Part shown: in pieces, positions 1 to 64,000 of the stretch
How the letters are laid out: every line of letters starts with the position of its first letter
Position numbering within the stretch: position 1 is the stretch's first letter
Assembly: GCA_944474755.1 (NCBI GenBank)
Contig: OX104113.1
Location: forward strand, 23,564,432-23,628,431
Source of the DNA: Limnoperna fortunei
Lineage: Eukaryota; Mollusca; Bivalvia; Mytilida; Modiolidae
Direction: 5' to 3'
Length of the DNA: 64,000 bases
Position numbers and translations under genes: made by a program
Notes under the pieces: generated by a model
Databases searched by the model: none
The model's input: only the letters and a program-made list of their open reading frames with translations
Told to the model about the DNA's origin: nothing

Positions 1-1935
1 CCGCCTATTCTAAGTGTTGACGTATTCTTTACACTAAACTTTACCGTGTCAATCCGACGGGATTTTGCCTGTCAAAATGGAAAACTGCTACCGCGTTTGG
101 TCGAGTTGATGGTCCTTTTGTAAATCTTTTATTGCACTTTTTGAAATCAACAATTATTTTCCACAGCTAAACGGCGTTGTGAAATGTGGCTGAATTTTCA
201 TTTTGAGACATCGATTTTTCATACTAAATTTTGACCTTGTTTTGAACGGAAGTGTATGTTAGGAAAATCCCATTGTTGTCTATTCGAAATCCTTCGGGTA
301 ATGTCGTCTGCAGTTGAGGCGGGAAAAGTCTCGCGGTTTGTCCGAATACCATTGTACGTTACCAAAGCAGACGAACGTTTGTAAACAACATTAGACCCCT
401 TTAGAAACAAAAATGGCTGACTTACAGTGGCTGCTCTGGCTTCTAAAAAGCTGGCGCCAAAAAAATCGCCAACTGCAATTTTCCGTCGCCAGTTTTGTAA
501 AAGTGTCGCCATATTAGAAATCGCTAGATCACTATATCCCATGGCGAAATTGTTTAACATGTGTGACATATTCTGTAACGTCGGACGAAATCCAAGTTTG
601 CCGGTCTCTTAATTCAATTTTTCAAAAGTTTGGTCTCGAGCAGCCCGTACACTAATTGTATTTTAATCATGAAAAGATGTGTGAGTGATTTCTTATTGGC
701 AGAAAACCAAAATTTTACAGTAATTTATTAGAAACATCTATATTCCCGTGAATGAACATAAAACCGGAAATACTGAAAATAGAACTATGCATGCGTAAGA
801 GTTTTCTAATTACGAAATTTAGACGGACATCCGGTCCGGAAATCACTCAACAATGACGTCAGTTTGTTTTGTTATTTTTATAAATTAATTAACAGCATCA
901 ATTGTTTTATTACACCAGTCTGCGAAATTAGCACAAGTCCGCTGGCCCCTGGCCAGTAAAAATCCTTTCGGGCAAGTGAAATTTTGATAAAATTTATATT
1001 GAATATATAGGAGAAAATCCAAAAGTTCAGGATTCGGGCAAGTGAGTTGCAAATCCTAATTTCAAGCACTGTTACACGTCTACTCAGATGTGATCATCAG
1101 ACAACTTTGTTGATTCATTTATTGCCGATTTCCGTTTAATAACTCCAAATAACACACATGTCACTGGATACTACACAATACACGTGTATTTACGACCATA
1201 GAAGCCGACAAAGGATCTTTAATGATGCAATCGCCGATTACCGATAAATTTAAAACGTGCATGCATCGTTTAACACTATAAAACCTTGGCGCCAAAAAAA
1301 TCGCCAGACGCAATATTTTGTCGCCAAATGAAAAAAAAAATCGCAATTGGCGACATTGGCGAAGCCCAGCGCGGCCCCTGACTTAATGTGGACAATCGAT
1401 GTCTCAAAATGAAAATTCAGCTGCATTTCACAACTCCGTTTAGCTGTGGAAAATAATTGTTGATTTCAAAAAATGTAATAAAAGATATACAAAAGGACCA
1501 TAAACTCAATCAAATGCGGTAGCAGTTTTTAACTTTGACAGGCAAAGTCCCGTCGGAATGACACGGTAAAGTTTAGTATAGAGGGTTTTTTGTGTGAAAA
1601 ATGAAAACTGCTTACCACGTATGGTTCAGCTTATGCTCCTTTTGTAGATCAAGAAGGGTGCTTTTTTAAATCAATAATTATTTCTTCAAGATATTCAGCG
1701 TTTTGAAATATGGCAGTTTTCAAATTTTCCATACTAAAATTTGACCTCAATAAGAATGAAAGTGTACTTTAGTAACAAGCGATTTTTGTCTACTCGAAAG
1801 CCTTCGAGTGATGTCGTCTGCATTTAAGGTGAGAAAGTTTCCCGGATTGTCCGAATACCATTGAACGTCACAAAAGCAGACGAACATTTATAAAAGTCAT
1901 AAGGTCCCCTTAGAAACAAAAATGGCTGACTTATT
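1..1935. repeat. Composite dispersed repeat, direct and inverted copies
   Basis: Two related blocks lie about 1.5 kb apart. Positions about 76-425 recur in direct orientation at about 1595-1935, and both end in the same short string (AAAAATGGCTGACTTA). Positions about 1-225 also recur inverted at about 1385-1583, at roughly 90% identity by eye. A third shared piece (GGCGCCAAAAAAATCGCC) is at about 450-470 and 1287-1305. The small open frames here lie inside the repeat and show no known domain. The mix of direct and inverted copies suggests nested insertions of one family. The element class is not recognised. Confidence 0.7.
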
Positions 1936-3495
1936 ATGTAACATTCCCATAGCAAAAGTCAAGGACGATTTGTAACAACTAAACAATTAGGCATATTATA
2001 AAACATGGACAGGTTATCATATCTACATTTTTCTACTGAATTTTTGGTAATAAAAAGGTAAAATATAGATAAATAAAAAAAATGCAAGCAAAAAAATGCT
2101 TCCAAGGGGGTTACGCATTTAGTATAAATGCGGTCATCACACATATTAGGGTTCCTGATATAATATCAGAGCACTCTGCATTCCATTGGTAACATGATGT
2201 CTTTCTCTACTTAGTTACATCACAAAAACATCAATTTAAACATGGGTTCAGAGATTGCAAGAAATCTGCCAATTAAATTTTCAACTAATTAACCTCATTA
2301 GTAGATGTTACTAAAGCCATGGGCAACAGGTGAGTTTGAATACAACACGAATGTCACTGGTAAGCTTGTTTATTCAAGCTATAAAACAGCTTGGGTTCTA
2401 CCTCCAATTAGCATCAGGTAAATAGAGTAATAAACATCGGTTAATTAATTTACGATCACGTTTACACAGTGAACGGTTTTAAAAACCTAAATTTATCAAA
2501 GACAATTGTCCATTTCAAAAGGTTTCAACAGCACAAACTGCAGCTGAAACCACAATTTTTAGTACTGGAAGTGGACACAGTGTGGGCTTTTTTAAATTGG
2601 AAAGTCATCAATTGCAATTCTCCATTGTCATTTATTGTGGTACTTTGCCATAGCTTGAAATCTGCAGCTTAGTGGAATTTATATGATAAATCAAATAGAC
2701 AATCTTCAAATTTTGTCCAAACCAGAAAAAAACTCTTCAGTTAATATCCTTTCTGTTTGGGTCAATTGAGGTCAGTAATTTTTCTTTCAGATCATAAAAT
2801 AAGTAATGTCAAAGTCTTAATGATCTTGTCAACCTGTTAAGTAAAAACACACAGAAATGTGTTACATATTTTTTTACTTCTGTCTATATGTATATTCTGG
2901 ATCCAGTTTTCTTCCAGTAGACAAATCAAATATCGGGACAATGTCGAATTTGGCCAAATTGGAAAATGATCTGTTAAACCAGAAAGTGATCTTATTAGTA
3001 CATGTGAAACTTTCTTACTGATAACTTGGAACCTAAATTGCATCTACATTAAATATACAACTACTGTACATTAAAGATGAATCATAATATTCATAATAAT
3101 TGACAGCAGTATGCTTATGTTTTACTACACAATGTGCAAAATGTTCTTGTCAGTTGTGTTTCGTGTTTAATGTTAAGTCAGAAGCCAAGTCTTTCTGTTT
3201 TCTGTCATTCAAATCCAACTCTGCAAATCTGCTTGGTAAAAAATTTAATTAGTTTCCATTAAGTTAACACTTCTTATACTCCTTTGTAGTTATGCCTCTC
3301 TACCTTAAATATGAATAAAATAATGCTAGCATCTATTACTATCTAGCTTCTACACCTAGTTTTCCAGGACATAGTAAACAACAAAAACATAACCGCTGAT
3401 TTGAATCAGATTGCTCTTATTAATATTCCTGTAAAAGCAAATAATTTACGTTCAATAGTCACTATTTTTATCCTCCATTTACTTTTACAATGTAG
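1936..3495. other. Upstream or intronic stretch, no gene recognised
   Basis: AT-rich sequence with many stops. Positions 2280-2672 belong to a dispersed repeat listed separately. No exon could be linked to the first recognised LOXHD1-like exon at 3496. That exon is entered in phase 1, so at least one earlier exon must exist, here or upstream of the window. Confidence 0.5.
2280..2672 (+). repeat. Dispersed repeat, same family as the 57-58 kb hairpin
   Basis: The sequence from the Taa-CCTCATTAGTAGATG segment through the AAATTGGAAAGTC segment closely matches 57465-57815 (same strand), 57878-58260 (inverted) and parts of 59849-60080 and 61165-61372. This is a single-arm copy, without the inverted partner seen at 57 kb. 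No transposase or RT coding is visible. Confidence 0.75.
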
Positions 3496-6400
3496 CCAGT
3501 GAAGACTTTAAGGGAAGATGGAAGGATGCCAATGTAATGTTTACAGATGTAGAAACCATTCAGACTCTTGACAGACACACTAATGATAATGACTCTCTTG
3601 CTTCTTTTTCAGAAACACGTAAGTTACTGTAGTGATATTACACTTTTTAGTTTTTTTTATTTAGAGGACATGTTCGGGGAGAAAAAATAAGTTGCAACTA
3701 TGAAGCTATTACATGGTCAAACAAATTTTGAAATTCAGCCAATTCTAATATTATAAAACATTTAAAAAGTCCTCAAAGTATATAAAGTGTTTTAGCAATA
3801 CAGAAATATAATAGACTTAAAACAGTCAACTTATTAAAGATTAATTGAAATCAATATTTGTATGACTGTTCTTAAAACATAAATCTACACAAATATGTTA
3901 CAAAAATTACTTCAGCCATGGCTTATGTTTTGTTACTACACACCTTTTTTTATTTAATGCACTTGGTACACAAAAAGTGTCTTTTTTTGTAATTAGTTAG
4001 AAGTTATACTTATATGTCTGCAATCTTTTTGATAATTAACTGAATTAATTCAACATTTATAAGAAAAATGTTGTATTTCAACTGTTTATTAATTTAAGTT
4101 CTGTTATGCACATGCAATACTATTATTACTGGTACTTTCTTTGAAGGAATTGTATGAGATATAATTGTTGTGTAAAATTTCCAGTTAAACAAAGTTTTAT
4201 TCTTTACACATTTATGAACTCATATTTTTTAGCTCTTCCTTCAAACAAATTTTGTTACCTTTGTACAACAATGGAAGAACATCAAAGACATATGCATCTA
4301 CACAAGGTGAGAACATCATCAGTTTTTTTTTACATTTTTATCTTTATCTTAACTAAACTATCAGGAAAAATGTGATCTTACTTTTTTAAAGAAAGTGTTA
4401 TATTTAACCATTTATTTTTACTTTTCACAACCATAAAATCCAATGTTAATTGTGAGTGTATTGTTTAAAGGTACCAAAAAGACCATCAACAGGGAAAATC
4501 AAAATCAAATACATTGCTCCAAGACCATCAACGAAAAAGAAAGAGGAGGAAGACATAAATACATCAGTTTATGACAGACTTTATAAAGTTGATGTCTATA
4601 CTGGAGAATCAGGAATTAATGCAAAGGTATGTACATGTAACATCAAAAGTATGTACATGTAACATGTAAAGGTATGTACATGTAACATGTAAAGGTATGT
4701 ACATGTAACATGTAAAGGTATGTACATGTAACATGTAAAGGTATGTACATGTAACATGTAAAGGTATGTACATGTAACATGAATGATTGTAAAGGTATGT
4801 ACATGTAATATGTAAAGGTATGTACATGTAACATCTTCTTTTAATTGAAATCAACACATAAGCCATACATGTATCATATTTAGTGAGTGTTAAAATATTG
4901 TTTTCTTAGTTTGAATAAGACTACCGGTAATAAGTTCTTACATATTACATTGTACATTTTTTGGGGAAAGTCAGGGGTGATAAAGTGTTAGAAATTTTAT
5001 GTCTCTTCTTGAGTGGATCATAGCTTACAAGTGGAAGATCACATGGGATAGCCCAAAAGCATTTTGAAATGCCTATTTCTATTTTCTTCCGTAAACGTAA
5101 CAGCTTTCACATCATGATATCCTATAGACTCTCCATTATTTAATATCTGACATCCAATTGTCATTCACAATTCTGAAAAAGGCTGCATGTATATTACATG
5201 TATACTGTCTTCTGTAGGTTCATATCACTATCAAGGGAAGCAGAGAAGAACTTCCAAAGACACAGCTGAAGAAAGGAAGAGGATCAATGAACTTTATATT
5301 TATGAGAGAGACCAAAGAAACATTTTACTTGAAGGCACCTCATCTAGGAAATCTGGAAATTGTTACTATAGAGGTAACAATAATTCAAGTACAATAATTC
5401 AGTGAAATAATAGATATTCAAAGTTACATCACACCACATCTTAAGCAGTGGATTTATAAAAATTATGTGTATCTTATAGTTGTCATAATATAAGATAAGT
5501 ATATATATAAGTGTAAGAAGGCAGTGACAGTTGCAGTTACAAAGAGAGATATTTGTCTGTTTTTTTTTCATACATTTTCAATATAGTTTGACAGAGAAGA
5601 CTGTTGCTTGGAGTATCATGTTACTGAAATTAAACTCTGATCCTCAAATATTTTAGTATAAAGAAAAAAAATGGTACACTAATGTGAGATGTGCAATGGT
5701 CAATTTTATGATGAAATTTTCATCACATGTAATTCCTAATATTGCAAAAATGAACATTCTAATATGATATACAAGAGTATTTATAAAAGTTGAACATTTG
5801 ACATTTTAGCATGATGGTTTAATGCCCACACATAACTGGTATTTAGAAAAGATAATTATAACTGATGTTAAAACAGAACAGATGTGGGAGTTTGAATGTT
5901 TTAATTGGTTGTCTCTACACATCAAAGATTACAGAATCAAAAGAGATTTGATTGGTAAACAGATAGGAAATGCCCCACGAGAAGGTAAGCAATTTTATGT
6001 TCAGGTAGACTTGAACAATGATATTATATTTTCAACAAGTGGGTATGATTTCTTGAGCAATGGAAATTTGTAAAGGTTATCAATAAAAAACATGTATGTA
6101 ACATTTGTCATGATAAAAATTAGTATACTTGCATTATGAAAATGTATATTAGTTTTTGAGACATATATTTAATAATGGATAATGTAGTAGTAATAACTCA
6201 TGAGGATTACTGACTGTGTAGTACTCATATACACATGGGTGAGCCTTTATATTCAAATAAAATCATGTCAAATTATTGGTTTTCCTTGATCAAAATCCAA
6301 TCACACTGTAAATTTATACATGTCTTCTTGTTAGCTCCATGAAAAACATGAATGTTTGTGCATTTATTCTTGTTAAATCCATGTAAAGCAGTTAGCATAC

Positions 6401-9400
6401 TTGGTTCAAGACAAGGATTGGTTGATAAAGAGTCAGATTTATGTACTGTTAGTGATTAAGGTCTCATTTTATGGCACATACATGTAGACATGCAAGAAAG
6501 TTCATGGATCAACCTGTTGTCTGTCACAGGGTAGACACTTAATCTTAAGCAACAAGAAATAGATAAAACATGTTTGTTTTAATGAAGTCTTATGCCACTT
6601 TCAGCAACTTTTCAGCTATAACATGCATCCAGTGTTTATGATGGAGGAAGCCGGAGTACCCGGAGAAAACCCTGAACTTCGGTAGGAAAACTGACAATTA
6701 AAATTGGAGTCGAAGTACACCCTGTCGACAGTGAGCACTTACCGGCAACCTCAGTGTTGATAGACCACATGATTAATAGTAGATGAACTAACTAAACCAC
6801 CCGGCCACCTAGGCCCATTGAAACATGTGCATATTTTTTATATTTAAAAAACTATCAATCGCCCTATCAAAGATAGCCTTTATATCATTGCAGTTTACTG
6901 TGTACAGATCTTCACTGGTAAGAAAACTCTCGCAGGAACAGATGCAAACATTTCTATGACAATATTTGGAACTAGAGGTGCTACAAATAAACTGAAGTTT
7001 GTTGATCATGATAAATCCTTGTTTGAAAAAGGACAGAGGGATAGTTTTGATGTCTCTAGTAAAAACTTAGGAGAATTAAGGAGGATTAGGTCAGTATTTT
7101 TGCTGTTAAAAGTTTTTAAAAAGTTTGTATACAAAATTTTAGATATTTATAGATTCATTTCCTACTAATTATATGAAAAAAATAGACAATTTTGGTTTTT
7201 TATAATCATTTTCAAGAATTACTTGTTAATTTTTATTCCTTTTTTTTTAATCGTTTTCAAAACCAGTTGTAACACACATTTTTTAAGGTTTTACCTCTGT
7301 TGCTGTGAATGGAATGATTCATTAATAAATATATAACAGAGTATAAAAAGATAATTGATATTTGCATGTTGTACTGTATTTGAATTTCTCAAATAATACA
7401 ATTAAACAATCATTGACCATTATTCAAGGGTAGACACAAGGTAAGTCCTTGCTGTATCCTCTTTTTATGTTCCCCCAAAATTATGTATAATTTTATTTTT
7501 TAGATAAAATAAGGTATGATTTGCTCCTGTTGCTTTTAAAGACATTTATCTTTTATGTTGCTATACAATTTTTAAAGGCATGTTAAAAATACTGAGGTAG
7601 ATTTTGAGTGTACATGTAGTTGTCATTACTAAATGCTCAGCATCTCCAGTTTGTCTAAAATGTTTCATTTTATTACTGAAAGTTCTTCGCAAGTAAGTTT
7701 AAAGATATATTCTAAATTGTATTTTCACAGAATGCTCAATAGTCGTCTATTCTGAAAAACAGATTTATTTTTTGGGCAGAATAAAATGGACAATAAATGG
7801 ATTAATAAATTCTTTGGGAATAGAATGGTTTATTATCCCACCACTACCTTCATGAAAGGTAGAACTCAAATTCACTTTAGCATGATATATGTTGTAATTA
7901 TATGATATGGAAATATATAATAAGAATGATTTTGTCCTGAGCATGCAGTTCACTGCAGTAAATAACATATAGGGCATGAAATTAACATTTAGGGATGTGA
8001 ATTTGCATGTTTTGTGGATTTCATTCAAATTAAAGTGTCATTGTTAGTTAAAAAAAAATGAACAAATAAACTGTACTTAGTAGAGTATGTAGAGCATCAG
8101 TTAGGTGTTTGTGTTGATTTTCCTTCAGAATATGATTGGACACCTATAAGAATTAGTGAAGTCAATTGTTATTACCATACAATAAATCTGTTGTCAATTC
8201 TGCAAGGACTAAATATTTATATTTATCTTAAATTAAGTATGTATTTTGTCAAAATCTAACAAATTAGCGATTGAAACAAGCTGTGTGATACAAAATCTTG
8301 TATTATCTATATAGGTGATACAAGATGTACTTTTGTCGGAACTACATGTACTTATTAACTTCACAATGAATGGTATAACCAATGATTCACTGAATGACAC
8401 TCATTCTATGAATGAAATATGATGTCATAATATTTGTGACTTAAGGTACTACATGTATATTTTACAAATAAATGCTACGTTGAATGTTAAAATGAATTTT
8501 AAATTTTAAACCTTCAATTTGTTCTTCATGTTTTATACTTTTAATTTTAGATAAACTTATTACATACATTAAGTGTAGGTATGACTACCTGCATCATGTC
8601 TCGACAGTTGCATACATTCTGCATCATAACTCGATGCTATGCATCTCTTAGTGATACGAATGTACAAAACTGTCTCGACATGATACAGATATTTGTACCT
8701 ACACAAAATGTATGTAATGTGTATTTATTTGATTATTGTATATAATGACAACAGCAAACATTTGGTACTGATTCTGGTGAAATACCATGAGATCAAAGGT
8801 TTAATATCCTGACATTCATATGGTAGAGTTTCAGATTAAGGTGGTTGCTTAGAAAAAAAAACATCATCTGTTAATTGTTTCAGCAGAATTATTCCATAAA
8901 TAATAAAATATTTTGTTATGTTTTAGAGTTGAACATGATGCTAAAGGTTTTGCTTCTGGATGGTTCCTGGACAAGGTATGGTTTTATATCACCGTTTTAA
9001 TCTGTAAAGGAGATAAACAAAACATAAACCTCATAATTCAATTTATCATTAAAAGACTAAACAAGAAATAACAAACAAAAAAAATTAAAAAACCAGAAAG
9101 GCCATAAAATACTGGTTTAGAACAGTCACATAACTATAAATTATTTTTTGTGCATTTGAATAATTACTTGTCAAGGTATAATTACCATATTGGGAACATA
9201 ACTTAAAAATATATTGTTTTGTTTGTTTGTTAAACTGATGTTTAATGCCACTTTCAGCAATTTTTCAGCTATATCATTGTGTTCAGTTATTATTGGGAGA
9301 GGAAGCCAGAGAAAACTGGCAACTCTTGTCAATTAAGATTGAAGTTGTTACACCCTGTCCGCAGTAAGACTGAAACCCTCAACCTCATTGTTGACAGACC

Positions 9401-12400
9401 AAGTGATCAGTAGTAGATGACAAACTACTTTAACCTTTGGTCCACCTCAGCCCCCTATTAACATATAAACTACTATATTTTTTCTCATAGCATGATATGC
9501 TTGAGATGTTGTCTTTTGATGTATTGCATCTTCAGTGTGGAAAAAAAGAAAATGCAAAACAATTTTTTTTTTATGTGCATTGAATTGTTTAAAATTTGTT
9601 CATTAAGAACTAAACTATTATTACAATTAATTTACCATATTTTGTGGACTATTGGTCTACTTGACATTGTTTCAATAAGGTAACAATGAGATATTCATTC
9701 ATTTACAGTCAAAAAAGTCTTGACCTATACTGGCTATAGAAAAACATGGTGTGAAGTGAATAAAATGTTTCCGCACATATACATGGATTTGACAAAAATA
9801 TAAATTGTAGTAATTGATATATATACTGTAGTGATTAATGGATTTCTACCATTTTAATATATTTTTATATAAGGTGATAATTCATCTGCGTGATGACCCT
9901 AAACAGAAGTACTACTTTATTTACAATGGATGGATTGGAAAAGATATCGGAGAAGGTGTATTATACAGGGATATCCCAGCAAAGAAACATGTAGCAAAAG
10001 AAACCTCTCATGGTAACTATGTAAACAAACAACATATTCTGCTTCAGATATAAAACCCTAAAGCTTAAGCCATAACAAAATTGTAACTGTAGATTATAAT
10101 TTTAATGAATACTTCATTTGTATCAAATTCTGAAGTAGTACTTATTTTTTTGTAAGATTAATAATAAGAAAATATAAACCATGACTAATTCTTAAGCAAC
10201 TTTTGTACTAAATTTAATTTTTGGCCTTGAAGACTTACTTATCATGTTATTGTCATTCCAGTACATGTTGTCAAATACTTTGAGTGTAATTCATGTAAAT
10301 AAGTCTAGGCTATTTCAACAGCAGATTGTTCTCTGTCAATTTGCCCATGTAACTTTTATCTACCTAAGTCTGATTGCGGGTTCGAGTCTTACTGCGGGCA
10401 CGGTGCACTCGACTCCAATCCTAATTGACAAGGAATGTCAGTTTTCCTACTGAAGGTAGTATGGGTTTTCTCTGGGTACTCCAACTTCCTCCCTCAATAA
10501 AAACTGGATACTATGATAGCAAAAAATTGCTGAAATTAGCGTTAAACAACATTCAAACAAACAAAATCTACCTTAGTCTAGCCACTCTTGGTTCCTCATC
10601 ATGGTTAATCAGGATTTATAACCAATGTCTTGAATCCACATGGTTCCACTCTTGGTTCCTCATCATGGTTAATCAGGAATTATAACCAATGTCTTCACAT
10701 GGTTCCTCATCATAGTTAACCAGGATTTATAACCAATGTCTTGGATCCACATGGTTCCACTCTTGGTTCCTCATTATGGTTAATCAGGAATTATAACCAA
10801 TGTCTTGGATCCACATGATCCTCATCATGGTTAACTAGGAATTTTAACCAATGTCTTGAATCCACATGGTTCCTCATCATGGTTAACCAGGAATTATAAC
10901 CAATGTCTTAGATCCACATGGTTCCTCATCATGGTTAACCAGTAATTATAACCAATGTCTTAGATCCACATGGTACCCATCATGGTTAATCAGGAATTAT
11001 AACCAATGTCTTGGATCCACATGGTTCCTCATCATGGTTAACCAGAAATTATAACTAATGCCTTAGATCCACATGGTTCCTCATCATGATTAACCAGGAA
11101 TTATAACCAATGCCTTAGATCCACATGGTTCCTCGTCATGGTTAACCAGCAATTATAACCATTTTCTTTGATCCACATGGTTCCTCATCATGGTTAACCA
11201 GGAATTATAACCAATGTGCTAGATCCACATGGTTCCTCATCATGGTTAACCAGGAATTATAACCATTGTCTTAGAACTACATGGTTCCTCATCATGGTTA
11301 ACCAGTAATTATAACCAGTGCTTTAGATCAACATGGTTCTTCATCATGGTTAACCAGGAATTATAACCAATGTCTTGGATCCACATGGTTCCTCATCATC
11401 TAAGAAATTATAACCAATGCACTAGATACACATTCACTTAGTGTTGTGATTAGCCTGAATTACAACTCCTTAATCCAAAAGATGGTGTTATTTCTGATAA
11501 ATAGCTTTAATATAACCAAGACATGCTACCAGTAACTGCTAATTGCTTCTGTTAAGTTTTAGAACAAGGGACCAGTTAGATATGTGCTTCCTAACAAATA
11601 GTAACACATTGCTGCTGTTAAGTTTAAAAACAAGGGACCAGTTAGATACATACTTAGCGACAAATATTACGAGGATGACAACAGCCTTAGCATCTTATTG
11701 TCTATAGATTAGATAAATCTAAATATACATGCTATAATACAAATATGTGAATTAAATTACAGGTGGTGCTATTGCTAAAGGTACTAATAATTTCTTTATC
11801 ATTATTAACATTCAAAGCATGCTGTGTAATTCGTGGTGTGGTAGAATTGTTGTTTTGACTAATATTAACTGTGTTTACTTCTAAGTTGATCACTATAGTA
11901 TATACATATTTATTTATTGAATACAACTAACCAAATTTTATGGTAATAGTTTCAGCAAACCCAGCATACTTTTCATATTACATACCAAAACTATTCTTAA
12001 ATTTATTTTTTTTTATACTGGCTCAGTTTGTGAAAAAAATTTTAAAAGCAGTTTAAGTTTTAACCTGAACAACATTCATAGAGATTTCTTTTCATTTGCA
12101 TTTTTACATCTGAATATTGATCAATATCTGAAGTTACCTCTACTAACTAAACAGTAATTGAAGTACACTTATAAGTTAAACATAAATTAACCTTACTCAT
12201 GCTACTTTACACGTTAAAAATAATTTGATTTAAATCACTAACAAACACATGGTGATGCAGTGATTTAGCTAGCGCTCGCCACTTTCGCAATTGGCGAATC
12301 CTTTTTAAAAATGACGAAAATATTTTGAACGTAATTCGCCACTTCCATTTTCAAACTTCGAAATTTTCATCGTCAAAATCGGCACAGGTAAATCCAAATA

Positions 12401-15400
12401 TCTGACCTAAGGTACATGTTTATGACCCAAGGCAATCAAAGTAATTATGTAAGAGATAGGCCACCTGATATTATTTGATAATTAATCACTTATTTACTGT
12501 GTACACACCGTCACACGCGATCGAGCATAACCAGTTGGATGACAACTCGGCCGATCTTATTGTGGTCCCACGTCGCGTTGTTGACCATTAAAGGAGAAGC
12601 TGAAGTCGCTCTGTCATTTAAAAAAATGTCTCCTTTTAATTTTATTGCCATTCTCGTCAGAATCGTCATTTTTTTGGTCACAGCCTCTGTTTACCATGTT
12701 ACGCGCCATTTGTTAACTCTGGTTCCGGCGTGATTTTACTTTGCACATAAAGCGTAGGATAAAATACTACTGGTAACCAGTCAGAGAAACAAAAAAACAT
12801 AATAATACCGATAGGTTTTCGGAGCGGATATGAATTCAGTGCCGGAGATTGCAAAATACGATGCCAATTAAAAACGACTATTGCAAAAATTTAAATATAA
12901 ACAAAAATGAATATTTTGGCAAACACTGTTAAAGTTTTTTTTATTTAAATCTGTTTAAATATATGTTCTATGGCAATATTACATTGAATATATAATATAT
13001 GTTATAAAATAGTGCCAGAAAATATTAAATATTGATTGATGTTTATCGCATTAATTAATTAATTAATTAATTAATTAATTAATTAATTAATTAATTAATG
13101 ATCTTGCATACATTTAGACATATAAAAATATACACACATATTAGATCTTAAAATTAGTCGCACGCAAAAGTGACTAATGCTTAAAAAATCCTAGCTAAAA
13201 CCCTGTGATGGTTGATTTCATATAAAGCTAGCACATTAGTAGACATTGAATAGGTTTTAGGAATTATTGCTGACATTTCATTTACCTGTGTTTCTTGAAG
13301 CATCTTAACAAATAAAAAAATTGTTTTATTGTTCAATTTAAATATGGGTTGCCTTCTGTTGCTGTTATAAAGCTTTGTTTTTATGTGGTCTTCCTCTACA
13401 ATTGTGCTAATTTTGTGCAAAATAGAAGTTTTCCTTAAGAACAAAATTTAATATTATACTTTTGTATGTTACATGTATTTGATTGATTTTAAATAGAACT
13501 TCCTTAGTACCTACATTTCTGTTCACATTTTGCTGGGACCATACTCAAACGGTTGCTAGTGCTGGACCCACAGCTGCTCGCATGGTAGATAAAGGGTTGT
13601 CAGACCATAGTGGTAACATATTTATTGAGTACCATGTTTCTTGCACAGAACAACCCTATTTGTAGATCTCAAAAAGGAGTAGGCTCATTGTAGCCACTAC
13701 AAAATTCTTTTCCCTACCCAATAGACCATATCTTCCCAGTGGCAGTCAAATTTTCTTCAATTTTATTAGAATTTTATTGTTATTAAATATGTTCTAATTC
13801 TGAAAATCATTATAAATTTTGCTTACTGGACATTAAGCAAACATTCAATGAATCAGTTTGTACATTGTGACAGTCTGTTTGTGCCTTTTTTTTGGCTTTT
13901 ACAGGAACATGTAGTAGTAAGCAATTTTTGTGATAACATTTTCTCGTTTTTTACATAATTTTTTAGAAAATGTAGAGCACATTTTCCATTTTGTTTTTGT
14001 TTATTTAATTCCAATATTGTCCTTTTTATTTCATAATATACATCCCTCCTGGTATAAAGTGTGTTTACATATATGATAATGTGTTATCTTTTGTCATCAT
14101 GTTGCGTCCTTGATCTGTTGCCCGTCAGTTACACATTTTAAAACAATTTTCTCATTTGAAACCACTTGGTCAGTTTTTTTTTCAAACATGGCCACAATTA
14201 TCTTTATGGTGCCTTGTTAAAAATTTGGTCTGAGGTGTTGATCCATGGACAAACATAGCCACTGTTTAACAAAAAATAGTTGTCTAGCCTAGCTCCAGTA
14301 ACTTTTTGTGTTGCTTCTCAGTATAAATTGTTAATTCACCTATCCTTCTTGCATCCTTTTTTGTCCTGACAGTTAATATAGGGTCAAAGTCTAGTGGTCT
14401 TGCAGTTAAGATTGTAGCTTTTATAGTGCTTGAACATTTATGATGTTTATTTGGACAAGATATCTAGTATTGTGTACTAAACATGACTCTGGAATAATGG
14501 TTAGTGAAGCTGCAGATCTATTTATGGTTCATTTCCTAGTACTATTTAGTTTTGTTCAATCTTTCTACATTGTTGTTCTGTTTGAACTTTGATTATTCTT
14601 ATACAGTTTCTGTTATTAATGAGTTCAGATGTGTTGATGTTATTTAGATTTTATTTTTATATTTTGTTTTTGGTATAACTGACTCAAAGTATAATTTTAG
14701 TCATGTGTGATTTATATACAGACAGTTTTATACTTTCTTTTTCATATATTTTGTTTTTGGTATAAATACCATTTTGGTTGATTTTAAAAGGGGACGCTGT
14801 AGAGTACTTAACATCAAACTAACTATCTCTCTCTAATACAAAATAACCCATATGCATTGAGAAACGTTTTAGCTGGTAATCTTTTTATCCCCAAACCTAA
14901 AACTGAATTTTACAAACAGTCATTTATGTATTCAGAATCTACAGTTTGGAATGAATTGCCACTTGTTTTAAACACTGTAAATACACAACTTTTCAAGTAT
15001 GGTGTCAAAAAATATCTGACTCAAAGTATAATTTTAGTCATGTGTGATTTATATACAAACAGTTGTATACTTTCTTTTTCACTTTGAACTTTTTTTGTAA
15101 CATTGTTTTATTTTTAATTCATGCATGAGGGCCTCAGGGAAGATAAGTAACGCTAATTGTGTAACCTTCTTTGAAAAAAATTATTATTATTATTATTATT
15201 ACTAATTAATAATTATAATGTATTATTTTTTGAATGGCCTACAAATGTTAAATATTTTAAAATTTGAATGACAGAACAATAAGTAAATGAAATATTAAAT
15301 TTTAAAATCAATACTGTAAATCTATATTTTAGGAGAAATGACAAAATACATAGTTTATGTGAAGACAGGAGACAAGAGGTATGCTGGTACTGATGCTGAT

Positions 15401-18400
15401 GTATTTATACAAATTTGTGGAGAAACGAAAATGACAAAAAAGAAGAAATTAGATGATGAAAAAAACAATTTTGAGAGAGGTCAGCTTGATGTGTTCCAGG
15501 TAGGAATAAAAGTAGGAGTTGTGATAAATTATAGGACCAGGATGTAAAACAAAAACTAACAAATGTACACATATCAATAGAAAACAGAAACAAGAAATAG
15601 TTGCTCAATTATCTTTGATTTAAATATGTTTTGTCCTATTCTTTTTAAGTTTTGAAATGTTTTTATTTTTTATTCAGTATGAAGATATTGATGTTGGGCC
15701 AATAAAAAATATAGTGATTGGACATGATAACTCTGGTCCTGGTGCTGGTTGGTACCTTGAGGAGGTAAGTAGTGATTAGACATGATAACTTTGGTCCTGG
15801 TTGGTACCTTGAGGAGGTAAGTAGTGATTGGACATGATAACTCTGGTCCTGGTTGGTACCTTGAGGAGGTAAGTAGTGATTGGACATGATAACTCTGGTC
15901 CTGGTGCTGGTTGGTACCTTGAGGAGGTAAGTAGTGTTTAGACATGATAACTCTGGTCCTGGTGCTGGTTGGTACCTTGAGAAGGTAAGTAGTGATTGGA
16001 CATGATAACTCTGGTCCTGGTGCTGGTTGGTACCTTGAGAAGGTAAGTAGTGATTGGACATGATAACTTTGGTCCTGGTTGGTACCTTGAGGAGGTAAGT
16101 AGTGATTGGACATGATAACTTTGGTCCTGGTGCTGGTTGGTACCTTGAGGAGGTAAGTAGTGTTTAGACATGATAACTCTGGTCCTGGTGCTGGTTGGTA
16201 CCTTGAGGAGGTAAGTAGTGATTGGACATGATAACTCTTGTCCTGGTGCTGGTTGGTACCTTGAGGAGGTAAGTAGTGATTGGACATGATAACTTTGGTC
16301 CTGGTTGGTACATGGAGGAGGTAAGTAGTGTTTGGACATGACTCTAGTCCTGGTGCTGGTTGGTACCTTGAGGAGGTAAGTAGTGATTGGACATGATAAC
16401 TCTGGTCCTGGTGCTGGTTGGTACCTTGAGGAGGTAAGTAGTGATTGGACATGATAACTCTGGTCCTGGTGCTGGTTGGTACCTTGAGGAGGTAAGTAGT
16501 GATTGGACATGATGACTCTGGTCCTGGTGCTGGTTGGTACCTTGAGTTGAGGAGGTAAGTAGTGATTGGACATGATAACTCTAGTCCTGGTGCTGGTTGG
16601 TACCTTGAGGAGGTAAGTAGTGTTTAGACATGATAACTCTGGTCCTGGTGCTGGTTGGTACCTTGAGGAGGTAAGTAGTGATTGGACATGATAACTCTGG
16701 TCCTGGTTCTGGTTGGTACCTTGAGAAGGTAAGTAGTGATTGGACATGATAACTTTGGTCCTGGTTGGTACATGGAGGAGGTAAGTAGTGTTTGGACATG
16801 ATAACTCTGGTCCTGGTGCTGGTTGGTACCTTGAGGAGGTAAGTAGTGATTGGACATGATAACTCTTGTCCTGGTGCTGGTTGGTACCTTGAGGAGGTAA
16901 GTAGTGATTGGACATGATAACTTTGGTCCTGGTTGGTACATGGAGGAGGTAAGTAGTGTTTGGACATGATAACTTTGGTCCTGGTGCTGGTTGGTACCTT
17001 GAGGAGGTAAGTAGTGATTGGACATGATAACTCTGGTCCTGGTGCTGGTTGGTACATGGAGGAGGTAAGTAGTGATTGGACATGATAACTCTGGTCCTGG
17101 TGCTGGTTGGTACCTTGAGAAGGTAAGTAGTGATTAGACATGATAACTTTGGTCCTGGTTGGTACATGGAGGAGGTAAGTAGTGTTTGGACATGATAACT
17201 CTGGTCCTGGTGCTGGTTGGTACCTTGAGGAGGTAAGTAGTGATTGGACATGATAACTTTGGTCCTGGTTGGTACCTTGAGGAGGTAAGTAGTGTTTAGA
17301 CATGATAACTCTGGTCCTGGTGCTGGTTGGTACCTTGAGGAGGTAAGTAGTGATTGGACATGATAACTCTTGTCCTGGTGCTGGTTGGTACCTTGAGAAG
17401 GTAAGTAGTGATTGGACATGATAACTCTGGTCCTGGTGCTGGTTGGTACCTTGAGAAGGTAAGTAGTGATTGGACATGATAACTTTGGTCCTGGTTGGTA
17501 CATGGAGGAGGTAAGTAGTGTTTGGACATGATAACTCTGGTCCTGGTGCTGGTTGGTACCTTGAGGAGGTAAGTAGTGATTGGACATGATAACTCTTGTC
17601 CTGGTGCTGGTTGGTACCTTGAGGAGGTAAGTAGTGATTGGACATGATAACTTTGGTCCTGGTTGGTACATGGAGGAGGTAAGTAGTGTTTGGACATGAC
17701 TCTAGTCCTGGTGCTGGTTGGTACCTTGAGGAGGTAAGTAGTGATTGGACATGATAACTCTGGTCCTGGTGCTGGTTGGTACCTTGAGGAGGTAAGTAGT
17801 GATTGGACATGATAACTCTGGTCCTGGTGCTGGTTGGTACCTTGAGGAGGTAAGTAGTGATTGGACATGATAACTCTGGTCCTGGTGCTGGTTGGTACCT
17901 TGAGGAGGTAAGTAGTGATTGGACATGATAACTCTTGTCCTGGTTGGTACCTTGAGGAGGTAAGTAGTGATTGGACATGATAACTCTGGTCCTGGTGCTG
18001 GTTGGTACCTTGAGGAGGTAAGTAGTGATTGGACATGATAACTCTGGTCCTGGTGCTGGTTGGTACCTTGAGGAGGTAAGTAGTGATTGGACATGATAAC
18101 TCTGGTCCTGGTGCTGGTTGGTACCTTGAGGAGGTAAGTAGTGATTGGACATGATAACTCTGGTCCTGGTGCTGGTTGGTACCTTGAGGAGGTAAGTAGT
18201 GATTGGACATGATAACTCTTGTCCTGGTTCTGGTTGGTACCTTGAGGAGGTAAGTAGTGATTGGACATGATAACTCTGGTCCTGGTTCTGGTTGGTACCT
18301 TGAGGAGGTAAGTGGTGATTGGACATGATAACTCTGGTCCTGGTGCTGGTTGGTACCTTGAGGAGGTAAGTAGTGATTGGACATGATAACTCTGGTCCTG

Positions 18401-21400
18401 GTGCTGGTTGGTACCTTGAGGAGGTAAGTGGTGATTGGACATGATAACTTTGGTCCTGGTCCTGGTTGGTACCTTGAGGAGGTAAGTAGTGATTGGACAT
18501 GATAACTTTGGTCCTGGTTGGTACATGGAGGAGGTAAGTAGTGTTTGGACATGACTCTAGTCCTGGTGCTGGTTGGTACCTTGAGGAGGTAAGTAGTGAT
18601 TGGACATGATAACTCTGGTCCTGGTGCTGGTTGGTACCTTGAGGAGGTAAGTAGTGATTGGACATGATAACTCTGGTCCTGGTGCCTGTTGGTACCTTGA
18701 GGAGGTAAGTAGTGATTGGACATGATAACTCTGGTCCTGGTGCTGGTTGGTACCTTGAGGAGGTAAGTAGTGATTGGACATGATAACTCTGGTCCTGGTG
18801 CTGGTTGGTACCTTGAGGAGGTAAGTAGTGATTGGACATGATAACTCTTGTCCTGGTTCTGGTTGGTACCTTGAGGAGGTAAGTAGTGATTGGACATGAT
18901 AACTCTGGTCCTGGTTCTGGTTGGTACCTTGAGGAGGTAAGTGGTGATTGGACATGATAACTCTGGTCCTGGTGCTGGTTGGTACCTTGAGGAGGTAAGT
19001 AGTGATTGGACATGATAACTCTGGTCCTGGTGCTGGTTGGTACCTTGAGGAGGTAAGTGGTGATTGGACATGATAACTTTGGTCCTGGTCCTGGTTGGTA
19101 CCTTGAGGAGGTAAGTAGTGATTGGACATGATAACTTTGGTCCTGGTTGGTACATGGAGGAGGTAAGTAGTGTTTGGACATGACTCTAGTCCTGGTGCTG
19201 GTTGGTACCTTGAGGAGGTAAGTAGTGATTGGACATGATAACTCTGGTCCTGGTGCTGGTTGGTACCTTGAGGAGGTAAGTAGTGATTGGACATGATAAC
19301 TCTGGTCCTGGTGCTGGTTGGTACCTTGAGGAGGTAAGTAGTGATTGGACATGATAACTCTTGTCCTGGTGCTGGTTGGTACCTTGAGGAGGTAAGTAGT
19401 GATTGGACATGATAACTCTGGTTCTGGTTGGTACCTTGAGGAGGTAAGTAGTGATTGGACATGATAACTCTGGTCCTGGTGCTGGTTGGTACCTTGAGGA
19501 GGTAAGTAGTGATTGGACATGATAACTCTGGTCCTGGTGCTGGTTGGTACCTTGAGGAGGTAAGTGGTGATTGGACATGATAACTTTGGTCCTGGTCCTG
19601 GTTGGTACCTTGAGGAGGTAAGTAGTGATTGGACATGATAACTTTGGTCCTGGTCCTGGTTGGTACCTTGAGGAGGTAAGTAGTGATTAGACATGATAAC
19701 TCTTGTCCTGGTGCTGGTTGGTACCTTGAGGAGGTAAGTGGTGATTGGACATGATAACTTTGGTCCTGGTCCTGGTTGGTACCTTGAGGAGGTAAGTAGT
19801 GATTGGACATGATAACTTTGGTCCTGGTCCTGGTTGGTACCTTGAGGAGGTAAGTAGTGATTAGACATGATAACTCTGGTCCTGGTGCTGGTTGGTACCT
19901 TGAGGAGGTAAGTAGTGATTAGACATGATAACTCTGGTCCTGGTGCTGGTTGGTACATGGAGGAGGTAAGTAGTGATTGAACATGATAACTCTCGTCCTG
20001 GTGCTGGTTGGTACCTTGAGGAGGTAAGTAGTGATTGGACATGATAACTCTCGTCCTGGTCCTGGTGCTGGTTGGTACCTTGAGGAGGTAAGTAGTGATT
20101 GGACATGATAACTCTTGTCCTGGTGCTGGTTGGTACATTGAGGAGGTAAGTGGTGATTGGACATGATAACTTTGGTCCTGGTTGGTACCTTGAGGAGGTA
20201 AGTAGTGTTTAGACATGATAACTCTGGTCCTGGTGCTGGTTGGTACCTTGAGGAGGTAAGTAGTGATTAGACATGATAACTTTGGTCCTGGTTGGTACCT
20301 TGAGGAGGTAAGTAGTGATTGGACATGATAACTCTGGTCCTGGTGCTGGTTGGTACCTTGAGGAGGTAAGTAGTGATTGGACATGATAACTCTTGTCCTG
20401 GTGCTGGTTGGTACATTGAGGAGGTAAGTGGTGATTGGACATGATAACTTTGGTCCTGGTTCGTACCTTGAGGAGGTAAGTAGTGTTTAGACATGATAAC
20501 TCTGGTCCTGGTGCTGGTTGGTACCTTGAGGAGGTAAGTAGTGTTTAGACATGATAACTCTGGTCCTGGTGCTGGTTGGTACCTTGAGGAGGTAAGTAGT
20601 GATTGGACATGATAACTTTGGTCCTGGTTGGTACCTTGAGGAGGTAAGTAGTGTTTAGACATGATAACTCTGGTCCTGGTGCTGGTTGGTACATTGAGGA
20701 GGTAAGTGGTGATTGGACATGATAACTCTGGTCCTGGTCCTGGTTGGTACCTTGAGGAGGTAAGTAGTGATTGGACATGATAACTTTGGTCCTGGTTGGT
20801 ACCTTGAGGAGGTAAGTAGTGTTTAGACATGATAACTCTGGTCCTGGTGCTGGTTGGTACATTGAGGAGGTAAGTGGTGATTGGACATGATAACTCTGGT
20901 CCTGGTGCTGGTTGGTACATGGAGGAGGTAAGTAGTGATTGGACATGATAACTCTGGTCCTGGTGCTGGTTGGTACATTGAGGAGGTAAGTGGTGATTGG
21001 ACATGATAACTCTGGTCCTGGTGCTGGTTGGTACCTTGAGGAGGTAAGTGGTGATTGGACATGATAACTCTAGTCCTGGTGCTGGTTGGTACCTTGAGGA
21101 GGTAAGTAGTGATTGGACATGATAACTCTGGTCCTGGTGCTGGTTGGTACCTTGAGGAGGTAAGTAGTGATTGGACATGATAACTCTGGTCCTGGTGCTG
21201 GTTGGTACATTGAGGAGGTAAGTGGTGATTGGACATGACTCTAGTCCTGGTGCTGGTTGGTACATTGAGGAGGTAAGTAGTGATTGGACATGACAACCCA
21301 GGTCCTGGTTCTGATTGGTACCTTGAGGAAGTAAGTAGTGATTTGACATGACAACACTTGTCCTGGTTCTGATTGGTACCTTGAGGAAGTAAGTAGTGAT

Positions 21401-23955
21401 TTGACATGACAACACTTGTCCTGGTTCTGATTGGTACCTTAAATAAGTAAGTAGTGATTGGACATGATAACTGTGGTCCTGGTTGGTACCTTGAGGAGGT
21501 AAGTAGTGATTGGACATGATAACTGTGGTCCTGGTTGGTACATGGAGGAGGTAAGTAGTGATTGGACATGATAACTCTGGTCCTGGTTGGTACCTTGAGG
21601 AGGTAAGTAGTGTTTAGACATGATAACTCTGGTCCTGGTGCTGGTTGGTACCTTGAGGAGGTAAGTAGTGATTGGACATGACTCTGGTCCTGGTGCTGGT
21701 TGGTACCTTGAGGAGGTAAGTAGTGATTGGACATGACTCTAGTCGTGGTGCTGGTTGGTACCTTGAGGAGGTAAGTAGTGTTTGGACATGACTCTAGTCC
21801 TGGTGCTGGTTGCTACCTTGAGGAGGTAAGTAGTGATTGGACATGACTCTGGTCCTGGTGCTGGTTGGTACCTTGAGGAGGTAAGTGGTGATTGGACATG
21901 ATAACTCTGGTCCTGGTTGGTACCTTGAGGAGGTAAGTAGTGTTTAGACATGATAACTTTGGTCCTGGTTGGTACCTTGAGGAGGTAAGTAGTGTTTGGA
22001 CATGATAACTGTGGTCCTGGTGCTGGTTGGTACCTTGAGGAGGTAAGTAGTGATTGGACATGATAACTTTGGTCCTGGTTGGTACCTTGAGGAGGTAAGT
22101 AGTGTTTAGACATGATAACTCTGGTCCTGGTGCTGGTTGGTACCTTGAGGAGGTAAGTAGTGATTGGACATGATAACTCTGGTCCTGGTGCTGGTTGGTA
22201 CATTGAGGAGGTAAGTGGTGATTGGACATGATAACTCTGGTCCTGGTGCTGGTTGGTACCTTGAGGAGGTAAGTAGTGATTGGACATGATAACTCTGGTC
22301 CTGGTGCTGGTTGGTACCTTGAGGAGGTAAGTAGTGATTGGACATGATAACTCTTGTCCTGGTGCTGGTTGCTACCTTGAGGAGGTAAGTAGTGATTGGA
22401 CATGATAACTCTGGTCCTGGTTGGTACATTGAGGAGGTAAGTAGTGATTGGACATGATAACTCTGGTCCTGGTGCTGGTTGGTACCTTGAGGAGGTAAGT
22501 AGTGATTGGACATGATAACTTTGGTCCTGGTTGGTACCTTGAGGAGGTAAGTAGTGTTTAGACATGATAACTCTGGTCCTGGTGCTGGTTGGTACCTTGA
22601 GGAGGTAAGTAGTGATTGGACATGATAACTCTTGTCCTGGTGCTGGTTGGTACCTTGAGGAGGTAAGTAGTGATTGGACATGATAACTCTGGTCCTGGTG
22701 CTGGTTGGTACCTTGAGGAGGTAAGTAGTGTTTAGACATGATAACTCTGGTCCTGGTGCTGGTTGGTACCTTGAGGAGGTAAGTAGTGATTGGACATGAT
22801 AACTCTGGTCCTGGTGCTGGTTGGTACATTGAGGAGGTAAGTGGTGATTGGACATGATAACTCTGGTCCTGGTGCTGGTTGGTACCTTGAGGAGGTAAGT
22901 AGTGATTGGACATGATAACTCTGGTCCTGGTGCTGGTTGGTACCTTGAGGAGGTAAGTAGTGTTTAGACATGATAACTCTGGTCCTGGTGCTGGTTGGTA
23001 AATTGAGGAGGTAAGTAGTGATTGGACATGTCAACCCAGGTCCTGGTTCTGGTTGGTATCTTAAGAAGGTTAGTAAAAATGCTTGCATGTCATATTTATC
23101 ACCATTTGCTAATATAGACTAGAGTCCAGTTGAGCCATTGCCATTGCTTTGCATCCTCTATCATAACTTTTCCAAAAATATTGTTCTCTGATACTGATAA
23201 GTCAATTTATATGTGAATCTATTATAGTTTGTGTAGCAGAGAGTAGAATATAACAGGGGTCAACACATATTTTTGGCATATCTCTCAAAAAATATGGATC
23301 AATACATCATTATCTATCATTTATACTATTGATCCAAATCCAGAGATATTGCCCTTGCACAGCTTTTGGTCTTTTTTATTATGTTTTTATTAGTTAAGTA
23401 ACTTGCTTGTATTCTACATATTTTTCTTCCACTATTTTTCAGGTAAAAATACGAAGATACCTTCAGAAGAAAGAAATTGTGGACTATCTGAAGAAAACAA
23501 AGAAAGAGGCAGACAAAATAAAACTTAAGAAGAAGCAAGGGAAAGGAAAGGAAGATGAATTAGATGAACTTGAAGCTAGGATGAATAAATTACTGAAATC
23601 AGATCATAGAAATGTTTCAGATGAAGAACTTTCTGATGAAAATGATGAGGTGCATGGAAAGAAAGGAAAAAAGGAGAAAGACAACAAAAAATCACAGAAA
23701 AATAAGAAATTGGCAAAGAAAGAGAAAGATTCATCTGAGAGCAGCAGTGACGCGAGTGACAGTGAGGATGATCACAAATCTAAAACTAAGGACAAAAGAA
23801 ATCTACGCATGAAATCTGGAGATATTGTCCTGAAAGTTCCATTATATGAAGAATGTGTTTTTCCATGTAATAGATGGTTAGCTGTTGATGAAGATGATGG
23901 TTTGTGTACTAGGGAGCTAAATGTCAAAGATAAAACCATGTATTACAAAAATTAA
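3496..23955 (+). CDS. LOXHD1: LOXHD1-like PLAT-domain protein (3' part of gene)
   Basis: Eleven exons, each with AG/GT borders and agreeing phases: 3496-3618, 4233-4306, 4471-4626, 5218-5373, 5810-5984, 6894-7089, 8927-8975, 9874-10012, 15333-15499, 15678-15764, 23443-23955 (stop). They encode about 610 residues. The first exon enters in phase 1, so the start codon is missing. In order: an acidic segment, a zinc-finger-like segment (FCYLCTTMEEHQRHMHLHK), a basic linker, then three PLAT/LH2 beta-sandwich domains. Domains 2 and 3 carry the family motifs GTDANISMTIFG and GTDADVFIQICG, then GHDNSGPGAGWYLE and CNRWLAVDEDDG. A long Lys/Glu/Ser-rich insert sits before the last PLAT strand, as in one internal PLAT of human LOXHD1. 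LOXHD1 acts at hair-cell stereocilia membranes in vertebrates; its role here is unknown. The protein stops after this PLAT, far shorter than the 15-PLAT vertebrate form. Confidence 0.85.
4619..4840 (+). repeat. 23-bp satellite built on a 5' splice site
   Basis: About nine tandem copies of GTATGTACATGTAACATGTAAAG (23 letters, split here as GTATGTACATGTAACATGT plus AAAG) start exactly at the donor of the exon ending at 4626. Each copy recreates the exon-end/donor context AAAG|GTATGT. One copy near 4780 carries an insert (GAATGATT). The array lies in the intron between the exons ending at 4626 and starting at 5218. Minus-strand open frames of 63-85 residues across it are only translations of the repeat. 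Confidence 0.9.
6590..6822 (-). mobile_element. tRNA-derived SINE copy, diverged, minus strand
   Basis: The reverse complement reads from a tRNA-like head (GGCCTAGGTGGCCGGGTGG, near 6800-6818) through a body with GACTCCAATTTTAATTG to the tail CTGAAAGTGGCATAAG. It matches the two young copies at 49731 and 55689 but is clearly mutated. It lies in the intron before the exon at 6894. Confidence 0.75.
7090..8562 (+). other. Intron of the LOXHD1-like gene, no recognised element
   Basis: AT-rich intron sequence between the exons ending at 7089 and starting at 8927. The short open frames here lack domains and splice context. I see nothing else that can be named in it. Confidence 0.5.
8563..8718. mobile_element. 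Short palindromic MITE-like hairpin
   Basis: The left segment ACATACATTAAGTGTAGGTA with CATCATGTCTCGACAGTT is mirrored by AACTGTCTCGACATGATACA with GTACCTACACAAAATGTATG on the right. The arms are about 60-65 bp around a loop of roughly 40 bp. It is intronic in the LOXHD1-like gene. No coding capacity and no clear target-site duplication. Confidence 0.7.
9236..9456 (-). mobile_element. tRNA-derived SINE copy, old, minus strand
   Basis: The reverse complement shares the order of blocks with the copies at 49731 and 55689: a degraded tRNA-like head near 9440, the GACAAG/CAATCTTAATTG block, the CTTCCTC block, then GCTGAAAAATTGCTGAAAGT near the other end. Many substitutions indicate age. It lies in the intron before the exon at 9874. 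Confidence 0.7.
10371..10562 (+). mobile_element. tRNA-derived SINE fragment lacking the head
   Basis: It begins at the B-box-like GATTGCGGGTTCGAGTC and continues through GACTCCAATCCTAATTGAC, the CCTCAATAAAAACTGGA block and a tail ending in an AAAC-rich run. The A-box half is absent. It sits next to the 52-bp satellite in the same intron. Confidence 0.75.
10586..11433 (+). repeat. 52-bp satellite in LOXHD1-like intron
   Basis: About 16 imperfect tandem copies of a 52-bp unit containing GGTTCCTCATCATGGTTAAC and AATTATAACCAATGTCTTAG. Some copies are short (for example near 10690 and 10810) or carry internal deletions. Unlike the two donor-derived arrays in this gene, the unit contains no exon border. 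A separate partial duplication sharing AACAAGGGACCAGTTAGATA lies just downstream (about 11535-11650). Confidence 0.9.
12240..12760. repeat. CGCC-motif dispersed sequence, possible repeat
   Basis: A locally GC-richer block within AT-rich intron. It contains CGCCACTTTCGCAATTGGCGA and related words resembling the pieces at 450-520 and 1287-1360. A 64-residue open frame at 12539-12733 has hydrophobic stretches but no known domain. Its repeat nature is inferred from those shared words only. Confidence 0.35.
13046..13099. repeat. (TTAA)n microsatellite
   Basis: Uninterrupted tetranucleotide repeat of ATTA/TTAA, about 50 bp, in the large intron between the exons ending at 10012 and starting at 15333. 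Confidence 0.95.
14830..15087 (+). pseudogene. Non-LTR retrotransposon ORF2 C-terminal fragment
   Basis: The open frame at about 14839-15087 reads NLFIPKPKTEFYKQSFMYSE followed by VWNELPLVLN. This is the pattern seen just after the RT domain in many animal non-LTR elements (a Pro-Lys-Pro stretch, a Ser/Tyr-rich strand, then W-N-x-L-P). RT motifs are missing, so it is a 5'-truncated remnant. A duplicated segment starting TGACTCAAAGTATAATTTTA is at 14681 and 15019, so its 3' end was partly duplicated. It is intronic and not part of the host protein. Confidence 0.55.
15180..15203. repeat. (TTA)n microsatellite
   Basis: Short trinucleotide run directly after the LINE fragment. It may be that element's variable 3' tail. 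Confidence 0.85.
15714..23073 (+). repeat. 58-bp satellite made of exon end plus splice donor
   Basis: Roughly 130 tandem units. The unit is the last 51 bp of the LOXHD1-like exon ending at 15764 joined to the first 7 bp of its intron (GTAAGTA). Every unit therefore carries a PLAT coding segment (GHDNSGPGAGWYLEE) and the donor GAGGAG|GTAAGT. Two length classes recur: 58 bp, and 52 bp lacking one 6-bp step in the GGTCCTGGTGCTGG part. Larger blocks also repeat; for example the starts at about 18526 and 19155 are the same, about 629 bp apart. A more diverged patch lies at 21290-21450. No unit after the first has a good upstream acceptor. Reading through the first donor gives a stop within seven codons. 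Confidence 0.95.
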
Positions 23956-23963
23956 ATTACGCA

Positions 23964-23969
23964 AATAAA
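23964..23969 (+). promoter_or_regulatory. Poly(A) signal of LOXHD1-like gene
   Basis: A canonical AATAAA lies 9 bp after the stop codon at 23953-23955. A second A-rich candidate (AATAAAAGTT) is near 24230. The close signal supports a true transcript end rather than a chance stop. Confidence 0.5.
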
Positions 23970-24552
23970 GTGTTATATAAAATTCTTTTAGGATAATTTA
24001 TCATGACAAGCATCAGTTTCATTCACTCATACATATTTTATTGAAGGTTTTAAAATATATTGATCTAAGTTTATAAAGAACTGTAGATTTTTACATTAGA
24101 TATTGTAGTATATTGTATTTGTTCATTATGTGTACTTTGTGTGTACATATATTTTGTAACACAAACAAATTCTCAGGAAATTTGATCAACATTCTACTTT
24201 TCAAACTGAGAAAATTCCAGTGTACTAATAAAAGTTATTTTAAATAATAACAATTACATATGTGGATTTATCTTTATTTATTAAAAGATTTATAACATAA
24301 GACTGTTTCTGTATTGTTATAAAAAATTCTGTATAGATTAGTATACACAATTACTAAGAAGTAAAATTATAGATTTGTTACTCAGTTTACTCCTAATTTG
24401 TCTAGTCTTGTTCTTTATGTGTGTTATTATCAAAAGTTTTATATCTATTAAGGCTAAATTACAGTGAATATTTCTGGATACCGCTTTATATTGTGCTCAG
24501 GACCTTGGTGCCTTTTCACTAGCTAATACCCACTTTATTCCTAGTGAAGATG

Positions 24553-24855
24553 AGTTCTGGTTATGACCAATGGTTTGAATTCTGGGTATGACTAATTGTT
24601 TGAATTCTGGTTATGACCAATGGTTTGAATTCTGGTTATGATCAATGGTTTGAATTCTGGTTATGATCAATGGTTTGAATTCTGGGTATGACCAATTGTT
24701 TGAATTCTGGTTATGACCAATGGTTTGAATTCTGGTTATGATCAATGGTTTGAATTCTGGTTATGATCAATGGTTTGAATTCTGGGTATGACCAATTGTT
24801 TGAATTCTGGTTATGACCAATGGTTTGAATTCTGGTTATGATCAATGGTTTGCTC
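24553..24855 (+). repeat. 25-bp satellite with 100-bp higher-order period
   Basis: About 12 copies of a 25-bp unit built of TGGTTATGACCAA and TGGTTTGAATTC. Variants GGGTATGACCAATTG, GGTTATGACCAATGG, and twice GGTTATGATCAATGG recur in the same order, giving a four-unit (100-bp) higher-order repeat seen about three times. It lies downstream of the LOXHD1-like gene. Confidence 0.9.
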
Positions 24856-24859
24856 ATTT

Positions 24860-26417
24860 GTTAATGTTTTGTTTTATTGTTGCAGTTGCAATATTTTAAG
24901 ATATTCTTGTTTTCTATGTTATAAAAGTCTATTTTTATAACTTTTATTTAAGTTAGGTCCACTTTATATATATAAATAGCTTTTTATGATTGTTATGAAG
25001 AGTATTTAACGTTTCTACAATATATAATTATTTCAGTGACTGCATTTTTAAAACATGAATTTTCTGTTGTCAATAATCATATACCTACTACAATTAAACT
25101 GAACAAATTAAAATTTATAACAAAAAATATAGTTTCTAATAATTCACATATTACTGATGTGTTTTTCTGGTCTTATCAGTCTGTAGTTACTACATGTATT
25201 TAGAAATTTGGTGCTGAAAATAATTCCATTCAAAGGAATATTTAAAATTTATTCTGGTTTAAAACTATAATCTTAGTGTATTAAATTCAGTTGCAATGTT
25301 TACAGAACAGTAGATATTTATAGCCACCTATGATTTTGATTATTATGCTTAACCTATATGATAAACTAAAATATATTATAAATATAATACATAGGCTGTA
25401 ATTCTTATAATGATATTCGTTCTTTTTATTGTAAGTTCGATAATTTAAATAATAAATGAATTTTACTAAATACAAGTACAGTACAATGCCTCAAATTGAT
25501 CTTGAATTAAGTGATTACAAAAAAATCATCTATTTAATGTTTTGGAAAAGATATGGTGTATATCAATATACAGACACACTGGTGTTACTTATATGTACAA
25601 TATTTGTTCATTGTCATTAAATGTGTATGTGTAAGTATTAACTGTATTTTCTTACAATTTACATGTTTGTATATTGTTATGTCCTGCCTACAAAAGTTGG
25701 AAAGATAGATTTTCTGTCTTTTTGTCTGTTTGTTCATTTATCCATTCCATCTCAGGTTTACCTTTGCTTGAAGCTTTTTGTAATCCTGCTCCACAAACAG
25801 GATAAGCGTATACTGTTTTCTGTCTGTTTGTCAGTGTGTGCATATGTCCATAACCATTCTTTGTCACATTTTTTTTCAGCAATGATAAATTATTCTAACC
25901 GAAATTTTGTCAATAGTTTTGTATGATCGTGTCATACATATAAAGGGATTTATTTTTAGACCTGTCTGAATTTATAGAGTTGGGGTACTTTAGGGGCCAT
26001 CAGCTCACAGTAACTTTTTTTACGAAGATGATTTCACAATTTTCATGAGACTTAGTTCACAGTTACAACATGTTTTGATCTCTTCACTTGCAAAATTCTG
26101 TAGGACTGTGCCAAAGATTTCATGATTGAGTGAACTATGAAATAAATGGTTGTTTACTAATATGTGCCAAGAGGGACATCAGTGATGCCAATACACATTT
26201 TCTTTTTTTTTTTCCTGTATCGATTAAGGTTTAACTGACAAAAATAGAAATGAAAAACAAACATTTGTAGGCAATTTCTGGATTACAATATTTGGTGTTT
26301 AACCTATTATAACCTAAGTCAGAAATGTAGTATTTTACATGTCATTATCTGGAACAAAATACTAAATATTACTGACGACAAATTAGCTAATATACTTACT
26401 GGATACAGAAAAAATGT
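24860..26417. other. Intergenic, nothing recognised
   Basis: AT-rich, stop-rich sequence on both strands. The open frames at 25287-25926 are short, low-complexity and lack domains. I see no gene or element here. Confidence 0.5.
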
Positions 26418-26425
26418 ATTGATAC

Positions 26426-27107
26426 GATAGCATACCAGATTGCCGATTCACAAATTGCCGAATCCCATATTGCCGAGTCCAGTTAGCCAATTCCCAAATT
26501 GCCGAAAATCAAATGTTAAACTATATGTTATTAATGATTTTAGAAAACATAATGTTTTGTCGGAGAAGTTGTTTGTTAATATATCGATTCCATGGAATTA
26601 GTTTCATGAAGATCTTTGTATTGTTTCGTATTAACGTAATTATTTAAATAATAAAATAAACAATTGATAGGCCTATTATTTATTTCATTAATTTGACATC
26701 AAGCACTATATTTATAACAAAGCAACTATTTAATTATTAAAATTAAAGGTTAATAATTGATTTCGTTGATCTATGTAATTTGGCTTCTATTTTATTCCAG
26801 TTACTTTTGGAATTCAGAACATCAGCTTGTGTTGCGAAAACACAAAAAAGGTTGTGTTTTCAGTTACACACATTTAAGCAATTTTTTGGTTTAACTTACA
26901 AATTCAGAACGACCAAATCAAAACTTTACAACGAACAAATTGAATATTTCCTGTATAGTTTGGGTGTCAATTAAAATTTGTAAGTAATTCCTCAAATAAA
27001 AAATATTTTAGTATAAATTGGTTTTGTTCGGCAATTCGGGAATCGGCAAAATGGACTCGGCAAATTGGGAATCGGCAATTTGGGATTCGGCAATCTGGCA
27101 TGAAATC
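26426..27107. mobile_element. Mutator-like MITE with satellite-type inverted ends
   Basis: 682 bp flanked by a perfect 8-bp direct repeat ATTGATAC (26418-26425 and 27108-27115). The ends match inverted: left GATAGCATACCAGATTGCCG, right (reverse complement) GATTTCATGCCAGATTGCCG. Each end continues as short tandem repeats of GATTGCCGAATCCCAAATTG type, pointing inward. The 8-bp duplication fits the 8-9 bp duplications of Mutator-like (MULE) elements. The middle (about 26515-27020) is AT-rich with no transposase. A 64-residue open frame at 26780 has no known domain, so this is a non-autonomous copy. Confidence 0.8.
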
Positions 27108-27841
27108 ATTGATACACCTTTAATGTACAGCAGACATAATGATTGCAGAATTAACTTATTCACATAAATGTGTAATATTACCAGTAAAATTACAAAAAGG
27201 GTCATTTATACCAGCATATAAACTGTACTTAATAGATTGCAATGCACGGTAGTAATTTGTTCTGTATACATGTATGCTAAAATATCTGTGATATGTAATA
27301 AAAAATGTCTCCTATTTATTCGTTTGGTTATACTTGTAACTTTATTTCTGACAAGTCTTGGAGAAAGTTATGTACATCATTTAAAACACAGTCTAACTTA
27401 ACTGGGAACCAACATCATAAACCAGAGTGTTGCATATAATATTGATAACAGGAATTGGAAGTTTCTGTTTATAAATAATGATAATGCTAGCTTTTAATAG
27501 TTACATTACCAAAGTAGTGCTTGTTTGCTACCAAACTTTTACCTATTTTTACATTTCACATGAACCAGTGTAATTACTGCTATACAATTATAGTCAAAAT
27601 ACAATGACCTGTCATGGTTACGACCATAGAACATCTGAGAGCTGCTGGAATGATGCTGTCGATGAACAGGAATTGATTATGCAAAATGGGCATCATCTTT
27701 TGTGAAATTTGCTAAAAAAAATGATGGAGTTCTCAAGTCTGGCAAAAAACAAGTCTTTCATTAATTCCATAATAGCAGGTGCACAACTTCAATATGCTTA
27801 CTGTCTTTCTGTGAGGTTTTATATATCTGGGTTGATTGATT

Positions 27842-27896
27842 GATTAATGGTGTTTAACGCCCGAGCAGCAATATTTCAGCTATATTCAGGCGATAT
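27842..27896 (-). mobile_element. SINE tail fragment
   Basis: Contains GGTGTTTAACGCCCGAGCAGCAATATTTCAGCTAT (split by short gaps), the reverse complement of the 3' tail type shared with the SINEs at 49731 and 55689. Only about 55 bp remain. Confidence 0.5.
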
Positions 27897-28126
27897 ATCT
27901 GGGTTGAAAACTGTAGAAGTTGATTACACAAAAGAGGTACCATCATCTGAAAAATTAGCTTACAAGTTCTCAAGGCTGGGTAAATGGGAAAAACCTTCCT
28001 TGAACAATTACACACCTTAGATAAGTTTGCATGCTTTCCATGTTTCTGTGTGGTTTCGGGCATCACCTCCTGTGGGAGTCGTGAATACATACAATGGGTA
28101 CTGTCTTTTGCAAAATTTGCTAAAAA

Positions 28127-28357
28127 ATGAAGGATTACACAAAACAGGTAGAGAATTTTTCCACATCTGCTTGCCTTCATGCCAAACCTTTCTGTACTAT
28201 AACCATGGTTTACACTTCATGCAACTCGGCCAGAAAATGGCTGTCAATTGATTTAAAAGATGATGAAAGGTATATGACCAAATTAGCTAATGAAGAACTA
28301 AAGCATTCATTCTTTTCAGTGGCTCCTAATAAAAGACCCACCATATTTTATTACTAG
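28127..28357 (+). pseudogene. PLAT-end-like remnant downstream of LOXHD1-like gene
   Basis: The frame contains TSCNSARKWLSIDLKDDERY then MTKLANEEL. This resembles the closing strand of LOXHD1 PLAT domains (C-N-x-x-R-W-L-x(5)-D-D). No PLAT start, acceptor or linking exon could be placed. Upstream (27640-28130) two segments sharing AAATTTGCTAAAAAA suggest local duplication. It may be a decayed exon of a formerly longer LOXHD1 gene or a chance match. Confidence 0.3.
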
Positions 28358-29378
28358 AAACTATATCCACAAACTTTATTTTTAAAGAAATTTAATATAA
28401 TCCACTTGTATATAATCAAAGAATGCTATAAGTTTTGTCGCAAATATCTTATAAAAACAAAATTTAAAATGTTTTAACAAAAAAGAAAACATGTGACACT
28501 CGATATAAATATAAGTCATAACAAATCCCCAAAACAAAATCTGTGTGAGAAAGGCATTGATGGCCTAATAATTATAATTAAATGAGTAAAATATTGTGCT
28601 TGTAAATTTAAGTTGTTTTATAGTAATGCTACAATTTTTTTGGTCGTTTGTACATATACTGTGGTTTCATTTATTTTCGTGGGTATCAATTTTCGTGGTT
28701 GGAGGAAAAAAGACATTTCGTGGGATTCTTAAATTCGTGGTGGGCGGAATCGAAAAAAAAAAGAAAGATGGGGAAATTGCTTACAAGTTTTCGGTATTCA
28801 CATAGTGTTAATCTGTACATTTTCTAATACGTCATTTTCAAGACATAATCGCTCTAGTGAGGTGACAATTGTAATGGTGATCACGGGATTTCATAGAAAT
28901 TTACGGTACTTTAGTGGAAAGCGGCGACATTAAAACGAAATGGGACAGCTTAAGAAAAGACGATGCAAAACAAATCATGTACTTTGTTGTGGCAGGTGCA
29001 AAGTCCACACTAAACATAAATTTATGGAAGGGGTTGCGTTTTATGTTGTTTGTATCCACAATTTTAAAAGACGGTGCGTTGAGTAAAGTGCCCTAAATAA
29101 AATAATGCGATACCATATATCACGTGATAGTGTAAATCTAACTACCTATCTTGAAAACGGCGTATTTACTGTTTTCTTTTTAAAGGAACACGAAGTAATA
29201 ATGATTAAACAGATTTTTTTTGTAGCCGTAAACATAATTAACATAATTAATAAACATGTCATTTTATTAAAACCAATCTAAATAAACAGTTCATTGTAAA
29301 TTCGTCGTACATTTCCTGGGGCAAAGATTAAGTTTGTTTATTTGACAATAAACTTGATGATATAAATAGGGGGTGTTC

Positions 29379-32300
29379 CCGGAATGCCAACATTTTTAAA
29401 ATCACATAATTAAGTTTTGTTGTTTTAGTGGTTACAAAGGGGTACAACAAGGGGTGTAAGTATAATCAAAGGTAAAATAACCTTTTTTACAGAAAAAGTT
29501 GTATTTTAAAGTTGTAAAATTACATGTATTTAGAACTTATTATTATTATGTTATTTATGTAAAAATGAATAATAAATAAATTAATTAATTAATATTTTAA
29601 GCATCAAAGTTAAATTTGTTAAAAACGTGAAAATTAACAAATTGATTATAATATTATGTATTAATTGCTACCCCACTGAATACTTTTAGCATCATTCAAA
29701 GTAAATTATGGCTATGGCACAGTTGAACTTTAATTACATTTTTTATATTAAACATATTTTATTTGCATACTATCAAAGCAAGATGAGATTGGGCACAAGT
29801 TATTACAACATTATAAAAGCCCTTTCTCTACAATTTACAACAAACATTAAGATGACAGCAACATAATTGTAAATAGAAACAAAGTGACAAAATGACAAAT
29901 GACCTAATACAAACAATTTCGATGTAAAATGTTCAGTTAGTTTAAGTGAAACATTTAGGTTTGTATTATTTCTTGTATAGCAATAATACAACAAATTAAG
30001 CTTACAACAATAAGAACTAATAGAAAAAAGAAAAAAAAACATGCAAGGAATAAGAGCCGTAATAAGGCCTGCTGAAGTTAGTCGAAACGGTGGGTACTTT
30101 TAATATAGTTATGGACGGCATTGAAAATATCAACGTTTTGGTCTACATTTAAACTATCTCTACCATATAATATAATATGTAATGAAATTTCCCCATATAT
30201 TTGAAGTATTATGAATAAATTATGTCTGATTGAATTATAAAGAGGACATTCCATGAAAAAATGATATGCATTCTCACATGGATAACCGCATAAACACGTC
30301 GCATCATTTCTTAAGTTACATCGAAAAAGATCAAAATTTAATGCGCTAAAATTGTGTCGCAGTCTTGTATGATGTATATTCATTTTCCTAGTTCCAGTAT
30401 GAAACCATTTAGGTATAGAATATGTCTGAGCTGTAAGTGCTCTTTTAAATTGTGAAAACGTAGGAATATTTCGTAAATCAATGTTCAGTTTATTCCACAT
30501 TCTAAGTGTCGACGGAAAAAAAGAATTATTAGTTTTTGTAAGTCTATATCGTGGAATACTGAAGTTATCATTATTTCTAAGAGAATAGTGTGAAATTTCC
30601 GAAATTTTCGGTGGTAAGATATCGGTTAGGTATGGAGGACAATTTTCATTTACAACATTATACATCAAACATAGGCATCGTCTATTTCGTCTGTCTATCA
30701 ACTTCTCCCACCCTGTTTCTAAATATAGCGATTCGCGACTTGCATAACATGGGAGACCGGTTACTATTCTGGCTGCTTCTAACTGTATTTTTTCTAGTTT
30801 TTCTGAAAGTTCATTCCCGCAACCATTCCACAACTCACAACTATACTCCATAATCGGTCTAATGAATGTTAGATATATCTTACTTAGAGAATCACGCTTT
30901 AGTATATATTTTAATTTTCTAAGCATAGATATCTTAGGAGAAACACTTTTGCATACATTATCAATGTGACAATGCCACTTACAGTCGTCACTTAGAGTAA
31001 TTCCCAAGTGTTTGTGCTGCTCACGAATACCAAGTTGGTTATTTTGAAACATTAAACTTATATCTCCTTTATCAACAGCATTTCCGAATAATAAAACATC
31101 AGTTTTAGTTGGATTGAACTTTATCAACCATTTTTTTGACCATATATCAATTCTGTATAGATCTCTGTTTACTACACTTTCTAAAGTTTCACTTGAGTCG
31201 GAACTGTACATAAGAGACGTGTCATCTGCAAAGAGTCTTGTGATTGACTCAATAGAATCAGCTATATCATTAATATATATTAAAAACAAGAGAGGCCCTA
31301 ATACAGAACCCTGCGGAACACCTGCCTTAACATTTCTAAAACTTGAGCATTTGTTATTTATTGTGACACATTGTCTTCTATCAGAAACATAATCTTTAAA
31401 CCATACTAGTAATTGACCATCAATTCCATACGCTTTAAGTTTACGTATAAGCCCCTTATGCCATACTCGATCGAATGCTTTGGAAATGTCAAAGAAAACT
31501 AAACACATGAAGTTTTTTTCCTCAAAGTTAAGAAGAATATTGTGGTAAATTTCGATTAATTGATGAGTTGTGGAATGGCCAGGGGTGAATCCAGACTGGT
31601 ATTTGTATAACAGATTATTAGACAATAAATAATTAAAAACATGTTTGAAAACAATTCTTTCAAAAACTTTCCCTATAGACGATAATAGATTAATTACATA
31701 CGCACCAGACTAGGAGGCAACAATTTAGCCTTCAATGATTATCTTTTCCGGGTAAAGACTACTAAAGTGTACTATACCAGCATGCCCAGCGACTATCAAC
31801 GCTAAGAATTGCACTATTACGGCACTAGGACAGCAATAACACTTTCACCCTGCAGACCAAGCAAACATTGTAGCCAAAGACATAATGCACTTTATATCGA
31901 CAAAATGCCAGGAAGAAGTAAGACCAATACCAGCTATTTACCAAGAAGAGATGTCATGTCAACAGGTTTACAGATCCACTACAAGGACAATGACGACATA
32001 CGACAGTAAGTGAGACGCGCTGCAGCGAATATCTACACCATCATCCAGATTTTTAAAGACATCGACGCAGTCAACGAGATAACCATATTCAACTTCAGGC
32101 CGGCGGAACCCAAAGATCCAGACCCAAGAAGTACCGAACCATCGACAACTACATCAGCACACTGAAGGACAGACTCTTATTTTTTTTTTTTTTATTTTGT
32201 TATATTTTGCTACAATGACAGTATTTATAATGTTAAAATAAAACAATGTCTTATATTGAGTGATAATATTTATAATAATATACAATAATTATTATACAAA

Positions 32301-32442
32301 TACTATCACTCAATATATACCAGTACAATATTACACAATTTTACCTTTACAGTCAATTAATTACCCAGTATGGGGGACCCCTTAATCCTCACTAATGAGC
32401 GCCTACAATGTTCTTTGATCTTTCAAAATGTTGGCATTCCGG
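29379..32442. mobile_element. Nested inverted-repeat element (CCGGAATGCC ends)
   Basis: CCGGAATGCCAACATTTT at 29379 is mirrored by AAAATGTTGGCATTCCGG ending at 32442, an 18-bp inverted pair. It sits wholly inside the 28659-32927 element. No clear target-site duplication (GTGTTC on the left, CACACA on the right). It contains the reverse transcriptase fragment and an unassigned region. Confidence 0.55.
30078..31699 (-). CDS. Non-LTR retrotransposon reverse transcriptase (5'-truncated)
   Basis: The open minus-strand frame covers RT motifs in order: QSGFTPGHSTTHQLIEI, FFDISKAFDRVWH (catalytic Asp), GVPQGSVLGPLLFLIYINDI, and FADDTSLM (the catalytic FADD box). Thumb-region motifs follow (HLGITLSDDCKWHCHI), then a C-terminal Cys/His knuckle (CLCGYPCENAYHFFMECP). 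Frame continuity extends upstream of the first Met/Leu through SSIGKVFERIVFKHVFNYLL to about 31699, where a stop and unrelated sequence begin. The endonuclease and ORF1 are therefore missing. The domain order fits the Jockey/CR1 group. The stop is at 30078-30080, and the 3' UTR probably runs to about 29760. It is a single insertion with no internal stop, so fairly recent. Confidence 0.85.
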
Positions 32443-32445
32443 CAC
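31700..32445. other. Decayed sequence with poly-T and hairpin
   Basis: 31735-32170 is less AT-rich than its surroundings and looks like eroded coding sequence (for example FNDYLFRVKTTKVYYTSMPS in one plus frame), interrupted by stops; no family was identified. A poly-T run is at about 32178-32192. An AT-rich hairpin with arms TATTGAGTGATAATATTTAT and its complement lies at about 32254-32317. Confidence 0.45.
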
Positions 32446-33305
32446 ACAGCCATAAATAGTGGTTTTTTAAAGATGGAAATCAGTATAAAAGGTGTTAAAA
32501 AAAGATTGCTTTTATCGATCGTTATTTCAATTAAGAAAGTTACGTTAATATTTGTGTATACATCAACACTTTACAACGAAAAGGCACAACATGAAGTACG
32601 TTCATTACTGACGGAATTACGCAATTAAAAATAACAACGATGTGTTTTTTTTTCAATTTTATTTCTGTTTAGTGTCATAAACACACTAAAGTTGTTCGTA
32701 ATGCACAATTGTCATATCCATCGCAATCATATCAATAAAACGATGCACCTTGAACATCAGTCGTCATTATCCATGTCAACAACCGTCCCATAGCAGTTTC
32801 TTATGTCAGCTTACCGTCATTATAGATTTCTAGAGTTCATTATTCGTTGAATTCTTAATTTCGTAGTTTGTCCCCACCCACGAAAACGACGAAAATTGGA
32901 ACCCCACGAATAAAAATGAAACCACAGTAACTTAGGGCTAAATCAAGATACTTACTTAGTACAGTACCAACTGATAACAGTATCTTGGGTGGATATCTGG
33001 TAGGCCTTTTTAATAAGAAACAATATAAACTTGTCAATATTTTAATAGTATAAAGTTTTTCTATACTAAAATGTTGTGACAGGTCAAGGATAACAAAAGA
33101 ACTGTTACAACACACTTCACTGATCAACATTTATTGATACTTCCATAGATGCCAACTATTTTTTTAAAGTAATATTTCTCAGGTATATTCTGGCTAAAAA
33201 CGATTTCTTACATTTTACCATTGCAGCGTTACAGACATCCTGAAGAAAACAATTGTTTGTACATTTTTTGAAAAACACCAATTTCCCAAGTCAAAAAATA
33301 CCTCA

Positions 33306-33770
33306 AACAAATCACTCTAACAAATCGGAAAGAAATCAGTCATTTGTAAGTGATTTGAAAGTGATGCAAATTCACATGCAAATTAGTTATCAAATCACTC
33401 TAACAAATTACTAACAAATTACTCTGAACCTGGAAAATATCATCAATAAATTACTAGCAAATCACTTTCAAATTACAAGCAGATCACTGTTAAATTACTT
33501 TCAAATCACTAGCAAATCACTATCAAATTACTACCAAATCACTAGCAAATCACTGTCAAATTACTACCAAATCACTGTCAAATTACTACCAAATCACTGT
33601 CAAATTACTACCAAATCACTAACAAATTACTACCAAATCACTAACAAATTACTACCAAATCACTATCAAATTTCTACCAAATCACTAGCAAATCACTGTC
33701 AAATTACTACCAAATCATTTTAAACCAGGGAATATAATCACTAGCAAATCAGGCCAGCAACAAATTACTT
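33306..33770. repeat. Left subterminal 11-bp repeat array
   Basis: Tandem units of 11 bp alternate between AAATCACTRNC and AAATTACTACC (R = A/G). Regularity is best at 33480-33710. A few units near the outer end are in the opposite orientation (GTAAGTGATTTG, AAGTGATG). The period is close to one DNA helical turn. It lies just inside the left inverted end. Confidence 0.9.
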
Positions 33771-33892
33771 TCCAATGTTTCCATGTTGGCAATGAAAAAG
33801 GAGATAAAATAAAATACAACAATTAATATTATAGTGTTTCTCAAGTGTATCTATTAAAATATATAAAAAATATAATATAAATAGTTAAATAG

Positions 33893-36800
33893 TTAATTTT
33901 GTAATGTTTTGTTTAGTCTTTTCACTGTCATTTTCGACGATGACATTTTTTCTAGCCATGCTCTGTTGAAACTTGATTGGTCCATGTTGAGTTTGTGTTC
34001 TGCATAATCTGCAATAACAAAAAAAATGGTTAAATACACAAAACTAGTCAAATCTATCAATAAATAGTGTGAATCTGGTTTTTTATAATACTATACAATA
34101 TCTTCTATTTTTTCATTAATTGTTTTAATCAAATAATTGATCATAATATTATTTACCTATTAGCTAAAATTAAGTTATTCATCATAATTTGTTCCCTCCA
34201 GTTTGCCCAACAATGAGATTTTTAGAAATAGAAACAGAACACTAGCAGATGAAAAAAAAAACATCAAAGTTTTTACAACCATAAATGTGATTAGATTTTG
34301 GCTTTCATAAAAGATATACAGAAACAAAATGTTTTGATGATAATTTGGCAATTTTTTTACTTTATTTATAGTTATAAGACTGAAATGCAGTAATCCTGTA
34401 TTTACTTCTTAAGGCTTTAAAGACCAATGTGTCCTTAAAAAGTTGTGTTCCTCCATTGACAGCCAAATCCCATGGTTCATAAAACCCATCTATTAGTCTT
34501 TTTATTATGTCTGATCCAGGTTTGTCTTTTTGAAGGTTTTTTCTGCTTTTTCTGGATACTGTTGCCAATATACTGTGAAGCCAGATGCTGTTTACTGCAA
34601 TCTTGGCTCCAGGTGCCAGCAAAGAGTATCCACTTTTTAACTGCGATTCTTCTGCCACTTCATACTGCAAAAAAATAATTTACCGGTATTAGAAAATAAA
34701 TGTATTTAAAAAAAACTTAGTTTTAATTTCATTATAATTCAGATGATAAACACAATAAATATTTATGACAAATAATACTGCTACAAAGACATCCAGTATA
34801 GACCAAACCTGGTGCACTGCCTATTTCATGAACATATAAATGTATAACTTTTATTGAAACAAGGGATATTCAGTTGCAAAAAACAGCAAAAATAAGTAAG
34901 ATCTTAAAGTAGAAAACTATTAAATTGTTAAGTTTTGCATTACATTTACTTATAACATAAACACATATAAACTCATACAGAACAAGCAGTGATTGCTATT
35001 TTGTTAAGTATTACATGTAAGAATTTCCTTCAACAGATAAAAGATTCATGTAGTATAATTTCTAGTGTTGAATATAATTAGGTTGTAACTTACATAATCT
35101 GCTAATTCAACAGCTGGCCGAGTTTTGGGCTTGTGTTTTTTCAGTCGCTGCTTATGACCTTCCACCTCCTCTGGAGTATATGTCATGGATTGGTCTGCAA
35201 AAATATCAAAGGTTTTAACACATGTATTGCCTATTAAAGTAGTTTTCATAATTCTTGGAACACAACTCAAGAATTCTTAGTATTAACACCAATTTATATA
35301 CCAGTAATTTAAGTAAATGTAAATATTAATATAATTTTAATAACCAACTTTTAATACAAACTTTCTTGACTGCTCTGTCATAGTTGTGTATTTGAAGCAC
35401 GCATGTGTCATGTGTTGAATAAATCAAACCTTGTCTGAAAAGTTCACAATAATTTAAACTTGAGACAAGTGTCTACAATATGAATTTACTATAAAGCTGC
35501 AAATTTATACTAAATTTCCACTGATGGATCCATAAATGATACCGATCTTGACATTTACCTTCTAGTTTCTTACGTAGCATAACATTCTCATGTTCTAAAG
35601 TTCTGAGGTGGTGTTTAAGATCAGATATCTCAGTATCTTTTGCAATGCAGTGACAACATTCATCCCCGTATGAATTTATTATATTAAGGGACTGGCTCAC
35701 TGCTGCAGACAGACTGCTACTATTAGTACATGTAGTAAAACTATTGGCTACTTGGGATCTATTGGAATGATGTGAAAAGAAAGGGTCTTCATTTGCATTT
35801 AAAAATGTGCTGTTAAGGGACATGCCTGCATTAAATTCCTGGGAAGAAGAGGGCAACAACATTGAAGATTCCAACACAGAATGTCTATTTGGGTTGATAG
35901 ATTGAGAGGGTAGAGCGTGCAACTGGGGACTAGAAGACAAGTCTAAATGGTTAACTTGGGGGAAATGGTTATGAACTGGTAGGGCAGTATTTGGAATGTG
36001 TAAAGCTGAGGTAAAAGGTGCCATACTAGAAACTGGGAAGACTGATGATACTATATTAGGTGACTGAACAGGTGCCATGCTTGGAGCTGGGGGAACAGGT
36101 ACCGCGCTAGAAACTGAGGGAACAGGTGCCATGCTAGAAACTGAGGGAACAGATGCCATGCTAGAAACTGAGGGAACAGGTGCCATGCTAGGAACTGGGG
36201 GAACAGGTGCCATGCTAGAAACTGAGGGAACAGATGCCATGCTAGAAACTGAGAGAACAGGTGCCATGCTAGAAACTGAGGGAACAGGTGCCATGCTAGG
36301 AACCGGGGGAACAGGTGCCGTGCTTGAAGCTGGGGGAACAGGTACCAAGCCAGGAACTAAGGGAACAGGTGCCGAGCTCGGAGCTGGGAGAACAGGTACC
36401 ATGCTAGAAACTGAGGGAACAGGTACCATTCTTGTAGCTGGGGGAACAGGTGCTGTGCTTGAAGCTGGGGGAACTGGTACCATGCTAGAAAATGGGTAAA
36501 CAGGTACCATGCTCGCAGATGGGAGAACAGGTACCGTGCTAGAAACTGATGGAACTGGGGGAACAGGTGCCATGCTTGGAGCTGTGGATGATGAATTGGG
36601 TGGAACTCTACTCACACATGCATGATTAGTTGACTTTGAGTAAAGTTTTGCAGCCATATTCTGTGCAGCTGCTACTAAAGCCTCCTTTTTCTTCTTTTTT
36701 TCAACAGCAAGAGCTACAATAAATGTCTAATAATTTGACTGTTTCGCAATACATTGTGATATTTTTTTTATAATAATTACTGTTGTATATATTTGTGTAT

Positions 36801-39593
36801 GCTTGTGTCAACTGAATTTCTAATATTGAAGCTCAAAAGCCTGAGAATACAATTACAATAGATATACAGCTGGCATGATACCACATCATCTGTCTTTTAT
36901 TGTTAAGTGTTTGGTTTTAAAGTCTCTAGAAATTAAAAACTCTTGTAAATGAACATGAAAAGTTTCATTTACTTGTGACAAAAAGAAAACACAAACCAAA
37001 AATTTTATTCATCATGATGTGCACTTTTAATTATATACTTAAATTTATTAAAGTTTATGAAAATAAAAGTAATGAAATGTTTACAACCTAAAATGTTGCA
37101 TACTTAATTAAAAAGTTATACAAAGCAAAATATTACCTTTTTTTTTTCTCTTTCAACTCTGCATCATCTCCTTTTCCTTCAACAGTTTTTGATTTTACTG
37201 CTCCTAAATTAAAAATTTTTGAAATTAACAAAAATAATGTTAAATATATGATTTGATTACACATTTGTTGTCTCATACATGTATATAAAACAACTACTTC
37301 ATTAAATTAAATATATGATTTGCTTACACATCTGTTGTCTCATACATGTATATAAAACAACTACTTCATTAAATTAAATATATGATTTGATTACACATCT
37401 GTTGTCTCATACATGTATATAAAACAACTACTTCATTAAAAAATAAGTGAATTACAGTATGAATTGATAAAGGGGTTTAATAATTTTAACTTCATAGGTC
37501 CAGAGGCAGAACGTTAACTGTATCACACATATCTATAAGACCAATGTTAGTGCTTGTCATGACTCATGATCAATGACAGGTTATTCAATAAAAAACATAC
37601 TTTTCTTTTTTACAGGCTGCACTTGGTCATCAACAATTTTCTCTTTTCTTGTCTCATTCTTGTCAATGTTATCTGTAAAGAAATATATAAGATAACAAAC
37701 ACTTTATAAAAATAAAAAATAATGTTAAATATATGATTTGATTACACATCTGTTGTCTCATACATGTATATAAAACAACTACTTCATTAAATTAAATATA
37801 TGATTTGCTTACACATCTGTTGTCTCATACATGTATATAAAACAACTATACTTCATTAAAAAATAAGTGAATTACAGTATGAATTGATAAAGGGGTTTAA
37901 TAATTTTAACTTCATAGGTCCAGAGGCAGAACGTTAACTGTATCACACATATCTATAAGACCAATGTTAGTGCTTGTCATGACTCAATGACAGGTTATTC
38001 AATAAAAAACATACTTTTCTTTTTTACAGGCTGCACTTGGTCATCAACAATTTTCTCTTTTCTTGTCTCATTCTTGTCAATGTTATCTGTAAAGAAATAT
38101 ATAAGATAACAAACACTTTATAAAAATAAAAAATAATGTTAAATATATGATTTGATTACACATCTGTTGTCTCATACATGTATATAAAACAACTACTTCA
38201 TTAAATTAAATATATGATTTGCTTACACATCTGTTGTCTCATACATGTATATAAAACAACTATACTTCATTAAAAAATAAGTGAATTACAGTATGAATTG
38301 ATAAAGGGGTTTAATAATTTTAACTTCATAGGTCCAGAGGCAGAACGTTAACTGTATCACACATATCTATAAGACCAATGTTAGTGCTTGTCATGACTTA
38401 ATGACAGGTTATTCAATAAAAAACATACTTTTCTTTTTTACAGGCTGCACTTGGTCATCAACAATTTTCTCTTTTCTTGTCTCATTCTTGTCAATGTTAT
38501 CTGTAAAGAAATATATAAGATAAAAAACACTTTATAAAAATAAAAAAATCACACAAAACATATACTGGTGTACACATATATATTGATATCTGTAAACTGC
38601 ATATCTCGAGTTATTCAAGTCATTGAGTAAAATTGATTATATATTTTTTGGATTGTTTTTCAAAACGTTTAAATATACCCCGTTATCTTAAATTTTCTAT
38701 AACAGCATAAATTATTGTACATGTATGTTTTAAAAAATGTGTACTTTTTCTATGAATAAAGTGACATGATGTATATATGTAATTGTAAAATAATTGAAAA
38801 GGGCACTAGATATGTTTACTTAAGAAGAATTAAGGGATTCTTGCTTTAAATATATTTTACATACTAAAATATAGTTTCAAAGATAAGTATATACATTGTA
38901 CCTTGAATAAATACTTTAATTACAGTAGCATGGTAATGTCGTCCCTCATATCTAGCAGCACATATCATGCCCTCATAAAGTGCATCAAAACTGATGGGTT
39001 TATCATCATCGAGATCAAGGAATGCATCAGAAAATTCTGAATATACTTGCTCCTCACCATCATCTGTAAATTTGACTTTCACATATGGTCCTAACAAAAA
39101 AATATTTTTCCTTAGTGATCGATATATGTGCATGCATGATCGAATTTGAAAAATTCAAATATATTGATGTAGCTCATGCATGTAGCTATAATAAAAATAT
39201 TCATTACTAAGTACGTGGCTGACTTAATTAATTCCAATCAATATATGTATATAAATTTTTTTTTTTTTTTTTTTGGGGGGGGGGGGGGGAATAATGCTCC
39301 ACCTTAATTTTATTTAAGAAAGGGAGTACATATGAAAGAAAAATGGACTATATATTCTTCTAAGATATACTTTAACTGAATGGTCTGTTTGTGTATAATA
39401 TATATGTTGAGATCATGCACATGCATTCACACGATCGATCTTTTTGCATGTGCAAATTGCATTAAAATTGTTGAAAATTTATTGTCTTATTCACGTATGA
39501 TAATAATACATAATTACCCTGTCGTTCCAAAGCACAAAGTTCTTCATTGTCTTGATATTTCACTGGTCTTTTAATAATTCTTTTGGAATTCAT
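33893..39593 (-). CDS. BEN-domain protein carried by the transposon
   Basis: Ten exons, high to low: 39593-39518 (ATG), 39090-38902, 38500-38429, 38086-38015, 37672-37601, 37203-37137, 36713-35559, 35194-35094, 34664-34406, 34008-33893 (stop). About 725 residues. Exons 1-2 give a basic start and a Tudor-like strand segment (YEGMICAARYEGRHYHATVI). Exons 3-5 are three identical 72-bp copies. Exon 7 holds Pro-Val-Pro/Ser-Met-Ala repeats and ends in a coiled coil (DLKHHLRTLEHENVMLRKKL). Exons 8-10 give a BEN domain (LIDGFYEPWDLAVNGG, then FKALRNYAEHKLN across the last junction). BEN domains bind DNA or chromatin. Phases agree at all junctions but exon 6 to 7, where an A10 run leaves one extra base. 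Probable role, inferred: binding the element's ends or regulating it. Confidence 0.7.
36073..36575 (-). repeat. Coding satellite for Pro-rich repeats
   Basis: Imperfect 30-33 bp repeats containing GGAACAGGTGCCATGCTAG encode about 15 runs of the type S-M-A-P-V-P-x-V-S (minus strand) in the BEN-domain gene. All units keep the reading frame. The opposite strand is also open, giving a Gly/Thr/Glu-rich 140-residue frame that is a shadow. Confidence 0.85.
37250..38530 (-). repeat. 414-bp tandem triplication containing one exon
   Basis: Three near-identical 414-bp copies (exon parts at 37601-37672, 38015-38086, 38429-38500) plus a partial fourth copy of the intron part at about 37230-37440. Each copy includes a 72-bp exon with its own acceptor (TTTCTTTACAG) and donor (GTATGT). 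A shorter ~65-bp intron segment (containing TGTTGTCTCATACATGTATA) is repeated two or three times within each copy. Confidence 0.92.
39256..39289. repeat. T19-G15 homopolymer junction
   Basis: A run of about 19 T is followed directly by about 15 G, in intron 1 of the BEN-domain gene. Such runs are error-prone in sequencing, so the exact lengths are uncertain. Confidence 0.85.
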
Positions 39594-39953
39594 TTTCAAT
39601 TTCAAATTTGCTTTTTCCGCTCAAAATATGTAGCGCGTGCGCGAGTGATAAAAATTTGGTAAGCCTATTACGCGGCGTTCTGTATTTGATCTAATAAGAC
39701 ACGGTATGCGTATTTTGTAAATAAAAAATGTAACATAATAAATAGATTTATAAATACATTAAAAAAATATTAACAAATATATTTCGTACATAGGTACACC
39801 GGTATTTATAGTTTTTACATTCTAAATATAAAACTTGAATTGCGCGGGATTGTTGCCACCATTTTCTGTCACCCCAGCGGAAACGTTCTCGTGTGTGTTA
39901 TTGTACGTAGAGAAGAATTTGTTTGTGGCCGCACGTTTTACAAGGACTATATA
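39594..39953. promoter_or_regulatory. Probable bidirectional promoter of the transposon
   Basis: About 360 bp separates the start codons of the divergent BEN-domain and transposase genes. It is locally GC-richer, with GTAGCGCGTGCGCGAGTG (about 39630-39648) and ACGCGGCG. A ~40-bp sequence starting TGGTCTGTTTGTGTATAATA flanks this region in direct orientation at about 39381 and 40078. No TATA box can be assigned with certainty. Confidence 0.5.
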
Positions 39954-42900
39954 ATGAATAATAAAATGAATGGATGCACAGATCAGAAGGTTTGTATATA
40001 TTATTCTATGATTATTAAAAAGGCATAATTTAATATCATTCTCAGATTTTATTGCATGGATTGTCAATCGAGATATGGTCTGTTTGTGTATAATATATAT
40101 GTTGAGATCACATGCACCACATGCAACCTAAGTAAACCTAAGAGATACATGTGTGGCCACCCACCCGAATGTCGGCGATTTTCCTTTATAATCATTAATT
40201 GTAAACAATGACCCCAATGCTAAATTGCGTATAAAATATATTGCATTTATTGCAATAATGTTGTCTACTAGCTGAGAATTATATAAATGGTAAGTCATCT
40301 GTTGTGTATATAGTAATAATTATTGTTTATTTACAGATACAGTCAGGCACTTATAAAGTTGTCAATAAGAGAGGCCAAGTGCGACCAACAAAATACAACA
40401 CAAAATATAGTGAACATGTACACAGGACACTTAAAATTGTCAGTGACGAGACAGCTGCAGCAGCGGTTGATGATAAAAATGCTTCAGCTTCTACTGAGCC
40501 AAATACTAGTAATGATTTAAAAAGGGGACGCTATGAATTAGGCATTGAAAATATACAGGATGCAGTATCTACATGTACAGAATGTTTAGAAAATACATCA
40601 ACTACAAGAACAGATGATAAAAAAGTTTCTCAGGAGGACTACTTTGAAGCAAATAATTCTCAATTGCATGTACATGAATTTGATAATGAAATAATTGCAA
40701 ATGTTCAGCAAAGATCCAACTGTTATAAAGATGATATTTCTGAAAACATGTCTTCACAGACTGAAGTTGATCATGACAATAAAATAACTGCAGATCAGGA
40801 AAATGACATTTTTGATGCAGACTCGCGGGTAAATCCTTCTGTTTTAGAAGAGGACATATTAATTGAAAAAACATTCCCTACAAATGTGCCATCAGATAAA
40901 TGGAATAAAAGTACACTGGTAGCTGATTTATTATCAGAGCTCAAATTCCAAAATGAGGAGTGGTACATAAATGACATTGACTTTGAAAAAGCAGAAGATG
41001 ATTATGAAATGGATGACAATAGCTTTATTGAAACTGAAGAACCAATACAACCTGGTCATACACTGACAACATCAACAAGCATTCTGTTGATCTGGATGTT
41101 TATAATTAGCCATTCTTTGACCGCTACTCAGGTTTCGGACTTGTTATCATTGATTAACATTCATTTGGTAATTTCAAATCGAGCACTGAAGAGCTTACAT
41201 CATTTTAAGAAATTTTTTAGTCAAATGAAAACGCCAATGATCAAACATTACTTTTGTAACTTCTGTTTAGGTGGTGTGCAGCAGGACACAAAAATTTGTC
41301 CAAACAAGCATTGTGCAAAAGATGTATCTGTGAAGAAAGGAAAAGACTTTTTCATTGAACTGGAAGTAAGCAAGCAGCTTGAAAACTTGTTTACCAATGA
41401 CAATTTTAGAAGTAACTTGACACACCGCTCAACTAGAATTAAAAAAAACCCTAACAATATTGAAGACATCTATGATGGACTTTTATACAAGAGGTTCACA
41501 GATAATGAAGGAATTTTACACCCTAGAAAAGTAAACAATGTTTCGTTCACTTTAAATACTGATGGTGTTCCAATTTTTAAAAGCAGCAAGACTTCAATTT
41601 GGCCAATATTTCTAATGATAAATGAATTACCTTTTAGGATGCGCAAACAAAGAGAGAACATGCTTCTTTGTGGACTTTGGTTTGGTCAGGAGAAACCTGT
41701 GATGAATATGTTTTTTGAGCCACTTCAAAGGTCTCTTGAAGCACTAAAGGATGGAATTGATATTCAAATAAGTAGTGACAAAGTTGTGACTGTTAAAGGT
41801 TGTTTATTGTGCTTGTCATGTGATATACCAGCTAGAAGTGCTGTGCTTAACATGAATCAGCACAACGGAGAAAGTTCTTGTCCTAAATGTCTGCAGACTG
41901 GGGTAAATACAAGAACTATTTCAGGTGGGAACATACGAACATTTCCTTATAGTACTGAAAACCCTACTGGACCAATTAGAACATCTGCACTGGTGGTCAA
42001 AGATGGAATTATGGCTAATGAAATCCAAAACACTATAAATGGATACAAAGGAATTTCTTTCCTTATGTTCACACCAAACTTTGATATGGTAGTTGGAACA
42101 GGAATAGATTACATGCATATGTTGTGTCTTGGAATTGTTCGATTATTGCTAAAATTGTGGTTTTCAACAGAATTCACTTGTGAAGAGTTTTCTTTACATA
42201 GCTTTGTTGAAGTTGTAGACTCGCGTATTGAACAAATTAAACCCTCTCATTTTATTACTAGAACACCGAGAACAATTAGCGAGCACATGAAATTTTGGAA
42301 GGCATCAGAAGTACGGTCATGGTTCTTTTATTACTCTGTACCTTGCATAATGGATTTACTCAAGCCAGTGTATTTTTATCACTATTGTGCCCTACTTGAA
42401 GGAATATATCTTCTGTGTCAGTCAAGCATCAGTGAAGAAAATATTCAAAGAAGTGAACAGATGCTGAACTACTTTGTGTTCATGTTCTCATCATTGTATG
42501 GTGAGCGATATGTAACATTAAATATGCATTCATTGCTCCACCTGCCTCAAACAGTCAGGGAGTTGGGTCCATTATGGTGCTACTCTTGTTTTGCTTTTGA
42601 AGGAGCTAATGGAGATCTTATAAAAATGTTTCATGGAACTATGTACATTGATTTACAAATTGTAAATGCAGTACATGTATTTCAGATGATTCCATTGCTT
42701 TCCAAGAAAGTTGAGGAAAATTCATTGGTCAGTTCTTTAGTGAAATCTCTTACTACACAATGCAAGAGTTATGACCCCAGCATTTATTCTTTTTGTGGAA
42801 AGTCATATTCAAAACAACTTTCGCCTTTAATCAAAACAGAAATTTGTAAATATCTAAAGAGTGCAATTTATTACATTTCACTATACAACCGAGCAATAAT

Positions 42901-43303
42901 AAGAGGAATTAAGTATCATTCGTTGGACTATGCCCGAGTGTCTATGCGCAATTCATACACTGTGAAATATTTAGATCACAACAAGAAAGTGTCATATGGG
43001 TTTGTAATGTTTTTTGCAAGTCATACTGCAATAAATGGTGACATTGAAAACTTTGTTTGCATTTCAAAACTGAACCCGCTTCAGTTGAATATCTTCCAAG
43101 TTCATCATGACTGGGAAAGCTCTGACCATCATACTCAGTCTAACTTTTTAAATATTGTGTTACCTTTCATGCATATTGTAACCAATTCTGAACTTGTTGA
43201 TATAATTCCATTGATTAATATCTTGGACCTTTGCATTTGTATAGATGGTGAGAAATTTAAAGTTGTTTGTGAAGAACCAAATCACCATGAATTAAACCTC
43301 TGA
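39954..43303 (+). CDS. CACTA/EnSpm-type transposase
   Basis: Exon 1, 39954-39989 (MNNKMNGCTDQK), joins exon 2, 40337-43303, in phase 0, giving 1000 residues. The exon 2 border is TTTATTTACAG|ATACAG; the open frame upstream of it has no ATG. The first ~250 residues are acidic. A hydrophobic stretch follows (TSILLIWMFIISHSLT), then a zinc-ribbon-like block (CNFCLGGVQQDTKICPNKHC). The core matches EnSpm-type DDE transposases: CDIPARSAVLNMNQHNGESS then CPKC, TGIDYMHMLCLGIVRLLLKL (D-x-x-H), and CFAFEGANGDLIKMFHGT. Known EnSpm enzymes cut at the element ends and paste elsewhere. The frame has no stops or frameshifts. It is divergent from the BEN gene. A domesticated function is possible but the surrounding inverted ends favour a live transposon. 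Confidence 0.85.
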
Positions 43304-43689
43304 ACATGCATATTTGTTCTTTTAATATTATAATAAATTAATCAAATATACAACTGCTTTAAATTTTATTTAATGCTAAGGTTTAAATGCCCTGTCACAA
43401 TAAGACTTGTACTAGTACCTGCATCCTCAGTGTTGACTGCTTTGTAGGTAACTACCTCAACTAATTGGCTATATGGAGTTCAGCTTTGTTTTTATATGTC
43501 TTAACTGGGAACATATTATATTGATAATACGAAGTATATAATATATGTACGTGCATTTTCATAAATTAACTGTCACTTTAAACAAATCTACATGTATGTT
43601 GTGAACACTATGAATCTGATGATGAAATGCAACGTTCAAATCTGCCAACAATAATACCTATACCAGCAGCAAGTTACTAAGTTCAAGAA

Positions 43690-44107
43690 ATCACATTCAA
43701 ATCACCTTAACTGGGTACATTTTAAACAAAGTTTAACAAATTGCAATGAAATCATTCTAAGACTGAAGCTATGTTGAATAAATCACTAACAAATTACTTC
43801 ATAAAAAGTTCCCAAGAAACAAAGTTTATCAAATCATTAACAAATTACAAACTGTTATGATTCCAACATAAAGAAATGGTAAGCAAATCACTCACTGTGG
43901 TTTTTACTTTTACAGAATTACTTTCAAATCACCAGAAATCACTAACAAATCGCTTTGTGAAACCAAATCACTAACAAATCACTTTTATTAAATTGGGCCA
44001 AAAGTGATTTGGTTGTAATTTGTTATTGAATCACTATCAAATCACTTTAAGAAATCACTGAATAATGATTTGAAAGTAATTTGAAGATGATTTGTTCATG
44101 ATTTGTT
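43690..44107. repeat. Right subterminal repeat array
   Basis: Scattered AAATCACT, AAATTACT and ACTAACAAATCAC words, less regular than on the left. From about 44000 outward they are inverted (AAGTGATTTGGTTGTAATTTG, GATTTGTTCATGATTTGTTA). The inverted orientation next to the terminal repeat mirrors the left end. Confidence 0.85.
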
Positions 44108-44129
44108 ACTAAATTTTTTGACTTGGGTT

Positions 44130-46620
44130 GGATTAAATTATTCTCTACTATCTACAATCCCATCAAATTATTGGAATCTATTAATTACATCAACAAACAT
44201 TTCAGTCCAGTTAATTTGGAATCCATTGACTACATTTACAGACATTTCAGTAATGACAAAAAGCCACTTATGACCGTTTACAGTTAATGACAGTTAATGT
44301 CTGTTATTGCACAAGTTACAAAAATGTTTAGGACCAAAAAAATATATTTGTCTCTATAACGGTTTTCAATAACTAATGGTATACATTTTCTATCAGTAAA
44401 TGACTTACGGTAAATTATGTACATTATGTACATATTCTACTGACATAGATATCAATGCTTGTATAAGTAATTTTTTATCCAAAAGTGTACTGACATGGAT
44501 ATTAATGCTTGCATCTGCTAATTTATATCCAAAGCCATACTGACATGGACTGCACTGTTTGTTTCCACTAAGCTGTGTCCAAAATTGTAGGGACACGGAT
44601 ACCAATATTTGTATCATACTGAGATAAATATCAATTAGTGAATCTGTAATGTTGTACAAAGATTGTTCTGAAAAAGATGTCATTGTTTGTAACCTCTATC
44701 CCAAATTGAACTGACAAATATCAGTGGTTGTATCCATCTTAAACTAACCCTTCATAGTTATTAATGTTTGTATCTGTCAAGTTATATCACATATTAAGTT
44801 GTCAAGCTCTATCACAAAGGCCAAGATATGTTAGTACATGTATCACATACAGATCTGACATAAGTGTATCTGTTTGTTGTATTAAAACATAGATCTAGCA
44901 GTATTTTATAAAAATACACCCTAAATGTTAGAATATCTCCTTTACATACTGGTGTAAGAATATACAACTGTATACAAATGTTTTGTTCTCTACAATGAAA
45001 ATAAACTATAAATATTTTGGTGACATTTTTGCATACAGCGATGAACTCAAATCCAAATATCATTATGCATGAAAACAGCAAATTTCATGTTTTTAAATTT
45101 TGATAGATTCATTTCGAGTCATCAACCAAAATGTGTCGGTAGAACATTACAGAAACAGGAAATGGTATGGTATGATCCAGCAATATTAACTTTAATTAAC
45201 ATTGATTCTAAAAATAACAATGAATTATACAGGTATAATTAATCAATCTATGAGAAACATTAAAGAGAGCCCACCATCATAAACTGAAAGTGGCAAGTGT
45301 AAACAAGGTATCATGTTAAAATTTAATCAAATGAAATAAAACAATTAACACAATATATTTTCTTCACAAACATGTAAAATACAACAAATAACTTTAAATT
45401 TTGTTTCATTTTAAAAAGAAAGGCAACCAAAAGTTTAAAAAAAACCCACTGTGGCAGTAAAGGGTAGAAGGTTCTACAAGTAGGAGATTCATGGATAAAA
45501 TTTTATTTTGATTCAAAAAATTACGGAATCATTTCCTTGTGTAAGAGACATACTTTTCGCCAATCACACCGGTATGTTAAAGACAACTGGGCAAGACTTA
45601 GGACCCAACTAGCTACACACTTTTGCTACAATAAGTTAGAAAATGTGAAAGCACTTCTACACCACTTTGGCACAAAACATACAAAAATTACTATTATTAG
45701 TTATATTGAACATATTCAATAAAATAATGCCTCCTAGTTTTACATGTACATTGAAAAAAAATTCAGATTTTTTCCCACACATTTTTACTACCATAATGAG
45801 TATTGAATCTAGAAAGAGAATTATTAGTCTTGTATAAATATGTAAGCATATATCTAGAATAAGTAAAAATAAAAGCAAAAGACAGAAAAGCACAATTTTA
45901 TTCACGTATATATCTTGATCATTAACATGAATACTTTCTAAATTTACCACAATAAAATCAGAAATAAAATTTGATCATATAAATCTAGATACACCTGTCA
46001 AATTAAACAAAATATTATAATCTTTGGTACTTTCTTAAAAAAAGAGACTAAAATTATTCATTTAAAAAAAATTATTGTAAATTCAGAAATTATTGCTTGC
46101 AATTGATAAGCCTTGGATTCTCTTTTCATCTGGCTTTACATAAAGATTACAAAGGTTACTTAATGTATAGACTGCAGTACACAAATTTAAGCTTAAAAAT
46201 GACACCCTTCAAAAAAATTTCAACATCCATGGTTTTTTTTTATCTATGGGAAATAACTCTCAGAAATACTTTTAATAAATTTTGTATCCAATTTAAGAGT
46301 GTCAGCATTAAGCTTCTTTATTTATTTTATATTACATGTACTTCAAACATGTTATTTTGTGCGTGTTTATTTTGAAGCACAGAAATTTTTTTAAAGTTTA
46401 TAGAGGTTGCTTGTGTCAACCTTCTGTTTTACATTTTTTTCAGGGAGATATTACAATGATAGAACACAATACAAAAAGATACAAGATTAATTACAACTTC
46501 TTTTTCCCCTTCTGCATGCACTGACAGGCCTAGGGGACAAACCTATGTTGGGACAATGAGACAGAAACACAATTTTACATCTACATGAAACTTATATTCT
46601 ATAATACACTATATAATGTA
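44130..46620. other. Probable 3' flank or 3' UTR of TJAP1-like gene
   Basis: No coding region recognised. Degenerate ~60-bp repeats with ACTGACATGGATATTAATGC and TATCCAAA words occur at about 44430-44800. The rest is AT-rich; its open frames (for example 45657-45950) are hydrophobic low-complexity sequence without domains. Part may be the 3' UTR of the minus-strand gene ending at 46621. Confidence 0.45.
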
Positions 46621-49600
46621 CTATATATCTGTCTCTGTAGAGTTTGTACGAGATCTTCCATGTGGTCTGTGTACTCTTGAGTTATTTTGGTTACTGACAG
46701 ATTCTCGTGAAATGTTAACTTGTACCTCTTTATCATGGTAAGTAACATCATCATTACATTTGACACATAAATAAACTCTCCTGGGTTTACGCTTTGGTTC
46801 ACTTGGCATTAGTACTTTGGTAATGAGATTCATGGGTACCGTATCGTTTGTTCCATTCTCTTTATCGTTTTCTCCTTTTGTAAGGTTGTTAATAGAATAA
46901 ACCATGGCCGTTGGTGGAAATGTTGGCATTGGTACACGGATAAGTTTAGCCGATTCATTAGATTGTGGTGCCTCTTCACAATTCATTCGTTGTTCCTGGG
47001 TCATGTGCTTCTTTACTCTTTCTTGAAATTCTATTGGTAGCTATAATCAATAAGGAAAAAGAGTTAAATTAATTCAGAAATTCATTGTACTTAACTGATG
47101 ATAAAGTTTGATAATGCATTTACTAACATTTGATGTTGTATGTGATTTTTTTATTACTGTGTGTTGGCATTAAATATTAATTTTGTATGTAATAGGATTG
47201 CACATTTATTACCTAAAAAAACTCAAAATCTCCTTTTTTTAGTTTCACAACTGATTTTGTATTAAGCTGAACATTCATTTAGTGATAATTGCATTATATT
47301 TGCAGGGTTGCAATGTAAATCACATATTTTACTGTTGCAAATTAAATGTAAAACAGCCACATCATTAAAACTATTATATAAATTTTAAATTAAACAATTA
47401 ACACATTGTGTGACATGCAGAATGTTATCCAATCAAATTTCAGAACACATAAAAACTGAAACATAATTTATGCTATGTATGAAAAATAGGTAAATTTTTT
47501 TACACTTACTGTGTTAAGCTTGTGAGAGATAAAATTAGAAGGTCTACATTGTAAAAGTTGGACAGCTATATTACAATCAGTTCTGTACCGATCCTGTAAA
47601 CAGTTCAAAATGAGCAACATTATTATATCTATGAAAGCATTCAGATGAAATCTATAGTGTAAAAATATGACAGTAAAATAAAAAGTTTTTTTTATGAATA
47701 TCTTATCCCAACATATAGAACAAAATGAACTAGACAAAGTCGATCTAGCGATCGCTGATACCCCTGCTTTTGTGAAAATTTCTAACATTTTTCGTGGATT
47801 GTGACCTTGAAATTGGATGGATTTCCACCAAAATCAATAGGCTTCTTAGCAACAAAATATATAAGAATATTTTACAGTTTCATTAAAATCGGATGAAAAC
47901 TTTTTGAGTTATTTTCCGAAAACAAGTTTTTGTAAAAATTTCTAACATTTTTCATGGACTGTGACCTTGAAATTTGACAGATTTCCCCCAAAATCGCTAG
48001 GCTTCTTACCAACCTGATATATAACAATATCCCAAAGTTTCATTCAAATCACATGCAAACTTTTTGAGTTATCATCCGGAAACAACTTTTTTGTAAAAAT
48101 TTCTAACGTTTTTCGTGGACTGCGACCTTGAAATTTGATGGATTTCCCCCAAAATCAAAAGGCTTTTTACCAACCTGATATATAACAATATCCCAAACCT
48201 GATATATGACAATATCCCAAAGTTTCATTTAAATCGGATGTAAACTTTTTGAGTTATTGTCCGGAAACAACTTTTTTGTTAAAATTTCTAACGTTTTCCG
48301 TGGACTGTGACCTTGAAATTTGACAGATTTCCCCCAAAATCGATAGGCTTCTTACCAACCTGATATATAACAATATCCCAAAGTTTCATTCAAATCGGAT
48401 GTAAACTTTTTGAATTATCATCCGGAAACCAAATGTGGACGGACGAACGGACGGACGGACGGACGGACGGACATGAGGACCACTATATACCCCCGACTCT
48501 GTCGAGCGGGGGTATAAAAACTGTCCAGATCTTAAACATACTGTAACGAAATCTATATTTATCAATCAGAATAGATTTGTCCGTCACTAGAAACGGGATC
48601 CGTGATCACCTTTAACCATAAGGCTTTCCAAATAAACACCAAATTTGATATAATTTCTCAATAGAAATGTTTATTACGTACTATATAATCAATATTATAC
48701 AATTAAAATGAATTTGACATATAATGAGAGGAAATATCTGGTGGTGGTTATCTGTGGTTAGTTTATACTCTATGTCAGTGAACACTTGATTTACCCCTAG
48801 ATGGTAACAATCAATTTAACCAACGTTTATGGTTAAATGACTTTAATTTACCATAGGTTATTAACCATCAATATTGGTAAAATAAATTATCCATAAATTA
48901 TGGTTATGTCATTATTTACTGTGCTACTTTAACCAATGTTTATGGTAAAGCACCTTACAGTTTATAATATTTGACAACCAAACTATTATTATGGTTAATG
49001 GTTATTTACCATGTAAGTATTCATCTGTTCTGACATTGTCGATGAGACCAACAGGATAACACCCAAAAAGTGTTTACAAAGCTATTTATATAGATACTTA
49101 GCCAGGTAATTTAAACACATGACTGGACAGGTGTATAAGGTAATTGTCATACCTGACTGAACACTGCATTCCACAGTTAATTAATAAAATCAACACCAGG
49201 CGTGAAATATATAAATAGACAACACAAAATGCATTCAAACATAATTAATCAATACAATAATAATCAAATATTTACACAAATATAACACGTTCACAACATT
49301 TAAACATCTTAATAATCAGTATAATTATAATCATATATTGACACAAATATAAAGTTCATAACAATACATTAGTCTGTTTTAATGCCAATGAGGTTTCAGC
49401 AGTATTTCAGCTATACAGATTTTTTGGGGTAACAGAGAGTGGATGTACCAAAGCAGAACCCTTATAAATATCATATAAGAAAACTTTGATACAAATCTAC
49501 TAAGCTTAAGTTTTTATTTTCTACTGATGAAGCTTTCTTGCACATGTATATGGTTCCGTAACAAGATGGGACTTACATTTTCTTCCTCCATATCTGTGAC

Positions 49601-52600
49601 GGCCAGTCGTGCTTCCACCAATTTAGATGTGACCGATGATAATTCTTTCTGTAATTCCATCTTTTCTGACTCAAAGCCAGAAACCTGTAAGTGTAAAAAA
49701 TATTAAATATATGTACCTCGATATATAGTAGGGGCCTCGGTGGCCGAGTGGTCAAGGTAGTTCGTCTACTATTGATCACGTGGTCTGTCAACACTGAGAT
49801 TGCGGGTTCGATTCTCACTGCAGGCAGGGTGTACACGACTCCAATCTTAATTGACAAGGATTGCCAGTTTTCCTACCGCAGGTCGGGGGTTCCGGGTACT
49901 CCGGCTTCCTCCCCCAATAAAAACTGGACGCCATGAAATAGCTGAAAAATTGCTGTAAGTGGCGTTAAAACACCATTCAAACAACAACAAAAAATCGATA
50001 TATAGTATGATTCAAGTGAAAAGCAACATGGAAAACTGTTCATTTGGATATATTAACTCGAGCCCTCTTGTGAGTTTGTAATTGGAAATCCAGCATTTAA
50101 CTTGTAATGTAACAGAGATTCTATAAAATATCATCTTTTTTTTCCAGTTGTTTACATGTACCCAAAAGAAGTAAAATCTAAATGTGATAGCATTCCAGTT
50201 TTAAACTTTAAATTTTCTAAGTTGTAAAATAGCTGAAAAACAATGTCTATGAAAATACAAGCCAGTAGTTTATTTGTTTTTGCAACATCTGCATTAGATG
50301 ATTTTATTTGATTTGTAGTCCTGTCATTGAATAATTTACAAAATGTGTTTTTTATGTTAAGTCTGTTATGTTTGGTTTATCTTCTCTTAATCAACAAATT
50401 AGTGTATACACTGTCTTCTTGATAAAGCTTCTGTGGATAAGAGAATTTTCAACTACTTATAGGAGACAAAGGAAATCAAACACTACACCTTAATTTATCA
50501 TGATGTTAAAATAATGATCTATAAACCACACTGTGTTTGTATTGGGTTCATTGTCACTTTCAGCAAAAACAGACAATCCTTGTAAATTAAGTTTGTGGTT
50601 GAGCATGCCCTACTATAAGTCAGATTAAAAAATACAACCTTGATACATTAGTGATGTATACATGTAATAGACAACTCTTTGTCTTAACCTATTAGACATG
50701 TAAACTGAGGCCCTAACTAGTTCTGAAAACAGTTACTTACATGTTATAAATTTAAGGGTTCACAACAAAACTTTTCAAACTAAAATTATATAGCAAATCC
50801 AGAATTAAACTAGAGGCTCCCAGGAGGCTGTAATCACTCACCTGGAACCCAAATGACTTCAACTAGATTTAAATTTTTGAAATTTTCAGTGACAGTCTAG
50901 TTGTTATAGCTTTTAAGTTACAGTGAAAAAAAAAACTAAACATTTCTTCAAAATTTTAGTTAAGTACAGTAACTCCTATAAGGTGCCATCAGACAATTTC
51001 TGAAAATTAAATGGTTTGTAGGCCTTGTCCTTTAGGGTAATTTAGAAATTTACATTGTTACTCTAGGTGTGTTATAGACTAATTTTATAATACAAAAACT
51101 GATCATTTGTCCAAATTCATAATTAAAGGGCAAAAACTCCTATATCAAGTCATCTTGTGATCAAAAACGTGTTGACACCCATGTTCTATTGTTAGTAACA
51201 GTGGCCATCTTTGTCTGTTGATCAACACCCTGTGTACAAATTTGAAACTAGGCACCCTAAGGATGATTGTGGCCAAGTTTGAAAAAAATTGGCCCAGTGG
51301 TTTCAGAGGAGAAGATTTTTGAAAAAGTTTATGACGGATAATGGACGTCAGAGGACAGACCTTTGGTCCAGGTGAGCTAACAAAAGTCTAACGTATAAAA
51401 ATTGCAAATGATGGATGACAAATTTTTGAATAGAATTCAGTCATTGAGTATAAAGCACCAGTCAATCATCTGTGTCAGTCACTGAGAATAAAGCACCATT
51501 CAATCATAAGTGTCAGTTACTGAGCATAAAGCACCATTCAATCATCAGTGTCAGTCACTGAGCATAAAGCACAATTCAATCATAAGTGTCAGTTACTGAG
51601 CATAAAGCACCATTCAATCAATCATTCAATCAACAGTGTCAGCACAATATACTCCTGGTAATGAACATAGCAGTATACAATTCGTCAATTTTATTCAAAA
51701 ATTCCCCCATCCATTATTTACAGAACATCAGTAAGCAGTTTTTCAAGAACAAGTTAACAAACAATAAACCAATAAGGAAAATTAGTTGGAACAATGGGCA
51801 TAGACAATTGTAAATACTACAGGAGTATTCAGAGACCTGTAAAGACTTAAAGGTGTCAGATTTGTGTGAACACCTGACTGATATTACTGTGCTAGTATAT
51901 GAAAAGTAACCTTGAATAAAAAAAAACATACAACTTTAAGTAATTTGTCCTCTAGGTTGTGATTTACTTTCTGCATCTTTTTGTGACTTTCAAACAATCT
52001 GAAAATAAAAGACATCCAATTCAATATACAATTGTTTAATATGTTTTTGTAAAAAGACAAATGAAAAAACCCAATGGCGAATGGTATTTTACAATTCACA
52101 GTACACTGTCTCAAAATTGAGGTAATTATCTTAGATTTTTGCAGCTTTTTAGAACAATATATCTTTGGTGTCTAAATAACTGCAGGTGAAGAATATTTTG
52201 TTTGGTTTTGAATGGGATTTATTACTGTCTTGCTTCAGCAAATTTCCGCTACACTAGTACACTGTACATAGCATCTAGATTGTTTGGAAAGTAAGCCAGC
52301 ATACCTGGTAATAGAACAAATAATCATTCCCTCACGTTTTTTTTGTGTATGTTAATCAGACAAAGCACAAAACTAACTTCGTGTTTTGACGGCAGTAAAA
52401 TTCTGCCTAACCTGGTAAAACCCCCAACCTTTGGCAGGAAAACAGCAATCCTTGTCAAGTAAGGTAGTAGCTGAACAAACACTGCCCAAACACCAAGCCA
52501 TAGTGCTGACATGTCCATGATCAATATATGACTAACTACCTTAACCACTGGACCACCGATGGCTCTCGAGTGTGAATGAAACATGTTGTCCCAATTCCCA

Positions 52601-55600
52601 CGTAATCAAAGAGCATAAGATGTACAGTTACATTTTATTACAAAACTAGATTCCAAGTGTTATTAAATTAAAAGATTTCACTTTAAAAAAACAAGGAACC
52701 CTATATATTACAGAACTATTCTGGGTATTTTACTGAATCCAGTTTCATTAGAATATTTAGAAAATCATATGTGATGATGATAATATTTCTTCTGTGGACT
52801 ATTATCCTCACATACAAATATTTATCCTCGTACTAAATTATCAACACCAAATTATGTAGCAGAAACATATAGAAAATCAAAAGAATATTATAGGCATGTA
52901 AGTGTCTCTTGCAATATATATAACTTTTGTGGATTAAACGATTAAGCGAATCAGGCATAATTTTGCAGAGCAAATGTTGTAAGTAGCCAAATCTAACAAG
53001 CTGTTTGGTCAGTACTTATAAAAAAAGCAGATGAAACCCTGCTTATATTTTTAAAACTTTTTTTTGGTTTCAAAGCATTTTTTGTAGACTAGTGACCTTT
53101 ATAACCTTTGACAGAATTACTTTAGCATCAGTAGATCAATAGGATTCTTACCCACCTGATATATAACAATATCCCAGATGGATGGACAGACGGTCTGACA
53201 TAAGGATGACTATATACCCCCGACTCTCCTTAAGCTGGGGTATAAAAAGGCAACTCAACAAAAGCCCCAAATGAAAAACTAAAGTCAAAGATACAACTTG
53301 TAACTACCAAAGAATAGAAATTTGATTGAAATTCATAATCATAAAAAAGATACAGGAATTAGATGTTACTGTTAACAGGTCACAACAATTTTGTGTGAAC
53401 AGATTGTATGTTCCTTTTTTTATTTTCTCTAACAAATATTTTATAGACTTTTTTTCTAAAATCTAGCACAATTTAATTACTCAATGAATCACATGTATTA
53501 TCTCTAGTTACTGCCACTTTAACATGTACAGTTTACCATTGGGAAAGATCAACACATAGGGGAAGCCACTTCTCCCTGTCTAAAATCATAAATTATGTCT
53601 TGCTGATACAAACCTATCATAACGATCTCTAAGTTTGTTCAGTTCATCCCTAAGTTTTAACACTTCATTCTCTGCATTAACTTTACTGTCCATTAATTCA
53701 TGTTCTATTTGTGATAATCGTGTATTGCTCTTTCTAAGCTGACTCTCCAACTCTTCTATCTGCTGATGCATGTCAAGACTGCACAAAAGATAACTGAATA
53801 TTATGAAACAAGTAAAAATACAATTTGAAATTTGTATATATTATAAACAATTCATGTTGATGAATGTGTTAGAATGAATGACCTACAAACTTACTAATAA
53901 TCTCACTCAACCTCTACTAATAAATACACATTACTTGCATATTCTGTTGGTACAACAGTTATATTGTGTTGATTGTTGTGTACAACTAAAGGAAAGGCAA
54001 CACTTAGTGATTGTGTTCAAACAACAAATAATACCTGATCAGAGACAGTAATACCAACACATTGATGTCAATAACACAATTATCTAACAAAGGACAAAAA
54101 TAGTACTAGTACCCTTAGGTTTTTATTTATACATGTAAATTTATTATTTTAATAAATACAGGTAATCTTGAAATACAAAACATTCTACATGACAGATTAC
54201 TTTATATCACATCAAAAGAAGTATTCACAATGTCAGACAGAAAACAGTTTAGATTGTTAAAAACTTGGATTAAATAATACAAATAGTATCAACCTAAGTA
54301 CAATTTTTTCTTCAGGGTATTTCTAACTGGAATTCTCTCAACTGTACAAAGACGTAATGCTTATTTTTAAGATTCTCACGTACTGATAACATCATGAAAG
54401 AAGTTCCTATTACTACATTTAGCATCACATACATACATGTATGAGATACAAGATATAGTATCGGATGGGTTGTATATAACGGTTCAAAACTTGTATTTCT
54501 ATAGAACACATCATTAACGTTTGATAAAAACAAAATACATCATTGTAGATAATCATGTAAAAAATGATGAAAAGTTAATCAATAAGAGCTTAAAAGTCAA
54601 TGAAAATATAAGATTTGTAATCGCTCTAATTTGTAGGTGGTAAATCAATGTCCATCCTTCTATTTTAACAGTCAAAACATAACTCCTTGTAGTAAGGTCA
54701 CAGACTTACAAGTGTCAATCCTTCCCCTCGTAATAGTAAAAAAAAACACAAATACTTGTAAAGATGATCAAAGTGGTGACCCTCCACTCCAACCAGTCAA
54801 AGTTAAATACAAATCCTTCTATTTAAGTGCCAATACCTTCTTTTAACACTCTGAATAAAATACAAATACTTGTATGGAAGGTTATAGTGTCCATACAGCT
54901 CTCTAAGAAGTCAAAGTAAAATACAAATTCTTGTTTCTGGTAGCTTACAGAGTCCGTCCCATTGATAGGTTACTCTGTCAATCCCTTCTCTTTTAACATA
55001 CAGCAAAAAACAAATGATTATTGATAATGTTACAACATGTATAATCTTCTTGTCTATCTAAATGAATGAGGACCATTAAGGATTATATGTAAAATTTTAA
55101 ATAATATACCGTACTGGTAATTAAACAAAATTACCTTGAATCACTAGAAAATCCATTACAACATGCACATGTACAACCACATTCCTGTAAGAATAAAGGC
55201 ATAAATGTATGTTTAATGGCAAAAAAGCAATACTTTGGCTATTAATGACTGAAAATGAACTGTATGCTGTGTGTCTTTATGGTTGCATTAAACAAGGAGA
55301 AAAATTTAATACGACGTTCCATATTTGATTGTTTTTCAAACTAAAAGTACACCAACTATCCATTGTCCAATCTCATTAATAGTGCATGCTTTTCACTAAG
55401 CATACTTATATTGTCCTTATAGATGATCTAAATATTTATAATATTAAGCAAACTCTAAAAAACTAATAAATTAATCTTATCATATCTTGATGGATACCTG
55501 TAATAATAATTTTCCATTTAACATTCATAACAAATTATATAGAATGTAGTTTTGTAAATTTATACAAAAATAAAACAAATGGTAACCAACATGAGTAATT

Positions 55601-56715
55601 ACAATCCAGACTAACCAACTTATCAGTATAAACTGAATAAATCTAAATCCTGTCTAATAAATTAACCACAAATTTAACTAACATTATTGGGGGCCTCGGT
55701 GGCCGAGTGGTCAAGGTAGTTCGTCTACTATTGATCACATGGTCTGTCAACACTGAGATTGCGGGTTCGATTCTCACTGCAGGCAGGGTGTACTCGACTC
55801 CAATCTTAATTGACAAGGATTGCCAGTTTTCCTACCGCAGGTCGGGGGTTCTCTCCGGGTACTCCGGCTTCCTCCCCCAATAAAAACTGGACGCCATGAA
55901 ATAGCTGAAAAATTGCTGAAAGTGGCGTTAAAACACCATTCAAACAAACAAACAAACAAACTAACATTATTTCTTTAAAAGAAATTAAACAATCAAATTT
56001 ACTTGTTTATTCTAAACGAACATTTCAATTCCGAAAGTACAGTTTTTAGTTCAGGCTAATTGCTGTGTATAATTATGAGTTCTCAATATATTGATGGTAG
56101 TTCTCAATCTCCAAAACAGAGGCTATATACATGTATCTTCCTTTGTGAGAATTCACTTATGCCAAACAAGGAATTTAGCTCCTCTCATAATTTATTGACT
56201 TACCCTTTATAAAATAGGATTTAACAAAACAAACTAATGGATCACTAGATTTCACATTTTAAATAGTATTTTTCATTCTTATTGAATACACTGATATGGT
56301 TAACTAAATTATATAAACATAGATAATCATTTTCATGTTTATTTCGAGATTATCTAAGATATGTATCATCTTCAATTTCCGGAATAAACAAATCTTTCAA
56401 CCTAATACACTTTTCAAATTCAAACTTTAATTTTGCTTAACTATTGTAAGATATAAGTGTGCAGTATGGTATTTCTATAATTTGGACTGATAAGTGGGCA
56501 GAGTTTATAGGGAAAGCTCAAGCTTGTGTGGCATAGGTGATATCCTTAGCGCAGTGTTACATCGTATGGAACATAAACAAATATGACCTTGGCTCCGAAA
56601 ATTTTGTAGTTCTGTAATTAATTCAGTAGAATACAACTTAATACTAGTAAATGTACTTCTGACAGAGTAGTCTTAACCTGTAAACAACTTAACTTACTTT
56701 ACAAGATTTAGACAT
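46621..56715 (-). CDS. TJAP1: Tight junction-associated protein 1-like (TJAP1/BEGAIN family)
   Basis: Seven coding exons, all phases agreeing, high to low: 56715-56698 (ATG, MSKSCK), 55184-55135, 53778-53614, 51998-51935, 49684-49577, 47593-47510, 47040-46621 (stop). Complete protein, 302 residues. Order: a Cys-rich start (CGCTCACC), a long coiled coil (about residues 27-135), then the family signature DRYRTDCNIAVQLLQC followed by LPIEFQERVKKHM. Human TJAP1 has the like-placed ERYRLDCNLAVQLLKC and a similar L-P-x-E-x-Q block. The C-terminal third is low-complexity and basic (PKRKPRRVYLCVKCNDD). In vertebrates TJAP1 sits at the Golgi and tight junctions; BEGAIN is synaptic. The shorter length (human TJAP1 is over 500) reflects a shorter tail. 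The donor after 51935 (GTTGTA) is weak. Confidence 0.88.
47790..48515. repeat. ~160-bp tandem repeat ending in (ACGG)n
   Basis: About four copies of a ~160-bp unit containing GTGACCTTGAAATTTGACAG and CCTGATATATAACAATATCC. It is followed by an (ACGG)n run at about 48433-48470 and a tail with TATACCCCCGACTCTGTCG and GGGGGTATAAAAA. A related single copy is at 53040-53248. It lies in the intron of the TJAP1-like gene between the exons at 47593 and 49577. The element family is not named here. Confidence 0.85.
48516..49576 (-). other. TJAP1-like intron, no recognised element
   Basis: AT-rich intron. 48800-49015 is dense in short GGTTAAT/ATTAACC words (for example TTTACCATAGGTTATTAACC) but has no fixed period. 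A short SINE-tail-like piece (TTTTAATGCCAATGAGG with CAGCTATA) is at about 49375-49420. Confidence 0.4.
49731..49994 (+). mobile_element. Full-length tRNA-derived SINE with 13-bp duplication
   Basis: Bounded by a perfect direct repeat TCGATATATAGTA (49718-49730 and 49995-50007). The head has an A box (GGTGGCCGAGTGG) and B box (GGGTTCGATTC), internal pol III promoter elements taken from a tRNA. A conserved body (CCAATCTTAATTGACAAGG, then GGCTTCCTCCCCCAATAAAA) and an AAC-rich tail follow. The fold is not a functional tRNA. The perfect duplication marks a recent insertion into a TJAP1-like intron. It fits widespread molluscan tRNA-SINE families. Mobility would depend on a LINE partner in trans. 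Confidence 0.92.
50806..51385. repeat. Dispersed repeat with conserved ends
   Basis: Starts near CTAGAGGCTCCCAGGAGGC and ends near GGTCCAGGTGAGCTAAC. These read like edges of a mobile or dispersed repeat in mollusc introns, but no inverted ends or duplication were found. No coding capacity. Confidence 0.4.
51437..51645 (+). repeat. ~45-bp tandem repeat
   Basis: About four to five copies of a unit with GTCACTGAGCATAAAGCACC and ATTCAATCATAAGT. The last copy has an extra ATTCAATCA step. Intronic in the TJAP1-like gene. Confidence 0.88.
52205..52570 (-). mobile_element. Degraded SINE copy, minus strand
   Basis: The reverse complement keeps the block order of the young SINEs: a tRNA-like head (about 52545-52562), a TTGACAAGGATTGCTGTTTT block and a tail at the left end. 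It is interrupted by about 100 bp of unrelated sequence (about 52270-52380) and heavily mutated. Confidence 0.55.
53040..53248. repeat. Single copy of the 160-bp-type repeat
   Basis: Contains CCACCTGATATATAACAATA, GGATGGACAGACGG, TATACCCCCGACTCT and GGGGTATAAAAAG, matching the 3' part of the array at 47790-48515 but with one unit and a reduced ACGG run. Confidence 0.7.
53815..55134 (-). other. TJAP1-like intron, weak internal repeats
   Basis: AT-rich intron. About 54640-55030 contains loose, diverged repeats sharing AAAATACAAATACTTGTA-like words. No gene or element recognised. Confidence 0.4.
55689..55958 (+). mobile_element. Full-length tRNA-derived SINE with 13-bp duplication
   Basis: Bounded by a perfect direct repeat AACTAACATTATT (55676-55688 and 55959-55971). 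Nearly identical to the copy at 49731 over the head, body and tail, with an (AAAC)n 3' end. It lies in the first intron of the TJAP1-like gene, so two young insertions hit the same gene in the same orientation. Confidence 0.92.
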
Positions 56716-57239
56716 TTCTTGAATATTAAGGCTGGTGAGTATTAAATCAGCTGACTTCTCTCTTCTATGCATCATGCATAAATGTCTCTACATGTAATAA
56801 CTGAAATCGAACAATAACAAAATTATATTATAGAATATATCTGTGTGCATCTGTGCAATCTATACAACACCTTTGTTGGCTTATTGGCACATTGTCATTG
56901 ACCAGGAGTCCCATTTAAACAAATTACTTGTGAAAACATTGACACCTGCTGTAATGTTAATCAAGGTGAAATTTTTCAATTTCCTTTTAATTGGCTTGAG
57001 TCAGTCATGTACACTTTGATAGAATTCCTTGTTATCAATAAAATTTTTTTTACTTATTGGGATTCAATGCAAGTGATGAAATTGACTAAAGAATCTATCA
57101 TCAGTTTTCAAATGCTTTCTTCAATTACAAAATCGGTGAGCCTTAATTCAGTGTTAGTTAAACCAATAACTTATAAATGTGAACACTACATTGTGCATTT
57201 ACACACTTTGTTACCCCTAAACTAAACCAGGATTTCAAA
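55972..57239. other. 5' part of TJAP1-like gene and upstream flank
   Basis: Contains coding exon 1 of the TJAP1-like gene at 56698-56715. The rest is AT-rich with no recognised element. The promoter should lie above 56716 but no TATA box or other site can be assigned. Confidence 0.4.
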
Positions 57240-58372
57240 ATTGACCCATTTCCAGTTAAACATGATTTATCTCCCCTTTTAGTTCGGGTATAAAACTACT
57301 GCTGTCATCAATAAAAGACTATGATATTGAAATGACTTGACTTGGGGAGTTTTTTACGTCCTACACCGACAACTTAATGCCCTTGGTCGGACGGGATATT
57401 GAAATAAAGAATTTGCATTGTTTTTATATTGTTTGTCTTTGCCAATTAAATTTTTATCTAATTAACCTCATTTGTAGATGTTACTATAGCCATAGGCAAC
57501 AGGTGAGTTTGAATATTAGAACAGGGATATCGCTGATAAGCTTGTTTAATCAAGCTATAAAACAGCTGGGGTTCAACCTCCAATTAGCATCAGGTAAATA
57601 GGGTAATAAACATCAGTTTATTAATTAATGATCCTGCATGATTACACAGCAGACGGTTTTAATAACCTTCGTCACTCAGATATCCACACCCGCAACTGAA
57701 GCTTGTCCATTTCAAAAGGTTTCAACAGGACCAACTGTGGCTGAAGCCACAGTTTTTAGTACTGGAAGTGGACACTAGGTGGTGTTTTTTAAATTGGAAA
57801 GTCGTCAATTTTTAAAAAACAACAGCAAACAAAAATATCACAACAGAATCATGGTGTAAAAATGCTTACTTGACATGAATTGACGACTTTCCAATTTAAA
57901 AAACGCCACCAAGTGTCCACTTCCAGTACTAAAAACTGCAGCTACAGCCGCAGTTAGTCCTGTTGAAAACTTTTGAAATGGACAGTTGTCTTTGATAAAT
58001 TTTAGCGCTACATGTTAATGACAGGTGTCAAAATCTGAGTGAGGATTTTATTAAAACTCCTTGCTGTGTAAACACGATTGTTAATTAATTAACTGATGTT
58101 TATTACCATTTATCTGATGCTAATCCAAGGTAGAACACCAGCTGTTTAATAGCTTGATTAAACAAGCTTACTGGTGACATCACTGTTCCAATATTTAAAC
58201 TCACCTGTTGCCTATGGCTATAGTAACATCTACTAATGAGGTTAATTAGATGATAATTTAATTGGCAGAGACAAACAATACAAAAAGAAAGCAGAATCTT
58301 TATTTCAATATCATATTTAACTGGAAGTAAAAAGGGAGATAAATCATGTAAAACTGGAAATGTGTCAATTGT
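57240..58372. repeat. Inverted-repeat hairpin element, ~500-bp arms
   Basis: The left arm (57240-57815) and right arm (57878-58372) are inverted copies around a ~62-bp centre. Shared words include GGCAACAGGTGAGTTTGAAT, TAGTACTGGAAGTGGACA and AAATTGGAAAGTCGTCAATT. The left arm has an extra insert at about 57335-57400. Same family as the single arms at 2280, 59849 and 61165. The outer edge TTGACCCATTTCCAGTT is shared with the copy at 59849. No coding. Confidence 0.85.
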
Positions 58373-58917
58373 AATTTTTAAGATTTTACACTGACAGAAT
58401 AAAAACTTGCTGCATTTCTCCAATTGCTTCAGATTTTGTGCTTCATACAAACCAAATGTAATGGCATGACAATTCTAATAGCCTTTAATCAAGAAATGTA
58501 ACAAGAACATTTCATGTTCAAACAAATTTCATTGCATATTTATTGCTTACAGAAATTTTTGTATATGTACACTAGCTAAAACCAAAATATTTATTAAATA
58601 TAACATTTTTAGTAAAATAAAATCAATAGATAAATTACTGATTGTGTGCTTTTATTTCCTAAAATTTGCTTCATGTTAAAGACAGGGACAATTATATATT
58701 CTGTCTGATTTTGTGTTTCCACGATTGTACAAATTTATCATATAATCTAACGGGTAGTACTTAAATACGCCTGCATACGCCTGCCTTAATAGAAGTACGC
58801 CTGCAGTAATAAAAAGTATACGCCTGCCATCATATTTATACATAATATTAATTTTTTATGGTGTATTATGATGTAAAATTAGTTTTAGAATGAATAATAT
58901 GTATTTTTTTTTAGTTT

Positions 58918-59567
58918 TCAATAAAGGTTTTGAGGAATAACAGGCCATTCATTGTAACGGTGAATTGACAACATGGTATAACGCGCAAGCGTGAATATCA
59001 TCCGAAATATTAAAAATATCAGGTTTAAATGATTTGGTACCCATGTTTCACTATATGAAATTGCAACTGTAGACCAAAGAATATGAACGGGGTTTTTTGT
59101 TCTCTTAGAATTTCTAGGTGAAAATGTTCGAATTATAATTCCAATAGAATTTTCAAAAACACCATTAACTGCTGGATAAAGAGATCGAATTGATTTGCCA
59201 ATGACATTTGAAGCAGCATGAATGACAAAAGCTCGATGGGGTGCAGTTAATGGAACAGGCCTGCAATGATTCATCAAAAGTACCACTAACAATTAAGAGT
59301 CAGTCCGACGTGTTTATGGTCAATGTAAAAAGCCCTATTCAAAATAATTTTAATAGATGTACGGTACCTTAATTCAGTAGCTAATTTTTCAGTTTTTGAA
59401 ATTCCAAGGGATATGGCATTAAAAAGACAATTGCCATTCCCTGTTGTCTCCACTGGCCAAAAATCCGAATTGTTAACCAAAAGAGTGGTCGCTATACTGT
59501 CAGAGATCCTAATTATTCTAATTACATCAAATTCCTTTGAAGTTGAAATTATCTCACTTCTGAACAT
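58918..59567 (-). pseudogene. OTU-protease-like gene carried by the Mutator-like element
   Basis: The first frame (59567-59286) reads FWPVETTGNGNCLFNAISLG, the OTU-type catalytic Asp/Asn-Gly-Asn-Cys box, then ELRYRTSIKIIL and AFYIDHKH. A second frame (about 59265-58918) continues with CRPVPLTAPHRAFVIHAASN, SIRSLYPAVNG, a PRN stretch and TWVPNHLNL. That arrangement is seen in animal OTU/vertnin-like proteins, from memory of the family. The two frames are divided by a stop near 59286 with only ~30 bp between, too short for a normal intron. So it is a frameshifted or decayed copy, or a gene with an unrecognised join. The catalytic Cys is present; the C-terminal OTU His is not placed. Confidence 0.6.
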
Positions 59568-59848
59568 AAATCATAACCTGTCATTTTAATTGGATTAATT
59601 AGATTAGCGGTAATTTAACAATTGTTAATTATTGTGAGTAAATATCAAGCATGACTTGATGATTGGATTATGTTTCTTACATGTGAATGTAAATCAGTCA
59701 ACTTGGATTTAGAATTGGGGTAAGATGAATTTTATATATTCTGTATATATATTATGTAGATTAATTGTTACAAAAGCAAATTTTCATATTATTGATGTAC
59801 TTGCGCATTAAATACATTTCTATCGCCATTTCATATAGATACGAATTG

Positions 59849-60080
59849 ACCCATTTCCAGTTTTACATGATTTATCTCCCTTTTCACTTCCAGTTAAAAA
59901 AACTACGGCTATCATCACTAAAAGACTATGATATTGAAATAAAGATTTTGCATTGTTTTTTGTATTGTTCGTCTATGCCAATTAAATTATCTAATTATCC
60001 TCATTAGTAGATGTTACTATAGCCATAGGCAACAGGTGAGTTTGAATATTGGAACATGTTTGTCACTGGTAAGCTTGTTT
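59849..60080 (+). repeat. Fragment of the hairpin repeat family
   Basis: Begins TTGACCCATTTCCAGTTTTA and runs through GGCAACAGGTGAGTTTGAAT to AAGCTTGTTT, matching 57241-57545. It stops exactly where the palindrome at 60081 begins, so the palindrome may have inserted into it. The complementary part lies inside that palindrome's centre at about 61165-61372. Confidence 0.8.
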
Positions 60081-62621
60081 AATTCACGTCTTTCCATATG
60101 CGCGCCACCTACCGGGTACATGTTCGGTAACTCTAGTTTACATGTAAGACTGTAGTTGGTGTTCAAGTCATAACATAAATGTGTAACACTATACCTTCAA
60201 TAAACAATTAATTGGCACCTACGTAGGTGAAACCCCCCGTTAAATTAAACGGTGTATTAAAATATGTATCAGATATACAGACTTTGCAAACTTTTGTCGA
60301 ATAAAAGTGTGCAGTTAAAAACTTTAAAATTTATACACAATAAGTGTTAACAATGAACTGTGGTTAATAAGTTTTTAATAAATTGTTAGAAATTTATTTT
60401 CCCACTTTGTGCCCCAAGGAAATTAATTACCTGTTCTGCGGATGCAAGATACTACATACACCTGGCTGCCGGTTAGATAAAGGTGGCTTTTATTGTGGTG
60501 TCAACAAATATACATGCAATAAAAATGACATAAATGTATATAATTACTAGTACATGTAATTATTATGTCTCTGATGTATGTGAGCATGGCTTTCAATACA
60601 TATACCTATAATTAAAAAATGTCCCACTGAGAAGCTTCCTTTACAGGTGATTGGTGTTAATTGGGAAAGGTTCATGTGCAATCTGTGTAATAATTACCAT
60701 GAGAAAATGTGTTGCTTGTTTCGGATAGGACCTTCCAAGGAATATTTTACCTACCTGTTTTAGGATAAGCATTTTCCAAATTGCAGTCGTAGTTTTAGGG
60801 AAAAATATTGAAAATAAAATAGCTGAAGATTATTTCGTTTTTTATTTTGTTGAAGGAAATTATTGCAACCCAGAAAGGTGCATCGTTTCATTGCAGTGAT
60901 GTAGAAGATGTATTAACACGTGATTTCAAGTGCATGAAGGAATGCTCCTCCCATCGTGAAGTTTTTCCCGCCACACCTATTGATTGGATTGTAATAGATG
61001 TGTTGCTTTTGATACACAGGACCACCCACCTGTCAATTAAGTCAATCACATCAGGTGTTCAAAAGAATGACAATTGACGCTGAATACTCGCATTGTTCAC
61101 GTCCGATTGTTGTTGAATTTCCAGACAATAATATTATTTGACAAATGAACAATTCACGTTCAGTTTGTTCTATTGAAAACTTATGAAATGGACAATTACC
61201 TTTGATAAATTTTAATGCTTTATGTTAATTACAGGTGTCAAAATCTAATTGAAGATGTTATTAAAACCCCATGCTTGTGTAAACATGATTGTTAATTAAT
61301 TATCCATAATGTTTATTACCCCATTTACCTGATGCTAATCAAAGGTAGAACCCCAGCTGTTTTATAGCTTAATTCGCCGATTGCGAATTAAGTGGTGTTA
61401 CCTCCCTTAAAGGAGCGGGTAACCGCGATTTACATGTATGACTCGCACATGCAGTATATGCTTACCACTAACTTTCAGTGAGAAAATACTTATTTTCAAT
61501 GCATTTGAAACCATAAAAACAATGTTTTGCAACATATTTTGACCTCGTTATTGTGACGTATTAGTTTTATTTTTGGGTTGACACAATTGTTCATTTGACA
61601 AATAATATTATTGTCTGGAAATTCAACAACAATCGGACGTGCACAATTCGAGTATTCAGTGTCAATTGTCAGGTGGGTGGCCCCGTGTATCAAAAGCAAC
61701 ACATCTATTACAATCCAATCAATAGGTGTGGCTGGAAAAACTTCACTATGGGAGGAGCATTCCTTCATAGACTTGAAATCACGTGTTAATACATCTCTAC
61801 ATCACTGCAATAAAACGATGCACCTTTCTGGGTTGCAATAATTTCCTTCAACAAAATAAAAAACGAAATAATCTTAAGCTATTTTATTTTCGATATTTTT
61901 CCCTAAACCTACGACTGCAATTTGGAAAATGCTTATTCTAAAACAGGTGGGTAAAATATTCCTTGGAAGGTCGTATCCAAAACAAGCAACACATTTTCCC
62001 ATGGCAATTATTACAAATTGCACGTGTACCTTTCCCAATTAACACCAGTCACCTGTAAAGGAAGCTTCTCAGTGGGACATTTTTTAATTATAGGTATATG
62101 TATTGAAAGCCATGCTCACACACATCAGAGACATATAATAATTACATGTACTAGTAATTATATACATTTATGTCATTTATATTGCATGTATATTTGTTGA
62201 CACCACAGTAAAAATCACCTTTATCTAACCGGCAGCCAGGTGTATGTAGTATCTTGCATCCGCTGAACAGGTAATTAATTTCCTTGGGGCACAAAGTGGG
62301 AAAAAAAAATTTTATAACAATTTATTAAAAACTTATTAACCACAGTTCATTGTTAACACTTATTGTGTATAAATTTTAAAGTTTTTAACTGCACACTTTT
62401 ATTCGACAAAAGTTTGCAAAGCTTGTATATCTGATACATATTTTAATACCCCGTTTAATTTAACGGGGGTTTCACCTAAGTAGGTGCCAATTAATTGTTT
62501 ATTGAAGGTATAGTGTGACATATTTATGCTATGGCTTGTATACCAACTACAGTCTTACATGTAAACTAGGGTTACCGAACATGTTACCGGTAGGTTGCGC
62601 GCATATGGAAAGACGTGAATT
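60081..62621. mobile_element. 2.5 kb palindromic foldback element
   Basis: Two inverted arms of about 1.05 kb (60081 to about 61155, and about 61583 to 62621) with ends AATTCACGTCTTTCCATATG and its complement. The spacer of about 430 bp holds a minus-oriented piece of the hairpin family (about 61165-61372). No target-site duplication was found. Each arm encodes a like peptide (CSSHREVFPATPIDWIVIDV; the other arm has S for R) on opposite strands. It has no recognised domain. The arms differ at scattered positions, so the palindrome is not brand new. Confidence 0.85.
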
Positions 62622-62776
62622 CGTAACTCTTGTAAACCATCAGTCGGAAGACTTTATGACATTTTTATTCCAATAAAAGTAAATTATTATACAATAATTG
62701 AAATAATAAATAAATAGTCAAAATGTGGGATTGTATAAACTTATTTGATATAAGATATTTTGTTCAGTGCACATAC

Positions 62777-63754
62777 GCGGTATATACGGGTGTCGGGTCG
62801 TTTCGCCCCGACTACCTGTTGGCCCTGAGTCGATTCGCTCGGGTCGTTTCGCACCTATAAAGTGAGTCGTTTCGCCCTGGGTCTTTTCGCTCCTCTAAAT
62901 GAAAACAATAAAAACAATGTGTATCTGTAAACAATAAAGCGTATTTTGCTGATGAACTTTAATTAAAAAATTATGTTCGAACTTTGGGTATAAAAACAGC
63001 AATTATAATTTCAGTTGTTAATTACTTCATAAAAAAAATTCAATTAATTTGTTAATCAGTGTCTAATACCAATTATCATTTTTTAATGTGATGATTAAAA
63101 GAAATTAGTTATGTTATGATTAAATAAAATTCAATCAAATTAAGAAACACCTTTGATCTAGAGCTTTACAGCTTGTGCCATCTTGTCGGCTAATTAAAAG
63201 TTCAAAGTAATTTGTGAACTGTTTGATTAGTCAAAACATAAGCTGTAAAACTCACCAGAATATATCAAATATGAGCCACTCCAGTGACAATCATTTCACA
63301 CTCAACCTTCACGATGTCTATTCTTTGTATTTATTGTAATGATACTGTACGACCAAAACAGCACGCAATCACCCGCGACACATGTGATCGTTGGCAGACG
63401 GGTATAACTGTAGAGCAGTACAGATTAGCCCTTAGAAATGTTATAGAGCTAAACTTTACATGCCAGCAATGTTTTGTATGTACATCTCTTATAATTTAGA
63501 TCCATGATATGTCTAAGATCGAAAGACTAAAAACATGCACTTCAAAAAAAAGTAAATTATTACAGAAACCATTACACAAGCACACGTAATAGACAATGAT
63601 CTATCATTATATATCCTATACAAAGTACGGGCGAAACGACCCAGGGCGAACGGGATTCGGGGCGAAACGACTCAGTGCGAACGGGATTCGGGGCGAAACG
63701 ACCCAGGGGCGAAGGGGATTCGGGGCGAAACGACCCGGATTCGTATATACGCGC
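62777..63754. mobile_element. Nested element with GGGTCGTTTCGCCC arrays
   Basis: The left end (62777-62900) holds several copies of TCGGGTCGTTTCGCCC-like words. The right end (63629-63754) holds the same words inverted (GGGCGAAACGACCC). The outermost bases agree: GCGGTATATACG at left, complement of CGTATATACGCGC at right. A possible duplication is GCACATAC/GTCCATAC (6 of 8). The middle is AT-rich and encodes a short zinc-finger-like first exon at 63314. The architecture equals that of the 26426 and 58752 elements, so a Mutator-like origin is inferred. Confidence 0.65.
63314..63475 (+). pseudogene. Zinc-finger first-exon remnant of a mobile element
   Basis: The frame starts MSILCIYCNDTVRPKQHAIT and ends NFTCQQCF just before a GTATGT donor. 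The Cys pairs C-x2-C ... C ... C-x2-C resemble the PHD-like N-terminus of animal MULE or FLYWCH-type transposon proteins. The expected His/Cys after DRWQ is missing, suggesting a small deletion. No following exon is in the element. It supports a Mutator-like identity for the host element but is too short for certainty. Confidence 0.45.
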
Positions 63755-64000
63755 GTCCATACATTAGGTATTCGCTGAAAAAGGATAATAAATAAATAAA
63801 ATACCTTTTTTAAGGTTCAAACTGATTTGTTTTACTATTTAAAGGTATTTCTTGGTGAAATATAAGTCACAAAAAGTGGCAGGCGTACACAATTTTACTG
63901 CAGGCGTACATTTATTACGGCAGGCATATTAAAGTAGGACCGAATCTAACTAAAACTACGCGTACAATTTAGGCTGCATTCAAAATTAATCAACGTAAGT

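Follow-up and report, generated by a model that had tools for sequence, protein, structure and literature searches.

The closest described counterparts of the array reported here are human minisatellites that include a 5′ splice site (these and the other published systems are cited from the accessible portions of the respective papers). The 31-bp VNTR of CBS lies at the exon 13–intron 13 boundary (c.1444_1467+7), its unit consisting of 24 exonic and 7 intronic bases, and occurs in 16–21 copies (PMC2630376). In the available part of a review, more copies go with lower CBS activity (PMC5188458), an indication that arrays of this kind are not necessarily silent; a further paper, as far as its accessible text goes, merely lists this VNTR (PMC1395315). 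The 25-bp VNTR in intron 18 of ABCA7 includes the exon 18 donor and extends over 298 to 10,678 bp, or up to ~427 copies. Among ABCA7 transcripts, use of a cryptic exon 18 acceptor (14 ± 6%) and retention of one unit (2 ± 1%; isoform order as the paper names them) are independent of VNTR length; with increasing length, expression drops and exon 19 skipping increases (PMC5954066). Internal tandem repeats at human exon–intron boundaries in segmental duplications have been reported with 27 intron changes (PMC2812944), and close to the 5′ end of a fish MSTN-2 intron there are one or two 150-bp repeats, an anatomy that differs from the one described below (PMC3045353). The literature searched, with subscription journals mostly outside it, yielded neither a survey of donor-seeded minisatellites nor a mollusc example.

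Here we describe a 58-bp minisatellite at the start of an intron in Limnoperna fortunei, hereafter the main array (Table 1; the window is the whole stretch of 64,000 nucleotides analysed). It is a true, large and recently grown example of the known donor-spanning kind, for its repeat unit includes the exon’s own 5′ splice site and its first unit is contiguous with a genuine protein-coding exon, a PLAT exon, a homologue aligning over the join. As in CBS, an exon tail is combined with the first 7 intron bases (24+7 in CBS, 51+7 here) and unit variants differ by single substitutions, but 16–21 copies of 31 bp stand against ~130 of 58 bp, and CBS is polymorphic whereas the main array is known from one haploid assembly (PMC2630376). 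The ABCA7 VNTR likewise starts at an exon’s donor, with GT opening each unit and a second donor that shifts the frame; it is, however, intronic from the donor on, without an exon tail, its next exon can be skipped, and it is known from RNA and the main array from DNA (PMC5954066). The repeats in segmental duplications are also minisatellites that lie over an exon–intron boundary and alter gene structure, but they concern human paralogues, comprise ~4 copies of ~30 bp and yield new introns via cryptic sites, and the accessible text singles out no donor-seeded class (PMC2812944). The AGGT model of intron gain shares a tandem duplication spanning a splice boundary, but places the new intron between the copies, whereas the acceptor of the intron studied here lies outside the array (PMC4974935). 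Such intron gain was rejected for the main array, as the protein-preserving join goes to the acceptor at 23443, 367 bp past the array.

Table 1. Features of the main and second donor arrays and of their host gene, in window coordinates (a slash marks the exon–intron junction)
Feature	Position	Strand	Basis
Second donor array in the LOXHD1-like gene, 23-bp unit, 8 exact AAG/GTATGT	4619–4834	+	Tandem Repeats Finder; first donor at exon end 4626
Upstream PLAT-domain exon (…GQLDVFQ), donor GTAGGA	15333–15499	+	read from sequence; tblastn, homology
PLAT exon ending …GPGAGWYLEE, contains the first unit copy	15678–15764	+	unbroken join alignment; PLAT 5.4e-14
Main tandem array, 58-bp unit, ~130 copies, 126 exact AG/GTAAGT	15712–23075	+	Tandem Repeats Finder, motif count, copy alignment
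First donor GAG/GTAAGT, gives the full reading frame	15765–15770	+	joined translation
Stop codon reached from every later donor (…LEEVSSD*)	15777–15779	+	joined translation, 126 of 127 donors
Higher-order duplication, 627 identical bp, distance 629 bp (18059 and 18688)	18059–19314	+	self-comparison
Last, most divergent copy, AAG/GTTAGT	23018–23075	+	read from sequence; predicted U1 pairing −8.3 vs −11.8 to −12.3 kcal/mol
Next exon, VKIRRYLQ… to stop codon; apparent last coding exon	23443–23955	+	read from sequence, homology

Anatomy of the arrays and of their host gene

Tandem Repeats Finder reports the main array with a period of 58 and a score of 11843. The 126 exact AGGTAAGT donors are preceded by GAG in 120 cases and by AAG in 6, the final copy has GTTAGT in place of GTAAGT, and in the copy-by-copy alignment A replaces G before GT in 3 of 130 copies. 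The 127 segments measure 58 bp (89), 52 bp (26) or 55 bp (9), with lengths of 63, 64 and 226 bp seen once each. Elsewhere in the window, AGGTAAGT occurs once on the + strand and not at all on the − strand. The first-pass annotation had described a 5′ splice site tandemly expanded at a PLAT exon, and the copy and donor counts, together with the Pfam match of the exon at the array start, bear this out. The unit had been given as 51 exonic plus 7 intronic bp; its makeup of exon tail and intron head holds, but the split is not unique, 53+5 fitting equally well because TA flanks the join on either side. A search of the genome (1,335 Mb) with positions 15600–15900 returned at least 57 matches, all at the array’s own place on C3; with 57 of 57 listed matches there and the unit absent elsewhere among them, a dispersed satellite or transposon was discarded as its source.

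Protein homology identifies the host as a LOXHD1-like PLAT gene: translated, its last three exons match LOXHD1-like proteins, one from Mya arenaria among them, and the best organism-named match is to the oyster Saccostrea cucullata, with 60 of 103 residues identical and the alignment unbroken at GWYLEE/VKIRRY. Because of this continuity and the PLAT match, the joining of the donor after 15764 to 23443 is taken as the conserved one. Matches that cross this join elsewhere in the genome are distant PLAT paralogues of 34–48% identity, some in one open frame, and no spliced retrocopy that would prove the junction was present among the 70 own-genome matches listed. The stop codon at 23953–23955 is followed, on reading, by AATAAA at 23964, and the exon from 23443 is apparently the final one, so that exon skipping of the ABCA7 type would not apply here. 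LOXHD1-like stretches occupy the window from ~5.8 to 15.8 kb and, judging by the exon of a second donor array, the gene appears to begin no later than 4.4 kb.

The first donor of this second array closes an exon ending …YKVDVYTGESGINAK at 4626, from which an open frame starting VHITIKG at ~5218 would continue, as judged by reading. Pfam assigned no family to this exon (one chance-level match), which we call PLAT from the residues YKVDVYTG and the LOXHD1-like stretches downstream. Clusters of strong donors (at least 3, gaps below 120 bp) are confined in the window to the main and second arrays on the + strand, with none on the − strand. The main array does not stand alone: it shares its gene with a second donor array and its anatomy with arrays at many other exons. 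Other minisatellites of the window, at 10582–11399 (52 bp), 24551–24852 (25 bp), 33448–33717 (22 bp) and 36066–36555 (27 bp), lack a strong-donor cluster.

Donor choice and growth of the main array

We consider it probable that the minisatellite arose when a 5′ splice site was duplicated in tandem and that mainly its first donor is used, the other copies being intronic passengers. This account builds on what is directly established here, namely the anatomy, the protein across the first-donor join, the coding outcomes, the recent block duplication and the recurrence at exons. The founding event would have duplicated ~51 bp from the end of a LOXHD1-like PLAT exon together with ~7 bp from the start of its intron, perhaps helped by the 2-bp microhomology, and the gene would have stayed intact because the extra copy fell on the intron side of the working donor. 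Slippage or unequal exchange, including that of blocks of hundreds of bp, could then have brought the array to ~130 copies. The first donor would mainly be spliced to the 23443 acceptor and presumably wins in the cell, and because it does, the minisatellite would be tolerated and the remaining copies would have little effect.

In the translations that join each donor to 23443, the full conserved frame comes from donor 1, and each of the other 126 of 127 donors appends VSSD*, a stop after four codons. Two earlier claims, that normal protein comes from the first donor only and that later donors lead to a stop within seven codons, are thus confirmed, the former by the oyster alignment as well as by the joined translations. 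At least 42 U1 genes of the genome exceed the Rfam cut-off; in the three that were read, the U1 5′ end is the canonical ATACTTACCTG, which the first donor matches. One stretch (G000:C15:26253085–26371903) holds 40 equal-score U1 snRNA genes on both strands, many of them 757 or 766 bp apart. Judged from sequence, the first donor very probably does the splicing in the cell. As later donors are predicted to pair with the U1 5′ end no less well than the first one (Table 1 gives the range for the 126 exact copies), leakage to them is likely.

What leaked transcripts might do bears on an alternative that we consider unlikely, namely that the array regulates the gene according to its length: long alleles would slow or derail intron processing and lower the amount of full-length protein, or divert transcripts to a VSSD* poison or truncated product. 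A single common stop is reached whichever later donor is used, 37 nt upstream of the junction with donor 2 and 89 nt upstream with donor 3. By the vertebrate 50-nt rule for decay of transcripts with early stops, only donor 2 products would escape. The human arrays also speak for an effect of length, lower expression and more exon skipping accompanying longer VNTRs in ABCA7 (PMC5954066) and lower activity accompanying more copies in CBS (PMC5188458). The first-pass suggestion that copy number tunes U1 binding, transcript speed or splicing is a conjecture of the same kind. In ABCA7, the closest human example with RNA data, donor choice is, however, independent of length (PMC5954066), and the inner donors are without clear constraint both in the main array, where 2 of 8 donor-core sites are variable compared to 24 of 50 other sites, and in a pool of 11 arrays. 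In this pool the donor core does vary less (odds ratio 0.46, p 0.02), but the arrays were picked by motif and two of them (L042, L039) go in the opposite direction. A lower variation of the donor core counts against passengers, which would not need it.

A positive role of the inner copies is very improbable, be it as U1 landing sites that would, for example, protect the long intron from early polyadenylation or as points of recursive splicing. Each copy carries AG/GTAAGT with strong predicted U1 pairing, but the intron without the array is ~0.4 kb long and leaves little to guard. Recursive splice sites need a pyrimidine tract directly before the AG, and reading of the unit TTGGTACCTTGAGGAG found none in that position.

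Besides the duplication in Table 1, the main array contains exact blocks of 347 bp at a distance of 1358 bp and of 271 bp at 1484 bp, so block duplication has been recent. The first copy is of the most frequent type of unit (27 of 127). An artefactual copy number, produced by the assembly, is hardly credible: the 627-bp exact block at a distance of 629 bp is of the type that assemblers duplicate or collapse, but the 49 unit types follow one another in irregular order, the 7.4-kb array on its 112-Mb contig could be spanned by long reads, and comparable arrays occur at many other places of the genome.

Donor arrays across the genome

Searches for three AGGTAAGT at a spacing of 35–65 returned 4025 + 2487 rows, and 557 + 990 rows for the reversed motif, the single motifs occurring 51,448 and 64,255 times in the genome, respectively. 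As a few huge arrays weigh heavily on row counts, distinct places were counted by eye, with rows within a few kb merged. On C1 (115.4 Mb), this gave 5 places for AGGATAGT, 7 for TTTGCAGG, 11 for AGGTGAGT, at least 15 for AGCTAAGT (up to 101.7 Mb; 9 belong to one family) and at least 9 for AGGTAAGT, counted within the first 6.84 Mb. At an exact period of 48 in the whole genome, AGGTAAGT had 12 places among the rows listed (102 rows in all) and the reversed control TGAATGGA had 4 (26 rows), whereas a second control, GAGATAGT, had 3 places among the rows listed but 122 rows in all, more than the 102 of the donor motif. The difference between 12 and 4 places (two-sided p 0.077 if exposure is taken as equal and 0.021 per occurrence) amounts to a modest excess of donor arrays over the reversed motif. 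A strong hot-spot claim was dropped, as 9 arrays lie in the first 6.84 Mb of C1, yet just 2 of the 12 period-48 places are on C1 as a whole (115 Mb); so either the start of C1 is array-rich or the sample was lucky, and donors can be called minisatellite hot spots only tentatively.

An exon end was called where the DNA before the first donor showed, by eye, an acceptor and a reading frame that stays open up to this donor; arrays of AGGTAAGT and AGGTGAGT were read in this way, and those of AGGATAGT and AGCTAAGT were left out. Leaving the main array aside, 19 of 30 resolved consensus-donor arrays from three motif-picked samples start at an apparent exon end. If the genome is taken to have 200,000 introns, 0.75% of randomly placed 50-bp units would include a donor; for arrays selected by a donor word the expectation is higher. 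The C1 sample contributed 5 of 9 (L022, L023, L024, L026 and L027, the last with ~43 exonic bases in its unit; none seen in L019, L020, L021 and L025). The 12 period-48 places, which have L021 in common with the C1 sample, contributed 7 (L038, L040, L042, L046, L047, L048 and L044/L049); L045 is possible and was not counted, L041 begins ~65 bp past an exon, and L021, L039 and L043 have no visible exon end. Among the 11 AGGTGAGT places on C1, 7 of the 10 resolved ones are at an exon end (L051, L052, L053, L054, L056, L057 and L059) and L050, L055 and L058 are not, L060 lying outside the resolved set. Acceptor-motif arrays are beside an exon in 1 of 7 cases (L065), and the pooled comparison with 19 of 30 gives a Fisher p of 0.033; taken singly, p is 0.15 for AGGTAAGT at period 48 (7 of 12) and 0.050 for AGGTGAGT (7 of 10).

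Nine of the 19 exon-end arrays have some protein support, firm in five (STK11, 8e-14; IFT172, 4.6e-12, with an alignment that reaches the final residue before the donor; F-box, 1.2e-14; LRR_4, 2.8e-6; PDZ, 2.1e-6) and weak or below the cut-off in four (cytidine deaminase, 0.0044 over 20 residues; Neuralized, 6e-4; LRR, 0.0018; RNA polymerase I A49, 0.0021). For the other ten, the call is based on frame and acceptor alone; Pfam gave chance-level matches at most for L026, L042, L023, L051, L053, L054, L056, L057 and L038 (L024 was left out of this search). L023 (G000:C1:3657500–3667400) is a 73-bp donor array with at least 58 exact donors that follows an exon which would encode a membrane-protein-like stretch, MYKIRPRRTRPQGMLML…. 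The 66-bp array L065 (G000:C1:89810500–89812000), whose units end in TTTGCAG, lies just before an apparent exon and is possibly a mirror case at a 3′ splice site.

Donor strength at the array edges

In all ten arrays of which both ends are seen, the first donor is of consensus type. By predicted U1 pairing, the last donor is weaker in 8 of the 10, clearly so in the main array, L022, L024, L027, L040 and L048 and slightly in L046 and L026, and equal to the first in L023 and L047, the last copy of each array having been chosen by eye and L048 fading through decayed copies. The decay of unused copies accounts for the weaker last donors. The last copy, however, reads GTAAAC in L022 (IFT172) and GTATAT in L040 (an LRR gene), whereas GTAAGT stands in almost every copy before it, as GTAA or GTA is followed almost at once by exon bases. 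In these two arrays the duplication itself thus seems to have made the consensus donor; as arrays were picked for consensus donors, this is a lead and not a rate, and a strengthening of weak donors by duplication is proposed tentatively. An extension that we hold to be rather doubtful is that minisatellites arise repeatedly at 5′ splice sites in this genome, partly since a founding duplication can upgrade a weak donor to consensus, whereupon selection for the stronger first donor would fix it and the array would grow freely in the intron.

What is new here is the recurrence of such arrays across one genome, with a hint that the strong donor multiplied in them can be a product of the duplication itself. 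The two human arrays of this anatomy, described singly, bear on enzyme activity and disease risk. Many arrays in one genome are natural replicates on which to ask which of many equal donors wins, what effect length has and whether tandem duplications are drawn to 5′ splice sites. An upgrading of weak donors by duplication, if real, would provide a simple route to stronger splice signals and larger introns.
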